Origin: Jiangella asiatica
GTDB taxonomy: Bacteria; Actinomycetota; Actinomycetes; Jiangellales; Jiangellaceae
DNA: 64,000 nt
Assembly: GCF_004349065.1 (NCBI RefSeq)
Contig: NZ_SMKZ01000010.1
Coordinates: 62,001-126,000, forward strand
Direction of reading: 5' to 3'
Each line of letters begins with the position of its first letter. Positions within the stretch are counted from its first letter, which is position 1. The translations under genes were made by a program, and so were the position numbers. The notes under the pieces were generated by a model. It was not told the DNA's origin. It saw nothing but the letters and a program-made list of their open reading frames with translations, and searched no databases. Positions 1-64,000 of the stretch are shown here, one piece after another.

Positions 1-961
1 CGAACTCGGTGCTGACCGCCGGTGCCCAGCCGATGTTGTCGGCGCGTCCGTGCTGCACCAGCAGGGGACGCGGGCAGATGAGGCTGACCAGGTCGGCGTC
101 GGCGAACTCGGCGAGCAGGCCGGGGTGATGCGCGTGGACCTCGGCGGTCTCCAGGAAGCACGTGTACCGCGGATCAGGCACCGCCATCTTGGCGAGACGA
201 TCGTTGAAGTACGCGGAGACCACTCCCGCCCGGATGCGCGGTTCCAACGGCAACCAGTACTGCGTCGCCAGACCACCCCAGCTCTGCCCCCACATCCCGA
301 GCCGCTCCGGGTCCACCCCGCCGATCTCCGGCAGGGTGTCGAGCAGGCAGCGCAGCCGCGACAGCTCGACGCCCTCGATGAGCCGCCCGTCCATGAAGGC
401 CAGTCGCTGTAGCCGGTTGCGCTCCTCGATGCCGGCGATGTTGAACGGCGCCAGGACGGCGAAGCCCGCCCGCACGAGGGCCAGCGCGCATTCGTGGTAC
501 GCCCCGGAGTCGTCGGGTGCGCCGAACGTCGTCTCCGGGGTGCTCGCGATGCCGTGTTGAACGACGACAACGGGTGCACGCCCGGCTCCGTCGGGCACGG
601 CGAGGAGCCCTTCCGCCGTCAGCCCGCCGGTCAGCGGCACCCGGATCCACGATGTCGCCAGTCCCGCCCGTACCGGATACGGCTCGATCTCGGCCGGACC
701 GGCGGCGGCCAGCGGTGGCGCGCCGAGGAACCGGGCCCAGCGCTCCCTGTTCGGCTCGATGCTGCGGGCGTACGCGGCCTCATCCGTGTAGTCCCGCCGC
801 CACGCCGCCTCGGCGCGTGCCTGGTATTCGTCGACGAGGCTCTGGCGAAGGTAGTGCTCGAGCTCGATGCGGTAGCGGCGGTTGCGCTCCCGCCGCCAGC
901 GCGCGCTGTTACGCACCCCGGCGGGCTCGCCGTCCGCCGCCGGTCTCAGAATCGCAGCCAT
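1..961 (-). CDS. Alpha/beta hydrolase, acetyl-xylan-esterase-like (C-terminus cut by window edge)
   Basis: About 320 residues are visible. The ATG at 961 overlaps the end of the upstream 1520-residue gene by 16 bases, so the two are probably translationally coupled. The sequence has an alpha/beta hydrolase layout: a strand rich in valines ending in QHGIAS (oxyanion region), then the nucleophile elbow GQSWGG with its serine near residue 226, and a later ICPRPLLVQHGRAD stretch typical of the acid-residue strand in acetyl xylan esterase and dienelactone-hydrolase relatives. The catalytic histidine would lie beyond the window edge. No signal peptide is seen, so it is probably cytoplasmic. It may process esters imported or released by the neighbouring secreted hydrolase; this is inference. 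The exact substrate is unknown. Confidence 0.75.
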   Translation of the reverse strand, partial: MAAILRPAADGEPAGVRNSARWRRERNRRYRIELEHYLRQSLVDEYQARAEAAWRRDYTDEAAYARSIEPNRERWARFLGAPPLAAAGPAEIEPYPVRAGLATSWIRVPLTGGLTAEGLLAVPDGAGRAPVVVVQHGIASTPETTFGAPDDSGAYHECALALVRAGFAVLAPFNIAGIEERNRLQRLAFMDGRLIEGVELSRLRCLLDTLPEIGGVDPERLGMWGQSWGGLATQYWLPLEPRIRAGVVSAYFNDRLAKMAVPDPRYTCFLETAEVHAHHPGLLAEFADADLVSLICPRPLLVQHGRADNIGWAPAVSTEF

Positions 962-3900
962 GTTCCGGCCAGGTCCTGTTCGCCGACGCCGGGCTTGGAC
1001 CAGTCGCAGACACCGTCGGGGAAGATCCGGCGCGCCCGGGCCAGCTGATCCCGGCTGAATTCGACCGGGTAGTCGGCGGCGGCGACTGGCTGGAGCCGGC
1101 ATTTGACGACGTCGTTGGCCAGCGGCCCACCGGCCACGATCCGTGGTGAGGTCCACACCGGGTAGAGCTCCGCACAGGTGGTGCCGTCGATCTCCGGTTG
1201 CTGCGACTCCCGGATCCGCTGCGGGTCGTCACCTCGTGTCCAGCAGGAGTCCTCGAGCCATTCCGGCCGGTTGCGCGCGATCCGCTCGATCGGCCGCGCC
1301 GCGGCCGCGGTGTCCTCCTGGATCGCGGTGACCCAGGCGTCGAGCTCGGCGAGCGCCCGGCGCGCGACCGGCGCACCGGAGTTGAAGCCGCCGTGATCGA
1401 GCTCGTCGACCAGCATGACGTGGTTGTCGGCGGTTCCGTTCGCCTCGATCAGCCGCTCGCGGGTGGAGAAAGAATGGAAGCGCTGGTGGTTGTCGCCGTT
1501 CGGACGGTCGTCGAAGTAGAGCCGGAAGTCGATGATCGGAATCGCGGCCAGCCCGCCGCCGCCGTTCAGGATGCGGCCGGTGCGGTACGCGGTGTCGAGG
1601 GCCGCGGCGTCGGCCCGGGTGCGTTCGGAAACGTGCCCGGCATCGGCGTCCAGTCCGCCAATGTTCTCGTTGAGGTCCAAGAACTCGTCGACGTCGATGA
1701 CGCCGTCCTCGAGCGCGCCGAGACCGTACTGGACGCCGACGTTGTCCAACGGCCGGCGCACCGTCCCGCTCACCTCGTCGAGACCGTAGACGTTGGCGTG
1801 GTGGGAGTACACGTCGCAGCGGGCGCCGCCGGGGTTGCTGACCGGGTCGTAGCGCAGCAACGCAGGCAACTGGGCGGGGCACTGCTCGCGGGGGTCGATC
1901 CGGCGGGCGCTGCTGGCGCCTCTCGCCAGGCTCCCCCACCGGCCGAAGCCGGAGACCGCCCGCTCCTGCTCGGCGGTCAGGGCGTCCGGCGCGGTCTGGG
2001 TGAAGTAGCGGTGCAGCAACGCGGCGTCGGTGGCGGTGACCAGGGTGCCGGAGACCACGTCGGGAAAGCTGGCGGCGGCGACGATGCCGTCGAGCAGCCC
2101 CGGGTAGTTGTCCCCGATCTGGTGCACCTGGTAGGCGCCGCCCGACGATCCCCAGCCCAGTGTGAACGCCGGCGGTCCGTAGGCCTCGACGAACCGCTCC
2201 TTCACCATGCTCATGGTTTCCGCGGCGAGCACGTCGTTGCAGTTGTTGCCGAAGACGTTGAGTGAGGCGGAGGCGACGGCGTACCCCTGCTCGAGCATCC
2301 CGTGGTCCATGACGCCGCCGGTCTCACGGCCCTGGATGTACCAGCCGCCAGGGCAGCCGCCGCCGAACCGGTAGATCAGCCTGCCGTTCCACCCCTTCGG
2401 CCGGCTGGACGGCGCGGGAACGGCCGTCGCAGGGTCGTGCAGGATCGCGGTCTCGTAGATCGACCGGTTGATCGTGCCGGTCTCGACCCGGACGATGTAC
2501 GGCACATCCTGGCCGGCGCTGGTGGTCGTCCAGGCGAGGTCGGCCGGCCGGGTGACGCCCGCGGGCAACCGGGCGAACCGCCCGTTCGTGCTGCGGTACA
2601 TGTAGTCGACGCGGGTTTCGGCCGAGCAGTTGGCGCTGGCCGGCTCGCCGAGCAGCTCACCGGTGACGAGTTCGAAGTGGGCCGTGTCACAGATGAACGG
2701 TTGCTGGTGCGGTCCGGAGAAGACCGGCCCGTTGACCGGGTGGTTGGTCACCTCCAGCTCGGCCGGAGCCGAGCCGGCGCCGGCGATCGCGGTCAGCGTG
2801 CTCGTCCCGGTCGGCAGGCCGGTCACGACGCCCTGGAGAGTCCCTGTTCCGGCGTCGGCAACCAGCTGATCGGTGACGGCGACTCCGTCGAGCTCGATGG
2901 TGATCTCGTCGACGGCGACCCCGGACGGCGCGACGACCCGGACGAGAGCGTCGCCGCCGGACACCACGTCCGGCCGGGACGAGAGCACGTCCAACTGCGG
3001 TGCGGGCGGCGGCGCGCACTGGCCGCTCGCGGCGCCGGTGACCGTCGTCGGGCTCCCGTTGTCCACGGGCGGCGGCTCGTTGCCGGTACACGCCAGCGAT
3101 CCGCGAACGGTCGATCCGCTGATGACGTTCTGGCCGCCGACGTTGTCGGTGAGCGACACCGATCCGGAAGCCGTCGAGTCCTCGATGGTCACCGGCCCGG
3201 TGCTGCCGTGGATGCGGGTGGAGCCGACGATGCGGCTGTCCCTAACCACGACGGCCGACGCGCGGTCGGTGGTCACGCCGCCGAGCAGCCGGCTGCCGGT
3301 GACCACCAGGCCGGCACCGGCGGACACCCGGACCATGCCGCCGACGGTGGCGGCGTGCACGCAGGTGACGCCGTCGGTGACGGTCACCTGCCCCAAGTCG
3401 TGGCCGTCGACGATGCGGTCGCAGTCCGGGTTCGCCGCGGGATCCGGGCGATACCGGAACAGGTGGGCACCCGAGCGGTAGTAGAGGTCGCCTTCGTCGT
3501 CGATGGCGAGGTCCTCGACGGCGTTGTCGGCCAGCACATGCGCCTGCCAGCGGGCGCGATCGATGTAGAAGAGCTGCTTCGAGCTGGTGGCGAACATCCG
3601 GCCGGAGTCGTCCACGACGATCTCGAAGTCGCGCCCGTGCGGCTCGGTGACGTCGTGGCCGAGGTCGATGGTGCCGGCGACCTCACGGGTGTCCCGGTCG
3701 ACGGCGAACAGGGTCCCGTCGGCGATCCCCCAGATCCTGCCGCCGTACACCGCCAGGCCGGAGACCGTGGCGGCGCCCGCGACCGGCGTGGTCTCGAAGA
3801 CCACCTCGCGGGTTCGCGGGTCGAAGGCGAACAGTCTGGCCTCTGTCGCCACCGGCTCGGCCCCGAAGCCGCCGGTGATCGACGTGCCGCCCCAGACGAG

Positions 3901-5508
3901 CGTGCCGTCGAAGGTCAGCGACACCACGCTCTGGTCGGCGACGACGTCACGGAAGACTTCCTTCTCGCCGGTGCCGGGGTTCCAGAGGGTCAACGCGCCG
4001 CCGAGCATCCCGCTCTCCGGAGCCGAGCCGACCGCCACCTGGTCGGTCAGCTCGGCGAACGCGAACGGGCGATCCTGCCGGTCGCCGATCGGCAGCGGCG
4101 CGGACGGATTGCCAGCTCCCGGGTCCCATGGCGCGGCGGTGTCGTAGAGGCCCAGCCCGCCGCCGGGGTATTTGCCGATCAGCAGGTCGTCTCGCCAGGA
4201 TCCGAAACCTTGGGCGCCGCCTGGCCCGGCCAACCGCTCCATCGTGTCGTCGGCCGGATTCCAGCGCGCCATGCCCGGCTGGCCGGACACGTAGATCCTC
4301 CCGTCCGGGCCGCGGTCCAGCGAGGCCAGTCGCGCCGGCGGCGCGTTCATGTCCGCCTGCTGGTACGACTCGTTGCCGGACTGGAAGTTGTGCACATGGA
4401 TGTGCCCGTAGTAATGGGTCAGCGCGAGGCTGAGCCCTGGGAACGCCGGATCGTCCATATCGATCCACCGGAAATCGCCTGGCCCGGTGTTCGGTTCCCA
4501 GCCGGTCGGCTCCCACGTCAACGCATCCAGGTCGTAGCGGACGATCGATCCGGCGTGCTCGCCCTCGTTGACCGAGAAATAGACGTGCTTCCCGGTCACC
4601 GGGTCGACCGGTGACACCATCCGCGGACCGCCTTCGTCGACGGTATCGACGAAGGTGCGGCTCTCCAGGTCGAACACATGGATCTCGTGCTCGGGCGGTG
4701 ACTCGGTGCGCACCAGCAGCCGGTCGTCCCGAACGTGGAAGAGGTCATACACGGCGAGCCTGGACCGGTACTCCGGCGGCAGCGGGATCTCGGTCAGCAC
4801 CCCCGTCGTCCGGTCGATCTCAGCGAGGCGGGCCTCGCCGCGAGTGCCGACCCAGATCACGTCGTCAGTGACGGCGATGCTGCGCGCGTACGGCTGCTCG
4901 AGCACTTGCCCGTAGTCGCGCACCTTGCCGGTGGCGGGGTCGTAGCTGAACACGTGCCCGTTCGGATACGTCCCACCGAACACGACACCGTCCGGGGCGA
5001 TCTCCAGCATGAGGATCTGCTCACCCGGCATCGGCGTGCCCAGAGGCTCGATGGTCTCGCCGCCGACTCGGTAGCGGTACAGCTCGCCGCTGCGCATACC
5101 CAGGTAGACGGCCTGCTCCACCTCGGAGTACTCGACGCCCCACGAGTCGTTGCCGCTGGGCACCTGCTGCCGGAAGACCACCTCCTGGGTGCGCAGGTCC
5201 ACGACCGTGAACTCGGACGCGACCTCGTCGTTCCCACGCGGCAGGAAGAAGGCGAGCGGTTCGCCGTCCAGGCCCTCACCGAGTGCCTGATCCGGCGACA
5301 GCGGCGTCTGCGGCAGCGCCGGTCCGAGATCCTCGGCGGTCCCCGTCGGAACGGTCGCGCTGCCCACCGTCGCCGCAGGAGACGCATCGGCGTGCCCGCT
5401 GGCCACGGCGGACACGGAGTCCGGCTGCGCCGAGGCCGTCAATCCCGACGCGGCCACCACAATGCCGAGCACGACCGCCACTGTTGTCCGTCGCCGGGAA
5501 GTTCTCAT
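946..5508 (-). CDS. Secreted beta-propeller / beta-helix / DUF6351 (tannase-like hydrolase) fusion protein
   Basis: 1520 residues. The ATG at 5508 follows AAGGAG at good spacing, and a signal peptide covers about residues 1-28 (basic, then hydrophobic, then ASAQPD). Residues about 60-690 are repeated short propeller blades with recurrent motifs such as GGTYPNGHVF and PATGKV. Residues about 694-833 are rich in V, T, S and G with DS/ST turns, like a small right-handed beta-helix. Residues about 839-1520 match the family I recognise as DUF6351, with nucleophile elbow GWGSSGG (serine near 1122). The C-terminal part is a clear paralogue of the stand-alone protein at 18422-20584. The propeller is paralogous to the two genes to its right. 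Function is unproven; an extracellular esterase or tannase-like activity is inferred. The fusion of propeller to hydrolase is unusual. Confidence 0.85.
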   Translation of the reverse strand: MRTSRRRTTVAVVLGIVVAASGLTASAQPDSVSAVASGHADASPAATVGSATVPTGTAEDLGPALPQTPLSPDQALGEGLDGEPLAFFLPRGNDEVASEFTVVDLRTQEVVFRQQVPSGNDSWGVEYSEVEQAVYLGMRSGELYRYRVGGETIEPLGTPMPGEQILMLEIAPDGVVFGGTYPNGHVFSYDPATGKVRDYGQVLEQPYARSIAVTDDVIWVGTRGEARLAEIDRTTGVLTEIPLPPEYRSRLAVYDLFHVRDDRLLVRTESPPEHEIHVFDLESRTFVDTVDEGGPRMVSPVDPVTGKHVYFSVNEGEHAGSIVRYDLDALTWEPTGWEPNTGPGDFRWIDMDDPAFPGLSLALTHYYGHIHVHNFQSGNESYQQADMNAPPARLASLDRGPDGRIYVSGQPGMARWNPADDTMERLAGPGGAQGFGSWRDDLLIGKYPGGGLGLYDTAAPWDPGAGNPSAPLPIGDRQDRPFAFAELTDQVAVGSAPESGMLGGALTLWNPGTGEKEVFRDVVADQSVVSLTFDGTLVWGGTSITGGFGAEPVATEARLFAFDPRTREVVFETTPVAGAATVSGLAVYGGRIWGIADGTLFAVDRDTREVAGTIDLGHDVTEPHGRDFEIVVDDSGRMFATSSKQLFYIDRARWQAHVLADNAVEDLAIDDEGDLYYRSGAHLFRYRPDPAANPDCDRIVDGHDLGQVTVTDGVTCVHAATVGGMVRVSAGAGLVVTGSRLLGGVTTDRASAVVVRDSRIVGSTRIHGSTGPVTIEDSTASGSVSLTDNVGGQNVISGSTVRGSLACTGNEPPPVDNGSPTTVTGAASGQCAPPPAPQLDVLSSRPDVVSGGDALVRVVAPSGVAVDEITIELDGVAVTDQLVADAGTGTLQGVVTGLPTGTSTLTAIAGAGSAPAELEVTNHPVNGPVFSGPHQQPFICDTAHFELVTGELLGEPASANCSAETRVDYMYRSTNGRFARLPAGVTRPADLAWTTTSAGQDVPYIVRVETGTINRSIYETAILHDPATAVPAPSSRPKGWNGRLIYRFGGGCPGGWYIQGRETGGVMDHGMLEQGYAVASASLNVFGNNCNDVLAAETMSMVKERFVEAYGPPAFTLGWGSSGGAYQVHQIGDNYPGLLDGIVAAASFPDVVSGTLVTATDAALLHRYFTQTAPDALTAEQERAVSGFGRWGSLARGASSARRIDPREQCPAQLPALLRYDPVSNPGGARCDVYSHHANVYGLDEVSGTVRRPLDNVGVQYGLGALEDGVIDVDEFLDLNENIGGLDADAGHVSERTRADAAALDTAYRTGRILNGGGGLAAIPIIDFRLYFDDRPNGDNHQRFHSFSTRERLIEANGTADNHVMLVDELDHGGFNSGAPVARRALAELDAWVTAIQEDTAAAARPIERIARNRPEWLEDSCWTRGDDPQRIRESQQPEIDGTTCAELYPVWTSPRIVAGGPLANDVVKCRLQPVAAADYPVEFSRDQLARARRIFPDGVCDWSKPGVGEQDLAGTWLRF

Positions 5509-5548
5509 GTTGGCTCCTTCCGCTGCGAATAATTAAGGGGGTGGCCGT

Positions 5549-5577
5549 AATGTAGGCCTGTGGACTCCATCGGTCAA
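5549..5577 (-). promoter_or_regulatory. Predicted promoter of the propeller-DUF6351 fusion gene
   Basis: On the minus strand TTGACC (5577-5572) and TACATT (5554-5549) are separated by 17 bases, a good housekeeping-sigma spacing. A start of transcription near 5541 would leave a leader of about 33 bases before the ATG at 5508. The -10 is followed directly by ACGG, resembling the ATTACGG of the divergent promoter. Confidence 0.5.
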
Positions 5578-5605
5578 CAGTCGCATTTGAAATCGGGATC
5601 ACCCC

Positions 5606-5644
5606 TTGCCACGTCTCCGCGGTGCGGATTACGGTAGCGACCGT
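5606..5644 (+). promoter_or_regulatory. Predicted promoter with overlapping ACGGT/ACCGT operator
   Basis: TTGCCA (5606-5611) and TACGGT (5630-5635) are 18 bases apart. The -10 is embedded in a perfect inverted repeat, ACGGTAGCGACCGT (5631-5644), well placed for repression. It drives the propeller gene starting at 5683. The string TACGGTARCGA recurs at the -10 of a minus-strand promoter at 21025-21053, upstream of the second DUF6351 gene. Confidence 0.5.
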
Positions 5645-5682
5645 TATTGCGGAGTAGACCCGGCCGGACCGGAAGGAACGCC

Positions 5683-7941
5683 ATGACCAGTCGTTCAGCA
5701 GTCGTCCGCAGAGGCATCGCCCTGACGGCGGGAGTGGTGGTCTCCTCCACGCTGTTCCTGGCTCAGCACGGAACCGGAGCGGAGGCGGGTGACAGCCGGG
5801 AGACCGACCTCGGCTACCCGATCGCCGGCAACGTCGTCGCGTTCGCCCAGGCCTTCGGCGTGGACCCCGATGGCCGGCCGCAGAGCTATCACGTCGTGGA
5901 CGGGCAACCGCTCTACACGCTGGAGTTCGTGGTCACCGACCTGCGAAGCGGCGAAACCTCGTACTCCACCCGGGTGCCTCGTGGTCAGCGCAGCAAGGCG
6001 CTGGAGTTCTCGGTCGCCGACGGCGGTGTGTACATCGGGACCCGGGAGGGCGACCTCTACCGGCACCCCACCGGGACGCAGGAGCTCCAGGACCTCGGGT
6101 CCCCACTGGACGGCGACGGCATCTTCAGCCTCGAGGCCGGCCCCGACGGCACGATCTACGGCGGCACGTACCCCGGCGGCCATGTCTTCGCCGTCGATCC
6201 CGGCAGCGGCGAGGTCCGCGACTTCGGCCAGGTCGCTCCCGGCGAGACCTACGTGCAGAGCCTGGTCGAGGTGGACGGCATCGTGTACGCCGGCAGCCAG
6301 CCGGGGGGACGGCTGTTCCGGGTCGATCCCGACGCCGGAACCATCGACGAGATCCCCCTTCCTCCTGGGCACGAGGAGGAGAAGGCCGTGTACCGGCTGT
6401 TCGAGGCGGCGGGCAAGCTGTTCGTCTTCCTCCAGTCCGAAGGCGTGCTCCTGGTCCACGACCTGGCCACCGGCACCTGGGTGGACGAGGTCGCCGATTT
6501 CCAGGGGCAGGCCGTCTCGCCGCTCGACCCGGTGACCGGCGAGCACGTCTACTTCCGCCTGAAGAACGGTGAAGCCGTCCGCTATCACGTCGACAGCGGC
6601 GACCGTGAGCTCATCGGTTGGCGGCCAGGGGTCGTCGCTGGCAGCTTCGCCTGGATCGACCTGGACGACCCCGCGTTCCCAGGCCCCACGCTGGCCGTCA
6701 CGTACCAGGGCTCGGCCCGGATGGAGGTCTTCGACCTCACCAGTGGAGCCTCTCGCCGGATCGACGCGGAGCTGGTGGGCGCTCCCCCGCCGGTCCAGTC
6801 GCTCGGTACCGGCCCGGACGGGAAGATCTACATCGGGGGCTACCTGTCGCAATCCGGAATGGCCCGCTGGGATTCGGACACCGGCGAGATGGAGCGGCTC
6901 GGCGGCGTGCGTCAGGTCGAAGGCTTCGGCACGTTCGGGGATCTTCTGCTGATCGGCCGCTACCCCAACGCGCTGCTGTCGGTGTACGACACCACCCTGC
7001 CCTGGTCCGACGGGTTCGACCAGGGCTCGCCCGTCTACGTGGAACAGTTTCAGGACCGGCCGCACGCATTCGCAGATCTCGGCGACCGGGTGGCCGTCGC
7101 TACGGTACCGCTGTCCGGCCGGCGCGACGGTGCGATCGGCCTGTGGGACCCGGTGAGCGGAGAGCTCGACGTCCACCGTGGCGTGCTGGGCGACCGCAGC
7201 CCGGTTACGCTGGCGGCCGGCGCGGACAGCCTGCTCTACGGCGGTTCGACGGTTTGGGGCGGATACGGCGTGGACCCCGTCGAGGAATCCGGAACCCTGT
7301 TCGTCCTCGATCCGGAGAACGGCGAGATTGTGCACGAGTCCGTTCCGGTCGACGGCGAGCCGTCACTGTCCGGGCTGGCTTTCGGACCCGACGGTTTCCT
7401 GTACGGGCTGGCCGGCGGGTGGTTGTTCGCGTTCGACCCGGACACCCGCGAGGTGGTGCGCCGCCAGGAACTGCAGGACACCGGCGTGAGCCGATACGGC
7501 ACCGACCGGGCCCTGCTGTTCGACGAAGTCGGTCGGTTGTTCGTCACCACCGGCGGGTCGTTGCACCAGGTCCACCCGACCACGTGGGAAGTCGACGTCC
7601 TCGCCACCGGTCAGGTCGAGCGGCTGGCCATCGACCGCCACGGCGACCTGTACTTCAACCGCGAAGCGAGCCTGTACCGCTACGACCTGCCGGAGCCCCG
7701 GTGCCCGCAGCCGGATCCGCGCGACACCGTCGTGATCGGCGACCATGACACCGGCGTCCCGAACCGGCACGCGGACGAGGGCTGTCGCGTCAGCGATCTC
7801 CTGGGCACGCCCGACGACTTCGCCAGCCACGGCCACTACGTGCGCCATGTCGGCGACATCTCGGAATCCCTGCGCGCCAGCGGGATCATCAACGCCCGGG
7901 AACGGGCGGCGATCCTCGCCGCGGCGGCCGGCACGCATTGA
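5683..7941 (+). CDS. Secreted beta-propeller protein (paralogue A)
   Basis: 752 residues from ATG 5683, chosen over an in-frame TTG at 5647 because GGAAGGA lies five bases upstream and a signal peptide (twin arginine near the start, then ALTAGVVVSSTLFLA) begins here. The body consists of short repeated blades; segments such as GGTYPGGHVF and RDFGQV match the propeller half of the divergent fusion protein and the next gene, so the three are paralogues. It has no hydrolase domain. The last 70 residues, after DTVVIGDHDTGVPN, form a separate short module with conserved-looking SHGHYVRHV. I know no catalytic role; carbohydrate or ligand binding outside the cell is a guess. It starts a likely operon with the gene at 7985. 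Confidence 0.8.
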   Translation: MTSRSAVVRRGIALTAGVVVSSTLFLAQHGTGAEAGDSRETDLGYPIAGNVVAFAQAFGVDPDGRPQSYHVVDGQPLYTLEFVVTDLRSGETSYSTRVPRGQRSKALEFSVADGGVYIGTREGDLYRHPTGTQELQDLGSPLDGDGIFSLEAGPDGTIYGGTYPGGHVFAVDPGSGEVRDFGQVAPGETYVQSLVEVDGIVYAGSQPGGRLFRVDPDAGTIDEIPLPPGHEEEKAVYRLFEAAGKLFVFLQSEGVLLVHDLATGTWVDEVADFQGQAVSPLDPVTGEHVYFRLKNGEAVRYHVDSGDRELIGWRPGVVAGSFAWIDLDDPAFPGPTLAVTYQGSARMEVFDLTSGASRRIDAELVGAPPPVQSLGTGPDGKIYIGGYLSQSGMARWDSDTGEMERLGGVRQVEGFGTFGDLLLIGRYPNALLSVYDTTLPWSDGFDQGSPVYVEQFQDRPHAFADLGDRVAVATVPLSGRRDGAIGLWDPVSGELDVHRGVLGDRSPVTLAAGADSLLYGGSTVWGGYGVDPVEESGTLFVLDPENGEIVHESVPVDGEPSLSGLAFGPDGFLYGLAGGWLFAFDPDTREVVRRQELQDTGVSRYGTDRALLFDEVGRLFVTTGGSLHQVHPTTWEVDVLATGQVERLAIDRHGDLYFNREASLYRYDLPEPRCPQPDPRDTVVIGDHDTGVPNRHADEGCRVSDLLGTPDDFASHGHYVRHVGDISESLRASGIINARERAAILAAAAGTH

Positions 7942-7984
7942 TCAGAAAACCACCGGTTCACGACACCTCGGCGATGGAGACCTC

Positions 7985-10342
7985 ATGCGACGACGCGCTT
8001 TGTTGACAGCCGCTCTGGCGGGACCGCCCCTCGCCCGCACGACGGCATGGCTCGACTCCGCTACTGGTGCGGCCGCGCCCGTTCCCGCACCGCCAGCACC
8101 GCAGCGCGAGACACACGAAGCACTCCCTGAACGGCTCGGTGTGCCGATCAGCGACGTGAACATGGTCGGCGCGAAGGTGCTCACCACAGCCGACGACGTG
8201 CCGCTGCTGTGCGGCGTCACGAGTGGGTCGCCGGCCAGGGTGTCCGTCGTCGACGCACGAACCGGTGCGGCGGTGTTCACCGAGCCGCTGCCCGGTGCGG
8301 GCGGCGCGTACGCGACCGCAGTCGGCGCCGACGGGCACGTCTACGTCGGCTCGTACTCCAACGCGGGTCTCTACCGGGTGGATCCGCGGGCCGGGACGGT
8401 GGACGATCTGGGTGCGCCGCTGGCCGGTGAGACGTTCCTGTTCGGTCTGGCCGCCGGTGCCGACTCACGCCTGTACGGAGTCACCTTCCCGGGCACGAGG
8501 GTCTTCTCCTTCGACGTGGACACCGCAGCCGTCCACGACTTCGGGGCGGTCGCCTCGGACACGAACTACGCCCGTGCGGTGGGCGTGCACGACGGGCTGG
8601 TCTACGTCGGCACCTCCCGGGGTGTACACCTCGTCCGGCTGGACCCGGCGACCGGCGACCTGTCCGAGCTGCCCCTGCCGGCCGGGATGGAGCCCGGGGA
8701 CACCGGGCTCTCCGTGTGGGACGTCGACGCCGCCGGCGACTTGCTCTTCGTCCGCATCGGCGCCGACATCAAGCACGCGCCGCTGTATGCCCTCGATCCC
8801 GCCACCGATACCTGGGTCGGTGAGCTGGACAACGTCGCGGGCCTGGAGCTGGCGCCACCGGATGTGGCCGGCAGCGTGTACGTCATGCACAACAACGAGC
8901 TCACCGCGTGGAATCCCGTCAGCGGCACGGTCACCGGGACGGGCCTGGTCTACCCCGGCCGAGTGTGGAACTACCGTGGTGCGGGTTGGGTCCAGCTCGA
9001 TGACCCGGAATGGCCCGGACCGACGCTGACCGGATGGTTCTGGCGCGGCGAGATGTGGCGATACAACCCCGCCAACGGCCGGCATTCCATCACGGCGGGG
9101 TCGACGGTGCCCGGCGAGCCCGCCGAACTGATCTCCCTCACGACCGCGCGCGACGGCAGTGTCCTGGCCGGCGGCTATCTCGCCGGTTTCGCCCGTATCG
9201 ATCCGGGCGACTTCACCGTGGACTTCCACCGCTTCTCCCAGACCGAGAGTCTGCTCGACGACGGAGAGTCGGTGTGGATCGGGGCCTACCCGGACGCCCG
9301 GGGCTATCGCCACGACCCGAACCGGCCGTGGAACAGTCCCGAGTACTCACCCGGTCCGCCCGCTACGCCGGAGAACCCCGTGAAGGCGTGGGACCTGCAC
9401 GACAACGCCGACCCGCAGGACCGCGTCTTCGCGATCGCGCGCGTCGGCGACCATGTCGTGGCGGCGACCGGCCCCCGGAGTCCGACGTTCGGCGGCGCGC
9501 TCGTCGTGCACGACACCCGGACGGGGCAGACCGACGTCCGCGAGGCGGGCCTCGGCGATCTGGCCGCGTGTGACCTCGCCGTCCTGGACGAGGTCGTCTA
9601 CGGTGGCACGTGGATCTACGGCGGCTCCGGCGCCCCGGACCCAGCCCTGTCCGAGGGCGACCTGTTCGCCTACGACCCCTTCGGGGACCGAATGCTGTGG
9701 CGTTCCAGGCCGGTGCCCGGTGCCACCGCCTATGCCGGAGTCGTGGCCGACCGGGACGGCAGGCTGTGGACGCTGGGCGACACCACTCTCGCCGAGGTCG
9801 ATCCCGTCGACGGTTCGGCCGTGCGGACCGTTCGGCTCGGCGATCCGACCAGCGGTGGGCGCACGTTCCCCAACTCCGTCGCGATCCTGCGCGAAGCCCC
9901 GGACGCGCCGCTGCTGTACGCCAAGTCGGCCGGCCGGCTGTGGCGGATCTGGACCCGCACGGCAGCGGTCGAGGACCTCGGCCTGACCGGCTACGGGCTG
10001 TTCACCGTGCTGCCGGGAGCCACCCTCGTGCTCGCCAGGGACGCGGAGCTCTTCCGCTGGGCGGCGGGCGCGCACGACGACTCCCCGCCCCGGATCTCGA
10101 TAGCTCGAATCCATCCGCCAGGCGAACGGCTGCCATCGGTCACCGTGACGGTAGAGGACACCGGCGGATCAGGCGTCTGGCAGGTCCACTACCGGATCGG
10201 CAACGGTCCGTGGACCGCCTACACCGGCCCGATCGCGCTGCCCCGCCCCGGCCTGCACCGGGTCACGGTCCGCGCCGTCGACGGCGCCGGAAACCGTTCA
10301 GAACAGTCCCGCCCGGTGCTGGCCCGCCCCCGCGTGTCGTAG
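7985..10342 (+). CDS. Exported beta-propeller protein (paralogue B) with C-terminal Ig-like domain
   Basis: 785 residues. ATG 7985 is preceded by GGAG at correct spacing and begins MRRRALLTAALAG, a possible Tat-type signal, which rules out the longer open frame. Blade motifs such as LYGVTFPGTRVF and HDFGAV align with the gene before it and with the propeller half of the 946-5508 protein. After about residue 700 the sequence changes to a domain with TVEDTGGSGVWQVHYRIG and TVRAVDGAGNRSE. This is an Ig-like/bacterial beta-sandwich pattern often found on extracellular glycoside-related proteins. The gap to the upstream gene is 43 bases, so co-transcription is likely. No enzyme motif was found. 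It is probably an accessory or binding protein of the same extracellular system. Confidence 0.8.
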   Translation: MRRRALLTAALAGPPLARTTAWLDSATGAAAPVPAPPAPQRETHEALPERLGVPISDVNMVGAKVLTTADDVPLLCGVTSGSPARVSVVDARTGAAVFTEPLPGAGGAYATAVGADGHVYVGSYSNAGLYRVDPRAGTVDDLGAPLAGETFLFGLAAGADSRLYGVTFPGTRVFSFDVDTAAVHDFGAVASDTNYARAVGVHDGLVYVGTSRGVHLVRLDPATGDLSELPLPAGMEPGDTGLSVWDVDAAGDLLFVRIGADIKHAPLYALDPATDTWVGELDNVAGLELAPPDVAGSVYVMHNNELTAWNPVSGTVTGTGLVYPGRVWNYRGAGWVQLDDPEWPGPTLTGWFWRGEMWRYNPANGRHSITAGSTVPGEPAELISLTTARDGSVLAGGYLAGFARIDPGDFTVDFHRFSQTESLLDDGESVWIGAYPDARGYRHDPNRPWNSPEYSPGPPATPENPVKAWDLHDNADPQDRVFAIARVGDHVVAATGPRSPTFGGALVVHDTRTGQTDVREAGLGDLAACDLAVLDEVVYGGTWIYGGSGAPDPALSEGDLFAYDPFGDRMLWRSRPVPGATAYAGVVADRDGRLWTLGDTTLAEVDPVDGSAVRTVRLGDPTSGGRTFPNSVAILREAPDAPLLYAKSAGRLWRIWTRTAAVEDLGLTGYGLFTVLPGATLVLARDAELFRWAAGAHDDSPPRISIARIHPPGERLPSVTVTVEDTGGSGVWQVHYRIGNGPWTAYTGPIALPRPGLHRVTVRAVDGAGNRSEQSRPVLARPRVS

Positions 10343-10375
10343 TCTCGGCAGAGCACGGGAGGTGGTGGTAGGGCG

Positions 10376-11599
10376 GTGGCAGCCGTGATCGGCGTGGTGG
10401 GGCCACCGGACATCGTGGACGCGGTGGCTCCGCACTGCGATCAGTACGACGGCGTGACCGCGATGTCCCTCGACTACGCCGACGAAGCCGAGGCTCCGGC
10501 CATCGTCGAAGCTCAGACGGAGAACGTCGCCGGCTGGCTGTTCACCGGCATCGGGCCGTACACACGGGCCGATCGCGCGGGTGTCCTCGACCGGCCGGCG
10601 GTCTACCTGCCGTACACGCGTGAGGCCTTGCAGCTCGCGCTCATCGGTCTGCTGCGGTCGGGCCAGCCCATCGATCGCCTCTCCGTCGACACGATGTCGC
10701 ACAACGCGGTCGAGCGGTGCCTGGGTCGGGCTGGGGTCGCCACCGACCACGTTCGCGTCCTTCCGTACCGGCCGGAGCTGGGACCGAACGACTACGCCGA
10801 GTTCCACCGCCGGGCGCGAACCGGCGAGTCCGGCACGACTCACGCGATCACCTGTGTACCCGCGGTGCACGAGCAGCTGCGGCGCGAGCTGCCGGCCATC
10901 CGGCTGCACCCGACCAGACACGCGATTCGCAGCACGCTGCGGCACCTCGTCCTGAGCATGGAGGAGGCCGCGCTCGGCCACGCACAGATCGTCCTCGGGC
11001 TGATCGAGACGTCGGCCGGCACCTCGGCCGTGTTGCGCCACATCACCGAGCTCAGCGGCTGCCCCGGCCAGCGTGCGGACGGCACCTTCATCGTCGTCAC
11101 CACCCGCGGCCGGCTGGCTGGAGCGACCGGCGACTTCACCGGCCTGCCGTTGCTCGAGAGACTGGCCGGCGTCAGCAGCCGGGTCCACATCGGCTTCGGG
11201 CTCGGGCGTACCGCGGCCGAAGCAGAACACCACGCCCGCCGCGCCGTGATCAGGTCACGGCGGGTCGCCCCCGTGGCGGCGGTATTCTCGCGCCGCAACG
11301 ATGCCGACCTCATCCTGGCGGAGATCACGCCCGCCGCCGATCCACGACCGCACACGATCGACCGCCTCTCCCAGCAGTCCGGGATCTCGGCCGCCACTCT
11401 GACCACGATCCGCGACCTGGACCTCCGCGACAGCCCGCTTACCGCCGGCGAGCTCGCCCGGCGGCTCGGGCTCCAGACCCGCAGCGCCCGGCGGATCCTC
11501 GCCAAGCTGGAAGGCGCCGGGCTGGCTGAACGAACCGGCGAAGCCGCCGGCGGAGCCCGTGGTCGCCCCGCGACGTTCTACCGGATCCTGGCGCCATGA
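10376..11599 (+). CDS. HTH regulator with GTP-cyclohydrolase-III-like domain (first of tandem pair)
   Basis: 407 residues. GTG 10376 is used because MAAVIGVVGP aligns with MSTTIGVIAP of the next gene. The layout matches a family of bacterial regulators I recognise: an N-terminal alpha/beta receiver-like part, a central segment with GFGLGRTAAEAEHHA (the GCH-III/degenerate GGDEF signature) and a C-terminal winged helix of about 60 residues with LTAGELARRLGLQTRSARRIL and RGRPATFYRI. The family is little studied; sensing of a nucleotide or small ligand is possible. It sits 33 bases after the propeller operon and may be part of it. It overlaps its paralogue by four bases (ATGA). It is the likely local regulator of the propeller/DUF6351 genes, by position only. 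Confidence 0.75.
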   Translation: MAAVIGVVGPPDIVDAVAPHCDQYDGVTAMSLDYADEAEAPAIVEAQTENVAGWLFTGIGPYTRADRAGVLDRPAVYLPYTREALQLALIGLLRSGQPIDRLSVDTMSHNAVERCLGRAGVATDHVRVLPYRPELGPNDYAEFHRRARTGESGTTHAITCVPAVHEQLRRELPAIRLHPTRHAIRSTLRHLVLSMEEAALGHAQIVLGLIETSAGTSAVLRHITELSGCPGQRADGTFIVVTTRGRLAGATGDFTGLPLLERLAGVSSRVHIGFGLGRTAAEAEHHARRAVIRSRRVAPVAAVFSRRNDADLILAEITPAADPRPHTIDRLSQQSGISAATLTTIRDLDLRDSPLTAGELARRLGLQTRSARRILAKLEGAGLAERTGEAAGGARGRPATFYRILAP

Positions 11600-12822
11600 G
11601 CACCACGATCGGCGTCATCGCACCCCACGACCTGATCACCGGCATCGCGGCAGTCGTACGCGAGCAACCCGGCACCGTCGTCATGGAGCTGCCGTACGCA
11701 GACGACGGCGAGGCACGCGAACTCGTCACCAAGCACGCCGACGTGGACGGATGGCTGTTCTCCGGCATCGTTCCCTACGCGGCCGCAGCGGCAGCACACG
11801 AGCCGTTCCCGGGACCCGTCACCTACATCGAGTACAGCGGCCCGACTCTGGCCCAGGCGCTGCTCCTGCTCACCCAACGTGGCCACGACATCTCCCGGAT
11901 CTCCGTCGACACCCTGCCGACGGACGACGTCACGCAGACCTACGCCGAGGCCGGAATCCCCGCGAGCGACGTACACGTTCTGCCCTTCTCCGCCGACGCA
12001 TCCGTGGCAGAGGCCATCGAGTTCCATCGGTCCCGGCACACCGGCCCCGGGGGCACCCACGTCGCGATCACCTGTATCTCAGCCGTCCACGCCGCCATCG
12101 CCGACGAGGTCCCGACTCTCCGGCTCGCGCCGCTGGCCGCCTCTGTGCGGATCGCTCTGCGCCAGCTGCTCCTGGCCGGCAGCAACCAGCTCGCCGAGGA
12201 CGCGCAGGTCGCCGTCGGGATGATCCAGACGTCGGGAGGTGACGCCGGGCTCGCGGCCGAGGCCGCCGCCTTGGGCGGTAGCCTCGCAACCGCGGTCGGC
12301 GGCTCCCATCTGCTCATCACCACCAGGGGTCCGCTCTACGCCGCCACGTCGGGCTTCACGTCGCTGCCGATGCTCGGACGGCTCGCAGACCATCACGATG
12401 TCGTTCGCATCGGCCTGGGGCTCGGCGACACCGCGGCTGCGGCCGAGACGAGGGCACGCCACGCTCTCGCACGGGCCCGCGTCCTTGGCGACGTCCGTGC
12501 GATTCTGTCTCTGCGCGACGGTACCGACATGCTGCTGGACGTTCCGGCAACCCGCAGCGCCATGGACACGATCAGCCTTCCCGTACTGGCCCGGCGCGTC
12601 GGTGTCTCGGTTCCCAGGCTCCGGGCGCTGCAGCGACTACGCGAGGCCACCGACGACGAAGCCCTCACCACCCGCGACGTCGCCGACCACCTCGGCATCC
12701 AACTGCGCACCGCCCACCAGATCGTGCAACGGCTCGAACGCGGCGGCCTCGCCGAACGCACCGGCCACCTCAATCCCGAGCGCGCCGGCCGCCCGCACAC
12801 GCTCTACCGGCTCATCGTGTGA
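11596..12822 (+). CDS. HTH regulator with GTP-cyclohydrolase-III-like domain (second of tandem pair)
   Basis: 408 residues. ATG 11596 overlaps the previous stop in ATGA, implying translational coupling. It is colinear with its neighbour throughout: IGVIAPHDL at the start, ISVDTLPTDDV in the middle, GLGLGDTAAAAETRA for the GCH-III-like motif and LTTRDVADHLGIQLRTAHQIVQ in the C-terminal helix-turn-helix, ending RPHTLYRLIV. The two have diverged considerably, so the duplication is not recent. Equal stoichiometry from coupled translation suggests a heteromeric complex, which is inference. DNA targets are unknown; candidates are the operator-like repeats at 5631-5644 and 21009-21030. Confidence 0.75.
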   Translation: MSTTIGVIAPHDLITGIAAVVREQPGTVVMELPYADDGEARELVTKHADVDGWLFSGIVPYAAAAAAHEPFPGPVTYIEYSGPTLAQALLLLTQRGHDISRISVDTLPTDDVTQTYAEAGIPASDVHVLPFSADASVAEAIEFHRSRHTGPGGTHVAITCISAVHAAIADEVPTLRLAPLAASVRIALRQLLLAGSNQLAEDAQVAVGMIQTSGGDAGLAAEAAALGGSLATAVGGSHLLITTRGPLYAATSGFTSLPMLGRLADHHDVVRIGLGLGDTAAAAETRARHALARARVLGDVRAILSLRDGTDMLLDVPATRSAMDTISLPVLARRVGVSVPRLRALQRLREATDDEALTTRDVADHLGIQLRTAHQIVQRLERGGLAERTGHLNPERAGRPHTLYRLIV

Positions 12823-13064
12823 CGCCTGCTCGGCCCCACGAGGAGGCTGTCTACTTGGGTGCGCCCCGTGTAGGGATCGGTTCGGCACTGTCGCTGGATC
12901 ACCGTCACGTTGTCGATCCGTGGCATGGCCGTGCGGATGCCGGGCAGCGGTGAGCCACGGTCGGGGACGCCCCGTACCGTTCAGTCCCACCCGCGCGGTG
13001 CGGCGCAGCTCGTGAGAGGAGGGCTGACCGCGCCTCGGTCGATCTGCATAACCTTCCCCGCGAC

Positions 13065-14144
13065 CTACTTCACCAGCTCCTGCAGTTTGGTCACGACTGG
13101 TTGTGCCGCGTGATCGTAGTTGCTGAGGATCACCGCCAGCACGCTGGACTCGGTGAACCAGATCAGGTCGGTCGACAGGCCGGGGGCGCCGCCATGGACG
13201 TGCCGTTCGGTGTCGTCGAAGGTCTTCTCGACGAAGCGGACCAGGTCCTGGGCGTCGGCGAACGCTCCGCCCGCCGGCGTGCCGAGGTAGCTGTTGCTCA
13301 CGTCGCCGATGTCGACCCACTGCCCGGTGCCGTCCTGTGCGTGCGGACGGGCCAGCCGCCGCCGGATGTCACCCCATTGCGCCGCCGTGTAGAAATCGGA
13401 GTTGGTCATCCCGAACGGACGAAAGACGTGTTGGCGGATGTAGTCGTGATAGGACAGCTCTTCGCATACCTGGTCCACGATCCCGCCGAGAACCGTGTAT
13501 CCGTCGTTGCTGTACTCGTACTGACTGCCCGGCGGGAAGTTCAGCGGCAGGCCGCGAATGTAGTCCAAAGTCCCGGCCAAGATCTCGTCGAGACCGTCCC
13601 ACTCGTCCGACCCGGGAATCTCTACCATCTGGTTGGCGGGGCGCCCAATGCCGGAGGTGTGGGTGAGAAGCTGCTCAACGGTCACCACGTCGGCGATCTC
13701 CGGTGGAAAGCCGTCGAGATAGGTCCCCACCGTACCGTCGCTGGCCACCTTGTCCTGCTCGATGAGCTGCGCGATCGCTGCCTGGGTGAACAGCTTGGTG
13801 ATCGAGGCCGTGCAGAAGACGGTGTCGGGTTCGTTCGGGATGGAACACCGCAGGTTGGCAAAGCCGTGGGACCGCCGCAGCAGAGTGCGTTTCCGCTGTC
13901 TCAGCACGACGGTGCCGGAGAACTCGTCCTGCGCAGCGAGCCGAGCAAGGTACCGGTCGAACTCGCCGCCGGGCAACAAGGCCTCGGGTGCTCCGGGCCG
14001 GGCCGAGTCCGTGCCCGCCTGGGCGCTGCCGGACGCCGCAAGCATAGTGCCGGCGGCCAACGGCGCGGCTCCCAGCAGGGTGAGCACCGCTCGCCGGGAA
14101 GGCTGGGCTCCCGGCGATGTCGATCGGATGTGGCGATGAGGCAT
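13065..14144 (-). CDS. Tat-exported serine hydrolase of the class C beta-lactamase/DD-peptidase fold
   Basis: 359 residues from ATG 14144, with GGAAGG six bases upstream. The N-terminus has SRRAVLTLLGAAPLAAG, a Tat-like signal, followed by AQAG as a cleavage site. The three active-site motifs of the serine beta-lactamase-like fold are visible: SITK near residue 115 (nucleophile and base), YSN near 209, and HGG near 315 in the place of KTG. HGG at the third motif is common in esterases and D-aminopeptidase-like members (EstB, family S12) and argues against a dedicated beta-lactamase. Length suits the family. It is convergent with the regulator pair. Substrate is unknown: a peptide or an ester. 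Confidence 0.8.
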   Translation of the reverse strand: MPHRHIRSTSPGAQPSRRAVLTLLGAAPLAAGTMLAASGSAQAGTDSARPGAPEALLPGGEFDRYLARLAAQDEFSGTVVLRQRKRTLLRRSHGFANLRCSIPNEPDTVFCTASITKLFTQAAIAQLIEQDKVASDGTVGTYLDGFPPEIADVVTVEQLLTHTSGIGRPANQMVEIPGSDEWDGLDEILAGTLDYIRGLPLNFPPGSQYEYSNDGYTVLGGIVDQVCEELSYHDYIRQHVFRPFGMTNSDFYTAAQWGDIRRRLARPHAQDGTGQWVDIGDVSNSYLGTPAGGAFADAQDLVRFVEKTFDDTERHVHGGAPGLSTDLIWFTESSVLAVILSNYDHAAQPVVTKLQELVK

Positions 14145-14589
14145 GGTTAGCCTTCCTGTCGGTTCCCGTCGCCACGGATTCTGCCGGCCGCCCGTCAGCG
14201 TCCTGTCAAAGTCCAATCTGGAGCGACTTTTCTTAGGAAACTCACAGGCGACCCCTCCCATCCGAAGCTGTCCCGCCGGCTCGGCCCGGGTGCCTCTCCC
14301 GTAAGGCGCAAACCTTGCAGCGCTCCCACGACCACCTCGAGAAACGGTTCGAACCGCTCGAGGAAGAGGAGGCGCGGATCTGCCTGAGATCACGCCGTGG
14401 GAGACGTCACCGATTCCTCCGGCATCCCCCAGGTGAGCGCGTGCTCGCGCAGCGGACGGGTGTAACGCGGAACTTCACTGCAGGTTCTCCTCGGTGTACC
14501 GCCGGCGCCATCGCATGCCGTCAAGGTGGCGTGCCAGGCGATCGAACTTCCGAACATCGCTGGACATTCCGACCAAAGGGAGACCTGGA
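14145..14589. other. 445-base divergent intergenic region
   Basis: This region separates the beta-lactamase-like gene from the metallophosphoesterase gene. It contains a TTGACA at 14209-14204 on the minus strand but no convincing -10 at normal spacing, and the nested palindrome listed separately at 14335-14363. Open frames here have no recognisable content, and no coding region is supported. Confidence 0.5.
14335..14363. promoter_or_regulatory. Nested palindrome, candidate operator
   Basis: CGGTTCGAACCG (14345-14356) is a perfect 12-base palindrome. It is flanked by CCTCGAG (14335-14341) and CTCGAGG (14357-14363), which are reverse complements of each other. The asymmetry is a three-base AAA spacer on the left only. 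It lies midway between two divergent genes, a position expected for a regulator binding site. Confidence 0.4.
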
Positions 14590-16404
14590 ATGACGCATCG
14601 GGCCACGGCCGCAGTCCTGTTAGGGGCGTTGATCGCCACGGCAGCGGCGGTCCCGCAGGCCACGGCATCACCACCAGCTCAAGCAGCCGCGGCGCAGTCC
14701 GCTGAACCGACCGGCACGTCGTCCGGCCAAGACGACGACACCGTGACGTTCGACGTGTTCAGCGACATCCAAGGTCACCTCGACGACCTCGAGAACGTGC
14801 TGGACGCGGCCCACGCACTCGACCCGGGAACCGAGGGCTTGGTGATCAACGGCGACATCGTGGACCGGGGCTACTCGTTCGAGTACGACGACGTGCAGGC
14901 TCGCCTCGACGCCGCCGACCGGAACGGACCGGTCGCCGCGGCCATCGGCAACCACGAGGCGTACGCAGGAGCTTGGTGTGACGAGCGGACCCTCTGCCAG
15001 CCGAGCTGGCCCAACGGCTGGACCGAGGAGGGTTTCTACGGCAACTTCCTCGACTTCGCCGCGCGCGACTCTGTGTACGGCGAGTATTCCTTCGGCGGCG
15101 TACCCATACTCGTGACCGGCACGGAACGGCTGATGTGGTGGAAGGACCTCAACCTCGACGACCACATCTACCTGAGCGACACTCAGCTCGATTGGCTGGA
15201 CGAGCGCCTGCGCCATCATTCTCGCGATGGCCGGCCGGTGTTCGTCTTCACGCACTACCCGCTGGCCGACACCGTGAGCGCATCCGACGGGAGGGCTGGA
15301 CAGTTCCACCTCCAGGACGCCGAACTCCGATCTGTCCTCGGCGCCTACCCGAACGCCGTTCTGTTCACCTCCCACACCCACGCCGACCTGCGTGATGGCG
15401 CCTGGGCCACGCGGGTTGCGGTTCCCGGCGGGCACCCCGACGGCTTCGTCACCGTCAACACCGGTGCGGTGCTCAACCATCAGTACCTGCATGTGACGAG
15501 CGGACCCGAGGGCGCCGTCATCCGCGCACGTGACACGTCAGCGGACGCGTGGGTCAACCAGATCGATGTACCCCGGGTGGAGCCCGACGCTCCGGGCCGC
15601 GCCTCCGTTGCGGTCGACGTGGCCGAGGAGGCTGTCGCCCCTGGCGACACAGTGCGGATCGAGGCTGCGGTGGCCAACGTCGGCGGGCGGCCGATTCCCT
15701 GGGTGGATCTCACCATCGAGGTGCCGGACGGATGGTCCGTCGAGCCCGTGGACGCACCACCGGCGGGACGGCTGACTGACGGAGACCGGCGCAGTGGCAC
15801 CTGGGACGTGACCGCGCCGGGCGACGCCGCCGCTGACGTCGTCGATGTGATGGTGCGTGCCGTCGACCGGCGCGGCGACAGCCTGGGCCAGGGAGCTTCA
15901 CCCCTGCGTGTCCCGTCAGCACCCTCCGGGACGCCGTACGTGTCGGATCTTCCCTTCATTCGTGCCGACAACGGCACCGGGCCGGTGGAGCGCGATCTGA
16001 GCAACGGCGCTACGGCACCCGGCGACGGTCCGGCTCTGACGATGGCCGGAACAGTTCATCCGAAGGGTCTCGGCACGACGGCAGACTCGCACACGTCGGT
16101 GTATCTCGGTGGTGCGTGTACACGCTTCACGGCGACCGTCGGCGTCGACGACCGGGCACCGCAGGCGTCGCAGCGCCGGCCGCACGACGGTCGGGACGAC
16201 GGCGGCGATGTGGTGCTCTCCGTCCGCGCCGACGACGGCGTCGTGTACGAGTCGGCGGTCATGCGACGGGGGGACACTCCCGAACAGATCGACGTCGACG
16301 TCACCGGAGCCGAGCGGCTGCACCTCGTCGTGGACGCCGCCGACGGCAGCACGGCCTGGGACTACGCAGACTGGGCCGACGCACGCCTGATTTGCGCGAG
16401 CTGA
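14590..16404 (+). CDS. Secreted metallophosphoesterase with C-terminal NPCBM-like domain
   Basis: 604 residues from ATG 14590, preceded by GGGAG. The signal peptide runs to about residue 28 (ALIATAAAVPQATAS). Residues about 50-320 form a calcineurin-like metallophosphoesterase: DVFSDIQGHLDD in place of the usual D-x-H, GDIVDRG, GNHEA, then FTHYPL and SHTHAD supply the remaining metal ligands. Replacement of the first DxH histidine by IQG is noteworthy. A linker with an adhesion-like beta domain (about 330-440) precedes a C-terminal part (about 450-604) with KGLGTTADS, FTATVGVDD and AWDYADWADARL. Those motifs are the hallmark of the NPCBM sugar-binding domain. Likely role: extracellular phosphate release from a glycosylated or polymer-bound substrate. 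Confidence 0.8.
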   Translation: MTHRATAAVLLGALIATAAAVPQATASPPAQAAAAQSAEPTGTSSGQDDDTVTFDVFSDIQGHLDDLENVLDAAHALDPGTEGLVINGDIVDRGYSFEYDDVQARLDAADRNGPVAAAIGNHEAYAGAWCDERTLCQPSWPNGWTEEGFYGNFLDFAARDSVYGEYSFGGVPILVTGTERLMWWKDLNLDDHIYLSDTQLDWLDERLRHHSRDGRPVFVFTHYPLADTVSASDGRAGQFHLQDAELRSVLGAYPNAVLFTSHTHADLRDGAWATRVAVPGGHPDGFVTVNTGAVLNHQYLHVTSGPEGAVIRARDTSADAWVNQIDVPRVEPDAPGRASVAVDVAEEAVAPGDTVRIEAAVANVGGRPIPWVDLTIEVPDGWSVEPVDAPPAGRLTDGDRRSGTWDVTAPGDAAADVVDVMVRAVDRRGDSLGQGASPLRVPSAPSGTPYVSDLPFIRADNGTGPVERDLSNGATAPGDGPALTMAGTVHPKGLGTTADSHTSVYLGGACTRFTATVGVDDRAPQASQRRPHDGRDDGGDVVLSVRADDGVVYESAVMRRGDTPEQIDVDVTGAERLHLVVDAADGSTAWDYADWADARLICAS

Positions 16405-16642
16405 CCCGAACAACCAGCGATCCCTGAACCAATTTGACCGTGTGAGTCACATCGCGGCTGCTGGCGACCGCAGCTTGCGTTGGGCGCGTTCAAGAGGACG
16501 ATGTCGGCGTCGCTGAGGCCCATCACCAGGGGCGTATGTGCTTCACCAGGCTCACATCCATGGTCGGGCGCGCGAACCCCTGGTGATGGGCCTTAGTGTC
16601 GACCGCAGCGAACGCCAGCAGCTCCTTGGTCGGGCGGCAGCT

Positions 16643-17143
16643 CTACGGCCAGTCGACCGCGACGGACAGCAGGGCCGCGGCGAGACAGGTGAGTGCGCCG
16701 ATGGACACCACGGCGCGGGCGTCGTTCCAGCGGGTCCACGAGGCTTCGAAGCGGCCACGCACGTCGGCGAGGTCGGCGACCCGGTCCGGGTCACCCGCCG
16801 CGGCGAGGGCGTTGTTGAGAGGCACGTTCCCGGCGAAGGTGATGACCCCGATCGCTCCGGCATAGAACAGCAGCGCCGCGACGATCCACCACAGCGTGGA
16901 TCGATGGTCCTCGCCCAGGTGGAGCAGCAGCGATGCGCCGGTCAGCAGGCCGGGCCCGATGATGGCGACGGCGAAGCGCGGGCCCGGGGCGGCGTTCATC
17001 CGTTGCATCGCCACCACGAAAGTCCGGTCGTCGGCGCGTCGAAGGCCGACCATGACGAGCGACGTGAAGGCGTAGAACACGCCGGCGAACAGGCCCATCG
17101 TCACCGTCGCCGCGATCAGTACGAGTCCGCGCGTGACTTCCAT
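16643..17143 (-). CDS. DUF1772 membrane protein
   Basis: 166 residues, ATG 17143. Four hydrophobic segments are evident: about 6-28, 58-75, 84-104 and 146-164. NVPLNNAL in the third quarter and RWNDARAVVS near the end are features of the DUF1772 family, related to anthrone oxygenase-like membrane proteins. Physiological role in bacteria is undefined. It is divergent from a MarR-type regulator 223 bases away and could be regulated by it. It converges on the metallophosphoesterase gene; the 238 bases between them hold nothing I can identify. Confidence 0.7.
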   Translation of the reverse strand: MEVTRGLVLIAATVTMGLFAGVFYAFTSLVMVGLRRADDRTFVVAMQRMNAAPGPRFAVAIIGPGLLTGASLLLHLGEDHRSTLWWIVAALLFYAGAIGVITFAGNVPLNNALAAAGDPDRVADLADVRGRFEASWTRWNDARAVVSIGALTCLAAALLSVAVDWP

Positions 17144-17318
17144 CGTGTCATCGCCCCACCGGGGCCATCTCGCTCGGTGTCATACGACCCAGTCAAACGC
17201 ACCCACGTGAGCCGATCTATGTCTCAGGGGCGCGGATCCATGTCTCATCGTCTACCTGCCGGATCGATCGGTGGTCCAGGCGCCCTCGCCTTGCCGTCCG
17301 GTCTGCGTTGCGTATAGG

Positions 17319-17347
17319 TTGAGGTGGTCAATCTTTGAATACTTCAA
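17319..17347 (+). promoter_or_regulatory. Two adjacent MarR-type operator candidates
   Basis: TTGAGGTGGTCAA (17319-17331) has TTGA/TCAA arms, and TTGAATACTTCAA (17335-17347) has TTGAA/TTCAA arms, with 16 bases from start to start. They lie directly upstream of the MarR-type gene at 17367. MarR proteins usually bind 13-20 base inverted repeats of this kind over their own promoter, so autoregulation is expected. Confidence 0.5.
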
Positions 17348-17366
17348 CTGTCTGCTTCGAGGGTTC

Positions 17367-17819
17367 ATGAGCCACGGGTCCAGCGAGTTCATCGCGACCA
17401 TGTACGTCTTCGCCGAACGGCTCCGCGGCGACTACGACCAGGCCGCGCAACGGGCCGACCTCACGCCGGCTCAGGCGATCGTCATGGGCCTGCTGTCCGA
17501 GCCGCTGCCGATGAGAGACCTGGCCGAACGCCGGCACTGCGATCCGTCGAACATCACCTGGATCATCGACCGGCTGGAGCGCAAAGGCCTGGTCGCCCGC
17601 TCGGCCGACCCGTCCGACCGCCGGGTCAAGCGCGTCGAGCTCACCGGCGAGGGCCGCACCCGGCTGGCGCAGTTCCACCGCGAGCTGGACCAGATCTCCG
17701 TACTCAACGGGCTGACCGCAGCCGAGCAGCAGCGCCTGCTCCGCGCGGTTCCCGCGCTTCACCCCAGCGACGACCAGCCCTCGACGACGCCCGGCGCCCG
17801 ACCAGACGCGAAGGAATGA
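17367..17819 (+). CDS. MarR-family transcriptional regulator
   Basis: 150 residues from ATG 17367, with a GAGGG ribosome site. The wing helix-turn-helix is clear: MRDLAERRHCDPSNITWIIDRLERKGLVARSADPSDRRVKRVELTGEG, which includes the hallmark DPSDRR wing. Length is normal for MarR. It probably represses itself and the coupled DoxX-like gene through the sites at 17319-17347, and possibly the divergent DUF1772 gene. The inducer is unknown; small phenolics or oxidants are usual for the family. Confidence 0.85.
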   Translation: MSHGSSEFIATMYVFAERLRGDYDQAAQRADLTPAQAIVMGLLSEPLPMRDLAERRHCDPSNITWIIDRLERKGLVARSADPSDRRVKRVELTGEGRTRLAQFHRELDQISVLNGLTAAEQQRLLRAVPALHPSDDQPSTTPGARPDAKE

Positions 17820-17821
17820 CC

Positions 17822-18190
17822 ATGTTCGTCGCCACCGTCATCTGCAGCGTGTTACTCGCACTGGCCTTCGCGGGGACCGGTGTCGGCAAGGCGAGCGGTA
17901 AGGCCGACATCGTCGATGGGCTCGGCCGGCTCGGGGTCAGTCCACCCCTCGTCCGCGTGATCGGCCTGCTGGAGCTCGGCGGCGCGGCCGGCGTGGCGGT
18001 CGGTCTGGCGGTCGCCTGGCTGGGCATTGCCGCGGCGATCGGTCTCGCCGCTCTCATGATCGGTGCGATCACCACCCACCTGCGCGCCGGTGACTACGGG
18101 GAGCCCACGCGCCGCGGGGGTGCGCTCATGCCCGTCGCGCTGCTGCTCCTCGCCGTCGCGACCCTGGTCCTGCGAGCCGCCACGAGCTGA
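17822..18190 (+). CDS. DoxX-like small membrane protein
   Basis: 122 residues if translation starts at ATG 17822. AAGGA at 17811-17815 is ideally spaced for it, while the in-frame ATG at 17816 is only one base from that site. Either way the start overlaps or abuts the MarR stop, so the genes are coupled. Four hydrophobic stretches (about 2-20, 45-65, 70-90 and 102-120) and the start LALAFAGTGVGKASG fit the DoxX-like family. Function is unknown; redox or detoxification links are common for DoxX relatives next to MarR regulators. Confidence 0.65.
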   Translation: MFVATVICSVLLALAFAGTGVGKASGKADIVDGLGRLGVSPPLVRVIGLLELGGAAGVAVGLAVAWLGIAAAIGLAALMIGAITTHLRAGDYGEPTRRGGALMPVALLLLAVATLVLRAATS

Positions 18191-18294
18191 GCGCGGGCAT
18201 ATGCCGCGACGACGCCCGCCGTGACTGGGACCGCTCGCGGCGGGCGCCTTGTCGTGAGGCAGCCGGGCATCCACCCACGGATGCGTCGGAAGAG

Positions 18295-18390
18295 CCCGAA
18301 ATGATCACGTTCAGCAGGATCGCCCGAGCCTCACCATGATTGCGAGCATGGTGTGACACGAGATTTCGTGCTGAACGTGATCATTTCGGG
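18295..18390. terminator. Long multi-arm inverted repeat between convergent genes
   Basis: A perfect 22-base stem (18295-18316 with 18369-18390) carries TGATCA near its base. Inside it sit two smaller hairpins: CACCATG/CATGGTG (18332-18338 and 18347-18353) and CACGA/TCGTG (18357-18370). The element lies between the ends of the DoxX-like gene and the DUF6351 gene. It is probably a two-way terminator or mRNA-stabilising repeat. Confidence 0.6.
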
Positions 18391-18421
18391 GTCCCGCGGC
18401 CCACGGAAGCAGCAGGAGGCA

Positions 18422-20584
18422 TCAATCGATCACCTGCCAGGTGTCGCTCAGCGGTTGCTGGCCGACGCCGGGCTTCGACCAGTCACACACGCCCGACGGG
18501 AAGATCTCCAGCAGCCGGGCGCGCTCGGCCGGGGTGAAGTCGACCTCGTAGTCGCTCCATTCGACGTCCTTGCGGTGGCACGTCACCACGTCGTCGGTGA
18601 GCGGGGCGCCGGCCACCAGTCGCGGGGTGGAATGGGCGGGGTACAGCTGCCCGCACTCACCGGCGTTGTCCGGGGTGATCGGCTGGACGATCTCGCGGGG
18701 CTGTGCGTCGCGGCTCCAGCAGGCGTCGGTGAGATCGGCCGGCTTGTTCCGTACCACCCGCTGGTGCGCGGGCAGCGCCGAACCGTCGGCCATCAACGCG
18801 GTCAGCCACTGGTCCATGCTGGTCAGGGCATACTGAAGGGTGGGGCTGTTCAGGCTGAACCCACCGTAGCGGCTGTCCTCGACCAGGAAGACCTGGTTGT
18901 CCGCGTCGCCGTTCGCCGCCTCCAGCCGCGCCCGGGTGGCGAACCCGTGCGTCATCATGTGGATGTCGCCGTTCGTCGCGTCCTCGGAGTACGAGCGATA
19001 GTCGATGATCGGCGTGTCGGCCAGACCCGCGCCGCCATACAGGATGCGACCGGTCCGGTACGCGGCACGCGTCGCGATCGGGTCCGCCACGGTGCGGTGC
19101 GGAGTCGGCTGGGCGTCGAGGTCCAAGCCCCCGATGCCCTCGTTGAGGTCGAGGAACTGCTGTGTGGTGATCGCGCCGGAGTTCAGCGCTGCCAGCCCGT
19201 ACTGCACCCCGACGTTGTCCAGCGGCCGCCGGGCGAACCCGGTGGCCGGGTCCCGGCCGTAGACGTTGACGGTGTGGTCGTAGACGTCCCCCCGCGCGCC
19301 GTCGGGGTTGGTCTGCGCGTCGTAGTGCAGCTCGGCGGGCAGCTCGGCGGGGAACTCAGCGGCCGGGTCCAGTCGATTCGCCCCCTTGCTTAGGTTGCGG
19401 ATGCTCTGCCACCGCCCGAAGCCGGCGACCTGGCGCTGCTCCTCCTGGCTGAACTCGCCCGGCGCGACCTCGGTGAAGTAGTGCTCCAGCAGCCGAGCGT
19501 CGAACAGCGTGATGTTCGTCGCGGACGCGACATCGGGGAAGGTCCTCCCGACCACGATGCCGTCGAGCAGACCCGGATAGTTGTCGGCGATCTGGTGGCT
19601 CTGGTAGGAGCCGCCCGAGGAGCCCCAGCCGATGGTGAACAGCGGGTCACCGTACCGCTCGACGAACCGTTCCTTCACCATCATCATCGTCTCGGCGGCC
19701 AGAAGGTCGTTGCAGTTGTTGCCGAAGACGTTCAGCGACGCCGACGCGACCGCGTAGCCGCGACCGAGCATCTCCGGGTCCAGGACGCCGCCGGTGTCCG
19801 TGCCCTGGGTGTACCAGCCGCGCCGGCAGCCGCCGCCGAACGTGTAGATGAGCCGGTCGTTCCAGCCGGGGCCGCGCTGATGGAACGAGGGTTCCTCCGC
19901 GGCCGGGTCGTGCAGCATGGAGATCTGGTAGATCGCCCGGTTGAGCGTGCCGGTCTCGATCCGGATCAGGAACGGGACCGTCTCCCCGGTGATGGTTGTC
20001 GTCCAGGCCAGGTCGTCGGGTCGGACGGACGGGTCCGGCAGTGGCTTCGTCTGCCCGGCGGTCGACCGGTACGCGTAGTCGACCCGGGTGGCCGCCGAGC
20101 AGTCGTCGTCGAGCGGGGCGCCGAGCGTGCCACCGTCGACCAGACGGAACAGGTCGGTGGTGCAGACGTACGGTGTCTGGTGCGGACCGCTGATCACCGG
20201 ACCGGCGGCTGGGTGGTTCGTCACGACGAGTTGGTCGCGCAGCGACCCCGCGGTCGCGACCAGGCGGTTGCGTCCGGGGCGGAGTCGGTCGACCAAGCCG
20301 GTGAGGGTATGTGCGTCCGCGTCGGCCCGGAAGGAGCTGGTGACGTCCGCGCCGTCCCGTGAGATCCGTACCTCGTCCAACTGTGTGTCGCGCGGCACCT
20401 CCACTGCGACCAGCACATCGTCCGCCGTGACCATCTCGGGTCGGGCCGACAGCGATACGAGGCGCAGACTGTCTGCTTCCCCAGCCACTGCCGACCAGCC
20501 CGGCTGCGTCAGGACTGCCGACACGAGCGAGACGACGGCGCAGGCCGCGGCCAGAGTGGGGCGGCGTCGTGCGAGGAGAGTCAT
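18422..20584 (-). CDS. Secreted DUF6351 (tannase-like alpha/beta hydrolase) protein
   Basis: 720 residues. The start is ATG 20584, with GGAGG six bases upstream and a signal peptide (ARRRPTLAAACAVVSLVSAVL) directly after it; the longer open frame upstream is not supported. The whole mature protein aligns with residues about 839-1520 of the propeller fusion protein. Shared features include SARPEMVTADD near the start, SGPHQTPYVCTT, the nucleophile elbow GWGSSGG (serine near 322), DNYPGLLDG and the conserved HGFATRARL region. In the fusion protein LDHGGF occurs near the C-terminus, whereas here the same place reads SRYGGF. Function is inferred only: an extracellular esterase. Confidence 0.85.
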   Translation of the reverse strand: MTLLARRRPTLAAACAVVSLVSAVLTQPGWSAVAGEADSLRLVSLSARPEMVTADDVLVAVEVPRDTQLDEVRISRDGADVTSSFRADADAHTLTGLVDRLRPGRNRLVATAGSLRDQLVVTNHPAAGPVISGPHQTPYVCTTDLFRLVDGGTLGAPLDDDCSAATRVDYAYRSTAGQTKPLPDPSVRPDDLAWTTTITGETVPFLIRIETGTLNRAIYQISMLHDPAAEEPSFHQRGPGWNDRLIYTFGGGCRRGWYTQGTDTGGVLDPEMLGRGYAVASASLNVFGNNCNDLLAAETMMMVKERFVERYGDPLFTIGWGSSGGSYQSHQIADNYPGLLDGIVVGRTFPDVASATNITLFDARLLEHYFTEVAPGEFSQEEQRQVAGFGRWQSIRNLSKGANRLDPAAEFPAELPAELHYDAQTNPDGARGDVYDHTVNVYGRDPATGFARRPLDNVGVQYGLAALNSGAITTQQFLDLNEGIGGLDLDAQPTPHRTVADPIATRAAYRTGRILYGGAGLADTPIIDYRSYSEDATNGDIHMMTHGFATRARLEAANGDADNQVFLVEDSRYGGFSLNSPTLQYALTSMDQWLTALMADGSALPAHQRVVRNKPADLTDACWSRDAQPREIVQPITPDNAGECGQLYPAHSTPRLVAGAPLTDDVVTCHRKDVEWSDYEVDFTPAERARLLEIFPSGVCDWSKPGVGQQPLSDTWQVID

Positions 20585-20960
20585 CGATGGCCTCCAGGCT
20601 CGGTGACCGGGTCCGCGCAGACGGCGAACGCGGCCAGTTGAGTGTTGTGACTGGGCTGGTTGGGGTACCACCCCTGCGTGATGCGCAGCCGCACACCCAG
20701 TGCGTCGACGCCTGCCCGTCAGTGAGGAACGACGGCGGATGCTGATGGCTCGATGCGCAGACACGCGGATACGGGCTTCCGGTCGGGTTGAGCGCCAGGT
20801 TGTCGGGGTGTCTGTGCCGGTCGGTGCGGGCCATCCGGCGACCAGGTCGCGCGGGCTCAGCGCCGGTGGTCCGCCGTCGCGATCCGGATCGACCGGCACA
20901 GTGCCGCTGTGGGTGATCCCGTCCCGGATCGTGCCATCGAGGGCTCCCACCTGGCACTGC
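20581..20960 (-). pseudogene. Remnant of a discoidin-like carbohydrate-binding protein gene
   Basis: Reading the minus strand, one frame gives DNLALNPTGSPYP, then SFLTDGQASTHW. Near 20700 the sense jumps to another frame reading LGVRLRITQGWYPNQPSHN and continuing to a stop (20583-20581) that overlaps the DUF6351 start codon. NLALN...DGQ..T.W is typical of F5/8-type carbohydrate-binding modules. A frameshift and absence of a proper start suggest a decayed gene whose end is still fused to the downstream gene. A sequencing error could produce the same picture. Confidence 0.35.
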
Positions 20961-21448
20961 CGACCTCCTTCGCGTTCGCGGTAGTGGCCTGTGCCCTGCT
21001 GCAAGATGTCCTACAGGTTTCGTTACCGTAGGGTTCGCGGATCATGGTGTCAAGACCGGCGAGATGTCCCGTGAGTCCGCGCCAGCAACGGTCGGTCTGC
21101 TCCCGCAACCAGGGCGTGACCTGGCCTGTGCTATTGCCGAGAAAGAATCGCGCTGAAGGACGCAGATCATGGTGAGCCTGGCGACTTCCGACGCGACCAG
21201 CACGGCGAGGATCTCGTACGCGCCGAACCCGGCCGACCGGAGCCAGCGAGCGCATCGAACAGGTGCTGCAGCAACCAGCCGATGACGAGCATCGAGCCGT
21301 TCCAGGCGACCACACGCGCGAACTTCAAGGAGAACAGGCCGATCCGGTAGCGGGAGATCCGCCCGGCCGGGCGCCACAACGACAACCGTTGGTTACTATC
21401 GCCGAGCACCCACCGATGACGTTGAGGAAGAAGCTCCGGCGGAAAGCA
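20961..21448. other. Non-coding or decayed stretch upstream of the DUF6351 transcription unit
   Basis: Besides the promoter at 21025-21053, the minus strand around 21409-21180 can be read as RISRYRIGLFSLKFARVV followed by WLLQHLFDAL, then in another frame YEILAVLVASEVARL. This looks like a broken membrane-protein gene with a frameshift near 21240. I cannot assign a family, and no intact gene is supported here. Confidence 0.3.
21009..21053 (-). promoter_or_regulatory. Strong predicted promoter with overlapping operator
   Basis: On the minus strand TTGACA (21053-21048) and TACGGT (21030-21025) are separated by exactly 17 bases. The -10 begins the string TACGGTAACGAAACCTGTA, an imperfect inverted repeat in which CTACGGT pairs with ACCTGTAG. 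Its first 11 bases match the -10 region at 5630-5640 (TACGGTARCGA). It lies about 430 bases before the DUF6351 start and would read through the discoidin-like remnant. Confidence 0.5.
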
Positions 21449-22201
21449 TCAACGGTCGTGCCGACCGATGGGGACGACGAGGTCTTCTTCGGCGGTGATC
21501 ACGTCGCCGTCGAAGGTCGACCGTGCCGCGATCGCGGCCGCCTCCCGATCGTTGCCCGGCCAGAAGTGGGTGAGCATCAACTTGCGGGCGCCTGCCTCGG
21601 TGGCCCAGTGTCCCGCTTCCTCGGACGAGAGCAGGTTGCGGTGGATCTGTTGTCGCTCACCTTCCCTGTCGGTGGCTTCGACGATGTACAGGTCGACCTC
21701 GCGACCGAGTTCGGCGAGTAGCGGGTCCGGGCCGGTGTCGCCGGTGTAGGCGAGCGCCACCTGGTCGGTCTGCAGACGTATGCCGACGTTGGGCACGTAA
21801 TGGGGCAGCAGGGCGCCGCTGAGCTCGAATGGACCGACCCGATGGCTTCCCGGTAGCTCGTGGACGTCGAACACGGCATGCAGGTCCGCATCGGGCTCAA
21901 GCCCACCCAGGCGAGCCAGCACACCTGGCGTGCAGTACAGCGGTAGCGGGGAGCGGTCCACGCCGCCGTAGAGGCGCATCCGGAACAGCCCGTGCAGGTC
22001 GATGCAGTGGTCCGGGTGTTCGTGGGAGATCACCACGGCGTCCACGGCTCCGTCCGGGCAACGAGCCAGCAACCGTGGCAGGGCCGCGTAGCCGAGATCG
22101 AGCACCAGCCGGAAGCCGTCCCACTCCACCAGGAAACCGCTGCATGCCCGGCCCGGCTCCGGATAGGCGCCGCAGCTTCCGAGCACCGTGACCTGTCGCA
22201 T
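21449..22201 (-). CDS. MBL-fold metallo-hydrolase
   Basis: 250 residues from ATG 22201 (a GTG two codons upstream is possible). The metallo-beta-lactamase fold is shown by the zinc motif HEHPDH near residues 59-64, LDLGYAALPRL before it, LAYTGDTGPDP and a late MLTHFWPGND. VTVLGSCGAYP at the start is typical of the ribonuclease Z-like/PqsE-like group of small MBL enzymes. Length is normal for these. Neighbours give little clue; it lies 38 bases beyond the end of the rhamnosidase gene on the same strand and may be co-transcribed. A phosphodiesterase or lactonase activity is equally possible. Confidence 0.8.
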   Translation of the reverse strand: MRQVTVLGSCGAYPEPGRACSGFLVEWDGFRLVLDLGYAALPRLLARCPDGAVDAVVISHEHPDHCIDLHGLFRMRLYGGVDRSPLPLYCTPGVLARLGGLEPDADLHAVFDVHELPGSHRVGPFELSGALLPHYVPNVGIRLQTDQVALAYTGDTGPDPLLAELGREVDLYIVEATDREGERQQIHRNLLSSEEAGHWATEAGARKLMLTHFWPGNDREAAAIAARSTFDGDVITAEEDLVVPIGRHDR

Positions 22202-22239
22202 CAGCACAGTATGCGGACCTCACCCGGAACGTACCGACG

Positions 22240-25200
22240 TCAGGGCAGCTGTGCGGTGATCCGGTACCTCCCGGGTCCGGCGGAGTAGACGGCGTAGCCG
22301 TCGGCGAAGGACTCGAAGTCGACCTCCCGGGAGGCCCGGGCGGGGCGGCCGTTCACCCGCACGGTGGTGGGACGGATCGTGGGCACGTGGATCTGCGCGG
22401 TGGTGTTCCCTGGGATCGTCACGTCCAGCGAGAGGTCGCGGCTGCCCTGTTCGGCAATGCTCCACGCGCTGCGGATTCGCCCGCGCGGCCCGTCGAAGTA
22501 GCCGTCGACGTGGGTGAGCGGGAGGGTCGCCGTCCCGACCAGGCGCGGCTTCACCACCACCTGCTCGTAGGCGATCGCGTCGGGGACGTGCTGGATGCCG
22601 GCGAGGCCGGTGCTGAACCACTCGTCGATCTGCAGCAGGATGATGTGGTTCAGCGACGAGTTCCGTTCCGGCGCGTACCAGTGCTCGGGGACCGTGGTCA
22701 TCCCGTGCGGGTTGAAGACGGACGGGAGCATGAACGACCCGTAGCTGGGCCGGGTGGTCTCGTGCAGCAGCTCCCAGATGACGTCGTCGCGGCCGGCGTC
22801 GCTCAGCGACCGGAAGGTCGGCCCGAGCGAGATCGTGCCGCCGCTCAAGTGCGGCCCGCCACCATTCGGATGGTAGGCGTAGATCCGCTCGACCAGGTTG
22901 TCCAGGACGTCCTGTTCCGACCCGGCGGGCACCAGGCCGGCGTCGAGGGCCAGGGCGTTCGCCGCCTGCGTCCCGGTCGTGCCGGCGTTGCCGTCGTTGG
23001 TGTACGTGCGCAGGGAGTCGTTGAAGAAGCGGGCGTTGAACGCGGCGGCGATGTCGGCGGCCAGGACACCGAACCGCTGGGCGTCGCCGTCCTTGCCCAG
23101 CTCCGCGGCCATCTGGGCCAGCCGGTCGGTCATGAGGTAGTAGCCGTAGGTGCCGACCAGGACGCCGGGCGTGCTCTCGTCGCTGGCCACCCAGTCCTTG
23201 AGTGGGCCGTCGACCAGGTGCTCGCCCACGCCGTCGGCTCCGGCCTGCATGGTCCGCACGTAGTCGTGGTAGTCGACCATGGCCGCGTAGTGCCGGTCCA
23301 TTGTCGCGGTGTCCCCGTGCCGCTGCCAGAGCCACCACGGGGTGAGGATGATCGCGCTGCCCCAGTTGATGTCGTCGCGGTACATCGCCCATTGGCCGTC
23401 GAAGATCGGGAACTCCGGCGTGTGTGCGGGCACCAGGCCGGCGTTCGGACCGGCGACCAGCTGGGCCTCCCGCATCACCTGCTGCATGTGGGGCAGGAAC
23501 GCCGACATCTTGAAGTTGCGGTCGATCGCCTGGATCGACTGGATCATGTCCGCGAGCCAGCCGAGCTTCTCGCGGTTCGGGCAGTCGGTGAAGATCGACT
23601 GCATGTTGCTGGCGATCGAGTAGCGGCTCATCCGGTGCAGCCGGTTGACCAGGTCGCTGGACGTCGACACGTCGCCGGAGACCGTTGTGGAGGCGCGCGT
23701 GTGCAGGGCCGTCAGCGTCTCGGTGGTGACGTCATATCCCGCCGGCAGGCCGGTGACCTGGAGGTACTGGAAGCCGTGGTGGACGAACGACGGGCGCCAG
23801 GTCTCGCCGTCAGGGTCGCCGGCGGTGGTGTAGGTGTCGAAGATGTCGTCGTCGGAGCCCATGCTGCCGGCGTCGACGGTGCCGTCGGCGCTCAGCGATT
23901 CCGACGGCTGCACCCTGACGACGGTGCCGGCCGGCACCGTCCCGTCGACGTGGAGCTCGAACAGGGCGGCGGAGTTCTGGCCGAAGTCGACGACCCAGGT
24001 CCCCGGTACCGGCTGGGTGATCTCGACCGGGGCGACGGTGTCGACGATCGTCACGGGCTCGCCATGGCGCCAGGTGAGCCGGGTCGCCAGGCTCGGCGGC
24101 GGCGCGATGCCGGCGGCGATCCAGCCGGTCGGCGTGCCGTCCCCGCGGGTGGCCGTCGCCGACAGGTCAGCCCCCGGCAGATCCCAGCCGTGCTGCTCAC
24201 GCCGGGCGTCGTAGTCGCTGCCGGAGTACCAGTTGTCGGTGACCGTGGGCCCGAGGGCGCACCGCCAGCTCGGGTCGCTCACGATCGACTCGACGGAGCC
24301 GTCGCTATAGGCGACCTCCAGCCGGGCCAGGACGCGCGGGGAGACGGCGACGGTGGTCTCGTTCGCGGTGCCGGAGCGGGTGACCATCGCTCCGGCGGCA
24401 TGCGCCTTCGCCAGCGGCTCGGCGAAGGCGATGGTGATCGTGTCCGGACCGGCAGCGTCGACCGCGGTGATGATCCGGCACTCCAGGTCCGCGCCGCCCG
24501 CGCCGGTGTCGATGTTCACGGTGGCGCCGACGGCGAAACCGTCAACGGCCGCGACGGAGACCGTCGTGGCACCGTCCGAGACGGGGGCCGCCAGCGTCGT
24601 CGGCTCGGCCACCTCGCTTTGGAACTTGGTGTACACGTCTTCGCGGCCTACCGCCGGGTTCTCGATCTCGACGACGTTGGTGATGCCGTTGCCGAGCTGG
24701 ATGCCCAGGGTGTTCTCGCCGGGCGCCAGCAACGCGGTGATGTCGTAAGTGCCGACCTCGACCGACTGTTGCGGGTTGGAGTTGCCCGGGCAGAGCACGG
24801 CGTCGGTGACCTCGCGACCGTTCACCGTGGCGACGTAGACGCCGAGACCAGCCACGTAGAGGCGCGCCTGGCCGACGGTTCGGCCGGCGTCCACCGTGAA
24901 CGGCCGGGCCAGGATGGGGAGTGGATCGGCATCGGTCCTGGTGGGGTGCTGAATCCACACCGCCGCGCCCCAGTCCGTCGACGCGAGCAGTCCCACCTCC
25001 CAGGTCGACGGGGCACTCCAGTCCGACACCTCGCCGTCGGCGTCGCGGATCCGCACCTGCCAGACGACCGCCTGCCGCGCCGGCAGCTCGCCGCCGGCAT
25101 ACGGCACGCCGGCGGAATTCGACGACCGCACCCAGCCCGAGTCCCACAGGTCCGCCGCCTCGAGTGTGTCCGGGTTCGTCGCCGCCCGGATCTGGTACGC

Positions 25201-25443
25201 CACCTGGGTGCCGCGGTCCAGCCGCCACGCCAGCAACGGCGCGGGGTCGTCCACACCCAGCAGCCGGTCGAACCGGCCCGCCACCGACAACGACCCGACG
25301 GACACCGCCTCCGCCGCCGCGGCCGCCCGGGCCATCGGACCGACAGTCGAACCGGCGGCGGCCAGTCCGGTCACGCCGGCCGCGGTGACCTGCAGGAAGC
25401 GGCGACGAGACAGGCCGTCCGCCGGATGCGACACCTCGGTCAT
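22240..25443 (-). CDS. Tat-exported alpha-L-rhamnosidase, GH78
   Basis: 1067 residues, ATG 25443, with AAAGGAG nine bases upstream. The N-terminal SRRRFLQVTAAGVTGLAAAG is a textbook Tat signal. The order of modules matches bacterial GH78 enzymes: a fibronectin-like start with SLSVAGRFDRLLGVDDPAPLLAW, an N-terminal sandwich with LYVAGLGVYVATVNGREV, the concanavalin-like domain, then the (alpha/alpha)6 barrel. The last contains DCPNREKLGWLADM (about 619-632), which holds the catalytic acid, and WGSAIILTPWWLW. An insertion of about 70 residues near 280-350 within the N-terminal sandwich (TLAAPVSDGATTVSVAAVDG) is unusual for the family. The enzyme removes terminal rhamnose from plant or bacterial glycans. 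The divergent FCD regulator is the probable controller. Confidence 0.9.
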   Translation of the reverse strand: MTEVSHPADGLSRRRFLQVTAAGVTGLAAAGSTVGPMARAAAAAEAVSVGSLSVAGRFDRLLGVDDPAPLLAWRLDRGTQVAYQIRAATNPDTLEAADLWDSGWVRSSNSAGVPYAGGELPARQAVVWQVRIRDADGEVSDWSAPSTWEVGLLASTDWGAAVWIQHPTRTDADPLPILARPFTVDAGRTVGQARLYVAGLGVYVATVNGREVTDAVLCPGNSNPQQSVEVGTYDITALLAPGENTLGIQLGNGITNVVEIENPAVGREDVYTKFQSEVAEPTTLAAPVSDGATTVSVAAVDGFAVGATVNIDTGAGGADLECRIITAVDAAGPDTITIAFAEPLAKAHAAGAMVTRSGTANETTVAVSPRVLARLEVAYSDGSVESIVSDPSWRCALGPTVTDNWYSGSDYDARREQHGWDLPGADLSATATRGDGTPTGWIAAGIAPPPSLATRLTWRHGEPVTIVDTVAPVEITQPVPGTWVVDFGQNSAALFELHVDGTVPAGTVVRVQPSESLSADGTVDAGSMGSDDDIFDTYTTAGDPDGETWRPSFVHHGFQYLQVTGLPAGYDVTTETLTALHTRASTTVSGDVSTSSDLVNRLHRMSRYSIASNMQSIFTDCPNREKLGWLADMIQSIQAIDRNFKMSAFLPHMQQVMREAQLVAGPNAGLVPAHTPEFPIFDGQWAMYRDDINWGSAIILTPWWLWQRHGDTATMDRHYAAMVDYHDYVRTMQAGADGVGEHLVDGPLKDWVASDESTPGVLVGTYGYYLMTDRLAQMAAELGKDGDAQRFGVLAADIAAAFNARFFNDSLRTYTNDGNAGTTGTQAANALALDAGLVPAGSEQDVLDNLVERIYAYHPNGGGPHLSGGTISLGPTFRSLSDAGRDDVIWELLHETTRPSYGSFMLPSVFNPHGMTTVPEHWYAPERNSSLNHIILLQIDEWFSTGLAGIQHVPDAIAYEQVVVKPRLVGTATLPLTHVDGYFDGPRGRIRSAWSIAEQGSRDLSLDVTIPGNTTAQIHVPTIRPTTVRVNGRPARASREVDFESFADGYAVYSAGPGRYRITAQLP

Positions 25444-25831
25444 GAAGCTGGGCTCCTTTCACGAGCTCGATGAGCCGGACCAGGCCAGAATCCGCGAACG
25501 ACTAGATATTCAGATGTGGTTCTGCATGCGGATGCCGATGTCGCGCACAGTACGAGGCCGGCCGCGCGGCGAGCAACGGCCAGCCGTCAGGATGACCGCA
25601 TCCGGCCATCACCCGCGGCCGGCGCACGGCCCCTACGACACCGCCGAAATCGAGTTCCGGTCCTCGCCTCGGACCTTCACAAGTAGTCATACAAGATTTT
25701 CAAATGATAAGTTACGGATGCGTTCGCGGACCGACTCGGCGCACTGGTGCCCGAACCTGGCCGCGACGTGCGCGATCCTGAGAAGGTGCCCTGGCTACCG
25801 CCGGCGGCGAGGAACGGCGAAGGGGTGCGAC
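25444..25831. other. 388-base divergent control region
   Basis: This is the region between the rhamnosidase and the FadR-type regulator. Its middle (about 25676-25716) is clearly richer in A+T than its surroundings and contains the operator candidate listed at 25684-25694. No coding region is supported. Confidence 0.5.
25684..25694. promoter_or_regulatory. FadR-subfamily GntR operator candidate
   Basis: TAGTCATACAA fits the TNGTNNNACNA consensus described for FadR/FCD-type GntR regulators. It is located in the A+T-rich centre of the region shared by the rhamnosidase and the FCD regulator, so the regulator probably binds here and controls both genes. Confidence 0.45.
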
Positions 25832-26539
25832 ATGGGGGCACAGTCGCGACGGGGTATGCACGGCATCGCCGTGGACGGCATCGGCTCGCGCATCGTCTCC
25901 GGCGAGCTGGCACCGGGACAGACGCTCGACGTGGCGTACCTGGAGCGCGAGTACGACGCGAGCCGGACGGTCATCCGGGAGGCCATGCGGGTGCTGGCCG
26001 CGAAGGGCATGGTGGACGCGCGGCCGAAGCGCGGCACCTACGTGCTGCCGCGGGAGGCGTGGAGCCTGCTCGACCCCGACCTGCTGCGCTGGCAGTTCCA
26101 GGAGCCGGGCGACGAGACGTTCCTGCAGGACCTCGCCGAGGTCCGCGAGATCGTCGAGCCGGCCGGTGCGCGGCTGGCCGCCCGGCGCCGCGGTGAGGAC
26201 GAGCTGGAGGTCATGCGCGAGACGCTGGCGCTGCTCGACGACACGACCGCCGACCCGGTGGACGTCGTCGAGGCCGACCTCCGGTTCCACCGGACGCTGC
26301 TCCACGCCAGCCACAACGAGCTGCTGCGGCGGCTGGAGTTGGTCATCGAGACCGGCCTGCGCGCCCGCGACGTGCTGGTGCACGGACGCGGGACGTGGAA
26401 GGAGTCGGTGTCGGCGCACCGCGCCGTCCTGGACGCGGTGGCCGCCGGCGACCCCGACACCGCCGAGACCGCGATGCGGCGCCTGCTGGACCAGGCGGCC
26501 CGCGACGTCCAGGTGAAGGTCGACGGCGACCCGCGCTGA
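25832..26539 (+). CDS. GntR/FadR-family (FCD domain) transcriptional regulator
   Basis: 235 residues from ATG 25832, preceded by AAGGGG. The N-terminal winged helix reads IGSRIVSGELAPGQTL, EREYDASRTVIREAMRVLAAKGMV and KRGTYVLPR, all classical GntR motifs. The C-terminal helical FCD domain carries the metal-ligand pattern of the subfamily: D in EADLRFHRTLLHASHNELL and H in SAHRAVLDAV. Such regulators respond to small organic acids or sugar acids. Divergence from the rhamnosidase and the operator candidate between them suggest it senses a product of rhamnose breakdown, by inference. Confidence 0.85.
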   Translation: MGAQSRRGMHGIAVDGIGSRIVSGELAPGQTLDVAYLEREYDASRTVIREAMRVLAAKGMVDARPKRGTYVLPREAWSLLDPDLLRWQFQEPGDETFLQDLAEVREIVEPAGARLAARRRGEDELEVMRETLALLDDTTADPVDVVEADLRFHRTLLHASHNELLRRLELVIETGLRARDVLVHGRGTWKESVSAHRAVLDAVAAGDPDTAETAMRRLLDQAARDVQVKVDGDPR

Positions 26540-26663
26540 GGCGCTGTGCTGCTTCACGGTCGAATTCGCCGCTTGAGCCACGATGTATGGCCGCTAGCGG
26601 TCGACTTCGACCGTGAAGCCCGACCACGCGCCATCAACCCGCTCCGAGGGAGACAATCACCGC

Positions 26664-27692
26664 ATGAAGGCGATCGTTCACCACGGCTCCGGCCCCGCCG
26701 ACGTCCTCCAGCTCACCGACCGGCCGGTCCCCGAACCGGGTCCGGGCGAGGTGCGGCTGCGCGTCGTCGTGTCGGGGGTGAACCCGACCGACTGGAAGTC
26801 CCGCAGCGGCGGCTACGGCGCGGTCGACGACTCCGAGGCCGTGCCCAACCAGGACGGCGCTGGTGTCGTGGACGCGATCGGCGACGGGGTCGACGGGCTG
26901 ACCGCGGGCGATCGCGCGTGGGCGACCCTCGCCGCGTACCAGCGCCCGACCAGCGGCACCGCGCAGGAGTTCACCGTCGTCCCCGTCGAGCGGGTGTTCC
27001 AGCTGCCCGACAACGCCGGCTTCGACCTCGGCGCCGGCGTCGGCATCCCGGCCATCACCGCGCATCGTGCGCTCACCATCGCCGAGGACGGGCCGGCGCG
27101 GCTGCGGCCCGGCGCGCTCGGCGGGCGGACGGTGCTGGTCGCCGGCGGGGCGGGCGCCGTCGGCAACGCCGCGATCCAGCTCGCCCGCTGGGCCGGCGCC
27201 ACCGTCGTCACCACGGTGAGCAGCTCGGCGAAGGCGGTGCTGTCCCGTGCGGCCGGCGCCGACCACGTCGTCGACTACACCACGCAGGACGTCGCCGCCG
27301 CGGTCCGCGAGGTCGCGCCGGAGGGCATCGACATCGTCGTCGAGGTGGCCATCGGCGCCAACGCCGAGGCCGACCTCGCCGTCCTCAAACCGCTCGGCAC
27401 CATCGCGGTCTACGCCAACAACGGCGACCGGCCGTTCGCGCCCGAGGTCCGCCGGTTCATGGGGCTGAACGCCCGGCTGCAGTTCGTGCTGCTCTACACG
27501 CTCGGCTGGGACCGTCTCCGCGCAGCCGGCGACGACGTCAACGCCGCGGTCGCCGCGGGCGCCTTTCGCGTCGGCGAGGAGGCCGGGTTGCCGCTGCACC
27601 GCTTCGCGCTGGAGGACGCAGCGGCGGCGCACCGGGCGGTGGAGACCGCGACGGTCGGCAAGGTCCTGATCGACGTGACCCCGGCGACCTGA
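26664..27692 (+). CDS. NADPH:quinone oxidoreductase-like zinc-free MDR enzyme
   Basis: 342 residues, ATG 26664, start motif MKAIVHHGSGPADVLQLTDRPVPEPGPGEV as in QOR-type medium-chain dehydrogenases. The cofactor loop GGAGAVGNAAIQLARWAGA (a variant of GxGxxG) and SSAKAVLSRAAGADHVVDY are present. No structural zinc cysteines are seen, which fits the quinone-reductase branch. Length is normal. It stands 124 bases after the FCD regulator on the same strand, so its link to rhamnose metabolism is uncertain. Likely role: NADPH-dependent reduction of quinones or enones. Confidence 0.85.
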   Translation: MKAIVHHGSGPADVLQLTDRPVPEPGPGEVRLRVVVSGVNPTDWKSRSGGYGAVDDSEAVPNQDGAGVVDAIGDGVDGLTAGDRAWATLAAYQRPTSGTAQEFTVVPVERVFQLPDNAGFDLGAGVGIPAITAHRALTIAEDGPARLRPGALGGRTVLVAGGAGAVGNAAIQLARWAGATVVTTVSSSAKAVLSRAAGADHVVDYTTQDVAAAVREVAPEGIDIVVEVAIGANAEADLAVLKPLGTIAVYANNGDRPFAPEVRRFMGLNARLQFVLLYTLGWDRLRAAGDDVNAAVAAGAFRVGEEAGLPLHRFALEDAAAAHRAVETATVGKVLIDVTPAT

Positions 27693-27798
27693 CCTTCGGC
27701 CTGGCCCAGTGCACGCGCACCGGTCTGGCCCTGTCGTCCGCGGCGACGGCCGGGCAGCATGGCCGGCGACAGGTCGTCTACCGGAAAGGTGTGCCACT

Positions 27799-28536
27799 GT
27801 GCGGTTCCGTCATGCGCCCGAGCTCCGGGCTGCCCATCCCGGGCTCGCCGCCGGGGTCGTCGCCGCCGACGGGGTTGGGCTGGAGGCCGTCGCCGACAGG
27901 CGCGGCATCGACGAGCGGTTCGCTGCGGACCAGCACGCCGCGCTCGAGCGGCTCGCGGTTGACGGGCCTGGTCAGCAGCCGGAGATCCAGGCGTGGCGGC
28001 GGGCGTTCGCCGCGATGGGACTGAAGCCGACGCAGTACCGCTGCGCCGCCGAGTCGCTGCTGCGCCGGCTCGCCAAGGCGGGTGACCTGCCGCGCATCCA
28101 TCCCCTCGTCGACCTCTGCAACGCCGCCTCGGCCGCCGCGGCGATCCCGGTCGCCGTCATCGACCGCGACCGTGTCGTCGGCGACCTGGAAGTGCGCTAC
28201 GCCCGCGGCGACGAGGAGTACGCGACGTTCGTCGGAGAGATCGAGCACCCCGCCGCCGGGGAGGTGATCTTCGCCGACGATGCCGGCCGCGCACATGCCC
28301 GCCGCTGGACCCACAAGCAGAGCGGCTGGTCCACGGTCCGACCCTCGACGTCGCGGGTGCTCATCGTCGCCGAGGCCCTGCACGACGGCGCCGGCGACGA
28401 CGTGAGCGCACTGGTGGCGCGGCTCGCCGGCGACATCGAGCGGTTCTGGCCGGCCGCGCCGCACCGGGCCGTCCTGACCTCCCAGCGGCCGGAGCTGCAG
28501 GTCGACGACCCGGCGACGACGACGCGCGCGCGATGA
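27799..28536 (+). CDS. B3/B4 tRNA-binding-domain protein
   Basis: 245 residues from GTG 27799 with GGAAAGG nine bases upstream. The sequence has features of the B3/B4 domain of phenylalanyl-tRNA synthetase beta subunits found as free-standing proteins: MGLKPTQYRCAAESLLRRL, IHPLVDLCNAASAAAAIPVAVID, and the GEVIFADDAGRAHARRWTHKQSGWSTV segment. Free-standing members are thought to edit mischarged tRNAs or act on related substrates; the precise role here is unknown. It is probably transcribed alone. Confidence 0.75.
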   Translation: MRFRHAPELRAAHPGLAAGVVAADGVGLEAVADRRGIDERFAADQHAALERLAVDGPGQQPEIQAWRRAFAAMGLKPTQYRCAAESLLRRLAKAGDLPRIHPLVDLCNAASAAAAIPVAVIDRDRVVGDLEVRYARGDEEYATFVGEIEHPAAGEVIFADDAGRAHARRWTHKQSGWSTVRPSTSRVLIVAEALHDGAGDDVSALVARLAGDIERFWPAAPHRAVLTSQRPELQVDDPATTTRAR

Positions 28537-28715
28537 CGCCTTCAACCCGAGGCGACGCGGCGGAGCGGGAGGCCCGCCCACCCGGGGAACTGGCGCGCGA
28601 CCAGCCGCGCGACGAGAGCGGAGTCGACGTCGACCTCGTCATCGTGCGTCTTCACGGCGAACACGGACCCATATACCGGGCCGGGCCGGCCGGCGTCCAC
28701 CGGTCTCCGGCCGCC

Positions 28716-29192
28716 TCAGCCGCAGTGGATGCGGGTCAGCGTGCGCTGAGCCCAGTCGATGACGCCGGTGATGTCGAGGCAGCGGTTGGACATGTCGACC
28801 CCGGCCGGCGTGTACACGGGACCGGCGTAGTAGCTGTAGCGGCCACCGTCGCAGCCGGTACTGCTCGGGCAGCTGGGCCAGCTGTAGCCGCTGGGCCGGA
28901 TGGTGGCCTGGGTGTAGAGCGAGACGCCGTAGGTGGGCGAGGCGTGGTTGGTGACGAGGCAGTTCCGCTTCGCCGTCGATGACCAGTACACGTCCATGTA
29001 GGCCAGCACCTGGGAGCCGTTGCTGATCGGATAGTGCCCGATGTGCCGGTAGGACGAGCCGCACGGCCCGGCCATGACCGAGATGTCACTGGCACCGGAT
29101 GGCGCCGCGGAGTCGCCTCCGGCCGCGGCCGGCGCGGCGAAGCCGAGGAGCAAGAGTCCGACAGCGACGATGACACGGAACGCACGCTTCAT
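28716..29192 (-). CDS. SapA-like small secreted protein
   Basis: 158 residues from ATG 29192, chosen because AAGGAGG lies nine bases upstream and a signal peptide (MKRAFRVIVAVGLLLLGFAAPAAA) follows directly. The mature part contains CGSSYRHIG, RNCLVTNHASPTYGVSLYTQ, GRYSYYAGPVYTPAGVD and a terminal CG. These correspond in order to the pattern of spore-associated protein A of Streptomyces (NCVV..., YAGPVYV, ending HCG), as I remember it. Several cysteines suggest disulfides. The role of this family is not known in detail. It follows the Mrr-type gene by 127 bases on the same strand. Confidence 0.6.
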   Translation of the reverse strand: MKRAFRVIVAVGLLLLGFAAPAAAGGDSAAPSGASDISVMAGPCGSSYRHIGHYPISNGSQVLAYMDVYWSSTAKRNCLVTNHASPTYGVSLYTQATIRPSGYSWPSCPSSTGCDGGRYSYYAGPVYTPAGVDMSNRCLDITGVIDWAQRTLTRIHCG

Positions 29193-29319
29193 CCGGCAGA
29201 TCCTCCTTGCCCCGAAGAACCAGATCGTCACGGATGACAGTGGCGGAGAAATCGCCCGAACGCAAGATCATTATGCGTATGATCTCAGCCGGTTCGCGAA
29301 TCGGTGTACGCAAGTGCCG

Positions 29320-30963
29320 CTACCGCGACTTGAGCCGGCCGACGGTGACCTGCAGGTCCAGGTGGTCGGCCAGCAGCTGTTTGACCTGCCCGCCGTCGAT
29401 GAGCTGGATACGTCCGTGCCGGGTCGCGAACTCCTTGCTGGCTTTCCCGAACCAGGACGTGGTGACGAGCACCCCGCGGCTGGCCCGAGTGTCGTCCATG
29501 ACGCCGGCCAGGGCGCGAACCGCGTCGACGGGGACGACGCCGCGGTAACGCTTGACCTGGATGACGCACACCCCTCCCATGATCGGGTCGGCGTTGACAG
29601 CGACCGCGTCAACGCCGCCGTCGTGCGAGGACTGGGTCGCCCAGGCGGTCATACCCATCGCCTCGAAGAGCTGCCGGATCAGCTGCTCGAACCGGGTCGG
29701 CGGCAACTCGAGCAGGACCGGCCGGCCGTCCAGCACGGCGACGGCGTCGCGGGCCTCGACCGTGCGGTATTTCGACAGGTCCGGGTCGAAGATCGGCCGA
29801 ACCGCCTCGAGCTCGCGTGGGTCTGGCGAGACGACGGCGTCGAGGTGACGTAGGCATTCCCGCGGGTCCAGCTCGGTGAGCACGAGCGCGCCGAACTTGT
29901 CTCGTGTGGCCGCGACGCTGACCAGGCAGGGTCGCTCAGTGTGGCCGGTGGCCTTGTTACGGGTCGTGACGTGGCCACTCACGGCGACTTCGGCGACGAG
30001 GCCGGCCGGCCGCACCTCGAAGACCTCGCGGATCGTGCGCAGGACGAGCTGGGCTACCAGTCCCGCATAGAGCTGCTGGATCTCCTTGGCCGGCCGCCGC
30101 TTCGCGCTGATCCGGTCCAGCGCCCGGTTGTAGGCGTACTCGCGGACCGACGGGACGATGTCGACGTCGGGCAGCTCGCGGATCACCAGCAGGCGCCGGT
30201 CCCGCGGCTGGTAGGCAACCTCGACAGTGGGGGGTACGCCATCCGGCAGTGTCGAGGCCTCGAGAAGCAACCCGACATAGCCCTCGACGGCTCGCGGCTC
30301 TCTCGCGTCGACGCCCAGCCGCAGCGTGTCGACACGAGCGTTGTGCCGCAGGATCTGCTCTCGCCGGAAGGCCTCGGAGATGGCGTGCTCGCTGGCCGCG
30401 GCGGCGAGCGCGGCCAGCCGCCGCTCCTCGCGGCCGCGGAAGGCTGCAGTCTCGCGTTCGAATCGCTCCCTTGCCAGCACGGTCGCCCGCCGCCGCCCTG
30501 CGGTGACCAGGCGGGCCGGCCAGGCAGTGGAGCGCGGCGCGTAATCCTCCCAGCGGGGCGCCTCGCCCGGCGTCACCAAGGCCCGGTCCGGGATGAACGG
30601 CCACGGGCGGTAGGCGTGGCGGAGCTGGTCGAGTGAGAACGGCCCGTGGTGGTTGAGGCCCTCGACGAGTACGGTGTCCAGCTCGACCAGCCGGGCTGTG
30701 ATGGCGCTGGTCAGATCCGCTGCCTCGGCCTGCTGCTGGCGGATGTATTCCTCCCGGCGCTCGCGGTCGGCTTGCACGGCGGCGCGGACCTGTGCCCGCC
30801 CGCCGGCCGGCGTGGCCGAGCCCTGCGACGGACCCCCACGGGGCTCATTTTCGGCGCCGGGCTGCCCAGGCATCCGCCGCGCCGCGCGAGACTGTCGTTC
30901 GTCGCGCGCCCGCGGCGCGGGCGGTTTGGGTTCGTCGATGGGACCGTTCTTCCGTCGCGCCAT
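29320..30963 (-). CDS. Mrr-type restriction endonuclease-like protein with long N-terminal region
   Basis: 547 residues from ATG 30963; an upstream TTG at 30981 is also open. The last 130 residues form a PD-(D/E)xK domain of Mrr type: RFEQLIRQLFEAMGMTAWATQSSHDGGVDAVAVN, then VCVIQVKRYRGVV (catalytic D and QxK) and GVLVTTSWFGKASKEFA. The first 400 residues begin with a charged, probably disordered and coiled-coil part (about 1-200). A central part of unknown type follows. Mrr proteins cut modified DNA, but many relatives with this organisation are uncharacterised. Upstream DNA is unusually A+T-rich for this genome, with a TATATG candidate -10 at 31006-31001. Confidence 0.75.
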   Translation of the reverse strand: MARRKNGPIDEPKPPAPRARDERQSRAARRMPGQPGAENEPRGGPSQGSATPAGGRAQVRAAVQADRERREEYIRQQQAEAADLTSAITARLVELDTVLVEGLNHHGPFSLDQLRHAYRPWPFIPDRALVTPGEAPRWEDYAPRSTAWPARLVTAGRRRATVLARERFERETAAFRGREERRLAALAAAASEHAISEAFRREQILRHNARVDTLRLGVDAREPRAVEGYVGLLLEASTLPDGVPPTVEVAYQPRDRRLLVIRELPDVDIVPSVREYAYNRALDRISAKRRPAKEIQQLYAGLVAQLVLRTIREVFEVRPAGLVAEVAVSGHVTTRNKATGHTERPCLVSVAATRDKFGALVLTELDPRECLRHLDAVVSPDPRELEAVRPIFDPDLSKYRTVEARDAVAVLDGRPVLLELPPTRFEQLIRQLFEAMGMTAWATQSSHDGGVDAVAVNADPIMGGVCVIQVKRYRGVVPVDAVRALAGVMDDTRASRGVLVTTSWFGKASKEFATRHGRIQLIDGGQVKQLLADHLDLQVTVGRLKSR

Positions 30964-31282
30964 GTTCCGCCCCAGACTCAACGCTCAACGGTAGGTCCAT
31001 CATATAGTGAGAAATCGCGCTTAAAGATCAACAAACGGCCTCACCAGTCGATATCAATGAAACCTCGGTAAACGGACAGCGTCTGGGAAGGGTCGAGGGA
31101 CATTTGATCCGATGAACTCCAGCGCGCCACGCGGCGACTACGGCTGGGCATGCTCCGCTAGAATGGCGACGTTCTTTTTCACTCCGCCGGCGCGACCGGA
31201 ATTGGCCGCGACTTTCCATGCAACATGTAGCCAAGGTCGCGGTATGCATGACCTTCACCCGGCGCACATCGAGTAGGCGGGC
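30964..31282. other. 319-base intergenic region
   Basis: This separates the Mrr-type gene from the SRPBCC gene on the same strand. It is more A+T-rich than the surroundings near 31000-31080 and may hold the Mrr-type promoter. No coding region or clear repeat was recognised. Confidence 0.45.
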
Positions 31283-31732
31283 TCACGAGCGGCGGGCCAC
31301 CACCTGACGCTGCAAGTCGCGCAGGTCACGGCGGAGGCTGCGGCGCACTTGCAGGCTCAACAGCGGACCAAGGAGGCGATACCGGCCGCCGCCGCCGCGG
31401 ACCCGGATGCTGGCGTGTGTTGCGCCGGCCCGTGGCTGGAACCGGTAGGTGACCCGCATGGGCATCGGCGCGAGCACCGACACCATGTCCAGCAGGCCGG
31501 GCGGTTGGTACGCGTCCACCTCGAGGACGTAGTCGATCCGGCGGCCCAGGAAGTACGCGGTGCGGGTCACCTGGGCGCCGACGCCGAAGCCGCCGGCCGG
31601 GGACGCTTTCGTCAGCGCCGCGATGCGGATGCCCTGGGTCCACTCGTGGTCGTGCCGGTGGTCCATCGCGTACCGGGCCACCTGGTCGACCGGCACGGGG
31701 ATGATCCGGTGCTCCGTGACGTCGATGCTCAT
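31283..31732 (-). CDS. SRPBCC-family protein
   Basis: 149 residues from ATG 31732, with a strong GGGGGAGG site upstream. The start TEHRIIPVPVDQVARYAMDHRHDHEWTQGI, then VTRTAYFLGRRIDYVLEVDAYQPPGLLDM, fits the START/polyketide-cyclase-like fold of SRPBCC proteins. Ligand and function are unknown. It follows the SDR gene by 98 bases on the same strand and could be co-transcribed with it. Confidence 0.7.
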   Translation of the reverse strand: MSIDVTEHRIIPVPVDQVARYAMDHRHDHEWTQGIRIAALTKASPAGGFGVGAQVTRTAYFLGRRIDYVLEVDAYQPPGLLDMVSVLAPMPMRVTYRFQPRAGATHASIRVRGGGGRYRLLGPLLSLQVRRSLRRDLRDLQRQVVARRS

Positions 31733-31830
31733 GACATCCGCCTCCCCCGATGCCGACGAAACCTGGTCCCAGTGTGCGCCGGGAGAGGGGCGCGGCGCAC
31801 CGCTCCCTCTCTCGTCGGCGAACGGCCGGG

Positions 31831-32583
31831 TCAGCCCTGTTCGGTGGGTACGACGATCAGCTCCGCGACGTTGACCCGCGGCGGGACGGCGACGGCGAAC
31901 GCGATCGCGTCGGCGATGTCCTCCGACCGCAGCGACTCGATGGAGGCCCGCCACCGCTCCAGGTGATCCTTGTTGCCGGTGTCGAGCATGCCGTCGCCGA
32001 GCTCGGTGGTGACGAGCCCGGGCTCCACGTTCTTCACGCGGACCCGGCGGGGGCCGAGCTCGGCGCGCAGGTTGCGGGTGAGGTGGGCGACGGCGGCTTT
32101 CGTCGCGGCGTACACGACGTACTGCGGGAAGATCCCGTGCCCGCCGATCGAGCCGACGTGGACGAGGTCGGCCGCCCGCCCGTCGGCCGCCGCGGCGATG
32201 AGGTCGTCGGCGAAGGCGCGGCCGGTGTAGAGCAGGCCGTTGACGTTGGTGGCGATCATCTGGTCCCACTCGCCGGTCTGCGCGGACTCGAACGGCGCTG
32301 CGAGCATGACGCCGGCGTTCGCGACGACGAGGTCGACCCGGCCGAGCTCGGACCGGATCGCCGCCGCGGCCCGCTCGACGGCGTCGCGGTCGGCGACGTC
32401 GGTGGTGACGGGGAGCGCGCGGATCTCGTCGGCCAGCTCCTTCAGCCGGCTCTCCCGACGGCCGAGGACGGCCACGGACGCGCCGTCGGCGGCCAGGCGC
32501 CGGGCCGTGGCCTCGCCGATCCCGCTGGTAGCTCCGGTGACGACCGCGACGCGGCCGGTCAGTGCGTTGGTGTGTGCTGTCAT
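31831..32583 (-). CDS. Short-chain dehydrogenase/reductase
   Basis: 250 residues, ATG 32583. The classical SDR motifs are all present: TGATSGIGEA (15-24) for the cofactor, NAG in VVANAGVMLA, a serine in HVGSIGG, and YAATK as the YxxxK catalytic pair near residues 156-160. An Arg at RRES after the second strand favours NADP. The substrate is unknown. It is divergent from an XRE regulator with 117 bases between, so is probably controlled by it. Confidence 0.9.
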   Translation of the reverse strand: MTAHTNALTGRVAVVTGATSGIGEATARRLAADGASVAVLGRRESRLKELADEIRALPVTTDVADRDAVERAAAAIRSELGRVDLVVANAGVMLAAPFESAQTGEWDQMIATNVNGLLYTGRAFADDLIAAAADGRAADLVHVGSIGGHGIFPQYVVYAATKAAVAHLTRNLRAELGPRRVRVKNVEPGLVTTELGDGMLDTGNKDHLERWRASIESLRSEDIADAIAFAVAVPPRVNVAELIVVPTEQG

Positions 32584-32700
32584 GCCTCCACGGTGCGGCC
32601 GGCGGCGACGTCCAACCAGCTCCCGCGACGCCCAGGAGTCCGGACCCTGGTAGTCGCGGGACCACCCTTCCCGCGCGGCACCCGTACTAGCCTCGCGAGC

Positions 32701-33552
32701 ATGGCGGATACCGACACCCGGCTCGGCGACTTCCTACGCGCCCGGCGCGAGCTGGCCCGGCCCGAGGACGTCGGCCTGCCCGCGGGCTGGGGCCGTCGGC
32801 GGGTGCCGGGCCTTCGCCGCGAAGAGGTCGCCATGCTGGCCGGCGTCAGCGCCGACTACTATGTCCGCCTCGAGCAGGGCCGCGACAAGCATCCCTCGGA
32901 GCAGGTGCTCGAGGCGCTGGCGCGGGTGTTCGGGCTCGACGACGACGCCGCGGCGCACCTGCGCGAGCTGGCCCGGCCGGCCCAGCCGCGCCGCCGGTCG
33001 CCCAGCCGCCCGGAGAAAGTCGGCACCGGTACGCTGCGGCTGCTGGAGAGCTGGCCGAACACGCCGGCCATGGTGCTCGGCCGGTACCTCGACGTGCTGG
33101 CCGCGAACCCGCTGGCACTCACGGTGAACTCGTGCTCCGCGCCGGGTGTCAACCAGGTGCGGGCGGTGTTCCTCGACCCAGCCGCCCGCGACATCTACCC
33201 CGACTGGGACACCGTCGCGCAGGAGACCGTCGCCAGCCTGCGGGCCGCCGCGGGCGCCGATCTGGACGAGCCGCGGCTCACCGAGCTGGTCGGCGAGCTG
33301 TCGCTCAAGAGCGACGACTTCCGCCGCCTCTGGGCCCGCCACGACGTTCGCCCCAAGACCGCCGGCGTCAAGAGGTTCGTGCACCCGATGGTCGGCGAGC
33401 TGACCCTCTCGTACGAGACGCTGGCCATCGCCAGCGCACCCGGGCAGCTGCTGGTGGTCTACCACGCCGAACCCGGCAGCCCGTCGGAGCGGGCGCTCGC
33501 TCTACTCGGCAGCGCCACCGCTTCTGCGGCGGAGCCCGCTCCACGAACCTGA
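32701..33552 (+). CDS. XRE-family regulator with MmyB-like ligand-binding domain
   Basis: 283 residues, ATG 32701. Helix-turn-helix residues about 8-85 contain VPGLRREEVAMLAGVSADYYVRLEQGRD, the invariant signature of this actinobacterial family. The remaining 190 residues correspond to the MmyB-like PAS-type domain (AMVLGRYLDVLAANPLA, FLDPAARDIYPDW, WARHDVRPKTAGVKRFVHPMVG, LVVYHAEPGSPSERAL). Such regulators usually control an adjacent divergent oxidoreductase, here the SDR. The ligand is unknown, perhaps a fatty acid-like compound. Confidence 0.88.
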   Translation: MADTDTRLGDFLRARRELARPEDVGLPAGWGRRRVPGLRREEVAMLAGVSADYYVRLEQGRDKHPSEQVLEALARVFGLDDDAAAHLRELARPAQPRRRSPSRPEKVGTGTLRLLESWPNTPAMVLGRYLDVLAANPLALTVNSCSAPGVNQVRAVFLDPAARDIYPDWDTVAQETVASLRAAAGADLDEPRLTELVGELSLKSDDFRRLWARHDVRPKTAGVKRFVHPMVGELTLSYETLAIASAPGQLLVVYHAEPGSPSERALALLGSATASAAEPAPRT

Positions 33553-33564
33553 CCTGCGGCCGGG

Positions 33565-33595
33565 CGCTATAGCGGTTGCGGTTCCACTATAGTGG
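33565..33595 (+). promoter_or_regulatory. Two TATAG-centred palindromes over the start of the XRE-cupin operon
   Basis: CGCTATAGCG (33565-33574) and CCACTATAGTGG (33584-33595) are perfect palindromes with centres 20 bases apart, about two helical turns. The second contains TATAGT, a -10 candidate (33588-33593), and ends four bases before the GTG start. Together they suggest co-operative autorepression and a leaderless transcript. Confidence 0.6.
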
Positions 33596-33599
33596 AGGC

Positions 33600-34196
33600 G
33601 TGGCCCGCCCAGACGACGACCTGACCCGCGCGCTTCGCGCCCAGCTGCGGGCGATCCGGCAGGCCCGCGGGCTCAGTCTCGACGCGCTCGCGGCGGCCAG
33701 CGGCGTCAGCCGGAGCATGATCTCCGACGTCGAGCGGGGTGCGAAGCTGCCCACCGTCCTGGTTCTCGCCCGGCTGGCGACGGCGCTGGGCGTCACTGTG
33801 TCACGGCTGCTCGGCGAGGACCGGCCCGGCGACGTCGTCGTGGTGCCGGCCGCGGTCCAGCCGGCCGTCACCGACCGCGCCGGCTGGCAGCGACGCATCC
33901 TCTCCCCCAGCCTGCCCGGGGTGGAGTTCGAGTTCATCCGGACGACGGTGCCCGCCCGCGTCGTCGTCGGCGAGTTCGCCGCACACGCACCCGGCTCGCG
34001 CGAGTACGTCGCCGTCGAGTCCGGCGAGCTCACCGTCACCCTCGACCGCGCGGAGCACCAGCTCGGCGCCGGTGACGCCATCTACTACGCCGGCGACCGC
34101 GTCCACGCCTTCGCCAACCCCGGCGGCGCCGAGTGCGTCTACTACACCGTCATGCACGTCGCCGGCCACCACGACGCCGTGAAGGAGACATCGTGA
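33600..34196 (+). CDS. XRE-family regulator with cupin domain
   Basis: 198 residues from GTG 33600. The HTH (about 8-65) reads RAIRQARGLSLDALAAASGVSRSMISDVERG, typical of XRE. The C-terminal half is a cupin: FEFIRTTVPAR, HAPGSREYVAVESGELTVTLD, AGDAIYYAGDRVHAFAN. The only purine-rich stretch sits one base from the start, too close to act as a ribosome site, so a leaderless mRNA is likely. It overlaps the RidA-family gene by four bases (GTGA). Cupin regulators of this type often sense an amino acid or amine and control a coupled catabolic gene, here the RidA homologue. Confidence 0.88.
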   Translation: MARPDDDLTRALRAQLRAIRQARGLSLDALAAASGVSRSMISDVERGAKLPTVLVLARLATALGVTVSRLLGEDRPGDVVVVPAAVQPAVTDRAGWQRRILSPSLPGVEFEFIRTTVPARVVVGEFAAHAPGSREYVAVESGELTVTLDRAEHQLGAGDAIYYAGDRVHAFANPGGAECVYYTVMHVAGHHDAVKETS

Positions 34197-34576
34197 CCAT
34201 CCAGCCGCTCGCCCCCGCAGTGCTGCCCGCGCCCATCGGCAACTACACGCACGGCACCCTGGTCACCGAGGCCAGCCGGACGGTGTTCGTCAGCGGCCAA
34301 GTGCCGTGGTCGCGCGAGGGCGAGCTGCCCGCGGACTTCGAGAGCCAGTGCCGACTCGTCTGGCGAAACGTGCTTGCCGTGCTGGACGAAGCCGGCATGG
34401 GCGTGCCGAACCTGGCGAAGGTGACGACGTACCTCTCCGACCGCCGCCACCGCGAGGCCAACAGCCGCATCCGGCAGGAGGTGCTCGGCGACCACGCGCC
34501 GGCGCTCACGATCATCATCGCCGACATCTACGCCGAAGAGTGGCTACTGGAGATCGAGGCGGTCGCCGTCGGCTGA
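34193..34576 (+). CDS. RidA/YjgF/UK114-family protein
   Basis: 127 residues from GTG 34193, with AAGGAG five bases upstream and overlap with the regulator stop. TIQPLAPAVLPAPIGNYTHGTLV at the start, VFVSGQVPW, NVLAVLDEAGMGVPNLAKVTTYLSD and a terminal IEAVAV are characteristic of RidA proteins, which hydrolyse reactive enamine/imine intermediates. The usual catalytic arginine position (R in the IRQEVLGD segment) is compatible. Coupling to a cupin regulator suggests it works on a specific amine or amino-acid breakdown route. Confidence 0.88.
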   Translation: MTIQPLAPAVLPAPIGNYTHGTLVTEASRTVFVSGQVPWSREGELPADFESQCRLVWRNVLAVLDEAGMGVPNLAKVTTYLSDRRHREANSRIRQEVLGDHAPALTIIIADIYAEEWLLEIEAVAVG

Positions 34577-34606
34577 CGCTGCGGCGTCGTGCGAGAAGAT
34601 AGAAGC

Positions 34607-35035
34607 GTGAGTCCGCCGGCGGTCCCGCTCGCCCGGCACCTGCTTCGGGTGCGCGACCTCATCGACCGCGCGTTCGCCGAGCCGCTCGACGTCGCCGCGC
34701 TCGCTCGCAGCGCGTCGGTGTCGCCGGCGTATTTCAGCCGCAGTTTCAAGGCCGCGTTCGGGGAGACGCCGCACCAGTACCTGATGAGCCGGCGGATGGA
34801 GCGGGCCACCGCGATGTTGCGCGGCGGAGACCTCACCGTCACCGAGATCTGCCTCGCGGTCGGGTTCACCAGCCTCGGGTCGTTCAGCACGCAGTTCCGG
34901 CGTTTCGTCGGCGACAGCCCGAGCGGGTACCGCGCCCGGCACCGTCTCGACGCCCTGGCCGCGGTCCCGACCTGCTACGTCCGCATGTGGACGCGACCGC
35001 GGCCGTCGACGCCGTCGGCGCACCCACGCGACTGA
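34607..35035 (+). CDS. Short AraC-family transcriptional regulator
   Basis: 142 residues, GTG 34607. Almost the whole protein is the double helix-turn-helix of AraC: LARSASVSPAYFSRSFKAAFGETPHQYLMSRRMERA and TVTEICLAVGFTSLGSFSTQFRRFVGDSPSGYR. There is no separate ligand domain; the last 25 residues are unstructured-looking. Short AraC proteins of this type often precede a VOC/glyoxalase gene in actinobacteria, and one is found at 35941, so they may be functionally linked with the hydrolase between them. Confidence 0.88.
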   Translation: MSPPAVPLARHLLRVRDLIDRAFAEPLDVAALARSASVSPAYFSRSFKAAFGETPHQYLMSRRMERATAMLRGGDLTVTEICLAVGFTSLGSFSTQFRRFVGDSPSGYRARHRLDALAAVPTCYVRMWTRPRPSTPSAHPRD

Positions 35036-35129
35036 GCAGTTTTGGAGAAGCCCAGCGTACCGCACCGTTCCTATCGTCGAGGACGAGCGGCCGCGGACCC
35101 GCCGCGGCCGGGACAGACAGGAGCACCCC

Positions 35130-35912
35130 ATGGAGGGGATCACGTCCAAGGACGGCACCCCGATCGCGTTCGACCAGCTCGGCGAGGGTCCGCCGATCAT
35201 CGTCGTCGCCGGCGCCTCCTGCGACCGTGCCATCGACGCGCCGCTCGCCAAGGCGCTGGCGGAGCACTTCACCGTCCTCAACCACGACCGGCGCGGCCGC
35301 GGCGACAGCGGCGACACCGCGCCGTACGCCGTCGCCCGCGAGGTCGAGGACCTGCACGCCCTCATCGAGGCCGCCGGCGGGACGGCCGCGCTGCTCGGCC
35401 TCTCCTCGGGCGCGGTGCTGGCCGCCGAGGCGGCCGCCTCCGGCCTGCCGGTCACCCGGCTGATCATGTGGGAGCCGCCGTTCAGCATCGACCCGGAGGG
35501 CGTCCAGCAGGCCGCCGCGTACACGGCCCGGCTCACCGAGCTGCTCGGCGCCGACCGGCTGGACGACGCACTCGCGCTGTTCATGCGCCAGGTCGGCCTC
35601 CCCGGCGAGGCGATCGCCGGCGCGCGGCAGTCGCCGTACTGGGCCGCCGGCCTCAGCCTGGCTCCGACGCTGGCCTACGACGCCGCGATCATGGGCGACA
35701 ACACAGTCCCGGCCGAGCGGTTCGGCGTGATCACCGTGCCGACGTTGGTGCTGGCCGGGTCGGCGAGCCCGCCGTTCATGGTCGAGGCGGCCAGGCGGGC
35801 CGCTGCCGCCGTTCCCGGTGCCCGGTTCGACGTGCTGGACGGCCAGGACCACAATGTGGCTCCGGACGCCATCACGCCGGTCGTCGCGGAGTTCGCCGGC
35901 CGGCGCGCATGA
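35130..35912 (+). CDS. Alpha/beta hydrolase
   Basis: 260 residues, ATG 35130 with AGGAG upstream. It has the fold signature DGTPIAFDQLGEGPPIIVVAGA, the nucleophile elbow GLSSG (serine near 91), acid-strand VPTLVLAGSASPPF and the histidine in DGQDHNV near 240. VAGASCD in place of the usual HGxG oxyanion motif is typical of a subgroup of small actinobacterial hydrolases. The substrate is unknown. It is followed after 28 bases by the VOC gene. Confidence 0.85.
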   Translation: MEGITSKDGTPIAFDQLGEGPPIIVVAGASCDRAIDAPLAKALAEHFTVLNHDRRGRGDSGDTAPYAVAREVEDLHALIEAAGGTAALLGLSSGAVLAAEAAASGLPVTRLIMWEPPFSIDPEGVQQAAAYTARLTELLGADRLDDALALFMRQVGLPGEAIAGARQSPYWAAGLSLAPTLAYDAAIMGDNTVPAERFGVITVPTLVLAGSASPPFMVEAARRAAAAVPGARFDVLDGQDHNVAPDAITPVVAEFAGRRA

Positions 35913-35940
35913 CGGGCCGGCCACGGCGAGGAGGTCTCCA

Positions 35941-36363
35941 ATGATCAGCGGTATCGCGCTGGTGTGCGTCAACGTCCTGGACATGGACGTCGCCCGCGCG
36001 TTCTACGTCGACGCCCTCGGCTTCGAGGTCGCCTACGACGTCATCCAGGACGGCTTCCACTGGTTCGTCGTCCACCCGCCCGAGAGCCCGGACGTGCCGC
36101 TGATGCTCGTCCTCCCGGGACCGCCGCTGCTCGACGGCGAGCTGGCCGAGCAGATCCGCACCCTGGTGGCGACGGGGTACCTCGGGCCGGGCGCGTTCCG
36201 GACCCAGGACTGCTGGGCCACGTACCGTGAGCTGAAGGCCAAGGGCGTGGAGTTCATCGAGGAGCCGACGGAGCGGTTCTACGGCATCGACGCCGCCTTC
36301 CGCGACCCGTTCGGCAACCACTGGCGGCTCACCCAGCCCAAGCAGGTCATGCCGCCCGCCTAG
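35941..36363 (+). CDS. VOC-superfamily (glyoxalase/bleomycin-resistance) protein
   Basis: 140 residues from ATG 35941, with GAGGAGG upstream. It shows the paired beta-alpha-beta-beta-beta layout: VCVNVLDMDVARAFYVDALGFEVAYD, then VEFIEEPTERFYGIDAAFRDPFGNHWRLTQP, which holds the second-module metal ligand Glu/His region. A dioxygenase, isomerase or resistance role is possible. Its partner is the AraC-type regulator at 34607, by analogy with similar gene neighbourhoods. Confidence 0.85.
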   Translation: MISGIALVCVNVLDMDVARAFYVDALGFEVAYDVIQDGFHWFVVHPPESPDVPLMLVLPGPPLLDGELAEQIRTLVATGYLGPGAFRTQDCWATYRELKAKGVEFIEEPTERFYGIDAAFRDPFGNHWRLTQPKQVMPPA

Positions 36364-36373
36364 GGTGAGTAGA

Positions 36374-36835
36374 GTGACCGAGCTTCGTTCCCTGACCTTC
36401 CGCGAGGCAACTCGGGCCGACCTGCCGGCCATCGTCGCCATGCTCGCCGATGACGTCCTGGGCAAGTCCCGCGACGCCGGCACCGTCGACGAGAGGTACG
36501 AGCAAGCTTTCGCCAGCATCGACGCCGACCCACGCAACCACCTGATCGTCGGCGACGACGGCGGCCAGGTGATCGCCTGCATGCAGCTGACGTTCATCCC
36601 GGGCCTCGGCCGGCACGGCGCCGAGCGCTGCCTCGTCGAGGCCGTGCGGGTCCACTCGGACCGGCGCGGCACCGGCGTCGGCTGGCAGCTGATGGCCTGG
36701 GCCATCGAGCGGGCACGGGCGCGCGGGTGCGTGATGGTCCAGCTCACCAGCGCCAAGACCCGCGTCGACGCGCACCGCTTCTATCTCCGCCTCGGCTTCG
36801 TCGCCAGCCACGAAGGCATGAAGCTCGCCCTCTGA
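36374..36835 (+). CDS. GNAT-family N-acetyltransferase
   Basis: 153 residues from GTG 36374 with GGGTGAG four bases upstream (a GTG at 36365 is the alternative). Features of the acetyl-CoA fold are VIACMQLTFIPGLG, the pyrophosphate loop VHSDRRGTGVGWQLMAWAIERARARGC and the terminal HRFYLRLGFVASHEGMKLAL. The substrate is unknown. It begins 10 bases after the VOC stop, so it belongs to the same operon. Confidence 0.85.
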   Translation: MTELRSLTFREATRADLPAIVAMLADDVLGKSRDAGTVDERYEQAFASIDADPRNHLIVGDDGGQVIACMQLTFIPGLGRHGAERCLVEAVRVHSDRRGTGVGWQLMAWAIERARARGCVMVQLTSAKTRVDAHRFYLRLGFVASHEGMKLAL

Positions 36836-36902
36836 CGCTCGGTCGTGCCAGACCGTCCTGGTCCCGCGACGGCGTCGGCGCCGGGGTCAGCGGGGAGGAA
36901 CC

Positions 36903-36939
36903 GTAGACACCTCCCCTCCTGATGTATACACTTCCTCTC
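36903..36939 (+). promoter_or_regulatory. Direct repeat and -10 candidate of the AbiE operon
   Basis: GTAGACACCTCCCCTC (36903-36918) and GTATACACTTCCTCTC (36924-36939) match at 13 of 16 positions and start 21 bases apart, two helical turns. The second contains TATACA (36925-36930) as a -10 candidate. It ends just before the GTG at 36940. AbiEi antitoxins repress their own operon by binding repeats, so this is a good operator candidate. Confidence 0.5.
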
Positions 36940-37584
36940 GTGGCGCCTGAGGGGCTCTCAGCCAACGGGTCGACCGGAGCCTCGACCCGTACCGCCGAGC
37001 GCGCCCTGGACCTTCTCCGGCAGCTACCCCCGACGTTCACGTACACCCAGGCCCGCCAGGCGGGCCTCAGCCATCGCGGGCTGTACGGCCTCCGCGGCGC
37101 CGGCATCGTCGAGCCGCTGGGCCGAGGGCTCTATCGTCGGGTCGACGCGGTACTCACCGACCCGACGCTCACCGAAGTTGCCGTCCGCGCGCCCCTGGCG
37201 ACGTTGTGCCTGACCAGCGCTTTGGTCGAGCACGACCTGAGCGACGCCATCCCGACGGCGCCCCACCTGGCGCTGCCGCGGGGCAGCCGGTTCCCATCAA
37301 CCACCGGGCCGGTGACATGGCACGCCTTCGCCGCCGAGACATTCGAGCTCGGCCGCATAAGGAGGCGAGTGGACAGTCAGCTGCAGCTCGGCCTATACAA
37401 CGCGGAGAGAACTATCGTCGACACCTTCCGGTTGCGACACCTGACCGGCTCGGACGAGGCATACGAGGCACTACGCCGCTGGCTGAGCCGGCGTGGCTCA
37501 CAACCCAGCACGCTGCTGACGATGGCCGGACACTTCCCCCGGACGCTCCCGAGCATCCGGCACGCACTGGAGGTTCTGCTGTGA
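36940..37584 (+). CDS. abiEi: AbiEi-type antitoxin (type IV toxin-antitoxin)
   Basis: 214 residues if started at GTG 36940, which fits a leaderless transcript from TATACA at 36925; ATG 36922 is the alternative and would overlap that -10. An N-terminal winged helix (ALDLLRQLPPTFTYTQARQAGLSHRGLYGLRGAGIVEPLGRGLYRR) is followed by the C-terminal antitoxin domain with ATLCLTSALVEHDLSDAIPTAPHLALPRGSR and YNAERTIVDTFRLRH. This is the AbiEi_4/AbiEi C-terminal pattern. It overlaps the toxin start (GTGA). The protein should neutralise the nucleotidyltransferase toxin and repress the operon. Confidence 0.8.
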   Translation: MAPEGLSANGSTGASTRTAERALDLLRQLPPTFTYTQARQAGLSHRGLYGLRGAGIVEPLGRGLYRRVDAVLTDPTLTEVAVRAPLATLCLTSALVEHDLSDAIPTAPHLALPRGSRFPSTTGPVTWHAFAAETFELGRIRRRVDSQLQLGLYNAERTIVDTFRLRHLTGSDEAYEALRRWLSRRGSQPSTLLTMAGHFPRTLPSIRHALEVLL

Positions 37585-38486
37585 CGACATCCCCCGGCCG
37601 CCGCCCCACGAGAGCCACGGCCGGGGGACGCGCCTACCTGGACCTGCGCCGCCACGCCCGCGCGACCGGTCGCGACACCGGCGAGGTGCTACAGCTCTAC
37701 GTCCTCGAGGGGTTCCTCGACAGGCTGCGGACGTCGCCGCTCGCCGATCGCTTGATCCTCAAAGGCGGCGTGCTGCTGGCGGCCTTCGACACCCGGCGCC
37801 CCACCCGCGACATCGACGTCGCGGCCCTCGACCTCGACCGTGACGCCCAGAGCGTCCTCCATGCCCTCGGCCGAGTCGCCGCGGTCCATGTCGACGACGG
37901 TCTTGCCTTCGACCACGGCGCCGCTACCGCCACGGCCATCCGCGACGACGAGCTGTACGGCGGCATCCGGGTCACGATGCCCTGCTCGCTCGATCGGGCC
38001 CGGATGCGCTTCCACGTGGACGTCAATGTCGGCGACCCGATCTGGCCGGCACCGCGCCCGATCGAGCTGCCCCGGCTGCTCGGCGGATCGATACGCCTCC
38101 TGGGCTACCCGCTGAGCATGGTGTTCGCGGAGAAGCTCGTCACCGCCGCCGAACGAGGGGCTGCGAACACCCGCTGGCGCGACTTCGCCGATGTCTACCT
38201 GCTGTCGCGCCGCCACGACCAGGACGGCACGGAGCTCGTCGTGGCGATCAGGCGAGTGGCCGAGCATCGCGGAACAGAGCTCCACAGAGCCACGGTCGAC
38301 CTCGACGGCTTCGCCGACCTCGCCCAATCGAGGTGGCGGGCGTGGCGCAACCGCCTCGGCCTGGACGACCGCCTGCCCGAGAGCTTCGCCGAGGTACTCG
38401 GCGAGGTCGACGCTTTCGCGGCGGCGGCGCTCGACGGTTCCGCGGCGGGCCGGCACTGGTCCGGCGTCGCGCGCCACTGGACCTGA
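37581..38486 (+). CDS. abiEii: AbiEii-type nucleotidyltransferase toxin
   Basis: 301 residues from GTG 37581, with GGAGG seven bases upstream. Four motifs of the AbiEii/DUF1814 nucleotidyltransferase family are visible. They are LILKGGVLLAAF with RPTRDIDVAAL (motif I, the metal-binding D-x-D), FHVDVNVGD (the third carboxylate), EKLVTAAERG (motif III lysine) and RWRDFADVYLL (motif IV). Members of this family transfer nucleotides to tRNA 3' ends and stop growth, or act in phage abortive infection. All key residues appear intact, so the module should be active. Confidence 0.85.
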   Translation: MTTSPGRRPTRATAGGRAYLDLRRHARATGRDTGEVLQLYVLEGFLDRLRTSPLADRLILKGGVLLAAFDTRRPTRDIDVAALDLDRDAQSVLHALGRVAAVHVDDGLAFDHGAATATAIRDDELYGGIRVTMPCSLDRARMRFHVDVNVGDPIWPAPRPIELPRLLGGSIRLLGYPLSMVFAEKLVTAAERGAANTRWRDFADVYLLSRRHDQDGTELVVAIRRVAEHRGTELHRATVDLDGFADLAQSRWRAWRNRLGLDDRLPESFAEVLGEVDAFAAAALDGSAAGRHWSGVARHWT

Positions 38487-38622
38487 CTTAGGTGATGGCG
38501 GGCGGGCGTTCATGGATGTTTCACCGGCCCGCTGGGGGATGTTCCCGCGCCGGATTCGGGTGGGTTCGAGGCTTCTGTTCCATCCCAGCCTTCATCCGCC
38601 ACCCACCCCTCCGGAGGTCGAC

Positions 38623-39570
38623 ATGATCCCCCGCACCACGGCCGCGACCGCTCTGGGGGTCGCTGCGACCGCCCTCGTGCTGAGTACGGTGTTGGTCTCG
38701 GCCCAGGCCGCTTCCGACGCCACCATGACCGACGCCGCCACGCCCGCGACAAACCAGGTGATCCCCGGCGCTGAGTTCGCCCGGTACGACGCGTTCGACG
38801 CCAACCAGGGCGTCGCCGTCGACCGGCGGCACTTCTACGCGGTGAACAACCGGACCATCACCAAGCACGACCGCGTCAGCGGCGAGCCGCTGCTGCAGTT
38901 CGCCGGCGCGGAGGGCGGCCCGATCGAGCACCTGGACAGTGGCGTCGTCGTCAACGGGAGGCTGTACGCCGCGCACTCGAACTACTCGGAGTACCCGATG
39001 GAGAGCTCCATCGAGATCTTCGACACCCGAACCATGGAGCACATCGGCACCCACAGCTTCGGCATCCACCGCGGCTCGCTGACCTGGCTGGACCGGCACG
39101 ACGGCGCCTGGTGGGCGACGTTCGCCAACTACGACCGGCTGCGCGACGGCTCGGACGTGCCGTACGGCGAGACGTACAACACCCAGGTGGTGAAGCTGGA
39201 CGACGACTTCCAGGTGGTGGAGTCGTGGACGATCCCGAAGCCGATCCTCGACCGGTTCGAGGACATGAGCAACTCCGGCGGCTCGTGGGGACCGGACGGC
39301 CGGCTCTGGCTGACCGGCCACGACCTGCCCGAGGCGTACGTCATGGACCTTCCGGCCGCAGGCAGCGAGCTGACCTGGGTCGCCACCGTCAGTCTGCCCG
39401 GCATCGAGGGGCAGGGCATCGCCTGGGACGACGCCGGGCGGAACTCCACGCTGTGGGGCATCAGCCGTCGCAACGCCGACGTCGTCAGCTTCGGCATCCC
39501 GGTCGGCGACATCGAGGAGCCGGCCGGCGAGCAGTGGCGGGTCAACGGCCCGGGCGAGTTCGACGAGTGA
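38623..39570 (+). CDS. Secreted propeller-like protein of unknown function
   Basis: 315 residues from ATG 38623, with GGAGG five bases upstream and a signal peptide ending near AQA (about residue 29). The mature protein has short repeated strands with turns such as DRRHFYAVNNRTITKHDR, GVVVNGRLYAAHSNYSE and SSIEIFDTRTMEHIG, then WGPDGRLWLTGHD. The pattern resembles a single beta-propeller of the lactonase or NHL-like type, but without a recognisable catalytic set. It is not a close relative of the three propeller genes at 1-10 kb. It probably follows its own promoter; the neighbouring toxin gene ends 137 bases upstream. Confidence 0.7.
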   Translation: MIPRTTAATALGVAATALVLSTVLVSAQAASDATMTDAATPATNQVIPGAEFARYDAFDANQGVAVDRRHFYAVNNRTITKHDRVSGEPLLQFAGAEGGPIEHLDSGVVVNGRLYAAHSNYSEYPMESSIEIFDTRTMEHIGTHSFGIHRGSLTWLDRHDGAWWATFANYDRLRDGSDVPYGETYNTQVVKLDDDFQVVESWTIPKPILDRFEDMSNSGGSWGPDGRLWLTGHDLPEAYVMDLPAAGSELTWVATVSLPGIEGQGIAWDDAGRNSTLWGISRRNADVVSFGIPVGDIEEPAGEQWRVNGPGEFDE

Positions 39571-39614
39571 TCACCGGGGGTCGCAGCTCAAGGCACTAGA
39601 TTCGCCGCATCGTC

Positions 39615-40110
39615 ATGGATCGCCGCCCCCGGCTGGATCGCCGGAGCGACTGTCCTCGTCACCGTGCCGACCGGGGTGTCGACGGTGCTGAGCGCTGGCC
39701 CGCGACGTCGTCATCGCGGCGGTGTTCGGTGCCGGCGGCGAGCTGGACGGCTACGTCGTCGCGCTCGGGCTGTTGGCGGGCGCCATGGCGAAGGCCGCGG
39801 TACCGGTGCTGTCCCGGCAGGCCACCGGCGACGACGGCGCCCGGCGCAGCGACCCTGGTGATCCGCTGCTCGCGGGTGAGATCGTCGCGGTGCTGGCGCC
39901 CGGGTTCAGCCCGGCCGAGGCGGCGTCGGCCGAGCACCTCACCCGCGTCGTGCTGATCGCGGCGGCTGGTCGAGCTCGTCTTCCAGCGCGGCAACCTCGA
40001 CGCCGACGACGCCGAGCTGACCGCGGCCGCGCTGCGCTGGTACGCCCACGGTGCTGGCGCTGGGCCGGCGCGAGGTGATGGTGCGGGCGAACGGTGACGC
40101 AACCAGGCGT
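39615..40110 (+). pseudogene. murJ-like lipid II flippase pseudogene
   Basis: Pieces of a MurJ/MviN-type membrane protein appear in order but in different frames with large gaps. They are WIAAPGWIAGATVLVTV, then ARDVVIAAVFGAGGELDGYV and AKAAVPVLSRQA, APGFSPAEAASAEHLTRVVL, ELVFQRGNLDADDAELTAAALRWYA, and VLALGRREVMVRA. An intact gene would be about three times longer. At least two frameshifts plus deletions are needed to explain the sequence. It fills the convergent gap between the 38623 gene and the protease gene. Confidence 0.6.
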
Positions 40111-43100
40111 TCAGCGGACGGTCACGCGGACGGGGATGCGCAGCTGTGGGGCGCCGGGATCGGTGGTGTCGACGAGCAGGGTCGCCACGTAGCTCTCCCC
40201 CGCCCGCATCGAGCCGCCGTCGACGTGCACGCTCACCCGCGCCGAGCCGTCCGCCGCGATCGTCCCGTCCACCGTCCCGCGCACCGAGAGCCAGGGCACG
40301 TCCGCGGCCGTCCCGGCGCACCGCTCGCCGACCGGCAGGTACCACGCGCTGTTCAGCGAGCTGCCGTTGCCGCCGACGGACCAGATCTCGCCGCCGGTGC
40401 GGGCCTCGGTACAGAACCCGGCCGGTGCGCCGTGCACCGGGCGCGGCAGGTCGTCGGCCGGGTCGATCGTCCACGTCCCGCTGTCCCAGTCCGCCAGCGC
40501 GAGCCGCTGCACCGTCGTCGTCGGCAGCCGGCCGTACGGGGGCCGGTCCTCCTCGCCGCCGACGGCGTAGACCGCCTGGTCGGTGACGGCGAGCGACAGG
40601 CCCGCCCGCGGCGCCGCCAGCGCCGGCCCCGCGCTCCACGTCCCCTCGCGCAGGTCGAGCCGCTGCACGGAGTCGTGCACGACCGCGTCGGTGCCCTGCA
40701 CGGACATCCCGCCGACGACGTAGAGGTGCGTCCCGGCCTGGGCGAACCCGGCCCGGCGCACCGGAACCGGCATCGGCTCCCCCTCGGTCCACGTGTCGGT
40801 CGCGATGTCGTAGACGAACAGGTCGCCGCTGGTGCCGTACCAGTCGCCGTCGGGTGCCCCGCCGGCCACGTACACGCGTCCGTCCCAGGCGGCAGCGGCG
40901 GCTCCGTCCAGCGCCTCCGGCAGCGGCGCCGCCTCCGCCCAGGTGTTCCGGGCGATGTCGTAGACGTAGTGCCGGTCGGTCGCGTCGCCGCCGAGGACAT
41001 GGATCTTCCCTGCCTCGCACACCGCGACCGCTTCCTGTCCCGCCTCCGGGATCGGCGCCAGCTCCTGCCAGGTGTCCGCCACCGCGTCGTACTTCCAGCT
41101 GCGCGGGGTCACCTCGGGCCGGGCGTCCGCCCCGCCGAACACGTAGCCGACGTCGGGCTGGCCGGGGCACTGGGCGGCGGCGTAATTCATCCGGCCGCCC
41201 GGCACCGCCGTACCCTCGGTCCAGCCCTCGGCCGCGGCCACCTCCACCGGCGCTGACGCGGCCGTCGCACCGGACGCCAGCGGCTGCAGCGCCTCGCCGG
41301 TCTCACTCACCTGGAAGTCGTAGCCGGCCGCCCCGCCGGCGTTGTCCAGCGTGATCCGCTCGACGGCCTGCCCGCGGGCGCGCACGGTGAGCTCCAGCTC
41401 CGCCGGCGCCGCCGCCGCGCACGATTCGTCCAGGCGCAGCGTCAGGTCGCGGGCGGCGGTCTCGCCGGCGACGACGTTGGCGGCGCCGTCGCCGCTGGTG
41501 TAGCCGTCGGCGGACGCGGTCACGGTCACCCGTCGCTCGGAGCGGTCCATCCAGTGCCGGTAGACACCGTTCGCGTCCGTGGTCACCTCCACCGTGGACT
41601 TCGCGCCGCGCAGCTCGACGCTGGCGCCGGCAACCGGTGCGCCGGGCGCGTCGCAGCGACCCAGACCGGTGACGGTGCCGGTGACCAGGCCCCACGACGA
41701 CGGCGCGGTGGCGTCCATGCTCACGGTCAGCGCCGGGGCGGTTGCCGGGGTGTCCTCCAGGAGCAGCAGCCGGGCCAGGTACTCGCCGGGCTGGTTCGCC
41801 TCCGCCGCGCCGGCGTCCAGGGTCACCGTCACCTCGGCGGACTCCCCCGGCTCCAGCGTGCGTCGTTCGCCGTCGACCGACATCCACGGCACCGGGTCCT
41901 CGGTCGCGGTCTGGCAGTCGTCGAAGCCGGGCAGCTGCTCGACCCACGGGAACGTGCCCGGCTGGCCCTGCGTGCCGCCGAGCTTGTAGAAGCCGCAGGT
42001 GCCGGCCAGCCGGTAGACATCGAAGATGGAGTTCGGCAGCGCCGCCCACTGCGCCGCGGCCGGGTCGTAATAGAAGCCCTGGTTGCTGCGGTAGCCGCCG
42101 ACCTGCCCGCCGGAGATCATGAGCAGGCCGTTGGCCGCGCTGTTCGCGGTCTGGGTCACCGGGATGGGCAGGTCGGCGATCCGGTACCAGGCGTCGGTGG
42201 CCGGGTTGTAGACGTAGCCGCGGTCGCTGTGCCGCGCATCCGGGCCCTGGCCGCCGGCGCAGTAGATGAGCCCGTCGATCGGGCCGCAGGACTGCCACGC
42301 GGCCGGCTCCGGGTAGTCCGCCACCCGCGACCACGTGTCCGTGGCCGCGTCGTACACCTGCACCGCGGTAGAGCCGTTGAGTTCGGTGTCCGGGGTGATG
42401 CCGCCGATCACGTAGAGCTTGCCGTCGAGGATCGTGTACCCGGCTGCGGCGAACGGGATGGGTGCCGGCGATCGCTCGGACCACGAGTCCGTCGCCGGGT
42501 CGTACACCAGGGTGGTCGCCGTCTCCTCACTCCAGGACCAGCCGCCGACCACGTAGAGGAGGTCGCCGATGAACCCGCCGGCCGCCTTGTTCCGCGGCTC
42601 CTGGAACGCCTCTGTGAGCCTCCACTCGTCGGTGCGGATGTCGTAGATCATGTCCCGCTGCCGCGTGCTGCCGGTGTAGTACATGCCGCCCACGTAGTAG
42701 AGCTTGCCCTCGTGCACGGCGGCCAGGCCGTCGGTGCGCGGGATGGTCATATCGTGCAGCCGCTGCCACTGCGCCTCGTTCGGGTCCGGCGACGGCGCCG
42801 GCGCGCTCGACGCGTCGCCGGCCGTCGCCGCAGCGCTCTGCGGGTCGAGCGGTCCGCCGTCGTCGTCGACGACCGAGAGGCGCAGCGGCGCGCTCGGCAG
42901 CGATGCCAGCGTCTCCTGCTGCTGCTCGAAACCGGTGTCGCGCTCGGCCAGCTCGAACGACGCGGGCGCGGTCCCGACGTTGGTCACTGTGACGGTGGCC
43001 GTGCTGCTGCCGCCGACCTCGACCGAACCCTCGACGACGGTGCTGCTCACGGCCAGCTCGCCGGTGCCGAGCGCGAAGTCCGCGTGGGTGAGCTCGCCGT

Positions 43101-45909
43101 CGGCGACGTCGATCTCCCGGGTCTGCGTGCCGTACTGGCCCAGCTCGTGCTCGGCGGTCAGCTCACGCTCACCGGGCTGCGGGGAGAACAGCCAGTACAG
43201 GCCGCCGTCGAGCTCCGGGTCGTTCGGCGTGTCGACGGTGGTCGCACGGACGCCGTCCTCGGTGCTGACGGTGGCGCCGTCGACGACGGCGTCGGTGCGG
43301 TCGTCGACGACCTGGCCCACGACCAAGCCGCCCTCGGCCGGCGCGCACGAGCGGGCGCCGATGAGAACGTCGTCCAGCGCCCACCAGCCGTTGTTGGAGG
43401 TGTCGTTGCGGTAGTGGAACCGCGCCTGCACCTCACCGGCGCCGGCCGCCGCCGCGATCGGCACCAGCTCCTGGCGCGGGCCGCGTTGCAACGCCGTCCG
43501 GGTCCACACGTTCTCCCAGGTGGCGCCGCCGTCGACGGAGATGTCGACCTCGGCGACTCCGCGGGTGAGCAGCAGGTCGCTGCGGAAGGCCAGGACCGGG
43601 TCGTCGACGCCGGACAGGTCGGTCACCGGCGACATGAGCACGGAGTCCTCGAGGCGGCCGCCGAACGCGCTGTCGACGCTGACGAAGTCGGCGTCACCGC
43701 CGGTCAGGTTGGTGCGCCCGCCGGGGTCGCCGGTCACCCAGCCGTCGCCGCGCGCCGTCTCCACGGTCCAGCCGTCGGGGAGCCCGTCGTCGAACGCCGC
43801 GAACGCCCCGTCGTGCACCTGCTCGTAGCCGGGCGCCACGCACTCCACCGTGCCCACCTCGATGGCGAGGTCGGCGGTGAGGTCGTCGCCGCCGACCGTC
43901 AGCTCCTCGCGCAGCGTCGTGTAGCCGGCGTACTCGGTCACGACGGTGACGCGGTAGGTGGTGTCCGCGGGCAGCTCGATCTCGTACCGGCCGGTCTCCG
44001 GTTCGGTCCAGATCACGCCGTGCGGGTACCCCTCGATGGTCAGCCCAGCGTAGAGCGGCCAGCCCTGGCCCGAACCGTCGGTGACCGTCCCGCTCACCGT
44101 GACCGACGGCAGCGCCGTGAGCGGCACGTCCTGGGTGATGGTGGCGTCCCCCGTGACGTCGAGGCCGGTGCGGGTGGCCGGCTCGTAGCCGTAGGCCGTC
44201 ACCGTCACCTCGTAGGCGCCCTCGACGAGCGTCGTCTCGTAGCGGCCGTCCTCGTCGGTGAGGGTGGTCCGCTCATAGCCCTCGCTGACGGCGCGGACCG
44301 CCGCACCGGCCACCGGCTCACCGGTCTCGGCGTCGGTGATGCGCCCGGCCAGCCAGCCGGTCGCGCCGATCGGCGACGCGTTCACGGCGGCGTAGGCGTC
44401 CAAGCGGCCCTCGCCGAAGGAGTTGTTGTTCTCCGCGGTGCCGCCGCAGCTGAGCTCCTCGGTGTCGACGGCGGTGCCGCCCAGCAGCTCGCGGGTGCCG
44501 TCGACGTCCCCGATCAGCGACGGTGCCGCCGCCCACATGAGCGCGACTGTGCCGGAGACGTGCGGCGAGGCCATCGAGGTGCCGCTGGCGCTGGCATAGC
44601 GGTCCTCGGGGATGCTGGAGGTCACGGCCACGCCGGGGGCGGCGATGTCGGGACGGATGCGGCCGTCCGGGCCGGGGCCGCGGCTCGAGGTCGCCGCGAT
44701 GGCGTTCGCGACGTCGTGGGAGCCGACGGCGTACGCGTTCGGCGAGTCCGCCGGCGACCCGACGGTGGCGCAGCCGGCCATGCCGTCGTTGCCGCTGGAG
44801 AAGATCGCGAACACGCCGGCCGCGTTCCAGGCGTCGACGATCTGGTCGTAGAACGGGTCGGCGAAGCCGCGAGTGTCCGAGCCCCACGAGTTGTTGACGA
44901 TGTGCGGGCGCAGGTCCGTTCGCGGGTTCTGCCCGGCCAGGTCCGTGGGCGCCAGCGTCCACTGTCCGGAGGCGATCAGCGCCGGCGTCGAGCAGCCCAC
45001 CTGGGCGGTCGCCTCGCAGCCCTTGGCCGCGATCCACCGCGCGCCCGGCGCGACGCCGATGGCCGTCCCGCCCTCGTCGCCGCCGGCCATCGTGCCCATG
45101 GTGTGGGTGCCGTGGCCCTGGTTGTCGCACGGTGCCGCGTCCGGGCAGATGCCGGACGGGTCGAACCAGTTGTAGTCGTGGCTGACGCTGCCGTCGGCGT
45201 TCGTGCCGCGATACCGCGCGGCCAGCGACGGGTGGTCGAACTGCACCCCGGTGTCGATGTTCGCGATGATCAGTCCCTCGCCGCTGACGTCGACATCGCT
45301 CCACACCCGGTCCGCGCCGATGGCGGTGACGCCCCACTCGCCGGCGGCCTGCGCGGCGACGGCCTCGGCCTCGGCGGGGTCGGTGGGCAGCAGCTGCGGC
45401 GGCTCGTACTGATGGACGTCGAGCACCTGGTCGACGCCGGGGCGGTCGGCCACCCGGCGCGCGACGCTCTCGGTGGCGTCGTGGACCAGGATCGCGTTGG
45501 CCATCCAGTACGACTCGTAGTCCACTCCGGCCTGGTCGAGGAATGCCCGCACGTCGCGCTGGCTCTCCTCCGCCGTCGCCTGCAATTGCTCGACGACGGC
45601 GGTACCGCGCTCGGTCCAATCGTCGATCAGCGCGGCATCGCCGAGGTCGGCCCGCTCGTCGAACGCGATCATGACGTCCGCGGTCTCGCCGGCCTCGAGG
45701 GTCGACAGCACCTGCGGCTCGACCTTGTCCCGCCACGTTTCGCCGTCGCCCACTGCGGTGGCGGCGGTGTCGGACGGGTCGATAGCCGCGGCGTCGCCGG
45801 CGCCGGCGTCAGGGGCCGCCGTCGAGGTGCCGGCCAGGCCGACGACCAGTGTCGCGACGACGAGCGCGGCCATCGGACGGCGGCGGAGCGGGGTTCGGGT
45901 ACGCGGCAT
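40111..45909 (-). CDS. Large secreted subtilisin-like (S8) protease with two Kelch regions
   Basis: 1932 residues, ATG 45909. A signal peptide covers about 1-32. An I9-type propeptide (about 60-175) is followed by the S8 catalytic domain: IDTGVQFDHPS (Asp near 217), GHGTHTMG (His near 267) and GTSMASPH (Ser near 445). After it come two carboxypeptidase-regulatory-like repeats (GRITDAETGEPVAGAAV, SGTVTDGSGQG), a MAM-like or jelly-roll segment, and a Kelch propeller (about 1030-1290; GKLYYVGGMYYTG, GKLYVIGGITPD). A third regulatory-like repeat and a second Kelch propeller (about 1540-1880) follow. Two propellers on a subtilase suggest binding to a large substrate at the surface. The catalytic triad is complete. 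Confidence 0.9.
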   Translation of the reverse strand: MPRTRTPLRRRPMAALVVATLVVGLAGTSTAAPDAGAGDAAAIDPSDTAATAVGDGETWRDKVEPQVLSTLEAGETADVMIAFDERADLGDAALIDDWTERGTAVVEQLQATAEESQRDVRAFLDQAGVDYESYWMANAILVHDATESVARRVADRPGVDQVLDVHQYEPPQLLPTDPAEAEAVAAQAAGEWGVTAIGADRVWSDVDVSGEGLIIANIDTGVQFDHPSLAARYRGTNADGSVSHDYNWFDPSGICPDAAPCDNQGHGTHTMGTMAGGDEGGTAIGVAPGARWIAAKGCEATAQVGCSTPALIASGQWTLAPTDLAGQNPRTDLRPHIVNNSWGSDTRGFADPFYDQIVDAWNAAGVFAIFSSGNDGMAGCATVGSPADSPNAYAVGSHDVANAIAATSSRGPGPDGRIRPDIAAPGVAVTSSIPEDRYASASGTSMASPHVSGTVALMWAAAPSLIGDVDGTRELLGGTAVDTEELSCGGTAENNNSFGEGRLDAYAAVNASPIGATGWLAGRITDAETGEPVAGAAVRAVSEGYERTTLTDEDGRYETTLVEGAYEVTVTAYGYEPATRTGLDVTGDATITQDVPLTALPSVTVSGTVTDGSGQGWPLYAGLTIEGYPHGVIWTEPETGRYEIELPADTTYRVTVVTEYAGYTTLREELTVGGDDLTADLAIEVGTVECVAPGYEQVHDGAFAAFDDGLPDGWTVETARGDGWVTGDPGGRTNLTGGDADFVSVDSAFGGRLEDSVLMSPVTDLSGVDDPVLAFRSDLLLTRGVAEVDISVDGGATWENVWTRTALQRGPRQELVPIAAAAGAGEVQARFHYRNDTSNNGWWALDDVLIGARSCAPAEGGLVVGQVVDDRTDAVVDGATVSTEDGVRATTVDTPNDPELDGGLYWLFSPQPGERELTAEHELGQYGTQTREIDVADGELTHADFALGTGELAVSSTVVEGSVEVGGSSTATVTVTNVGTAPASFELAERDTGFEQQQETLASLPSAPLRLSVVDDDGGPLDPQSAAATAGDASSAPAPSPDPNEAQWQRLHDMTIPRTDGLAAVHEGKLYYVGGMYYTGSTRQRDMIYDIRTDEWRLTEAFQEPRNKAAGGFIGDLLYVVGGWSWSEETATTLVYDPATDSWSERSPAPIPFAAAGYTILDGKLYVIGGITPDTELNGSTAVQVYDAATDTWSRVADYPEPAAWQSCGPIDGLIYCAGGQGPDARHSDRGYVYNPATDAWYRIADLPIPVTQTANSAANGLLMISGGQVGGYRSNQGFYYDPAAAQWAALPNSIFDVYRLAGTCGFYKLGGTQGQPGTFPWVEQLPGFDDCQTATEDPVPWMSVDGERRTLEPGESAEVTVTLDAGAAEANQPGEYLARLLLLEDTPATAPALTVSMDATAPSSWGLVTGTVTGLGRCDAPGAPVAGASVELRGAKSTVEVTTDANGVYRHWMDRSERRVTVTASADGYTSGDGAANVVAGETAARDLTLRLDESCAAAAPAELELTVRARGQAVERITLDNAGGAAGYDFQVSETGEALQPLASGATAASAPVEVAAAEGWTEGTAVPGGRMNYAAAQCPGQPDVGYVFGGADARPEVTPRSWKYDAVADTWQELAPIPEAGQEAVAVCEAGKIHVLGGDATDRHYVYDIARNTWAEAAPLPEALDGAAAAAWDGRVYVAGGAPDGDWYGTSGDLFVYDIATDTWTEGEPMPVPVRRAGFAQAGTHLYVVGGMSVQGTDAVVHDSVQRLDLREGTWSAGPALAAPRAGLSLAVTDQAVYAVGGEEDRPPYGRLPTTTVQRLALADWDSGTWTIDPADDLPRPVHGAPAGFCTEARTGGEIWSVGGNGSSLNSAWYLPVGERCAGTAADVPWLSVRGTVDGTIAADGSARVSVHVDGGSMRAGESYVATLLVDTTDPGAPQLRIPVRVTVR

Positions 45910-45993
45910 GCTCGGCCTTCCGACGACCTGGGCTGATTGCCGGTATGGTCCGCGACGTCGCGATTCGGTGTCCAGGAACTAAGCTGGCCAGCT

Positions 45994-47022
45994 ATGGCCA
46001 TGGACACAACTGGCCCACTGGACGACGCGGGACCATTCGCCGCGCTCGGCCTCGGGCCGGTCGAGGAGCGCGTCTACCGAACCCTGCTGCGGGAACCGGG
46101 CACGACGGCGGCCGAGCTGGCCGACTTCCTCGACGCCACCCGCAGCCGGACCCGCCGGGCGCTGACCGTCCTGGAGCGTACCGGCCTGGTCAGCCGCTCC
46201 CCCGGCGCCGTCGCCCGGTTCCTGCCGGCCGCACCGGACGTCGGACTGGAGGCGCTGGTCCGCGACCGGGAGGCCCAGCTGAGCCGCATCCGCACCCTCG
46301 GCGCTCAGCTCATGGACGACTACCGCGACGGCCTCGAGGCCGAGCGCACCGAGCTGTGCGAGATCGTCACCGGCTCCGAGGCGGTGCTGCGCCGGTTCGA
46401 TCAGCTGCAGCGGTCGGCCACCACCGAGATCCAGGTGCTCGACACGCCGCCGTACGCCGGCCCGGGCGGCCCGTCGTCCAACGACCTGGAGTTCGAGATC
46501 CTCTCCCGCGGCGTCGCTTGCAAGGCCATCTACGACCGCGCCGCCCTGGAGCGCTCGCCACACGCGGCCAACGCGATCCTGCGCTACGTCGAGGCCGGCG
46601 AGCAGGCCCGCGTCACCTCCCGGCTGCCACTCAAGCTGGCCACGTTCGACCGGAAGCTGGCGTTCGTCCCGCAGTCGCTCAACCAGCGCGACGTGTCCGG
46701 CGCGATCGTCGTGCACCCGTGCTCGCTGCTGGACGTGCTGCTCTACGTCTTCGACGAACTGTGGGCGCGCGCCACCCCGCTGAGCGCGGCCCCGCCGGAC
46801 TCGGCCACCGCGAACGGCGACGCTGACGCCGTCGTACCCGGACCGGACGACCTGCGGCTGCTCCCGCTGCTGGCAAGCGGCATGAAGGACCAGGCCATCG
46901 CGAACCACCTCGGCTGGAGCTACCGCACCACGCGCCGGCGCATCGCGTCGCTGCTGGCGCTGCTCGGCGCGGAGACGCGGTTCCAGGCTGGGCTGGCCGC
47001 CGCCCGCCGCGGCTGGCTCTGA
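45994..47022 (+). CDS. TrmB-type regulator with C-terminal LuxR-like helix-turn-helix
   Basis: 342 residues from ATG 45994 (ATG 46000 also possible). An N-terminal winged helix (GLGPVEERVYRTLLREPGTTAAELADFLDATRSRTRRALTVLERTGLV) matches TrmB-like proteins, and the middle holds a coiled region plus a PLD-like effector segment with IQVLDTPPYA. The C-terminal 55 residues (LLPLLASGMKDQAIANHLGWSYRTTRRRIASLLALLGAETR) form a LuxR-type HTH. This TrmB-LuxR architecture is common in actinobacteria. It is divergent from the protease gene with only 84 bases between, so it is a likely activator or repressor of the protease. Confidence 0.85.
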   Translation: MAMDTTGPLDDAGPFAALGLGPVEERVYRTLLREPGTTAAELADFLDATRSRTRRALTVLERTGLVSRSPGAVARFLPAAPDVGLEALVRDREAQLSRIRTLGAQLMDDYRDGLEAERTELCEIVTGSEAVLRRFDQLQRSATTEIQVLDTPPYAGPGGPSSNDLEFEILSRGVACKAIYDRAALERSPHAANAILRYVEAGEQARVTSRLPLKLATFDRKLAFVPQSLNQRDVSGAIVVHPCSLLDVLLYVFDELWARATPLSAAPPDSATANGDADAVVPGPDDLRLLPLLASGMKDQAIANHLGWSYRTTRRRIASLLALLGAETRFQAGLAAARRGWL

Positions 47023-47044
47023 CGTCGGTGAGAGGCTCGTCGGC

Positions 47045-47452
47045 ATGGACCGGAACTCGGCTACCACCCTCCTGGACGACCTGCACACCGCGCAGAACGC
47101 CTATTACGGCGGCGGCGACGGCACCCAGCTGCGCGCGCTGCTGACCGACGACATCACCTGGACGGTGCCCGGCGACAACGCGATCGCCGGCACCTACCGC
47201 GGCGTCGAGGAGGTGTTCGCCTACTTCGACCGGCGCCGCCAGCTCGCCGCGGGGACCTTCCGCATGCACCGCCGCGACGTGCTCACCGGCGACGGCGACA
47301 CGATCGCGGCGCTGACCGACGGGACCGCGTCTGTCGACGGCGCGGACTGGGCATGGTCGACGGTGGGCCTCTATGGCCTGCGCGACGGGCTGATCGCGCG
47401 CTGCTGGCTGCTGCCGCTGGACCCGGAGCTCTTCGACCGCGTCTGGCGGTGA
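47045..47452 (+). CDS. NTF2/SnoaL-like protein
   Basis: 135 residues from ATG 47045. YYGGGDGTQLRALLTDDITWTVPGDNAIAGTYRGVEEVFAYFDRR is the standard first half of SnoaL-like proteins in the NTF2 fold, and the second half continues with alternating strands to a terminal CWLLPLDPELFDRVWR. Function unknown; these proteins can be isomerases, cyclases or dehydratases. It follows the regulator by 22 bases, so it is probably co-transcribed. Confidence 0.8.
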   Translation: MDRNSATTLLDDLHTAQNAYYGGGDGTQLRALLTDDITWTVPGDNAIAGTYRGVEEVFAYFDRRRQLAAGTFRMHRRDVLTGDGDTIAALTDGTASVDGADWAWSTVGLYGLRDGLIARCWLLPLDPELFDRVWR

Positions 47453-47466
47453 TCGTCCGTCACCCA

Positions 47467-47526
47467 GCCCATGATCATCAACGATCTCCGGGGTCATGGC
47501 ACCCGAGATCGTTGATGATCATGGGC
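47467..47526. terminator. Perfect 22-base inverted repeat between convergent genes
   Basis: Arms 47467-47488 and 47505-47526 are perfect complements with a 16-base loop. They contain ATGATCAT near the outer end. The repeat lies downstream of the NTF2-like gene and overlaps the stop codon of the convergent SRPBCC gene, so it probably terminates both. Confidence 0.6.
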
Positions 47527-48019
47527 GCGGCCGCCCGTCCGCCAGGACGGCGTCCATCTGGCCGATCGTGCCGGCGAAGATGTCCATCGCGCCCAGCTCG
47601 GCCAGCTGCTCCATATGCTCGCGGGAGCTGAAGACAGAGCGGACCACCATCCGCGTGCCATCGCCGTCGGCCGACAGCTCGACCCTCACGCTCGTCGTGG
47701 GCGCGCCCGCGACGGGGTCACCGTTGCGATCGGCGAACCCGTCGGTGAACTCCAGCGCCGTCGGCGGGGTGACCGCGGCGACGCGCCACCGGCCGCGGCT
47801 GCTCTGGCCGCCGGAGCCGGTCAGCACATAGGTGACCACGCCGCCGGGGCTCAGGTCGTACGAGTGGACCGACATCGGGAAGTCCGGCGGCCCCCACCAG
47901 CGCTCGAGCTGGCGCGGGTCGGCCCACAGCTGCCAGACCCGCTCGACCGGCGCGGCGAACTCCGCGACCACGGTGAGCGTCAGTGCGTCGAAGTCCTTCT
48001 CCACCCGGGTGACCGTCAT
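47519..48019 (-). CDS. SRPBCC/AHSA1-like (ATPase activator homologue) domain protein
   Basis: 166 residues, ATG 48019. The AHSA1-like pattern is clear: LTVVAEFAAPVERVWQLWADPRQLERWWGPPDFPMSVHSYDLSPGG at the start, and EFTDGFADRNGDPV and MVVRSVFSSREHMEQL later. Proteins of this kind are often of unknown function and occur beside small DHFR-like or ArsR genes. It starts 24 bases after the DHFR-like gene ends, on the same strand, so the two form an operon. The terminator-like repeat covers its last codon. Confidence 0.85.
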   Translation of the reverse strand: MTVTRVEKDFDALTLTVVAEFAAPVERVWQLWADPRQLERWWGPPDFPMSVHSYDLSPGGVVTYVLTGSGGQSSRGRWRVAAVTPPTALEFTDGFADRNGDPVAGAPTTSVRVELSADGDGTRMVVRSVFSSREHMEQLAELGAMDIFAGTIGQMDAVLADGRPRP

Positions 48020-48043
48020 GTGCCTGGGTTCTCGCCGTCCTCG

Positions 48044-48607
48044 TCAGCCCCGCTCCGGCTCCAGGTGCAGCGCCGCGATGCCGCAGTCGAACGACCGGGC
48101 CCGGACCATCCGGAAGCGCCCGTACGTCTCGGCGTCGGGGAACACCGGCAGGCCGGCACCGATCGCGGCCGGGTTGACGAACAGGTGCAGCTCATCGAGC
48201 AGGCCCAGCGCGATCAGGCCGGTCACCAGCGTGCTGCCGCCGTAGGCGATGATGTCGCCGCCGGGCTCGGACTTGAGCTTCGTGATGACCTCGGTGAGGT
48301 CGCCGCCGGCCACCGTGGCGTTCGGCCACGGCGACTCGGTGAGGGAGTTCGAGACGACCACCTTGGGCGTGTCGTTCATCTGGTCGATGGACTCCTGGGT
48401 CTCGCCCTCCGGTCTCGACTGCCAGGCGGGGATGAAGCCCTCGGCGAGCTTGCGGCCCAGCACGATGGTGTCGACGGGCGCGTCCAGCGCGCTGACGTAG
48501 TCGGTGAGGTCGTCGGACCACGGGACGGTGGCCCAGTCCAGCTCACCGTTCGGGCCGCCCATGAAGCCGTCGAGCGTGGTTTGGACCTGGAGCTTGAACG
48601 TACGCAC
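48044..48607 (-). CDS. Dihydrofolate-reductase-like (RibD C-terminal) protein
   Basis: 187 residues from GTG 48607, with GGAGGA seven bases upstream; the longer open frame is unsupported. RTFKLQVQTTLDGFMGGPNGELDW, DTIVLGRKLAEGF, KVVVSNSL and GGDIIAYGGSTLVTGLIALGLLDELHLFVNPAAIGAGLPVF are typical of the small DHFR-family reductases related to RibD. They bind NADPH; the substrate here is unknown. The operon runs on into the AHSA1-like gene. Confidence 0.88.
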   Translation of the reverse strand: MRTFKLQVQTTLDGFMGGPNGELDWATVPWSDDLTDYVSALDAPVDTIVLGRKLAEGFIPAWQSRPEGETQESIDQMNDTPKVVVSNSLTESPWPNATVAGGDLTEVITKLKSEPGGDIIAYGGSTLVTGLIALGLLDELHLFVNPAAIGAGLPVFPDAETYGRFRMVRARSFDCGIAALHLEPERG

Positions 48608-48642
48608 GTGCTGTTCCTCCCGACTCGGCGTGACCGCAAAAC

Positions 48643-48660
48643 TACAACCACTCGGTTGTA
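48643..48660. promoter_or_regulatory. TetR/MarR-type operator candidate
   Basis: TACAACC (48643-48649) and GGTTGTA (48654-48660) form a perfect inverted repeat with four bases between. It lies 36 bases upstream of the DHFR-like start, in the A+T-rich part of the promoter region. No TetR or MarR gene is adjacent, so the regulator must be encoded elsewhere. Confidence 0.5.
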
Positions 48661-48864
48661 CGTTAGTGCGACCCATTGCCGCTGTAAAGCACCTCCCCGG
48701 CCGCCGCCTCGACCCCGGCTCCCTCTCGCGGGCACCGGACGCCAACCCTCTACCGGCGGCCGAGATTTCGCTGTGCGGAAGGTCACATTTGTCCGCATCG
48801 CACTTAGAATCGTGCGGGTCTTACTCCGACGGGGGCCGGTGCGCTGGCCGAGGAGTGGTGGATC

Positions 48865-51003
48865 ATGGGGGCATCCAGGCGCAGGCTCGGCACGCTCGTG
48901 TGCGGTCGTCGCAGCAAGTGGGCCGTCGTCGTCTTCTGGCTGGCCATTATGGCGGCGGCGTTCCCGCTGTCCGCCGAGCTCACCGGGGCGCAGGAGAACG
49001 ATGCGGCGTCGTGGCTGCCGGGTAGCGCGGAGTCCACCAGGGTCTTCGAAGTCCAGCAGGAGGCGTTCCAGACCGGCGAAGAGGTCCCGGCCATCATCGT
49101 CTACGAGCGGCCCGGCGGCATCACGCCGGAGGACCAGGCCAAGGCGGCCGCCGACGCCGAGAGCTTCGCCGACCTCGACGCCGTCACCGGCGAGGTGGTC
49201 GGGCCGGTCCCGTCCGCCGACGGCCAGGCGCTGGAGGTCATCGCGCAGATCGACCCCGGCGACGGCGGATGGTTCGAGCTCGGCGACACCGTCGAGGAGA
49301 TGAACGACATCGTCTCCGACGGCCCGGACGGGCTGACGGCGCACGTGGCCGGGCCGGGCGGCGTCGCGGCGGACTTCGCCGAGGCGTTCGAGGGCATCGA
49401 CAGCACGCTGCTGTACGCCGCGATGGGCGTCGTCATCGTGATCCTGCTCATCTCCTACCGCAGCCCGGTGCTGTGGATCATCCCCGTCTTCTCCGCGTTC
49501 ACCGCGCTCACCGCCGCGCAGGCCGTCGTCTACCTGCTCGCGGAGTACGCCGACGTCACCGTCAACGGGCAGACCGCCGGCATCCTGCTGGTGCTGGTCT
49601 TCGGCGCGAGCACCGACTACGCGCTGCTGCTGATCGCCCGGTACCGCGAGGAGCTGCGACGCCACGAGGACCGGCACGAGGCGATGGCGTTCGCGCTGCA
49701 CCGCGCCGGCCCGGCCATCGTGGCCAGCGCCTCCACCGTCGCCATCGGCATGCTGTGCCTGCTCGCGGCCGACATGAACTCCACCCGCGGCATGGGGCCT
49801 GTGCTCGCCGTCGGTGTCGCCATCGGGCTCGCGGCCATGCTCACCCTGCTGCCGGCGCTGCTCGTCGTCACCGGACGCTGGGTGTTCTGGCCGGTCCGGC
49901 CGCGGTTCGGCTCGCCGGAGCCCACCGAGCGCGGGTTCTGGGCCCGGGTCGGCCGCCGTATCTCCGGCCGCCCGCGCACGGTGTGGATCGGCACGTCGCT
50001 CGCGCTCGGCGCGATGGCGCTCGGCCTGTTCGGCCTGGACACCGGCGTGCTGCCGAACCGGGACGCCTTCGTCGACCGCCCGGCATCGATCGAGGGCGAG
50101 GAGGCGCTGGCCCGGCACTTCCCGGCCGGCACGGGCAGCCCCGTCATCGTGGTCAGCGACGCCGCGGCCGCCGACGACGTCCGCTCGGCCTTCGCGGACA
50201 CCCCGGGCATCGCCGAGGTGACCGAGCCCGCCGTCGTCGACGGCATCGCCTACCAGGAGGGCACCCTCGAGGCGGCGCCGGACAGCCAGGAGGCGCGCGA
50301 CACCGTGCTGGCGGTGCGCGATGCCGTCCGTGCGGTCCCCGACGCCGACGCACTGGTCGGCGGCAACACCGCGATCAACCTGGACGCGCAAGATGCCGCC
50401 GCCCGCGACAGCGCGGTGATCATCCCGCTCGTGCTCGTCGCTGTGTTCCTCATCCTGGCGGCCCTCCTGCGGGCCCTGGTGGCACCCCTGGTGCTGATCG
50501 CGACGGTCGTGCTGTCGTTCGCGGCGGCGCTCGGGCTGAGCGCGCTGATCTTCGAGCACATCCTCGGCTTCGCCGGCGCGGACACCGCGTTCCCGCTGTT
50601 CGTCTTCGTCTTCTTGGTGGCTCTGGGCATCGACTACAACATCTTCCTGATGACCCGGGTGCATGAGGAGGCGAAGGTCCACGGCACCCGCCGCGGCGCG
50701 CTCATCGGCCTGGCCGCCACCGGTGGCGTCATCACGTCGGCCGGCCTCGTCCTAGCCGGCACGTTCGCCGTGCTGGCGACGCTGCCGGTGGTGGCCTTCG
50801 CCGAGATCGGCATCGCGGTGGCCCTCGGCGTCCTCCTCGACACCATGATCGTCCGCTCGATCCTGGTGACGTCGCTCAACCTCGACATCGGGCGGTGGAT
50901 GTGGTGGCCCAGCGCCCTGGCCCGTCACCCCGAGCCGTCGCCGGCCGAGGCTGCCGAGGAGGTGCGCGTTCCCGACACCGCCCGCGTCCACCCACCCGCG
51001 TGA
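48865..51003 (+). CDS. MMPL-family RND-type membrane transporter
   Basis: 712 residues, ATG 48865 after a GGAG site. The first membrane segment (about 18-38) is followed by an extracellular loop of about 150 residues, then a six-helix block, a second external loop (about 420-510) and another block of helices. VFGASTDYALLLIARYREEL and ALGIDYNIFLMTRVHEEA are the MMPL/RND signatures, the second pair of acidic residues being part of the proton relay. This size is normal for actinobacterial MMPL proteins. It probably exports a lipid or drug. No MmpS-like partner lies beside it. Confidence 0.88.
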   Translation: MGASRRRLGTLVCGRRSKWAVVVFWLAIMAAAFPLSAELTGAQENDAASWLPGSAESTRVFEVQQEAFQTGEEVPAIIVYERPGGITPEDQAKAAADAESFADLDAVTGEVVGPVPSADGQALEVIAQIDPGDGGWFELGDTVEEMNDIVSDGPDGLTAHVAGPGGVAADFAEAFEGIDSTLLYAAMGVVIVILLISYRSPVLWIIPVFSAFTALTAAQAVVYLLAEYADVTVNGQTAGILLVLVFGASTDYALLLIARYREELRRHEDRHEAMAFALHRAGPAIVASASTVAIGMLCLLAADMNSTRGMGPVLAVGVAIGLAAMLTLLPALLVVTGRWVFWPVRPRFGSPEPTERGFWARVGRRISGRPRTVWIGTSLALGAMALGLFGLDTGVLPNRDAFVDRPASIEGEEALARHFPAGTGSPVIVVSDAAAADDVRSAFADTPGIAEVTEPAVVDGIAYQEGTLEAAPDSQEARDTVLAVRDAVRAVPDADALVGGNTAINLDAQDAAARDSAVIIPLVLVAVFLILAALLRALVAPLVLIATVVLSFAAALGLSALIFEHILGFAGADTAFPLFVFVFLVALGIDYNIFLMTRVHEEAKVHGTRRGALIGLAATGGVITSAGLVLAGTFAVLATLPVVAFAEIGIAVALGVLLDTMIVRSILVTSLNLDIGRWMWWPSALARHPEPSPAEAAEEVRVPDTARVHPPA

Positions 51004-51559
51004 CCCGTGTTGATCATGGACGAGGTCTCCTTCCCGGTGCGCGGTCGGTGCAGGAACGGTGTGTGGTCGCTGTCGCGTGCCCGCATCGAGGATCCGCTAC
51101 ATCACCCGGGTGTTCTCGACCTCACCAGGCTTACGAGCATGGTGGAGCACACACGATCCTCGTGATGTCAGCGATCGTTCTGGCCCGGCGGCGTCGACTG
51201 GGCGAACCTCTCCACTGCCTGGAACCAGGCCGAACGTACTGGGCGGTGCGGCTGCCGGCCGGTGCGAACGCGTTCAACGTGCTGCTGGTCAAGCGCTTCA
51301 TGGTCGGCCTGTCCCACGATGTCGACGAAGCGGCCGACCCTGCAGCCCTGGTCTGTCCGGCTGCCGATCATCCGCGACACCGTCGAGCTGGACGTGTTCC
51401 TGGCCGCGCTGCTCATCTCGATGGCGCTGCCGATCGCGATCTTCCTGCTCTTCCAGCGAATGTCCGGCCTCGACCGGGCGCGTCAAAGGGGCCTCATGCG
51501 GCACCGGCCCCGCCACGTGCCCACACCCCGCGTGCGCCGGCGCCCGACCGGCGTTGATG
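51004..51559 (+). pseudogene. Decayed MalG-type sugar ABC-transporter permease region
   Basis: From about 51200 a frame gives AFNVLLVKRFMVGLSHDVDEAA, the EAA loop of MalG-like permeases, and about 20 residues later another frame continues LPIIRDTVELDVFLAALLISMALPIAIFLLFQRM, which is the last membrane segment and tail. The frame change falls near 51345, and the conserved glycine region after EAA is lost. The 5' part of the gene is missing. The preceding 51004-51190 also holds a degraded relative of the repeat at 18330-18388. No intact coding region is supported. Confidence 0.55.
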
Positions 51560-52447
51560 TCAGGTCGAGGCGGCGTCGGCCGCCAAGGTGACCGCGCCCA
51601 CGAGCGGCGCGTCCTGGGCGAAGCCGGACACCACGACGCCGGGCACGAACACCAGGTGCGAGCGCAGCCGCTCGGTCAGGCGGGTCACGATGCGCGCGCT
51701 GCCGGTGAGCCCGCCGAACAGCACGACCCGCTCCGGATCCAACAGCAGGCACATCCCGACGACGACGCGGGCCATCGTGTCGATGCGTTGGTCGACGACG
51801 GCGCTGAGCTCGGGGTCCGCGGCGGCGACCAGCTCCGCGGCACCGCCGGACAGGCCGTGTGCCGCGGCGAGGTCGTCGAGCACGCGGCCGCCGAAGACCG
51901 CCTCGAGGTGCGCCTCGTCCGGGTCCAGCGTGCCGGCGCCGCCGAGCGTGTAGCCGATCTCGCCGGCGGCGCCGTGGAAGCCCGGCACGACCCGGCCGCC
52001 GACGGTGAGGGCCGCGGCCACGCCGGTGCCCAACCCGAGGACCAGGCCCGGGTCGGCGTCGCGGAGGCTGCCGTGGCGTGCCTCGGCGAGCGCGGCGGCG
52101 TTGACGTCGTTCCACACCGGCACCGGGATGTCGCCGAGCCGGGACCGCAGCGCGTCGGCCAGTCGCAGCTCTCCCCAGCCCGGGACGTTCGGCGCGAGGT
52201 CGATGCCGTCAGGCCGGACCACGCCGGGCGTGGCGATCCCGGCGGCAAGAAGCGGCCGGCCGGAGTCGGAGACCAGCTTCTCCGCGGCGTCCAGCGCCCG
52301 GGCGAGGGCCCGCTCGGCGCCGTCGACGGCGTAGGTGGGCAGCCGTCGCCGCGCCACGATGGTGGCGTCGGGCTCGGCGAGCGCCAGCGCCATCTTGGTG
52401 CCGCCGAAGTCGATGCCCAACAGCAGCCCAGATGTCGGAACGCTCAC
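51560..52447 (-). CDS. ROK-family kinase
   Basis: 295 residues from GTG 52447, overlapping the stop of the lyase gene (GTGA). ATP-binding motifs are LGIDFGGTKMALAL (9-22), GIATPGVV, NDVNAAALAEARHG (catalytic Asp) and GLGTGVAAAL. Normally a CxCGxxGC zinc cluster lies after GEIG(H/Y); here the equivalent stretch is GEIGYTLGGAGTLDPDEAH, with no cysteine. It is therefore a non-zinc ROK protein of divergent type. It should phosphorylate a sugar or aminosugar, or may act as a regulator without DNA-binding domain. It is the last gene of the operon. Confidence 0.85.
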   Translation of the reverse strand: MSVPTSGLLLGIDFGGTKMALALAEPDATIVARRRLPTYAVDGAERALARALDAAEKLVSDSGRPLLAAGIATPGVVRPDGIDLAPNVPGWGELRLADALRSRLGDIPVPVWNDVNAAALAEARHGSLRDADPGLVLGLGTGVAAALTVGGRVVPGFHGAAGEIGYTLGGAGTLDPDEAHLEAVFGGRVLDDLAAAHGLSGGAAELVAAADPELSAVVDQRIDTMARVVVGMCLLLDPERVVLFGGLTGSARIVTRLTERLRSHLVFVPGVVVSGFAQDAPLVGAVTLAADAAST

Positions 52448-53904
52448 GCGGCGACCCGCTCGCGCACCACGTCGTCGAGGCGGGCAGCGGCCGCGTCCAG
52501 CCGGGCCCGGTAGGCGGCCAGGTGCTCGGCGGACCGGGCGACGCTCCCCCGCAGCGCCGCGACCTGGCGGCGCACGGCGACCGTGCCGGGCCCGTCGACC
52601 TGCTCGCGCCGGAGCACCCGCGCGGGGTCGTTGGCGGCGGCGATCAGCTCCTTGGCGGCTTCCTCGCCGACGTCGGCGAACCCCAGCTCGTCCGTGACCT
52701 CCAGCACCGTCCCGACGGTCCACCGGTCCGGTTCAGCCTCGCGCAGCAGCTGGCCGACCACCGAGTGCGCGCCCCGGAACGGCACGCCCGCCGCGGTGAG
52801 CGTGTCGGTGGCGGCGGTGGTCGTAGCGCCGGTGGCGACGATATCGCCGGCCGCCGGCGGCGACAGCGGCTCGATGCGCGCGGTCACCCCGCCGAGCAGG
52901 CGGAAGAACCGGCGGGCGCGGTCGTCGCTCTCCCACAGCCGCGCCTGCACGTCGGTCGTCGCGTTGTTGGAGTCTTCCCACCACGCGGCGCCCACGTTGT
53001 TGAGCACCGAGGCGGCGTCGGCCGCGGTGGCGCCGGCCATGGAGACCAGGTGCTCGAACACGACCGGGTTGCGCTTCTGCGGCATGATGCTGCTGCCCTG
53101 CGTGAACTCCGCCGGCGTGGTCACCCATTGCCAGCTCAGCCAGTCCATCAGGGTGCGGGCGAAGCGGGCACCGGTGGCCAGCGCCTGCGCGTTGAGCGTG
53201 GCCACCCGCATGAGGTGATCAGCGCCGGCCACGGCCTCGTAGGAGTTCACGACCAGCCCGTCGAAGCCGAGCAGCTCGGCCACGCGGGCGGCGCTGATGG
53301 CCAGGTCGGTGCCGGCGAACGCGCACGAGCCCAGCGGCGACACGTTGACCTCGTCGAGCAGGGCGGAATAGGCCCCCGCCTGGCCGGCCAGCGCCTCGGC
53401 GTAGCCGGCGAACACGTGCCCGATGGTGGTCGGCTGCGCCGGCCGGCGGTGGGTGTACCCGATGACGACGACGTCGGCGTAGCGGTCCGCGGCGTCCAGC
53501 AGCACCGCGGCCGTCGCAAGTACCTCGTCCTGGACCGCGGCCAACTGCTCGCGCAGGATCATCCGGAACACGCCCTGGTCCAGGTCGTTGCGGCTGCGCG
53601 CCAGCTGCACGTCCAGCTCGGAGGTGTCGATGCCGCAGGCGGCGGCCAGCCGCTTCTCCACCGTGAAGTAGACGTCCTCGACCGAACCGTCGTACGTGAG
53701 CGCCGCCGGGTCGTCGGCGCGCATCGCCTCCAGCCCGCGCAGCAGCGTCGCGGCCCGCCCGGACGGGATCAGGCCCTGCTCGGCGAGCATGACCACGTGC
53801 GCCCGGCTGGCCTGCACCATGGGCCCGTAGAGCGTGGCCGCGTGGTGCTCGAACGCTACCCGCAGGTGGTTCTCCTGGTAGACGGTCAGGGCCCGGTCAG
53901 GCAT
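52444..53904 (-). CDS. Argininosuccinate-lyase-like fumarase-superfamily enzyme
   Basis: 486 residues, ATG 53904 with AGGAG upstream; start overlaps the creatininase stop by eight bases. Catalytic elements of the aspartase/fumarase superfamily are present: ARSRNDLDQ (in place of SRNDQ), GYTHRRPAQPTTIGH with the general acid-base His, and the mobile signature loop GSSIMPQKRNP with its serine. C-terminal GVPFRGAHSVVG resembles argininosuccinate lyase. No arginine biosynthesis gene is nearby, and this sits between an amidohydrolase and a kinase in an ABC-uptake operon. It more likely cleaves a C-N bond of an imported N-substituted amino acid or aminopolycarboxylate (compare EDDS lyase), which is inference. 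Confidence 0.85.
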   Translation of the reverse strand: MPDRALTVYQENHLRVAFEHHAATLYGPMVQASRAHVVMLAEQGLIPSGRAATLLRGLEAMRADDPAALTYDGSVEDVYFTVEKRLAAACGIDTSELDVQLARSRNDLDQGVFRMILREQLAAVQDEVLATAAVLLDAADRYADVVVIGYTHRRPAQPTTIGHVFAGYAEALAGQAGAYSALLDEVNVSPLGSCAFAGTDLAISAARVAELLGFDGLVVNSYEAVAGADHLMRVATLNAQALATGARFARTLMDWLSWQWVTTPAEFTQGSSIMPQKRNPVVFEHLVSMAGATAADAASVLNNVGAAWWEDSNNATTDVQARLWESDDRARRFFRLLGGVTARIEPLSPPAAGDIVATGATTTAATDTLTAAGVPFRGAHSVVGQLLREAEPDRWTVGTVLEVTDELGFADVGEEAAKELIAAANDPARVLRREQVDGPGTVAVRRQVAALRGSVARSAEHLAAYRARLDAAAARLDDVVRERVAA

Positions 53905-54715
53905 CGGCCTCTCCTGTGTTCGGTGTTCCGTTCGCGGATGGTGCGGTCCCGGGTGGGTCCGGCAGCGGCGCGGCCAGCCAGGCCTCGACGAGCTCGCGCA
54001 GCCGTAGCGCGCCCAGCTCGCGGACCCGCCGCCCGGCGTCGTCGCCGACCAGCGACACGTGGCCGGACCACCCCTCCCACGGCGTGGGGCGCGACTCCAC
54101 CAGCACGTACGGGCTCGGGGTGGAGAGCTTTGGCCGGGGCGGCAGATCGCGGGTGGCGGCGAGGTCGACGGCATCGGGCGCGAAGCCGAGCACACCGCTG
54201 GTCTCGTACGCGCCGCCGTGGCCGCGCGCCGGCAGCGGCCCGAAGATCTCGGTCGTCTCCTCCGGCGTGATCAGCTGGAACCAGTTGGCCAGCAGGAGGC
54301 TGCACCGGCCCCGTCCGGACACCCATTCCATGGCGGCCCGGACGATGGACATGTTGGCGTCGTGCCCGTTGACCACGAGCACGCGGACGAAGCCGGCCGC
54401 GACGATGCCCTCCAGCACGTCGCACAGGTACGGCAGCGCCACCTCGGGGCGTACGCCGACGGTGCCCGGCCACGGCCGGGTCTGCCCGGGGCAGGCGGTG
54501 TACGCGATGGACGGGTACAGCACACCGGACGGGGCGTCGGTGTCCTCCGCCCAGGCCCGGGCGAACCCTTCGGCGAGCAGCAGGTCGGTGCCCAGCGGCA
54601 GGTGCGGGCCGTGCCACTCGAACGCGCCGACCGGCAGGACCGCCAGGTCGGCGCCGGCGACGACGTCCGGCCAGGTCGCGCCGGTCACCCGGGTCGAGTC
54701 GATCAGCCCGCCCAC
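53897..54715 (-). CDS. Creatininase-family metal-dependent amidohydrolase
   Basis: 272 residues from GTG 54715, with GGAGG seven bases upstream. It overlaps the end of the permease gene by 13 bases. FEWHGPHLPLGTD (metal ligands Glu, His and Asp), RVLVVNGHDANMS and HGGAYETS are the hallmark motifs of the creatininase/creatinine amidohydrolase family. The family also contains enzymes that open amide or formamide bonds of other compounds, for example in riboflavin and mycofactocin pathways. Its place between transporter and lyase suggests it hydrolyses an amide in the imported substrate. Confidence 0.88.
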   Translation of the reverse strand: MGGLIDSTRVTGATWPDVVAGADLAVLPVGAFEWHGPHLPLGTDLLLAEGFARAWAEDTDAPSGVLYPSIAYTACPGQTRPWPGTVGVRPEVALPYLCDVLEGIVAAGFVRVLVVNGHDANMSIVRAAMEWVSGRGRCSLLLANWFQLITPEETTEIFGPLPARGHGGAYETSGVLGFAPDAVDLAATRDLPPRPKLSTPSPYVLVESRPTPWEGWSGHVSLVGDDAGRRVRELGALRLRELVEAWLAAPLPDPPGTAPSANGTPNTGEADA

Positions 54716-56472
54716 TGGGTCGCCTCCTTGGCCGAGCGGGACGACCGGCCGCGCTCCAGCCGGCCGCTGACGAGCATCACGATGAAGATCAGCACGATCT
54801 GCAGCATGCCGTACGCCGCCGCCGTCCCCACCTCGAACCGGTACATGCTGTTGTTGATGGCGACGGAGATCGGCTCGGTCTGCGACGTGTAGATCAGGAC
54901 GGACGCGACGAACTCCCCGACGCCGTGCACGAATGCCAGCAGCGCACCGGCCACCACGCCCGGCAGCACCAGCCGCACCGTCACCGTCAGGAATGCCCGC
55001 GGCCAGGACGCGCCCAGGTTGCGGGCGGCCTCCTCCAGCGCCGGGTCGGTCTGCGCGAGCGCGGCGGACGTCGAGCGGAACACCATCGGCAAGAACCGCA
55101 CGAAGTAGGCCAGCGGCATGATCCAGAACGTGGCGACCAGCACCTGGCCGAAGCTGAACACGCTGCCGGTGCTGAAGGCCGCGATGAGGTTGATCGCGAC
55201 GACGGTGCCGGGAAGCGCCCAGGCCAGCATCACGCCGATGTCCAGCAGCGACCGCCCGACGAACTGCAGCCGGCGCACCGCGTACGCGATGAGCACGCCG
55301 ACGACGATGATCCCGGCGGTGGCGACCGCGCTGATGGTCAGCGAGTTGAGGATCGGCTCGAAGGCGCGCGGGTCGTCGACGATGGTCCGGAAGTTCTCCG
55401 TCGTGTACTCCGACGGGATCACCTGCGTGGTCCAGGAGCCGTCGCGCGAGAACGCCACCAGCCCGATGGTCGCCACCGGCGCCAGCAGCACCGCGACGCC
55501 CACCAGCGAGCCGACCATGGCCAGCCAGCGGCCCAGCGGATTGGTTACCTCGCGCCGGTGGCTGGCCACGCCCTTGGACTGCGACCGGTACGACCGCCGG
55601 CCCTCGTACCACCGCATGGCCAGTAGGAACAGGATCGACACCACACCGAGGACTGAGGCGTACGTCGACGCCAGCGGCATGTCGCCGTTGGTGCGGTTGA
55701 TGTAGATCTGCATGGTCATGGTCTGGTCGACGCCGAACAGCAGCGGCGCGGTGTACGACGCCAGCGACGTCATGAACACCAGGAGCGCGCCGGAGACCAT
55801 GGCGGGGGTCAGCATCGGCAGCAGCACGGTGCGCCACATCCGCAACCGGGACGCGCCCAGATTGTAGGCCGCCTCCTCGACTGACGGGTCCAGCCCGCGC
55901 AGCGCCGCGGACGCGGCCAGGTAGAAGAACGGGTACATGGTGAACGTGTGGACCACCAGCACACCGGCGATCCCGCTCACCGCCAGCACCGGCTCCTCGG
56001 TGCCGAACAGCTGCTGCAGCGCCCGAGGCAGGATGCCGGTCTCGCTGTAGAGCAGCTGAAACGAGATGGCGCCGATGAGCGGCGGCAGCGCGGCGGGCAC
56101 CAGGATGATCGCCTCGATGAGCCCGCGGCCAGGGAACTGGAACCGGCGCAGCAGGAACGCCATCGCGACGCCGACCACGCCGCACAGCACGACGCTGGCC
56201 ACCGAGATGAGGATGGAGTTGATCAGCGACTGTTGGGCGACGCCATCGCTGGACAGGAAGCCGGTGTAGTTGTCGCCGGCGTTCTCGCCGACGCTCTCGA
56301 AGAACGTCGCCAGCATCGGCTGGACGATGTAGCCCCACAGCACCAGCGCCAGCGGGAGCACCAGCAGGTACGGGAACCAGCGGGAGCCGGTGATCGCACC
56401 GCCGCGCAGCCGCCGGGCCGGCGCGGCCGGTGGCGCCTCGGCGACGGGGTCCGGCGAGGTGCGCACGCTCAC
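54703..56472 (-). CDS. ABC transporter permease with two fused permease domains (FbpB/AfuB type)
   Basis: 589 residues, GTG 56472 overlapping the ATPase stop (GTGA). It contains two complete binding-protein-dependent permease domains in series. Each has about six membrane segments and an EAA loop: VEEAAYNLGASRLRMWRTVLLPML (about 215-240) and LEEAARNLGASWPRAFLTVTVRLVLPG (about 490-515). The double-domain form is known for iron (FbpB), thiamine and 2-aminoethylphosphonate transporters. The substrate is not predictable from this protein alone. Confidence 0.88.
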   Translation of the reverse strand: MSVRTSPDPVAEAPPAAPARRLRGGAITGSRWFPYLLVLPLALVLWGYIVQPMLATFFESVGENAGDNYTGFLSSDGVAQQSLINSILISVASVVLCGVVGVAMAFLLRRFQFPGRGLIEAIILVPAALPPLIGAISFQLLYSETGILPRALQQLFGTEEPVLAVSGIAGVLVVHTFTMYPFFYLAASAALRGLDPSVEEAAYNLGASRLRMWRTVLLPMLTPAMVSGALLVFMTSLASYTAPLLFGVDQTMTMQIYINRTNGDMPLASTYASVLGVVSILFLLAMRWYEGRRSYRSQSKGVASHRREVTNPLGRWLAMVGSLVGVAVLLAPVATIGLVAFSRDGSWTTQVIPSEYTTENFRTIVDDPRAFEPILNSLTISAVATAGIIVVGVLIAYAVRRLQFVGRSLLDIGVMLAWALPGTVVAINLIAAFSTGSVFSFGQVLVATFWIMPLAYFVRFLPMVFRSTSAALAQTDPALEEAARNLGASWPRAFLTVTVRLVLPGVVAGALLAFVHGVGEFVASVLIYTSQTEPISVAINNSMYRFEVGTAAAYGMLQIVLIFIVMLVSGRLERGRSSRSAKEATQWAG

Positions 56473-57539
56473 GGCCGGACCACCCACAGGTGCTCCGCTG
56501 GCAGCACCACGCCGACGGTGGCGCCGGCGGCGAGCCCGGCCGGGACCTGGACGGCGGCGACGTGCAGCTCGGTGCCGGCGAGGTCGACCACCACGTTGGT
56601 GGACATGCCGGTGAACTCGGTCTCGACGACAGTGGCGCGCAGGCTGCCGGCGACCTCGGGCACGGTCAGCCGGATGTTCTCCGGGCGCACCGACACCAGC
56701 GCCGTCGCCGGTGCGCTCAGCCCGTGGTTCGACGGTGCCGCGGCCCGCAGCGTGACGCCGTCGGGACCGGTGACGTCGACGTGCTCCGGCCCGGCGCCGG
56801 CGGCGGGCAGCTCCAGCACGTTGCTGCGCCCGATGAACGTTGCGACGAAGCGGTTGGCCGGGCGGCGGTAGATCTCCTCCGGGCTGCCGACCTGCTGGAC
56901 GGTGCCGCCGTTCATGACGGCGATCCGGTCGGACATGGCCATCGCCTCGGCCTGGTCGTGCGTGACGTAGATCGAGGTGGTGTTGGCCTCGCGCTGGATG
57001 CGGCGGATCTCCAGCCGGGTCTCCTCACGCAGCTTGGCGTCGAGGTTGGACAGCGGCTCGTCCAGCAACAGCGTGCGGGGCCGGATCACCAGCGCCCGCG
57101 CGAGCGCGACCCGCTGCTGCTGGCCGCCGGAGAGCTGGTCGATGCGGCGTCCGCCGTAGCCCGCGAGGTGCACCTGCTCCAGTGCCTCGTCGACCCGGCG
57201 GCGGGCCTCCGCGCCGCGCACTTTGCGCGTCTTGAGCCCGTAGCCGACGTTCTGCGCCACGCTGAGGTGCGGGAACAGGGCGTAGTTCTGGAACACCATG
57301 CCGGTGTCGCGCTTGTTCGGCGCCGTGCGGGTGACGTCGTCGGCGCCGAAGAAGATGCGGCCCGCGGACGGGAAGTAGAACCCGGCGACCATCCGCAGGG
57401 TCGTGGTCTTCCCGCAGCCGCTGGGGCCCACCAGCGTGAAGAACTCGCCGTCGCGGATGGTCAGGTCGACCGTGTCGACCGCGGGCTCCCCGGAGCGGGA
57501 GAACACCTTGCTCACCGCATCGAGCCGGACCTCGACCAT
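56469..57539 (-). CDS. ABC transporter ATP-binding protein with TOBE domain
   Basis: 356 residues, ATG 57539. Walker A GPSGCGKTT (about 38-46), signature LSGGQQQRVALARAL (about 133-147), Walker B LLLDEPLSNLD and the switch histidine in YVTHDQAEAM are all present. The C-terminal 110 residues correspond to the TOBE regulatory domain of the PotA/FbpC/MalK group. It energises the double permease encoded immediately downstream. Confidence 0.9.
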   Translation of the reverse strand: MVEVRLDAVSKVFSRSGEPAVDTVDLTIRDGEFFTLVGPSGCGKTTTLRMVAGFYFPSAGRIFFGADDVTRTAPNKRDTGMVFQNYALFPHLSVAQNVGYGLKTRKVRGAEARRRVDEALEQVHLAGYGGRRIDQLSGGQQQRVALARALVIRPRTLLLDEPLSNLDAKLREETRLEIRRIQREANTTSIYVTHDQAEAMAMSDRIAVMNGGTVQQVGSPEEIYRRPANRFVATFIGRSNVLELPAAGAGPEHVDVTGPDGVTLRAAAPSNHGLSAPATALVSVRPENIRLTVPEVAGSLRATVVETEFTGMSTNVVVDLAGTELHVAAVQVPAGLAAGATVGVVLPAEHLWVVRP

Positions 57540-57645
57540 GTCTCACCTTCCCCTTGTGTGGCTCCGCCTGATCGACGCAAGAGCTGCCGGCGGATCGCGT
57601 CGTCCGGCGGGCGCACCGTCAGCACGCCCGCCGGACCACTGGGCC

Positions 57646-58701
57646 TCAGCCCTTGTTCTTGATGTTCTCGTTCCAGTAGTTGATCCAATCGGTCTCGTGC
57701 TGACCGATGGTGGCCCAGTCGACCTCCATGGGCTGCAGGTCGAGGTTCGCCAGCCACTCCGGCTGCTCGGAAATTTCGACGGTCGGGATCTGGTAGTAGT
57801 CCGCGGCCAGCTCGGCGCGCAGCCCGTCCTCGAATAGGAACTCCAGGAACTCCGTGGCGGCGTCGGTGTCGCCACCGGCCACCGCCGCCACGCCGTCGAC
57901 CAGCACCGGCGCGCCGGAGGCGGGCATGACGTAGTCGAAGGGCATGTTCTGCTGCTCGGCCTGGATCAGGATGTCCTGGAGGTTCCAGGCGCTGAGTACG
58001 CCCTGCTCGCGCGACATCTTCAGGTAGAGGTCGGCCGGGTTGGCGGCGTACTCGGCGGTGTTGGCGTCGAGCTGCGTCAGCCACTCGTACCCGGGCTGCG
58101 GGTCGGTGCCGTCGGGCGACTCCTTGAGGATCATCGCGGCGTAGATCGAGCGCATGGTGCCGGAGGCGGCCACGTCGCGGATGATGATCTGGTCCTGCCA
58201 TTTCGGGTCGAGCAGGTCGTCCCAGTCCTGCGGCGCCTCGTCCTCCGACAGCGCCGCGTTGTTGTACATGATGACCTCGGGCAGCAGGATCTCGCCGAAC
58301 CAGCGGCCGTCGGGGTCCTTGTGCCCGTCCTCGATGTCCGCGGCGAAGGCCGGCTCGATCGGCTCGAGCAGGTCCTCCGCGGCGCCGGCGTCCAGGCCCT
58401 GCTGGGTGCCGCCCCACCAGACGTCGGCCTGCGGGTTGGACGCCTCGGCACGCACCCGCTCGAGCACCTCCTGGGCGCCAAGGTTGAGCACCTCGACGTT
58501 CCCGGCGTACTCGGGGTGTTCCTCCTCGAACCGCTCCACGACGAAGTCGGTGATGTTGGAGTCGCGGGCGCTGTAGATCGTCAGGCTGCGCGATTCCGAG
58601 CCGCCGCCGTCGGACGTGGTCTCGCCGTCGTCGCCGCCGCAGGCGGTCAGGACCATGCCGAGCGCGACGGTCGCGCCGAGCACGATGATGGGGCGTCGCA
58701 T
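57646..58701 (-). CDS. Extracellular solute-binding lipoprotein, family 1 (iron/polyamine/2-AEP type)
   Basis: 351 residues, ATG 58701. The lipobox LTAC places the lipid-modified cysteine at residue 21, followed by a G/S/D-rich linker. SLTIYSARDSNITDFVVERFEEE, ADVWWGGTQQGLDAG, PQDWDDLLDPKWQDQIIIRDVAASGT and ATEFLEFLFEDGLRAEL are typical of the FutA/FbpA-like and 2-aminoethylphosphonate-like binding proteins. Several tyrosines exist (YNN, YYQ) but I cannot show that they form an iron site. It is the first transporter gene after the ROK regulator, 81 bases downstream of its stop. Confidence 0.88.
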   Translation of the reverse strand: MRRPIIVLGATVALGMVLTACGGDDGETTSDGGGSESRSLTIYSARDSNITDFVVERFEEEHPEYAGNVEVLNLGAQEVLERVRAEASNPQADVWWGGTQQGLDAGAAEDLLEPIEPAFAADIEDGHKDPDGRWFGEILLPEVIMYNNAALSEDEAPQDWDDLLDPKWQDQIIIRDVAASGTMRSIYAAMILKESPDGTDPQPGYEWLTQLDANTAEYAANPADLYLKMSREQGVLSAWNLQDILIQAEQQNMPFDYVMPASGAPVLVDGVAAVAGGDTDAATEFLEFLFEDGLRAELAADYYQIPTVEISEQPEWLANLDLQPMEVDWATIGQHETDWINYWNENIKNKG

Positions 58702-58782
58702 GGATACCTCCGTTGTGTTGTGGTGACGTTCTGGGACGCGCGGCGGACGCGGCGTGCGTCGCGGTGTCCGGCGCCGGGTAGG

Positions 58783-59937
58783 TCAGGTCGGTGGCACCGC
58801 CATCAGGCCGGCGGCGGTGAGCGCGGAGCTGATGGCGCCGTACAGGACCGCCTGTTCGCCGAGCGCGCCGCGGCGGATCTCCACCGGGGCCGGCACGTCG
58901 GCGTCGACCAGCTCCTGCAGCCGCGACAGGGCCGCGTCGTCGAGCTCCGCGGCGGCGCCGCTGAGCAGGACCCGTCCGGGGTCGACGACGCAGGCGCACG
59001 AGATGACCAGCCGCGACCACGCCACTAGCACCTCGTCGAGGTACTCCCGCGCGGCGGTGTCGGCGGCCGCGGCGGCGATCAGTGCGGCGACCGGGCTGGC
59101 GCCGTCCCGGTCGACGCCGGCTCCGTCGCAATAGGCGGCGATGGCGCTCTCGGACCATTGCGCCTCGAACGCGCCAACGCCGTCGTGGGTGTGCGCGTCG
59201 CGGTCCAGCGTCATGAAGCCGACCTCGCCGGCAGCGCTGGAGGCGCCTCGTCGCACCCGCCCGTCGAGCACGAGCCCGGCGCCGACACCGTCGGTGACGT
59301 GCAGCAGCATGAGGTCGCGCACGTCGGCGCCGGCACCGGCGGCATGCTCGCCGGCCACCATGAGGTTCACGTCGTTGTCGACGACGACGGAGACCCCGAG
59401 GCGTTCGCGGATGCCCTCGCCGATGGAGCGGGTCTCGACGACGCCGACGGACGGCGCCAGCCGGACCTCGCCATCGGCGGTGACGCCGGGCACCGCGACG
59501 GCGACGCCGCGCAGCTCCGGCCGCCCCGCCCCGGCCAGTCGCGGCACGACGTCGCAGATGGTGGCGACGATGTCCGGACCGAGCGGCACGTCCTCGTGTG
59601 CGATGACGGTGCCGTCGCTGTCGGCGATCTCGCAGCGCGCCTGGTGCGGCTGAAGCGCCACCGCGGCGACCAGTTCGGCGCGCGGGTTGAACTCGAGCTT
59701 CTCGCGCGGCCGGCCGGACCGGGATGAGTCGGCACCGCGTTCGATCAGGTAGCCTTCCGCGATCAGCTCGCGGACGAGCGGTGTGAGGGTCGCAGGGCTC
59801 AGCCCGGTCAGTTCGGTCAGCTGTGATCGCGAAAGCAGCCGGGCCTGACGGGCCGCGGAGATGACCGCGGACCGCTTGATCTCCCGGGAACGCTCGCGTC
59901 GTACAGGGCTCGCCGGGACTTTGAATTGCGCCTTCAC
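58783..59937 (-). CDS. ROK-family transcriptional repressor
   Basis: 384 residues from GTG 59937. An N-terminal winged helix (AVISAARQARLLSRSQLTELTGLSPATLTPLVRELIAEGYLIERG) is followed by a ROK sugar-kinase-like domain: VAVAVPGVTADGEV, VDNDVNLMVAGEH, LLHVTDGVGAGLVLDG and GEVGF. The canonical histidine and zinc cysteines after GEVGF are absent (GFMTLDRDAH). No ribosome site is seen. It heads the transport operon and probably represses it until the substrate or a phosphorylated derivative binds. An operator candidate lies in the intergenic region at 60008-60032. Confidence 0.85.
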   Translation of the reverse strand: MKAQFKVPASPVRRERSREIKRSAVISAARQARLLSRSQLTELTGLSPATLTPLVRELIAEGYLIERGADSSRSGRPREKLEFNPRAELVAAVALQPHQARCEIADSDGTVIAHEDVPLGPDIVATICDVVPRLAGAGRPELRGVAVAVPGVTADGEVRLAPSVGVVETRSIGEGIRERLGVSVVVDNDVNLMVAGEHAAGAGADVRDLMLLHVTDGVGAGLVLDGRVRRGASSAAGEVGFMTLDRDAHTHDGVGAFEAQWSESAIAAYCDGAGVDRDGASPVAALIAAAAADTAAREYLDEVLVAWSRLVISCACVVDPGRVLLSGAAAELDDAALSRLQELVDADVPAPVEIRRGALGEQAVLYGAISSALTAAGLMAVPPT

Positions 59938-60007
59938 GGTTATTTTCTACGGCGAAAGAACTTCATCAGTCAAGACACGGTTCGGACACGGTGAGTCTCG
60001 GGTCGTT

Positions 60008-60032
60008 ATTTTTCGTTCTCCGAAGGAAAAAT
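60008..60032. promoter_or_regulatory. ROK-type operator candidate
   Basis: ATTTTTC (60008-60014) and GAAAAAT (60026-60032) are complementary, with TTC/GAA (60016-60018 and 60022-60024) nested inside, leaving one mismatched pair. A+T-rich arms around a short centre are characteristic of NagC/XylR-type ROK operators. It lies between the ROK repressor and the PIG-L gene and may regulate both. Confidence 0.5.
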
Positions 60033-60160
60033 CTCGCGAACTCTTGCCAACCGGCCGGCGACGTCCCTAGGGTCGCCATTTGAAGGCCTTCTAGGACGCT
60101 CGGCCGGCGTCCGTCATCCCGTCGTTCGCGCAGTGGTCGCGCGTCGTAGAGAGGGCTCAC

Positions 60161-62896
60161 ATGGATCTGAACCTGAACCGTCGCAGCTTCCTGCGAGGGA
60201 CCGGTGCCGTGACCGCCGCGGCCGTCGGCGCCGTGTCCGGGCTGCGGCTGCTGACACCGGCGGAGCGGGCGCTCGCCACACCGGAGGGAACGGTGAAGCT
60301 GGACATCCTCTACATCGGAGCCCATCCCGACGACGAGGCCGGCACGCTCGGCGCGCTCGGCCAATGGAACGAGTACCACCAGGTCAGGTCCGGGGTCATC
60401 ACCATCACCCGCGGCGAGGGCGGCGGCAACGCCGTCGGCCTGGAGGAGGGCCCGCCGCTGGGCCTGCTGCGCGAGGCCGAGGAGCGTCGCGCGGTCGCCT
60501 ACGCCGGGATCGAGCACATCTACAACCTCGACGGGCTGGACTTCTACTACACCGCCAGCGCGCCGCTGAGCGAGCAGATCTGGGGCCACGAGAGCACCCT
60601 GGGCCGCATCGTGCGCGTCGTGAGAGCCACCCGGCCCGCTGTCGTCGTCACGATGAACCCGTCGGCCACCGACGGCAACCACGGCAACCACCAGCAGGCG
60701 GCCAAGCTCGCCGTCGAGGCCTACTACGCCGCCGCCGACCCCGACCGCTTCCCCGAACACGCCGAGGAGGGCTTCGAGCCGCACCGGGTCGGCCGCATCC
60801 TCCAGAGCGGCGCGGTGGGCCGCGGCCCACTCGGCCCGGACGGCCCGACCACCGGCTACACCCCGAGCGTCCCCACCGACGTCGTCTTCGGCACCTGGGA
60901 CGGCACGGTCTCCGAGCGCCATGGCGGCGAGCGGTGGAGCGTCGTCAAGACCTGGGCCGCGCACGAGTACGTCACCCAGGGCTGGAGCACCCGGCCGTTC
61001 CCGCCGTCGGACCCGGCACAGATCTCCAGCCAGTGGTTCACGCTCATCGACACCCGCACCCCGTACCCGGCTCCGACGACGGGCGGCGTCGCCGCGATCC
61101 AGGGCGCGGCCCTGCCGGCTCCGGACGGGCTGCCGCTGGGCACCGAGTTCTACCTGGAGCCGCCGGGCTTCCACGTGCTGCCGGGGTCGACATTCGAGCT
61201 GGTCGCATACGCCAGGGCGGCCGCGCGGCAGCCCGTGCCGGGCGCGACCGTGGCGGTCGAGGTGCCGGCCGGCTGGACGGTGACCGGCTCCGGCCGACTG
61301 GGCACGCTGGAACCGGGCCGGGCCGCGTCGGCGCGGTTCACCGTCACCGTGCCGGCCGACGCCGTGGTCGGTGAGCGGTTCGTCCTGCACGGCACGCTGA
61401 CCAGCCCGCAGCACGGTACCGGCGCCGCCGGCGAGGTCGTCGAGATCGGCGCGCCCGTGCGCGGCACGCTGGAGCCGCTCCCGGAGATCGCCCGATTCCG
61501 CGAGTGGACCGCCGCCAACCGGGTCCAGCACCTGGACAGCCTCATCCTGCCGCTGCTGGCGCTGGGCAGCGGGCTGTCGCGCGAGATCCGCGTCGACCTG
61601 GCCAACACCGGCGACCACCCGCACTCGGGCACCGTCACGCTCTCCGCGCCGGCCGGGTTCTCGGTGACGCCGGCGTCGCGGAACTACCAGGACCTGGCGC
61701 CGGGCGGCACCGGCGCCGTGACGTTCACCGTCACCAACACCGACCCCTCGCTGCCCACCTCGAACCGGGCGCCGAACGACGGCCGGTACCCGATTCAGAT
61801 CGTCACCACCTACGACGGCGGCAGCGGCACCGAGGACGCCGCGCTGCTGCTGGTGCCGGCGTTGTCGCTGGAGAAGGCCGCGACCCCGCCGCGGGTGGCC
61901 GGCGACGTCGACGAGAGCGAGTTCCCCGGCGAGGTCATCGACATCTCCACCCGCTGGGAAGGCACCGAGGCGCCGGCCGCGGACATCTCCGGGCACGCCA
62001 GGATCACCTACACCGACGACGCCTTCTACGTCTACGTGAAGATCACCGACGACACGCTGGGCTTTGTGCTGCCGCCGGAGGACACCAAGCGCCAGCGGCG
62101 CACCGACTCCGTCGAGATCAACATCGACCCGCGCGGCACGTCGGCCAACACGTCGACGGTGTTCATCGCCGGCATCTTCCCGATCACCGACGACCCCGCC
62201 AACGGCAACCCGCCGAGCTTCCACCGCGACCGCGACAACCGGCAGGGACCCGGACCGCAGACCGCGCCGGGCATGGAGGTCGCATCGAGCGTCAGCGACC
62301 CCTACGCCGGGTACACAGTGGTGGCCAAGATCCCGTTCGACGTGCTGCCGGACACCCTGGACCCCCAGCACGTCGGGTTCAACATCCTGGTCAACGACTC
62401 CGACACGCAGGACAAGAGCAGCCAGACCCGGATCGGCTGGTCGACGTGGCGGGGGGTGCGCGCCGACCCGTACCGCTGGGCCGTCGTGTCATTGCCCGAG
62501 CTGGCGACGAGCCCGTCCACGCCGAAGGAGCCGGTGCTGCCCGACACCGCCGCCAAGAGCGTCGACTCGCCCCAGAGCATCCTGCAGTCGGCCGGCGACA
62601 TCGTCCCGCTGGGCGGCTGGCGCTCGCTGGGCGACGGGTCGATCGAGGTCCTGGACGCCTCGGCCGATGCCGGGACGGCGACCGTGCGGCTGCGTGCCCG
62701 CCGGGCCGGCCGGGCACGGGTGTTCGTCTGGGACGGCACGACGGTGCTCGGGCGGCAGGACGTGGACGTCAGCGCCGGCCTGCACACGGTGAGCGTTGTG
62801 CTGTCCAACGAAAGCGGCGACGGCGACGGGGACCGCTGGGCCCTGGTGTCGCTGGAGTCCGGCGAGGCCAACGACGCTGCCGCCCGCCGCCTCTGA
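60161..62896 (+). CDS. Tat-exported PIG-L deacetylase with NEW3-like and CBM9-like domains
   Basis: 911 residues, ATG 60161, preceded by AGAGGG. NRRSFLRGTGAVTAAAVGAV is a Tat signal. Residues about 45-290 carry the PIG-L/LmbE pattern: GAHPDDEAGT (zinc-binding HPDD), TRGEGGGN, NLDG and DGNHGNHQQA. Two NEW3-like beta-sandwich segments follow (about 330-430 and 475-550). Residues about 583-760 (DESEFPGEVIDIS, ARITYTDDAFYVYVKITDD, RTDSVEINIDPRG) match CBM9-type sugar-binding domains. The likely role is extracellular removal of acetyl groups from a polysaccharide or glycoconjugate. It is divergent from the ROK operon. Confidence 0.88.
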   Translation: MDLNLNRRSFLRGTGAVTAAAVGAVSGLRLLTPAERALATPEGTVKLDILYIGAHPDDEAGTLGALGQWNEYHQVRSGVITITRGEGGGNAVGLEEGPPLGLLREAEERRAVAYAGIEHIYNLDGLDFYYTASAPLSEQIWGHESTLGRIVRVVRATRPAVVVTMNPSATDGNHGNHQQAAKLAVEAYYAAADPDRFPEHAEEGFEPHRVGRILQSGAVGRGPLGPDGPTTGYTPSVPTDVVFGTWDGTVSERHGGERWSVVKTWAAHEYVTQGWSTRPFPPSDPAQISSQWFTLIDTRTPYPAPTTGGVAAIQGAALPAPDGLPLGTEFYLEPPGFHVLPGSTFELVAYARAAARQPVPGATVAVEVPAGWTVTGSGRLGTLEPGRAASARFTVTVPADAVVGERFVLHGTLTSPQHGTGAAGEVVEIGAPVRGTLEPLPEIARFREWTAANRVQHLDSLILPLLALGSGLSREIRVDLANTGDHPHSGTVTLSAPAGFSVTPASRNYQDLAPGGTGAVTFTVTNTDPSLPTSNRAPNDGRYPIQIVTTYDGGSGTEDAALLLVPALSLEKAATPPRVAGDVDESEFPGEVIDISTRWEGTEAPAADISGHARITYTDDAFYVYVKITDDTLGFVLPPEDTKRQRRTDSVEINIDPRGTSANTSTVFIAGIFPITDDPANGNPPSFHRDRDNRQGPGPQTAPGMEVASSVSDPYAGYTVVAKIPFDVLPDTLDPQHVGFNILVNDSDTQDKSSQTRIGWSTWRGVRADPYRWAVVSLPELATSPSTPKEPVLPDTAAKSVDSPQSILQSAGDIVPLGGWRSLGDGSIEVLDASADAGTATVRLRARRAGRARVFVWDGTTVLGRQDVDVSAGLHTVSVVLSNESGDGDGDRWALVSLESGEANDAAARRL

Positions 62897-62899
62897 CCG

Positions 62900-64000
62900 T
62901 CACCGGTTCCCGTGATCATGTTCCCTCGGGTCGCTGAGTGACCCTGAGGGAACATGAGCACGGGAGTGTGCCGCCCGGGCCCGACGGTGTTCGGCCACGG
63001 CCAGCGCGCCCAGGACCAGCAGGACGAACGCCGACGTCACCACCCCGCTCGCGTTGGCCATCACCGGCACCGCCGCCACCATGGCGACCAGTGCGACGAC
63101 GGCGGGCCAGCCGACGCGGTGACCGACCCGGATACCGCACGCCATGAGGCCGAGCAGGTACAGCGCCGGACCGCCGAGTACCGCGACGGCACCCACGACT
63201 TCCATCTCGTGATCGGGGTGGGCGACGACGAGCTCGTCGCCCACCGCCGTCAGCACGATGCCGCCGACGATCGGCAGGTGCAGGTACGTGTAGATGTCGC
63301 GGCCCAGCGCGCCGACCTCGGTCATCGTGCTGTGGCCCATCCGATGCAGGATGACCGGCGACGCGCCGGTGAAGTACAGCCACCACAGCGCCACCGAGCC
63401 CAGGAACGACAGTCCGAGAGCCAGGCCGACCTCGGCGCCCAGGTCAGTACCGGCCGCCGTCGCCCCGGTCAGCACGATGCTCTCGCCCAGCGCGATGATG
63501 ATGAACAGCTGGAACCGTTCGGCGAAGTGGTGGCCGTCGATGGACCACTGGCTCATCGGCGTATCACCGACACCGGGCAGCCAGTACCGCACCAGCGGCG
63601 CCGCCAGGTCCAGGCCCAGAGCCACCAGCCACAGCGGCCAGCGGGCGTCGTCGACCAGGCCGCCGGCCACCCACAACGGCGCGGACAGGACGCTCCAGGC
63701 GAGGATCTGCCGGAAGTTCTGGTGAAACACGCCCGGTGGCGTCACCGCGACGACGAACGCGTTGCGGCCGATCTGCAGCGCGGCGTAGCTGCAGCCGAAC
63801 AGCAGCGCCAGATCGCCGAAGCCGCGCGGGATCGCCACGGACATCAGCAGGCTTGCCAGCATCACGAAGACGAGCACCAGCCGGACCGGCGCGGTCTCCG
63901 GATCGAACCAGTTGGCCATCCAGGTCGTGTAGTTCCACGCCCAGTAGACGGCGACCAGCATGAACGCCGTCTCGGCGGCGCCTTGCCAGCTCAGGTGCTC
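62900..64000 (-). CDS. LtrA-type low-temperature-requirement membrane protein (N-terminus beyond window)
   Basis: At least 366 residues are readable. An internal ATG exists at 63961, but the in-frame codons before it stay open to the window edge and read EHLSWQGAAETAF. This suits the region just after the LELFFDLVFVFAVTQ motif of LtrA proteins, so the true start lies outside. AWNYTTWMANWFDPE, GDTPMSQWSIDGHHFAERFQLFIIIALGESIVLTG and about ten hydrophobic segments confirm the family. The role of LtrA is poorly defined; the name comes from Listeria growth in the cold. The last 20 residues are encoded by the terminator repeat and are probably not conserved. Confidence 0.85.
   Translation of the reverse strand, partial: EHLSWQGAAETAFMLVAVYWAWNYTTWMANWFDPETAPVRLVLVFVMLASLLMSVAIPRGFGDLALLFGCSYAALQIGRNAFVVAVTPPGVFHQNFRQILAWSVLSAPLWVAGGLVDDARWPLWLVALGLDLAAPLVRYWLPGVGDTPMSQWSIDGHHFAERFQLFIIIALGESIVLTGATAAGTDLGAEVGLALGLSFLGSVALWWLYFTGASPVILHRMGHSTMTEVGALGRDIYTYLHLPIVGGIVLTAVGDELVVAHPDHEMEVVGAVAVLGGPALYLLGLMACGIRVGHRVGWPAVVALVAMVAAVPVMANASGVVTSAFVLLVLGALAVAEHRRARAAHSRAHVPSGSLSDPREHDHGNR
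62909..62964. terminator. Long imperfect inverted repeat between convergent genes
   Basis: Arms 62909-62932 and 62940-62964 pair over about 23 positions with one mismatch and one bulged base, around a seven-base loop. GTGATCATG lies near the outer end. It follows the PIG-L stop and falls inside the last codons of the convergent LtrA gene, so it probably acts as a terminator for both. Confidence 0.55.

Follow-up and report, generated by a model that had tools for sequence, protein, structure and literature searches.

Among bacterial repeats, REP palindromes have a wide distribution, and their dispersal has been attributed to HuH-type RAYTs. The features described for REP/REPIN-RAYT systems include tagged palindromes that occur both as singles and as inverted pairs, together with a bracketed gene that is kept vertically (PMC8266576, PMC3733652, PMC3116915). 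The palindromes of the actinobacterium Jiangella asiatica described here resemble these systems (REPtrons) in several respects: they are short, tagged and extragenic, they reach hundreds of copies with a bias to gene 3' ends and to convergent and tandem gene pairs, inverted pairs stand beside singles (in family A), a vertically inherited gene, one per family per genome, is bracketed by cognate repeats, and copy number roughly tracks this gene. They differ in the foot, which is GTAG or CGTC in REP/RAYT systems and TGATCA here, with other sequences in most of the distant genomes, and in the enzyme, which is a HuH/Y1 tyrosine transposase there and here a protein that matches AbiEi_4 and no Y1/HuH family. 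Because neither the GTAG/CGTC tag nor the HuH enzyme is found, the palindromes are not assigned to REP/RAYT, and a nuclease-based analogue of that system is proposed.

Other described systems share parts of this arrangement. In a structural model of the protein, residues 1-190 resemble the type IV toxin-antitoxin antitoxin AbiEi, with its predicted winged-helix and antitoxin fold; unlike AbiEi, however, the protein has an extra C-terminal nuclease-like half, and no AbiEii toxin is encoded among the six immediate neighbours of the three J. asiatica genes. In the same model, residues 193-297 appear to align with the EDxHD nucleases (I-Bth0305I and Vsr-like proteins) and with DUF559 nucleases, with E, D and E-x-D conserved, whereas the gene, in contrast to those of EDxHD homing endonucleases, does not lie in an intron or a phage gene and is paired with dispersed palindromes, and the fold match is moderate. 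MITEs are likewise short and non-autonomous, have inverted terminal repeats and are related to a longer gene-bearing copy, but here there is no target-duplication signal, and the gene-bearing copy encodes no recognised transposase and keeps a conserved locus. No paper connecting such proteins with dispersed palindromes was found in the open-licence PMC literature, preprints excluded. The comparison presented below makes it probable that these are mobile, REP/REPIN-like palindromes that carry a tag and are not autonomous, and that every family has its own vertically inherited AbiEi-nuclease protein, by which it is spread or with which it evolves.

Tagged palindromes in the window and in the genome

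The window is the whole stretch of 64,000 nucleotides that was analysed (contig NZ_SMKZ01000010.1, positions 62,001 to 126,000). The three long inverted repeats named in the original prediction are all present, the first at 18295-18390 and the others as listed in Table 1. The arms of 22-24 bases that had been claimed are perfect 22-bp arms in elements 1 and 2 (in element 2, alternatively, 30-bp arms at 90%) and hold approximately in element 3, with 23-bp arms at 91%; the palindrome of element 1 reaches out to 18292-18393. TGATCA, expected in every arm, occurs in both arms of elements 1 and 2 and in one arm of element 3, the other arm reading TGAGCA. The hexamer is found 21 times in the window vs 7.1 +/- 2.4 in shuffles. 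Placement between convergent genes holds for the window elements, with the qualification that, according to the gene calls, the minus-strand genes next to elements 2 and 3 extend with their 3' coding ends into these elements. The single-family reading was ruled out, since the elements differ in body and cognate gene: they represent three sequence families with different arms and bodies, and what they have in common is the TGATCA tag.

Table 1. Elements, tags, neighbouring genes and the control operon in the window
Feature	Position	Strand	Details
Element 1	18300-18385	.	family A, 86-bp inverted pair (REPIN-like); ends AATGATCACGTTCAGCA / TGCTGAACGTGATCATT
TGATCA tag, element 1 left arm	18302-18307	.	
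TGATCA tag, element 1 right arm	18378-18383	.	
Element 2	47467-47526	.	family B1, 60-bp palindrome GCCCATGATCATCAACGATCTC...GAGATCGTTGATGATCATGGGC
Element 3	62908-62965	.	family C, degenerate/imperfect palindrome GTGATCATGTTCCCTCGGG...CCTGAGGGAACATGAGCAC; also read as TCCCGTGATCATGTTCCCTCGGG...
DoxX_2 gene	17822-18190	+	left of element 1
DUF6351 gene	18422-20434	-	right of element 1
SnoaL-like gene	47045-47452	+	left of element 2
AHSA1-like gene	47519-48019	-	right of element 2; final codons inside element
PIG-L / CBM9 gene	60161-62896	+	left of element 3
LtrA gene	62900-63961	-	right of element 3; open frame runs through element
Ordinary AbiEi + AbiEii type IV toxin-antitoxin operon	36940-38486	+	internal control; AbiEi 36940-37584, AbiEii 37581-38486

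As RNA, both strands of all three elements fold better than 200 of 200 shuffles (z -8.9 to -10.9). The T tract is absent after the stems of all three elements when these are read by eye, as had been predicted, and a terminator pattern scan of the element-2 region found none at element 2; by the test for intrinsic terminators, hairpins are present and the T tract is not. An Rfam scan of the window gave 0 matches at the gathering score. In element 2, TGATCA (47519-47526) is the source of the stop codon of the minus-strand gene. As TGA is read on both strands, the tag can give stops to either neighbour, and at other junctions, such as C37:150654-150703, it is able to provide a stop codon to one or both flanking genes.

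The core GTTCAGCACGA is present in 205 copies in the 7.03-Mb genome and the longer family-A end motif TGATCACGTTCAGCA at 267 exact sites, with 0 for the reversed control of each; 11 sister species have 0-19 exact sites of TGATCACGTTCAGCA each. In the 2.05 Mb that were read, family A comprises 29 inverted pairs (86 bp in 23, 44 bp in two, and 217, 245, 272 and 293 bp in one each) and 27 singles, which have sharp limits and a length of ~76 nt and which include, besides a chance intragenic match (C68:47036), both termini of the element that carries the A gene. Inverted pairs are seen for family A, and families B and C read as single symmetric palindromes. B1, to which element 2 belongs, and B2 have CCCATGATCATC in common with differing bodies, and family C, that of element 3, carries ATGTTCCCTCG. 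DNA-uptake-type repeats seem unlikely, since the ~76-nt, sharply bounded unit of the singles exceeds a 10-12-mer. For this family-A unit, folding gave a weak consensus, which has been set aside.

Composite forms are also found. Palindromes of ~105 bp have the tag and arm of B type together with a core like that of family A (G000:C33:24904-25039, C35:89877-89982 and C134:10563-10669, where G000 is the J. asiatica genome), and C60:12425-12467 is a short form of these from which the apical part is missing, which suggests apical deletion or modular assembly. This short form and the 44-bp form of family A were considered as 'empty sites' and not retained, because apical deletion fits equally well. 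Several untagged palindromes rich in CATCACCAGG/CCTGGTGATG (window 16513-16596; C37:197068-197137; C57:127797-127866) are similar to the internal portion of family A and could form a kindred family whose ends differ.

Presence and absence at an orthologous junction were observed directly for element 2. In the related genome G003 (5.6 Mb, one contig), both flanking genes are kept in convergent orientation (86% and 82% identity), the element is absent, and the spacing between the matches is 23 bp vs 91 bp in the window. The site is an insertion or loss polymorphism between species, in which either state may be the older. No target duplication is visible at this empty site, and the counterpart of the minus-strand gene in G003 has, by eye, an earlier stop. 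For element 1, the DUF6351 gene lies beside another gene in G007 and G010, where the element is missing, and therefore provides no clean empty site.

Resident genes bracketed by cognate palindromes

Families A and B1, those of elements 1 and 2, have one gene each in J. asiatica with the same palindromes on both its sides. In sister species, family-A ends enclose 1.2-kb elements that encode a protein of ~320 aa; the J. asiatica A gene is a single copy (G000:C35:123099-124052), lies in 1.2 kb between family-A ends, and its product is 75% identical to the G006 protein. Two further J. asiatica paralogs, with 29% and 28% identity, are found on C134, with B1 palindromes on both sides, and on C96, with B2 on both sides, and the arm of element 2 also flanks the B1 gene (G000:C134:98468-99397). 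Family C palindromes enclose homologs in Jiangella endophytica, J. rhizosphaerae, J. muralis and J. aurantiaca (L212-L215). C-type genes occur in sister species, and, judged by match score, none is among the matches listed for J. asiatica, in keeping with the eroded sequence of element 3.

A repeat shared by the left and right flanks at a score of >=18 was found at 22 of 25 Jiangellaceae homolog loci (30 loci from 20 genomes of the family, J. asiatica included, of which five were dropped, four because they lie at contig ends and one for its odd length). The corresponding figure for control genes of comparable length, which were taken from the J. asiatica genome alone, is 2 of 320. Among named loci, which belong partly to the same species as the 25-locus set, 25 of 34 pass, and in the rest of the phylum 13 of 27 (29 loci, two dropped at contig ends), the palindromes of these distant loci being mostly without TGATCA. 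The homologs that fail the flank test thus number 3/25, 9/34 and 14/27. The TGATCA foot also occurs in the flanks of most of the Jiangellaceae homologs that were read. Homologs at E <= 1e-12 are present in at least 95 of the 296 sampled genomes of the phylum, of which J. asiatica is one, a number that is a lower bound because seven candidates per genome were scored. In one unrelated genome (G162), 24 cognate half-sites at <=3 mismatches, four of which are flanks of the gene itself, compare with 1 in the reversed control. As a side observation, one of the two control genes that pass, G000:C68:45248-46016, has a strong flank repeat (score 35) and is perhaps another mobile gene.

The arms were compared at the 17 of 31 loci where both were callable. 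Outside the tag, the arms left and right of the same locus are 86% identical and arms of different loci 45%, and the within-locus identity lies above all 10,000 permutations (maximum 0.654). Arm similarity correlates with protein similarity (r = 0.73, n = 13, with L205, L217 and L218 left out; 1 of 5,000 permutations as high), a correlation that is not an independent proof of co-evolution, because orthologs inherit protein and arm together by common descent. At these loci the arms vary gene by gene and follow the protein sequence.

The number of palindromes roughly follows the presence of the gene across 12 related genomes, in a comparison that ignores their kinship. Exact family-A ends number 267 in J. 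asiatica, 10 in G001, 19 in G002, 7 in G006, 16 in G007 and 12 in G011, all with an A-type gene; G008 has a C-terminally shortened match and 1 exact end, in G003 an A-type gene is present but its ends have diverged, and the exact J. asiatica motif is found 0 times, and G004, G005, G009 and G010 have 0 ends and, judged from match lengths, no match of A-type length. For family C the agreement, good for A, is modest: genomes with a C-type match (244-258 bits) have 6 (G001, where the gene copy has an internal stop codon), 6 (G002), 29 (G003), 1 (G004), 10 (G006), 4 (G007), 11 (G008) and 9 (G009) copies, and those without have 3 (G000), 0 (G005), 0 (G010) and 3 (G011). The family-C motif adjoins the C-type gene in seven of these eight genomes, G001 being the exception, and in G004 and G007 the copies are few despite the gene and all adjoin it.

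The A gene occupies the same position, between a PAC2 family gene and a Cys-tRNA-synthetase-like gene, in 8 of 10 A-type loci with callable neighbours, across two genera; these identities come from Pfam on the J. asiatica copies, and the Cys-tRNA-synthetase-like neighbour is taken by us to be mshC. The convergent junction of these two genes holds the A-type gene at L155, L157-L161, L163 and L164. The six immediate neighbours of the three J. asiatica genes are, by Pfam, PAC2, Cys-tRNA-synthetase-like, cation efflux, FAA hydrolase, ArsR-like and Met-tRNA-synthetase-like genes, with an AbiEii toxin at 0 of the 6, and the B1 protein had no match in a comparison with plasmids. Like RAYTs, the protein behaves as the product of a resident gene, given the lack of an AbiEii neighbour and, for B1, of a plasmid match.

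The protein, of ~315 aa, consists of an AbiEi-antitoxin-like N-terminus and a probable PD-(D/E)XK (Vsr/homing-endonuclease-like) C-terminus. For the B-type protein of L186, modelled with AlphaFold2 (pLDDT 84, pTM 0.63), residues 1-190 match AbiEi of S. agalactiae (6y8q, Z 12.2 over 179 residues) and Rv2827c (1zel, Z 8.7), and residues ~53-192 also align with the nucleotidyltransferases MenT1 and ANT(2'') (Z 6-8). Residues 193-297 match NGO0050, a putative endonuclease-like protein (3hrl, presumably a DUF559 protein; Z 7.3 over 87), and the catalytic domain of the homing endonuclease I-Bth0305I (3r3p, Z 6.5 over 79). When the C-terminal part was modelled alone, I-Bth0305I again ranked first (Z 6.0), and values of Z 3.4-3.6 were obtained for Hjc resolvase (3.6) and AbaSI/PvuRts1I. 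A Z of 6-7 for the nuclease half is moderate, in a range that may reflect only a common arrangement, and the model has low-confidence stretches there; Foldseek on this half returned nothing at E <= 0.001. The conserved E, D and E-x-D of the C-terminal half would fit the predicted PD-(D/E)XK site; the acidic residues conserved in the family-A protein include D238, E249 and D251. Among the 16 members scanned with Pfam, AbiEi_4 is found in 16 and, weakly, DUF559 in 2, with no Y1_Tnp/HuH transposase family at E <= 0.1, and NCBIfam gave no match. Sequences of solved structures yielded AbiEi/AbiGI-type matches only (E about 0.003), viral contigs yielded no relative of the A-type protein, and phages one partial match to the A protein (36%), in an unannotated record.

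Genomic placement, mobility and alternative readings

The predicted bias to convergent junctions is strong beyond the window and not exclusive. Among the 56 tagged palindromes in 2.05 Mb (76 rows less 10 'tag', 7 'B?' and 3 chance rows), 24 lie between convergent genes, 26 between tandem genes and 4 between divergent genes, with 2 at gene ends, vs 9.7 convergent and 17.0 divergent expected under uniform intergenic placement; without the two flanks of the B1 gene (n = 54) the counts are 23, 25, 4 and 2. The palindromes are centred in intergenic DNA in 54 cases and in the 3' end of a gene in two, and 38 lie <=30 bp from a gene 3' end vs 12.1 expected, a number reached in 0 of 2,000 runs. Like placement is described for REP palindromes of other bacteria (PMC3733652). 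As untagged intergenic palindromes are similarly convergent (24 of 63), position alone cannot separate terminators from mobile repeats, and a convergent bias may be common to strong hairpins in general.

This placement bears on the possibility that the palindromes are operators, that is, binding sites of AbiEi-like repressors that serve autoregulation and a dispersed regulon. In their N-terminal half these proteins match AbiEi, and binding to inverted repeats in the promoters of their own genes is described for AbiEi and Rv2827c (PMC7319586), which provides a precedent for the reading of a palindrome by that half. Operators would, however, not be expected at both ends of the gene, the 3' side included, nor to be depleted at divergent promoters, and repression needs no conserved nuclease-like half; furthermore, the true AbiE operon of the window is without such palindromes, 3.1 kb around its AbiEi gene (L129) containing 0 inverted repeats of score >=13. 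The operator explanation is, therefore, unlikely.

We regard as quite unlikely, too, that the elements are the clade's two-way terminators, kept by selection at gene ends, and that the isolated nuclease genes are bracketed because they need terminators. The crowding at 3' ends and convergent junctions agrees with such a role, as do the high stability of the hairpins on both strands and the convergent placement of many untagged palindromes, but terminators do not require a common sequence, yet the copies are alike and match the flanks of one gene, a kind of flank sharing that ordinary genes hardly display. Nor would termination account for the difference in copy number between the sister species (0-19) and J. 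asiatica (267), for the lack of element 2 at a conserved convergent junction in G003, or for the missing T tract. The genus-specific two-way terminators put forward in the original prediction are incomplete at best as a reading, because the gene-palindrome association extends to other families of the phylum; its other option, a mobile repeat family inserting at gene ends, is well supported by the hundreds of copies, the empty site of element 2, the proximity to 3' ends and the bracketed cognate genes.

A mobile family could also consist of ordinary MITEs or REPs that are moved by a DDE transposase or a RAYT encoded elsewhere, the nuclease gene being a captured passenger, and the inverted-pair anatomy is indeed like that of MITEs and REPINs. 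Several paralogs, however, each have their own matching palindrome, and this weakens the passenger reading, because one capture cannot yield several paralog-palindrome pairs. In addition, both 1.2-kb family-A-ended elements in the relatives examined encode the AbiEi-nuclease protein, and the 29 family-A pairs are without a target-duplication signal (the flanks agree over >=4 bp in three of them, and shuffling of the flanks gives an expectation of 3.5). We consider the passenger reading very unlikely. An 838-bp family-A pair in a relative has reading frames that, by eye, are unlike the AbiEi-nuclease protein. Finally, a defence or genome-maintenance nuclease (a cruciform resolvase or a restriction-like enzyme) with palindromes as protected self-marks or substrates is highly improbable: the AbiEi half comes from a phage-defence antitoxin family and the nuclease half aligns, at the low Z given above, with Hjc resolvase, but the amplification in one species and the bracketing by private palindromes are left unexplained, and none of the six genes next to the three is a defence gene.

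For tagged palindromes mobilised by a resident AbiEi-nuclease protein, the following mechanism can be envisaged. The AbiEi half would read the cognate arm and the TGATCA foot, and the nuclease half would cut at or near the foot, the substrate being a cruciform, duplex DNA or a hairpin in a single strand. Repair might then copy or paste the palindrome into new intergenic sites without a visible target duplication. Copies would last where a strong hairpin is harmless or useful, mainly just past stop codons and between convergent genes, and those retained may serve secondarily as two-way transcript ends.

On balance we favour, with somewhat less assurance, the broader view that this is a second, independent kind of REP system across Actinomycetota, the mobiliser of which would be an AbiEi-antitoxin fold fused to a homing-endonuclease-like nuclease; many toxinless genes matching AbiEi models would then be mobilisers with private palindromes. 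If true, a nuclease-type mobiliser would represent a convergent solution, and a gene family of the phylum-wide occurrence given above would acquire a function. The many natural protein-palindrome pairs could be a source for DNA-recognition rules, and the long hairpins at many gene ends in these actinobacteria would have a possible reason. The question can be tested directly with one protein and one 86-bp DNA.

A further J. asiatica paralog (L125, G000:C37:116315-117205) has another palindrome, GCTCGTACTCGAATTTCTTGC..., at its 3' end (C37:117191-117260), which occurs again at C37:278108-278179; this is possibly another gene-palindrome pair with a different tag, or a duplicated short reading frame.
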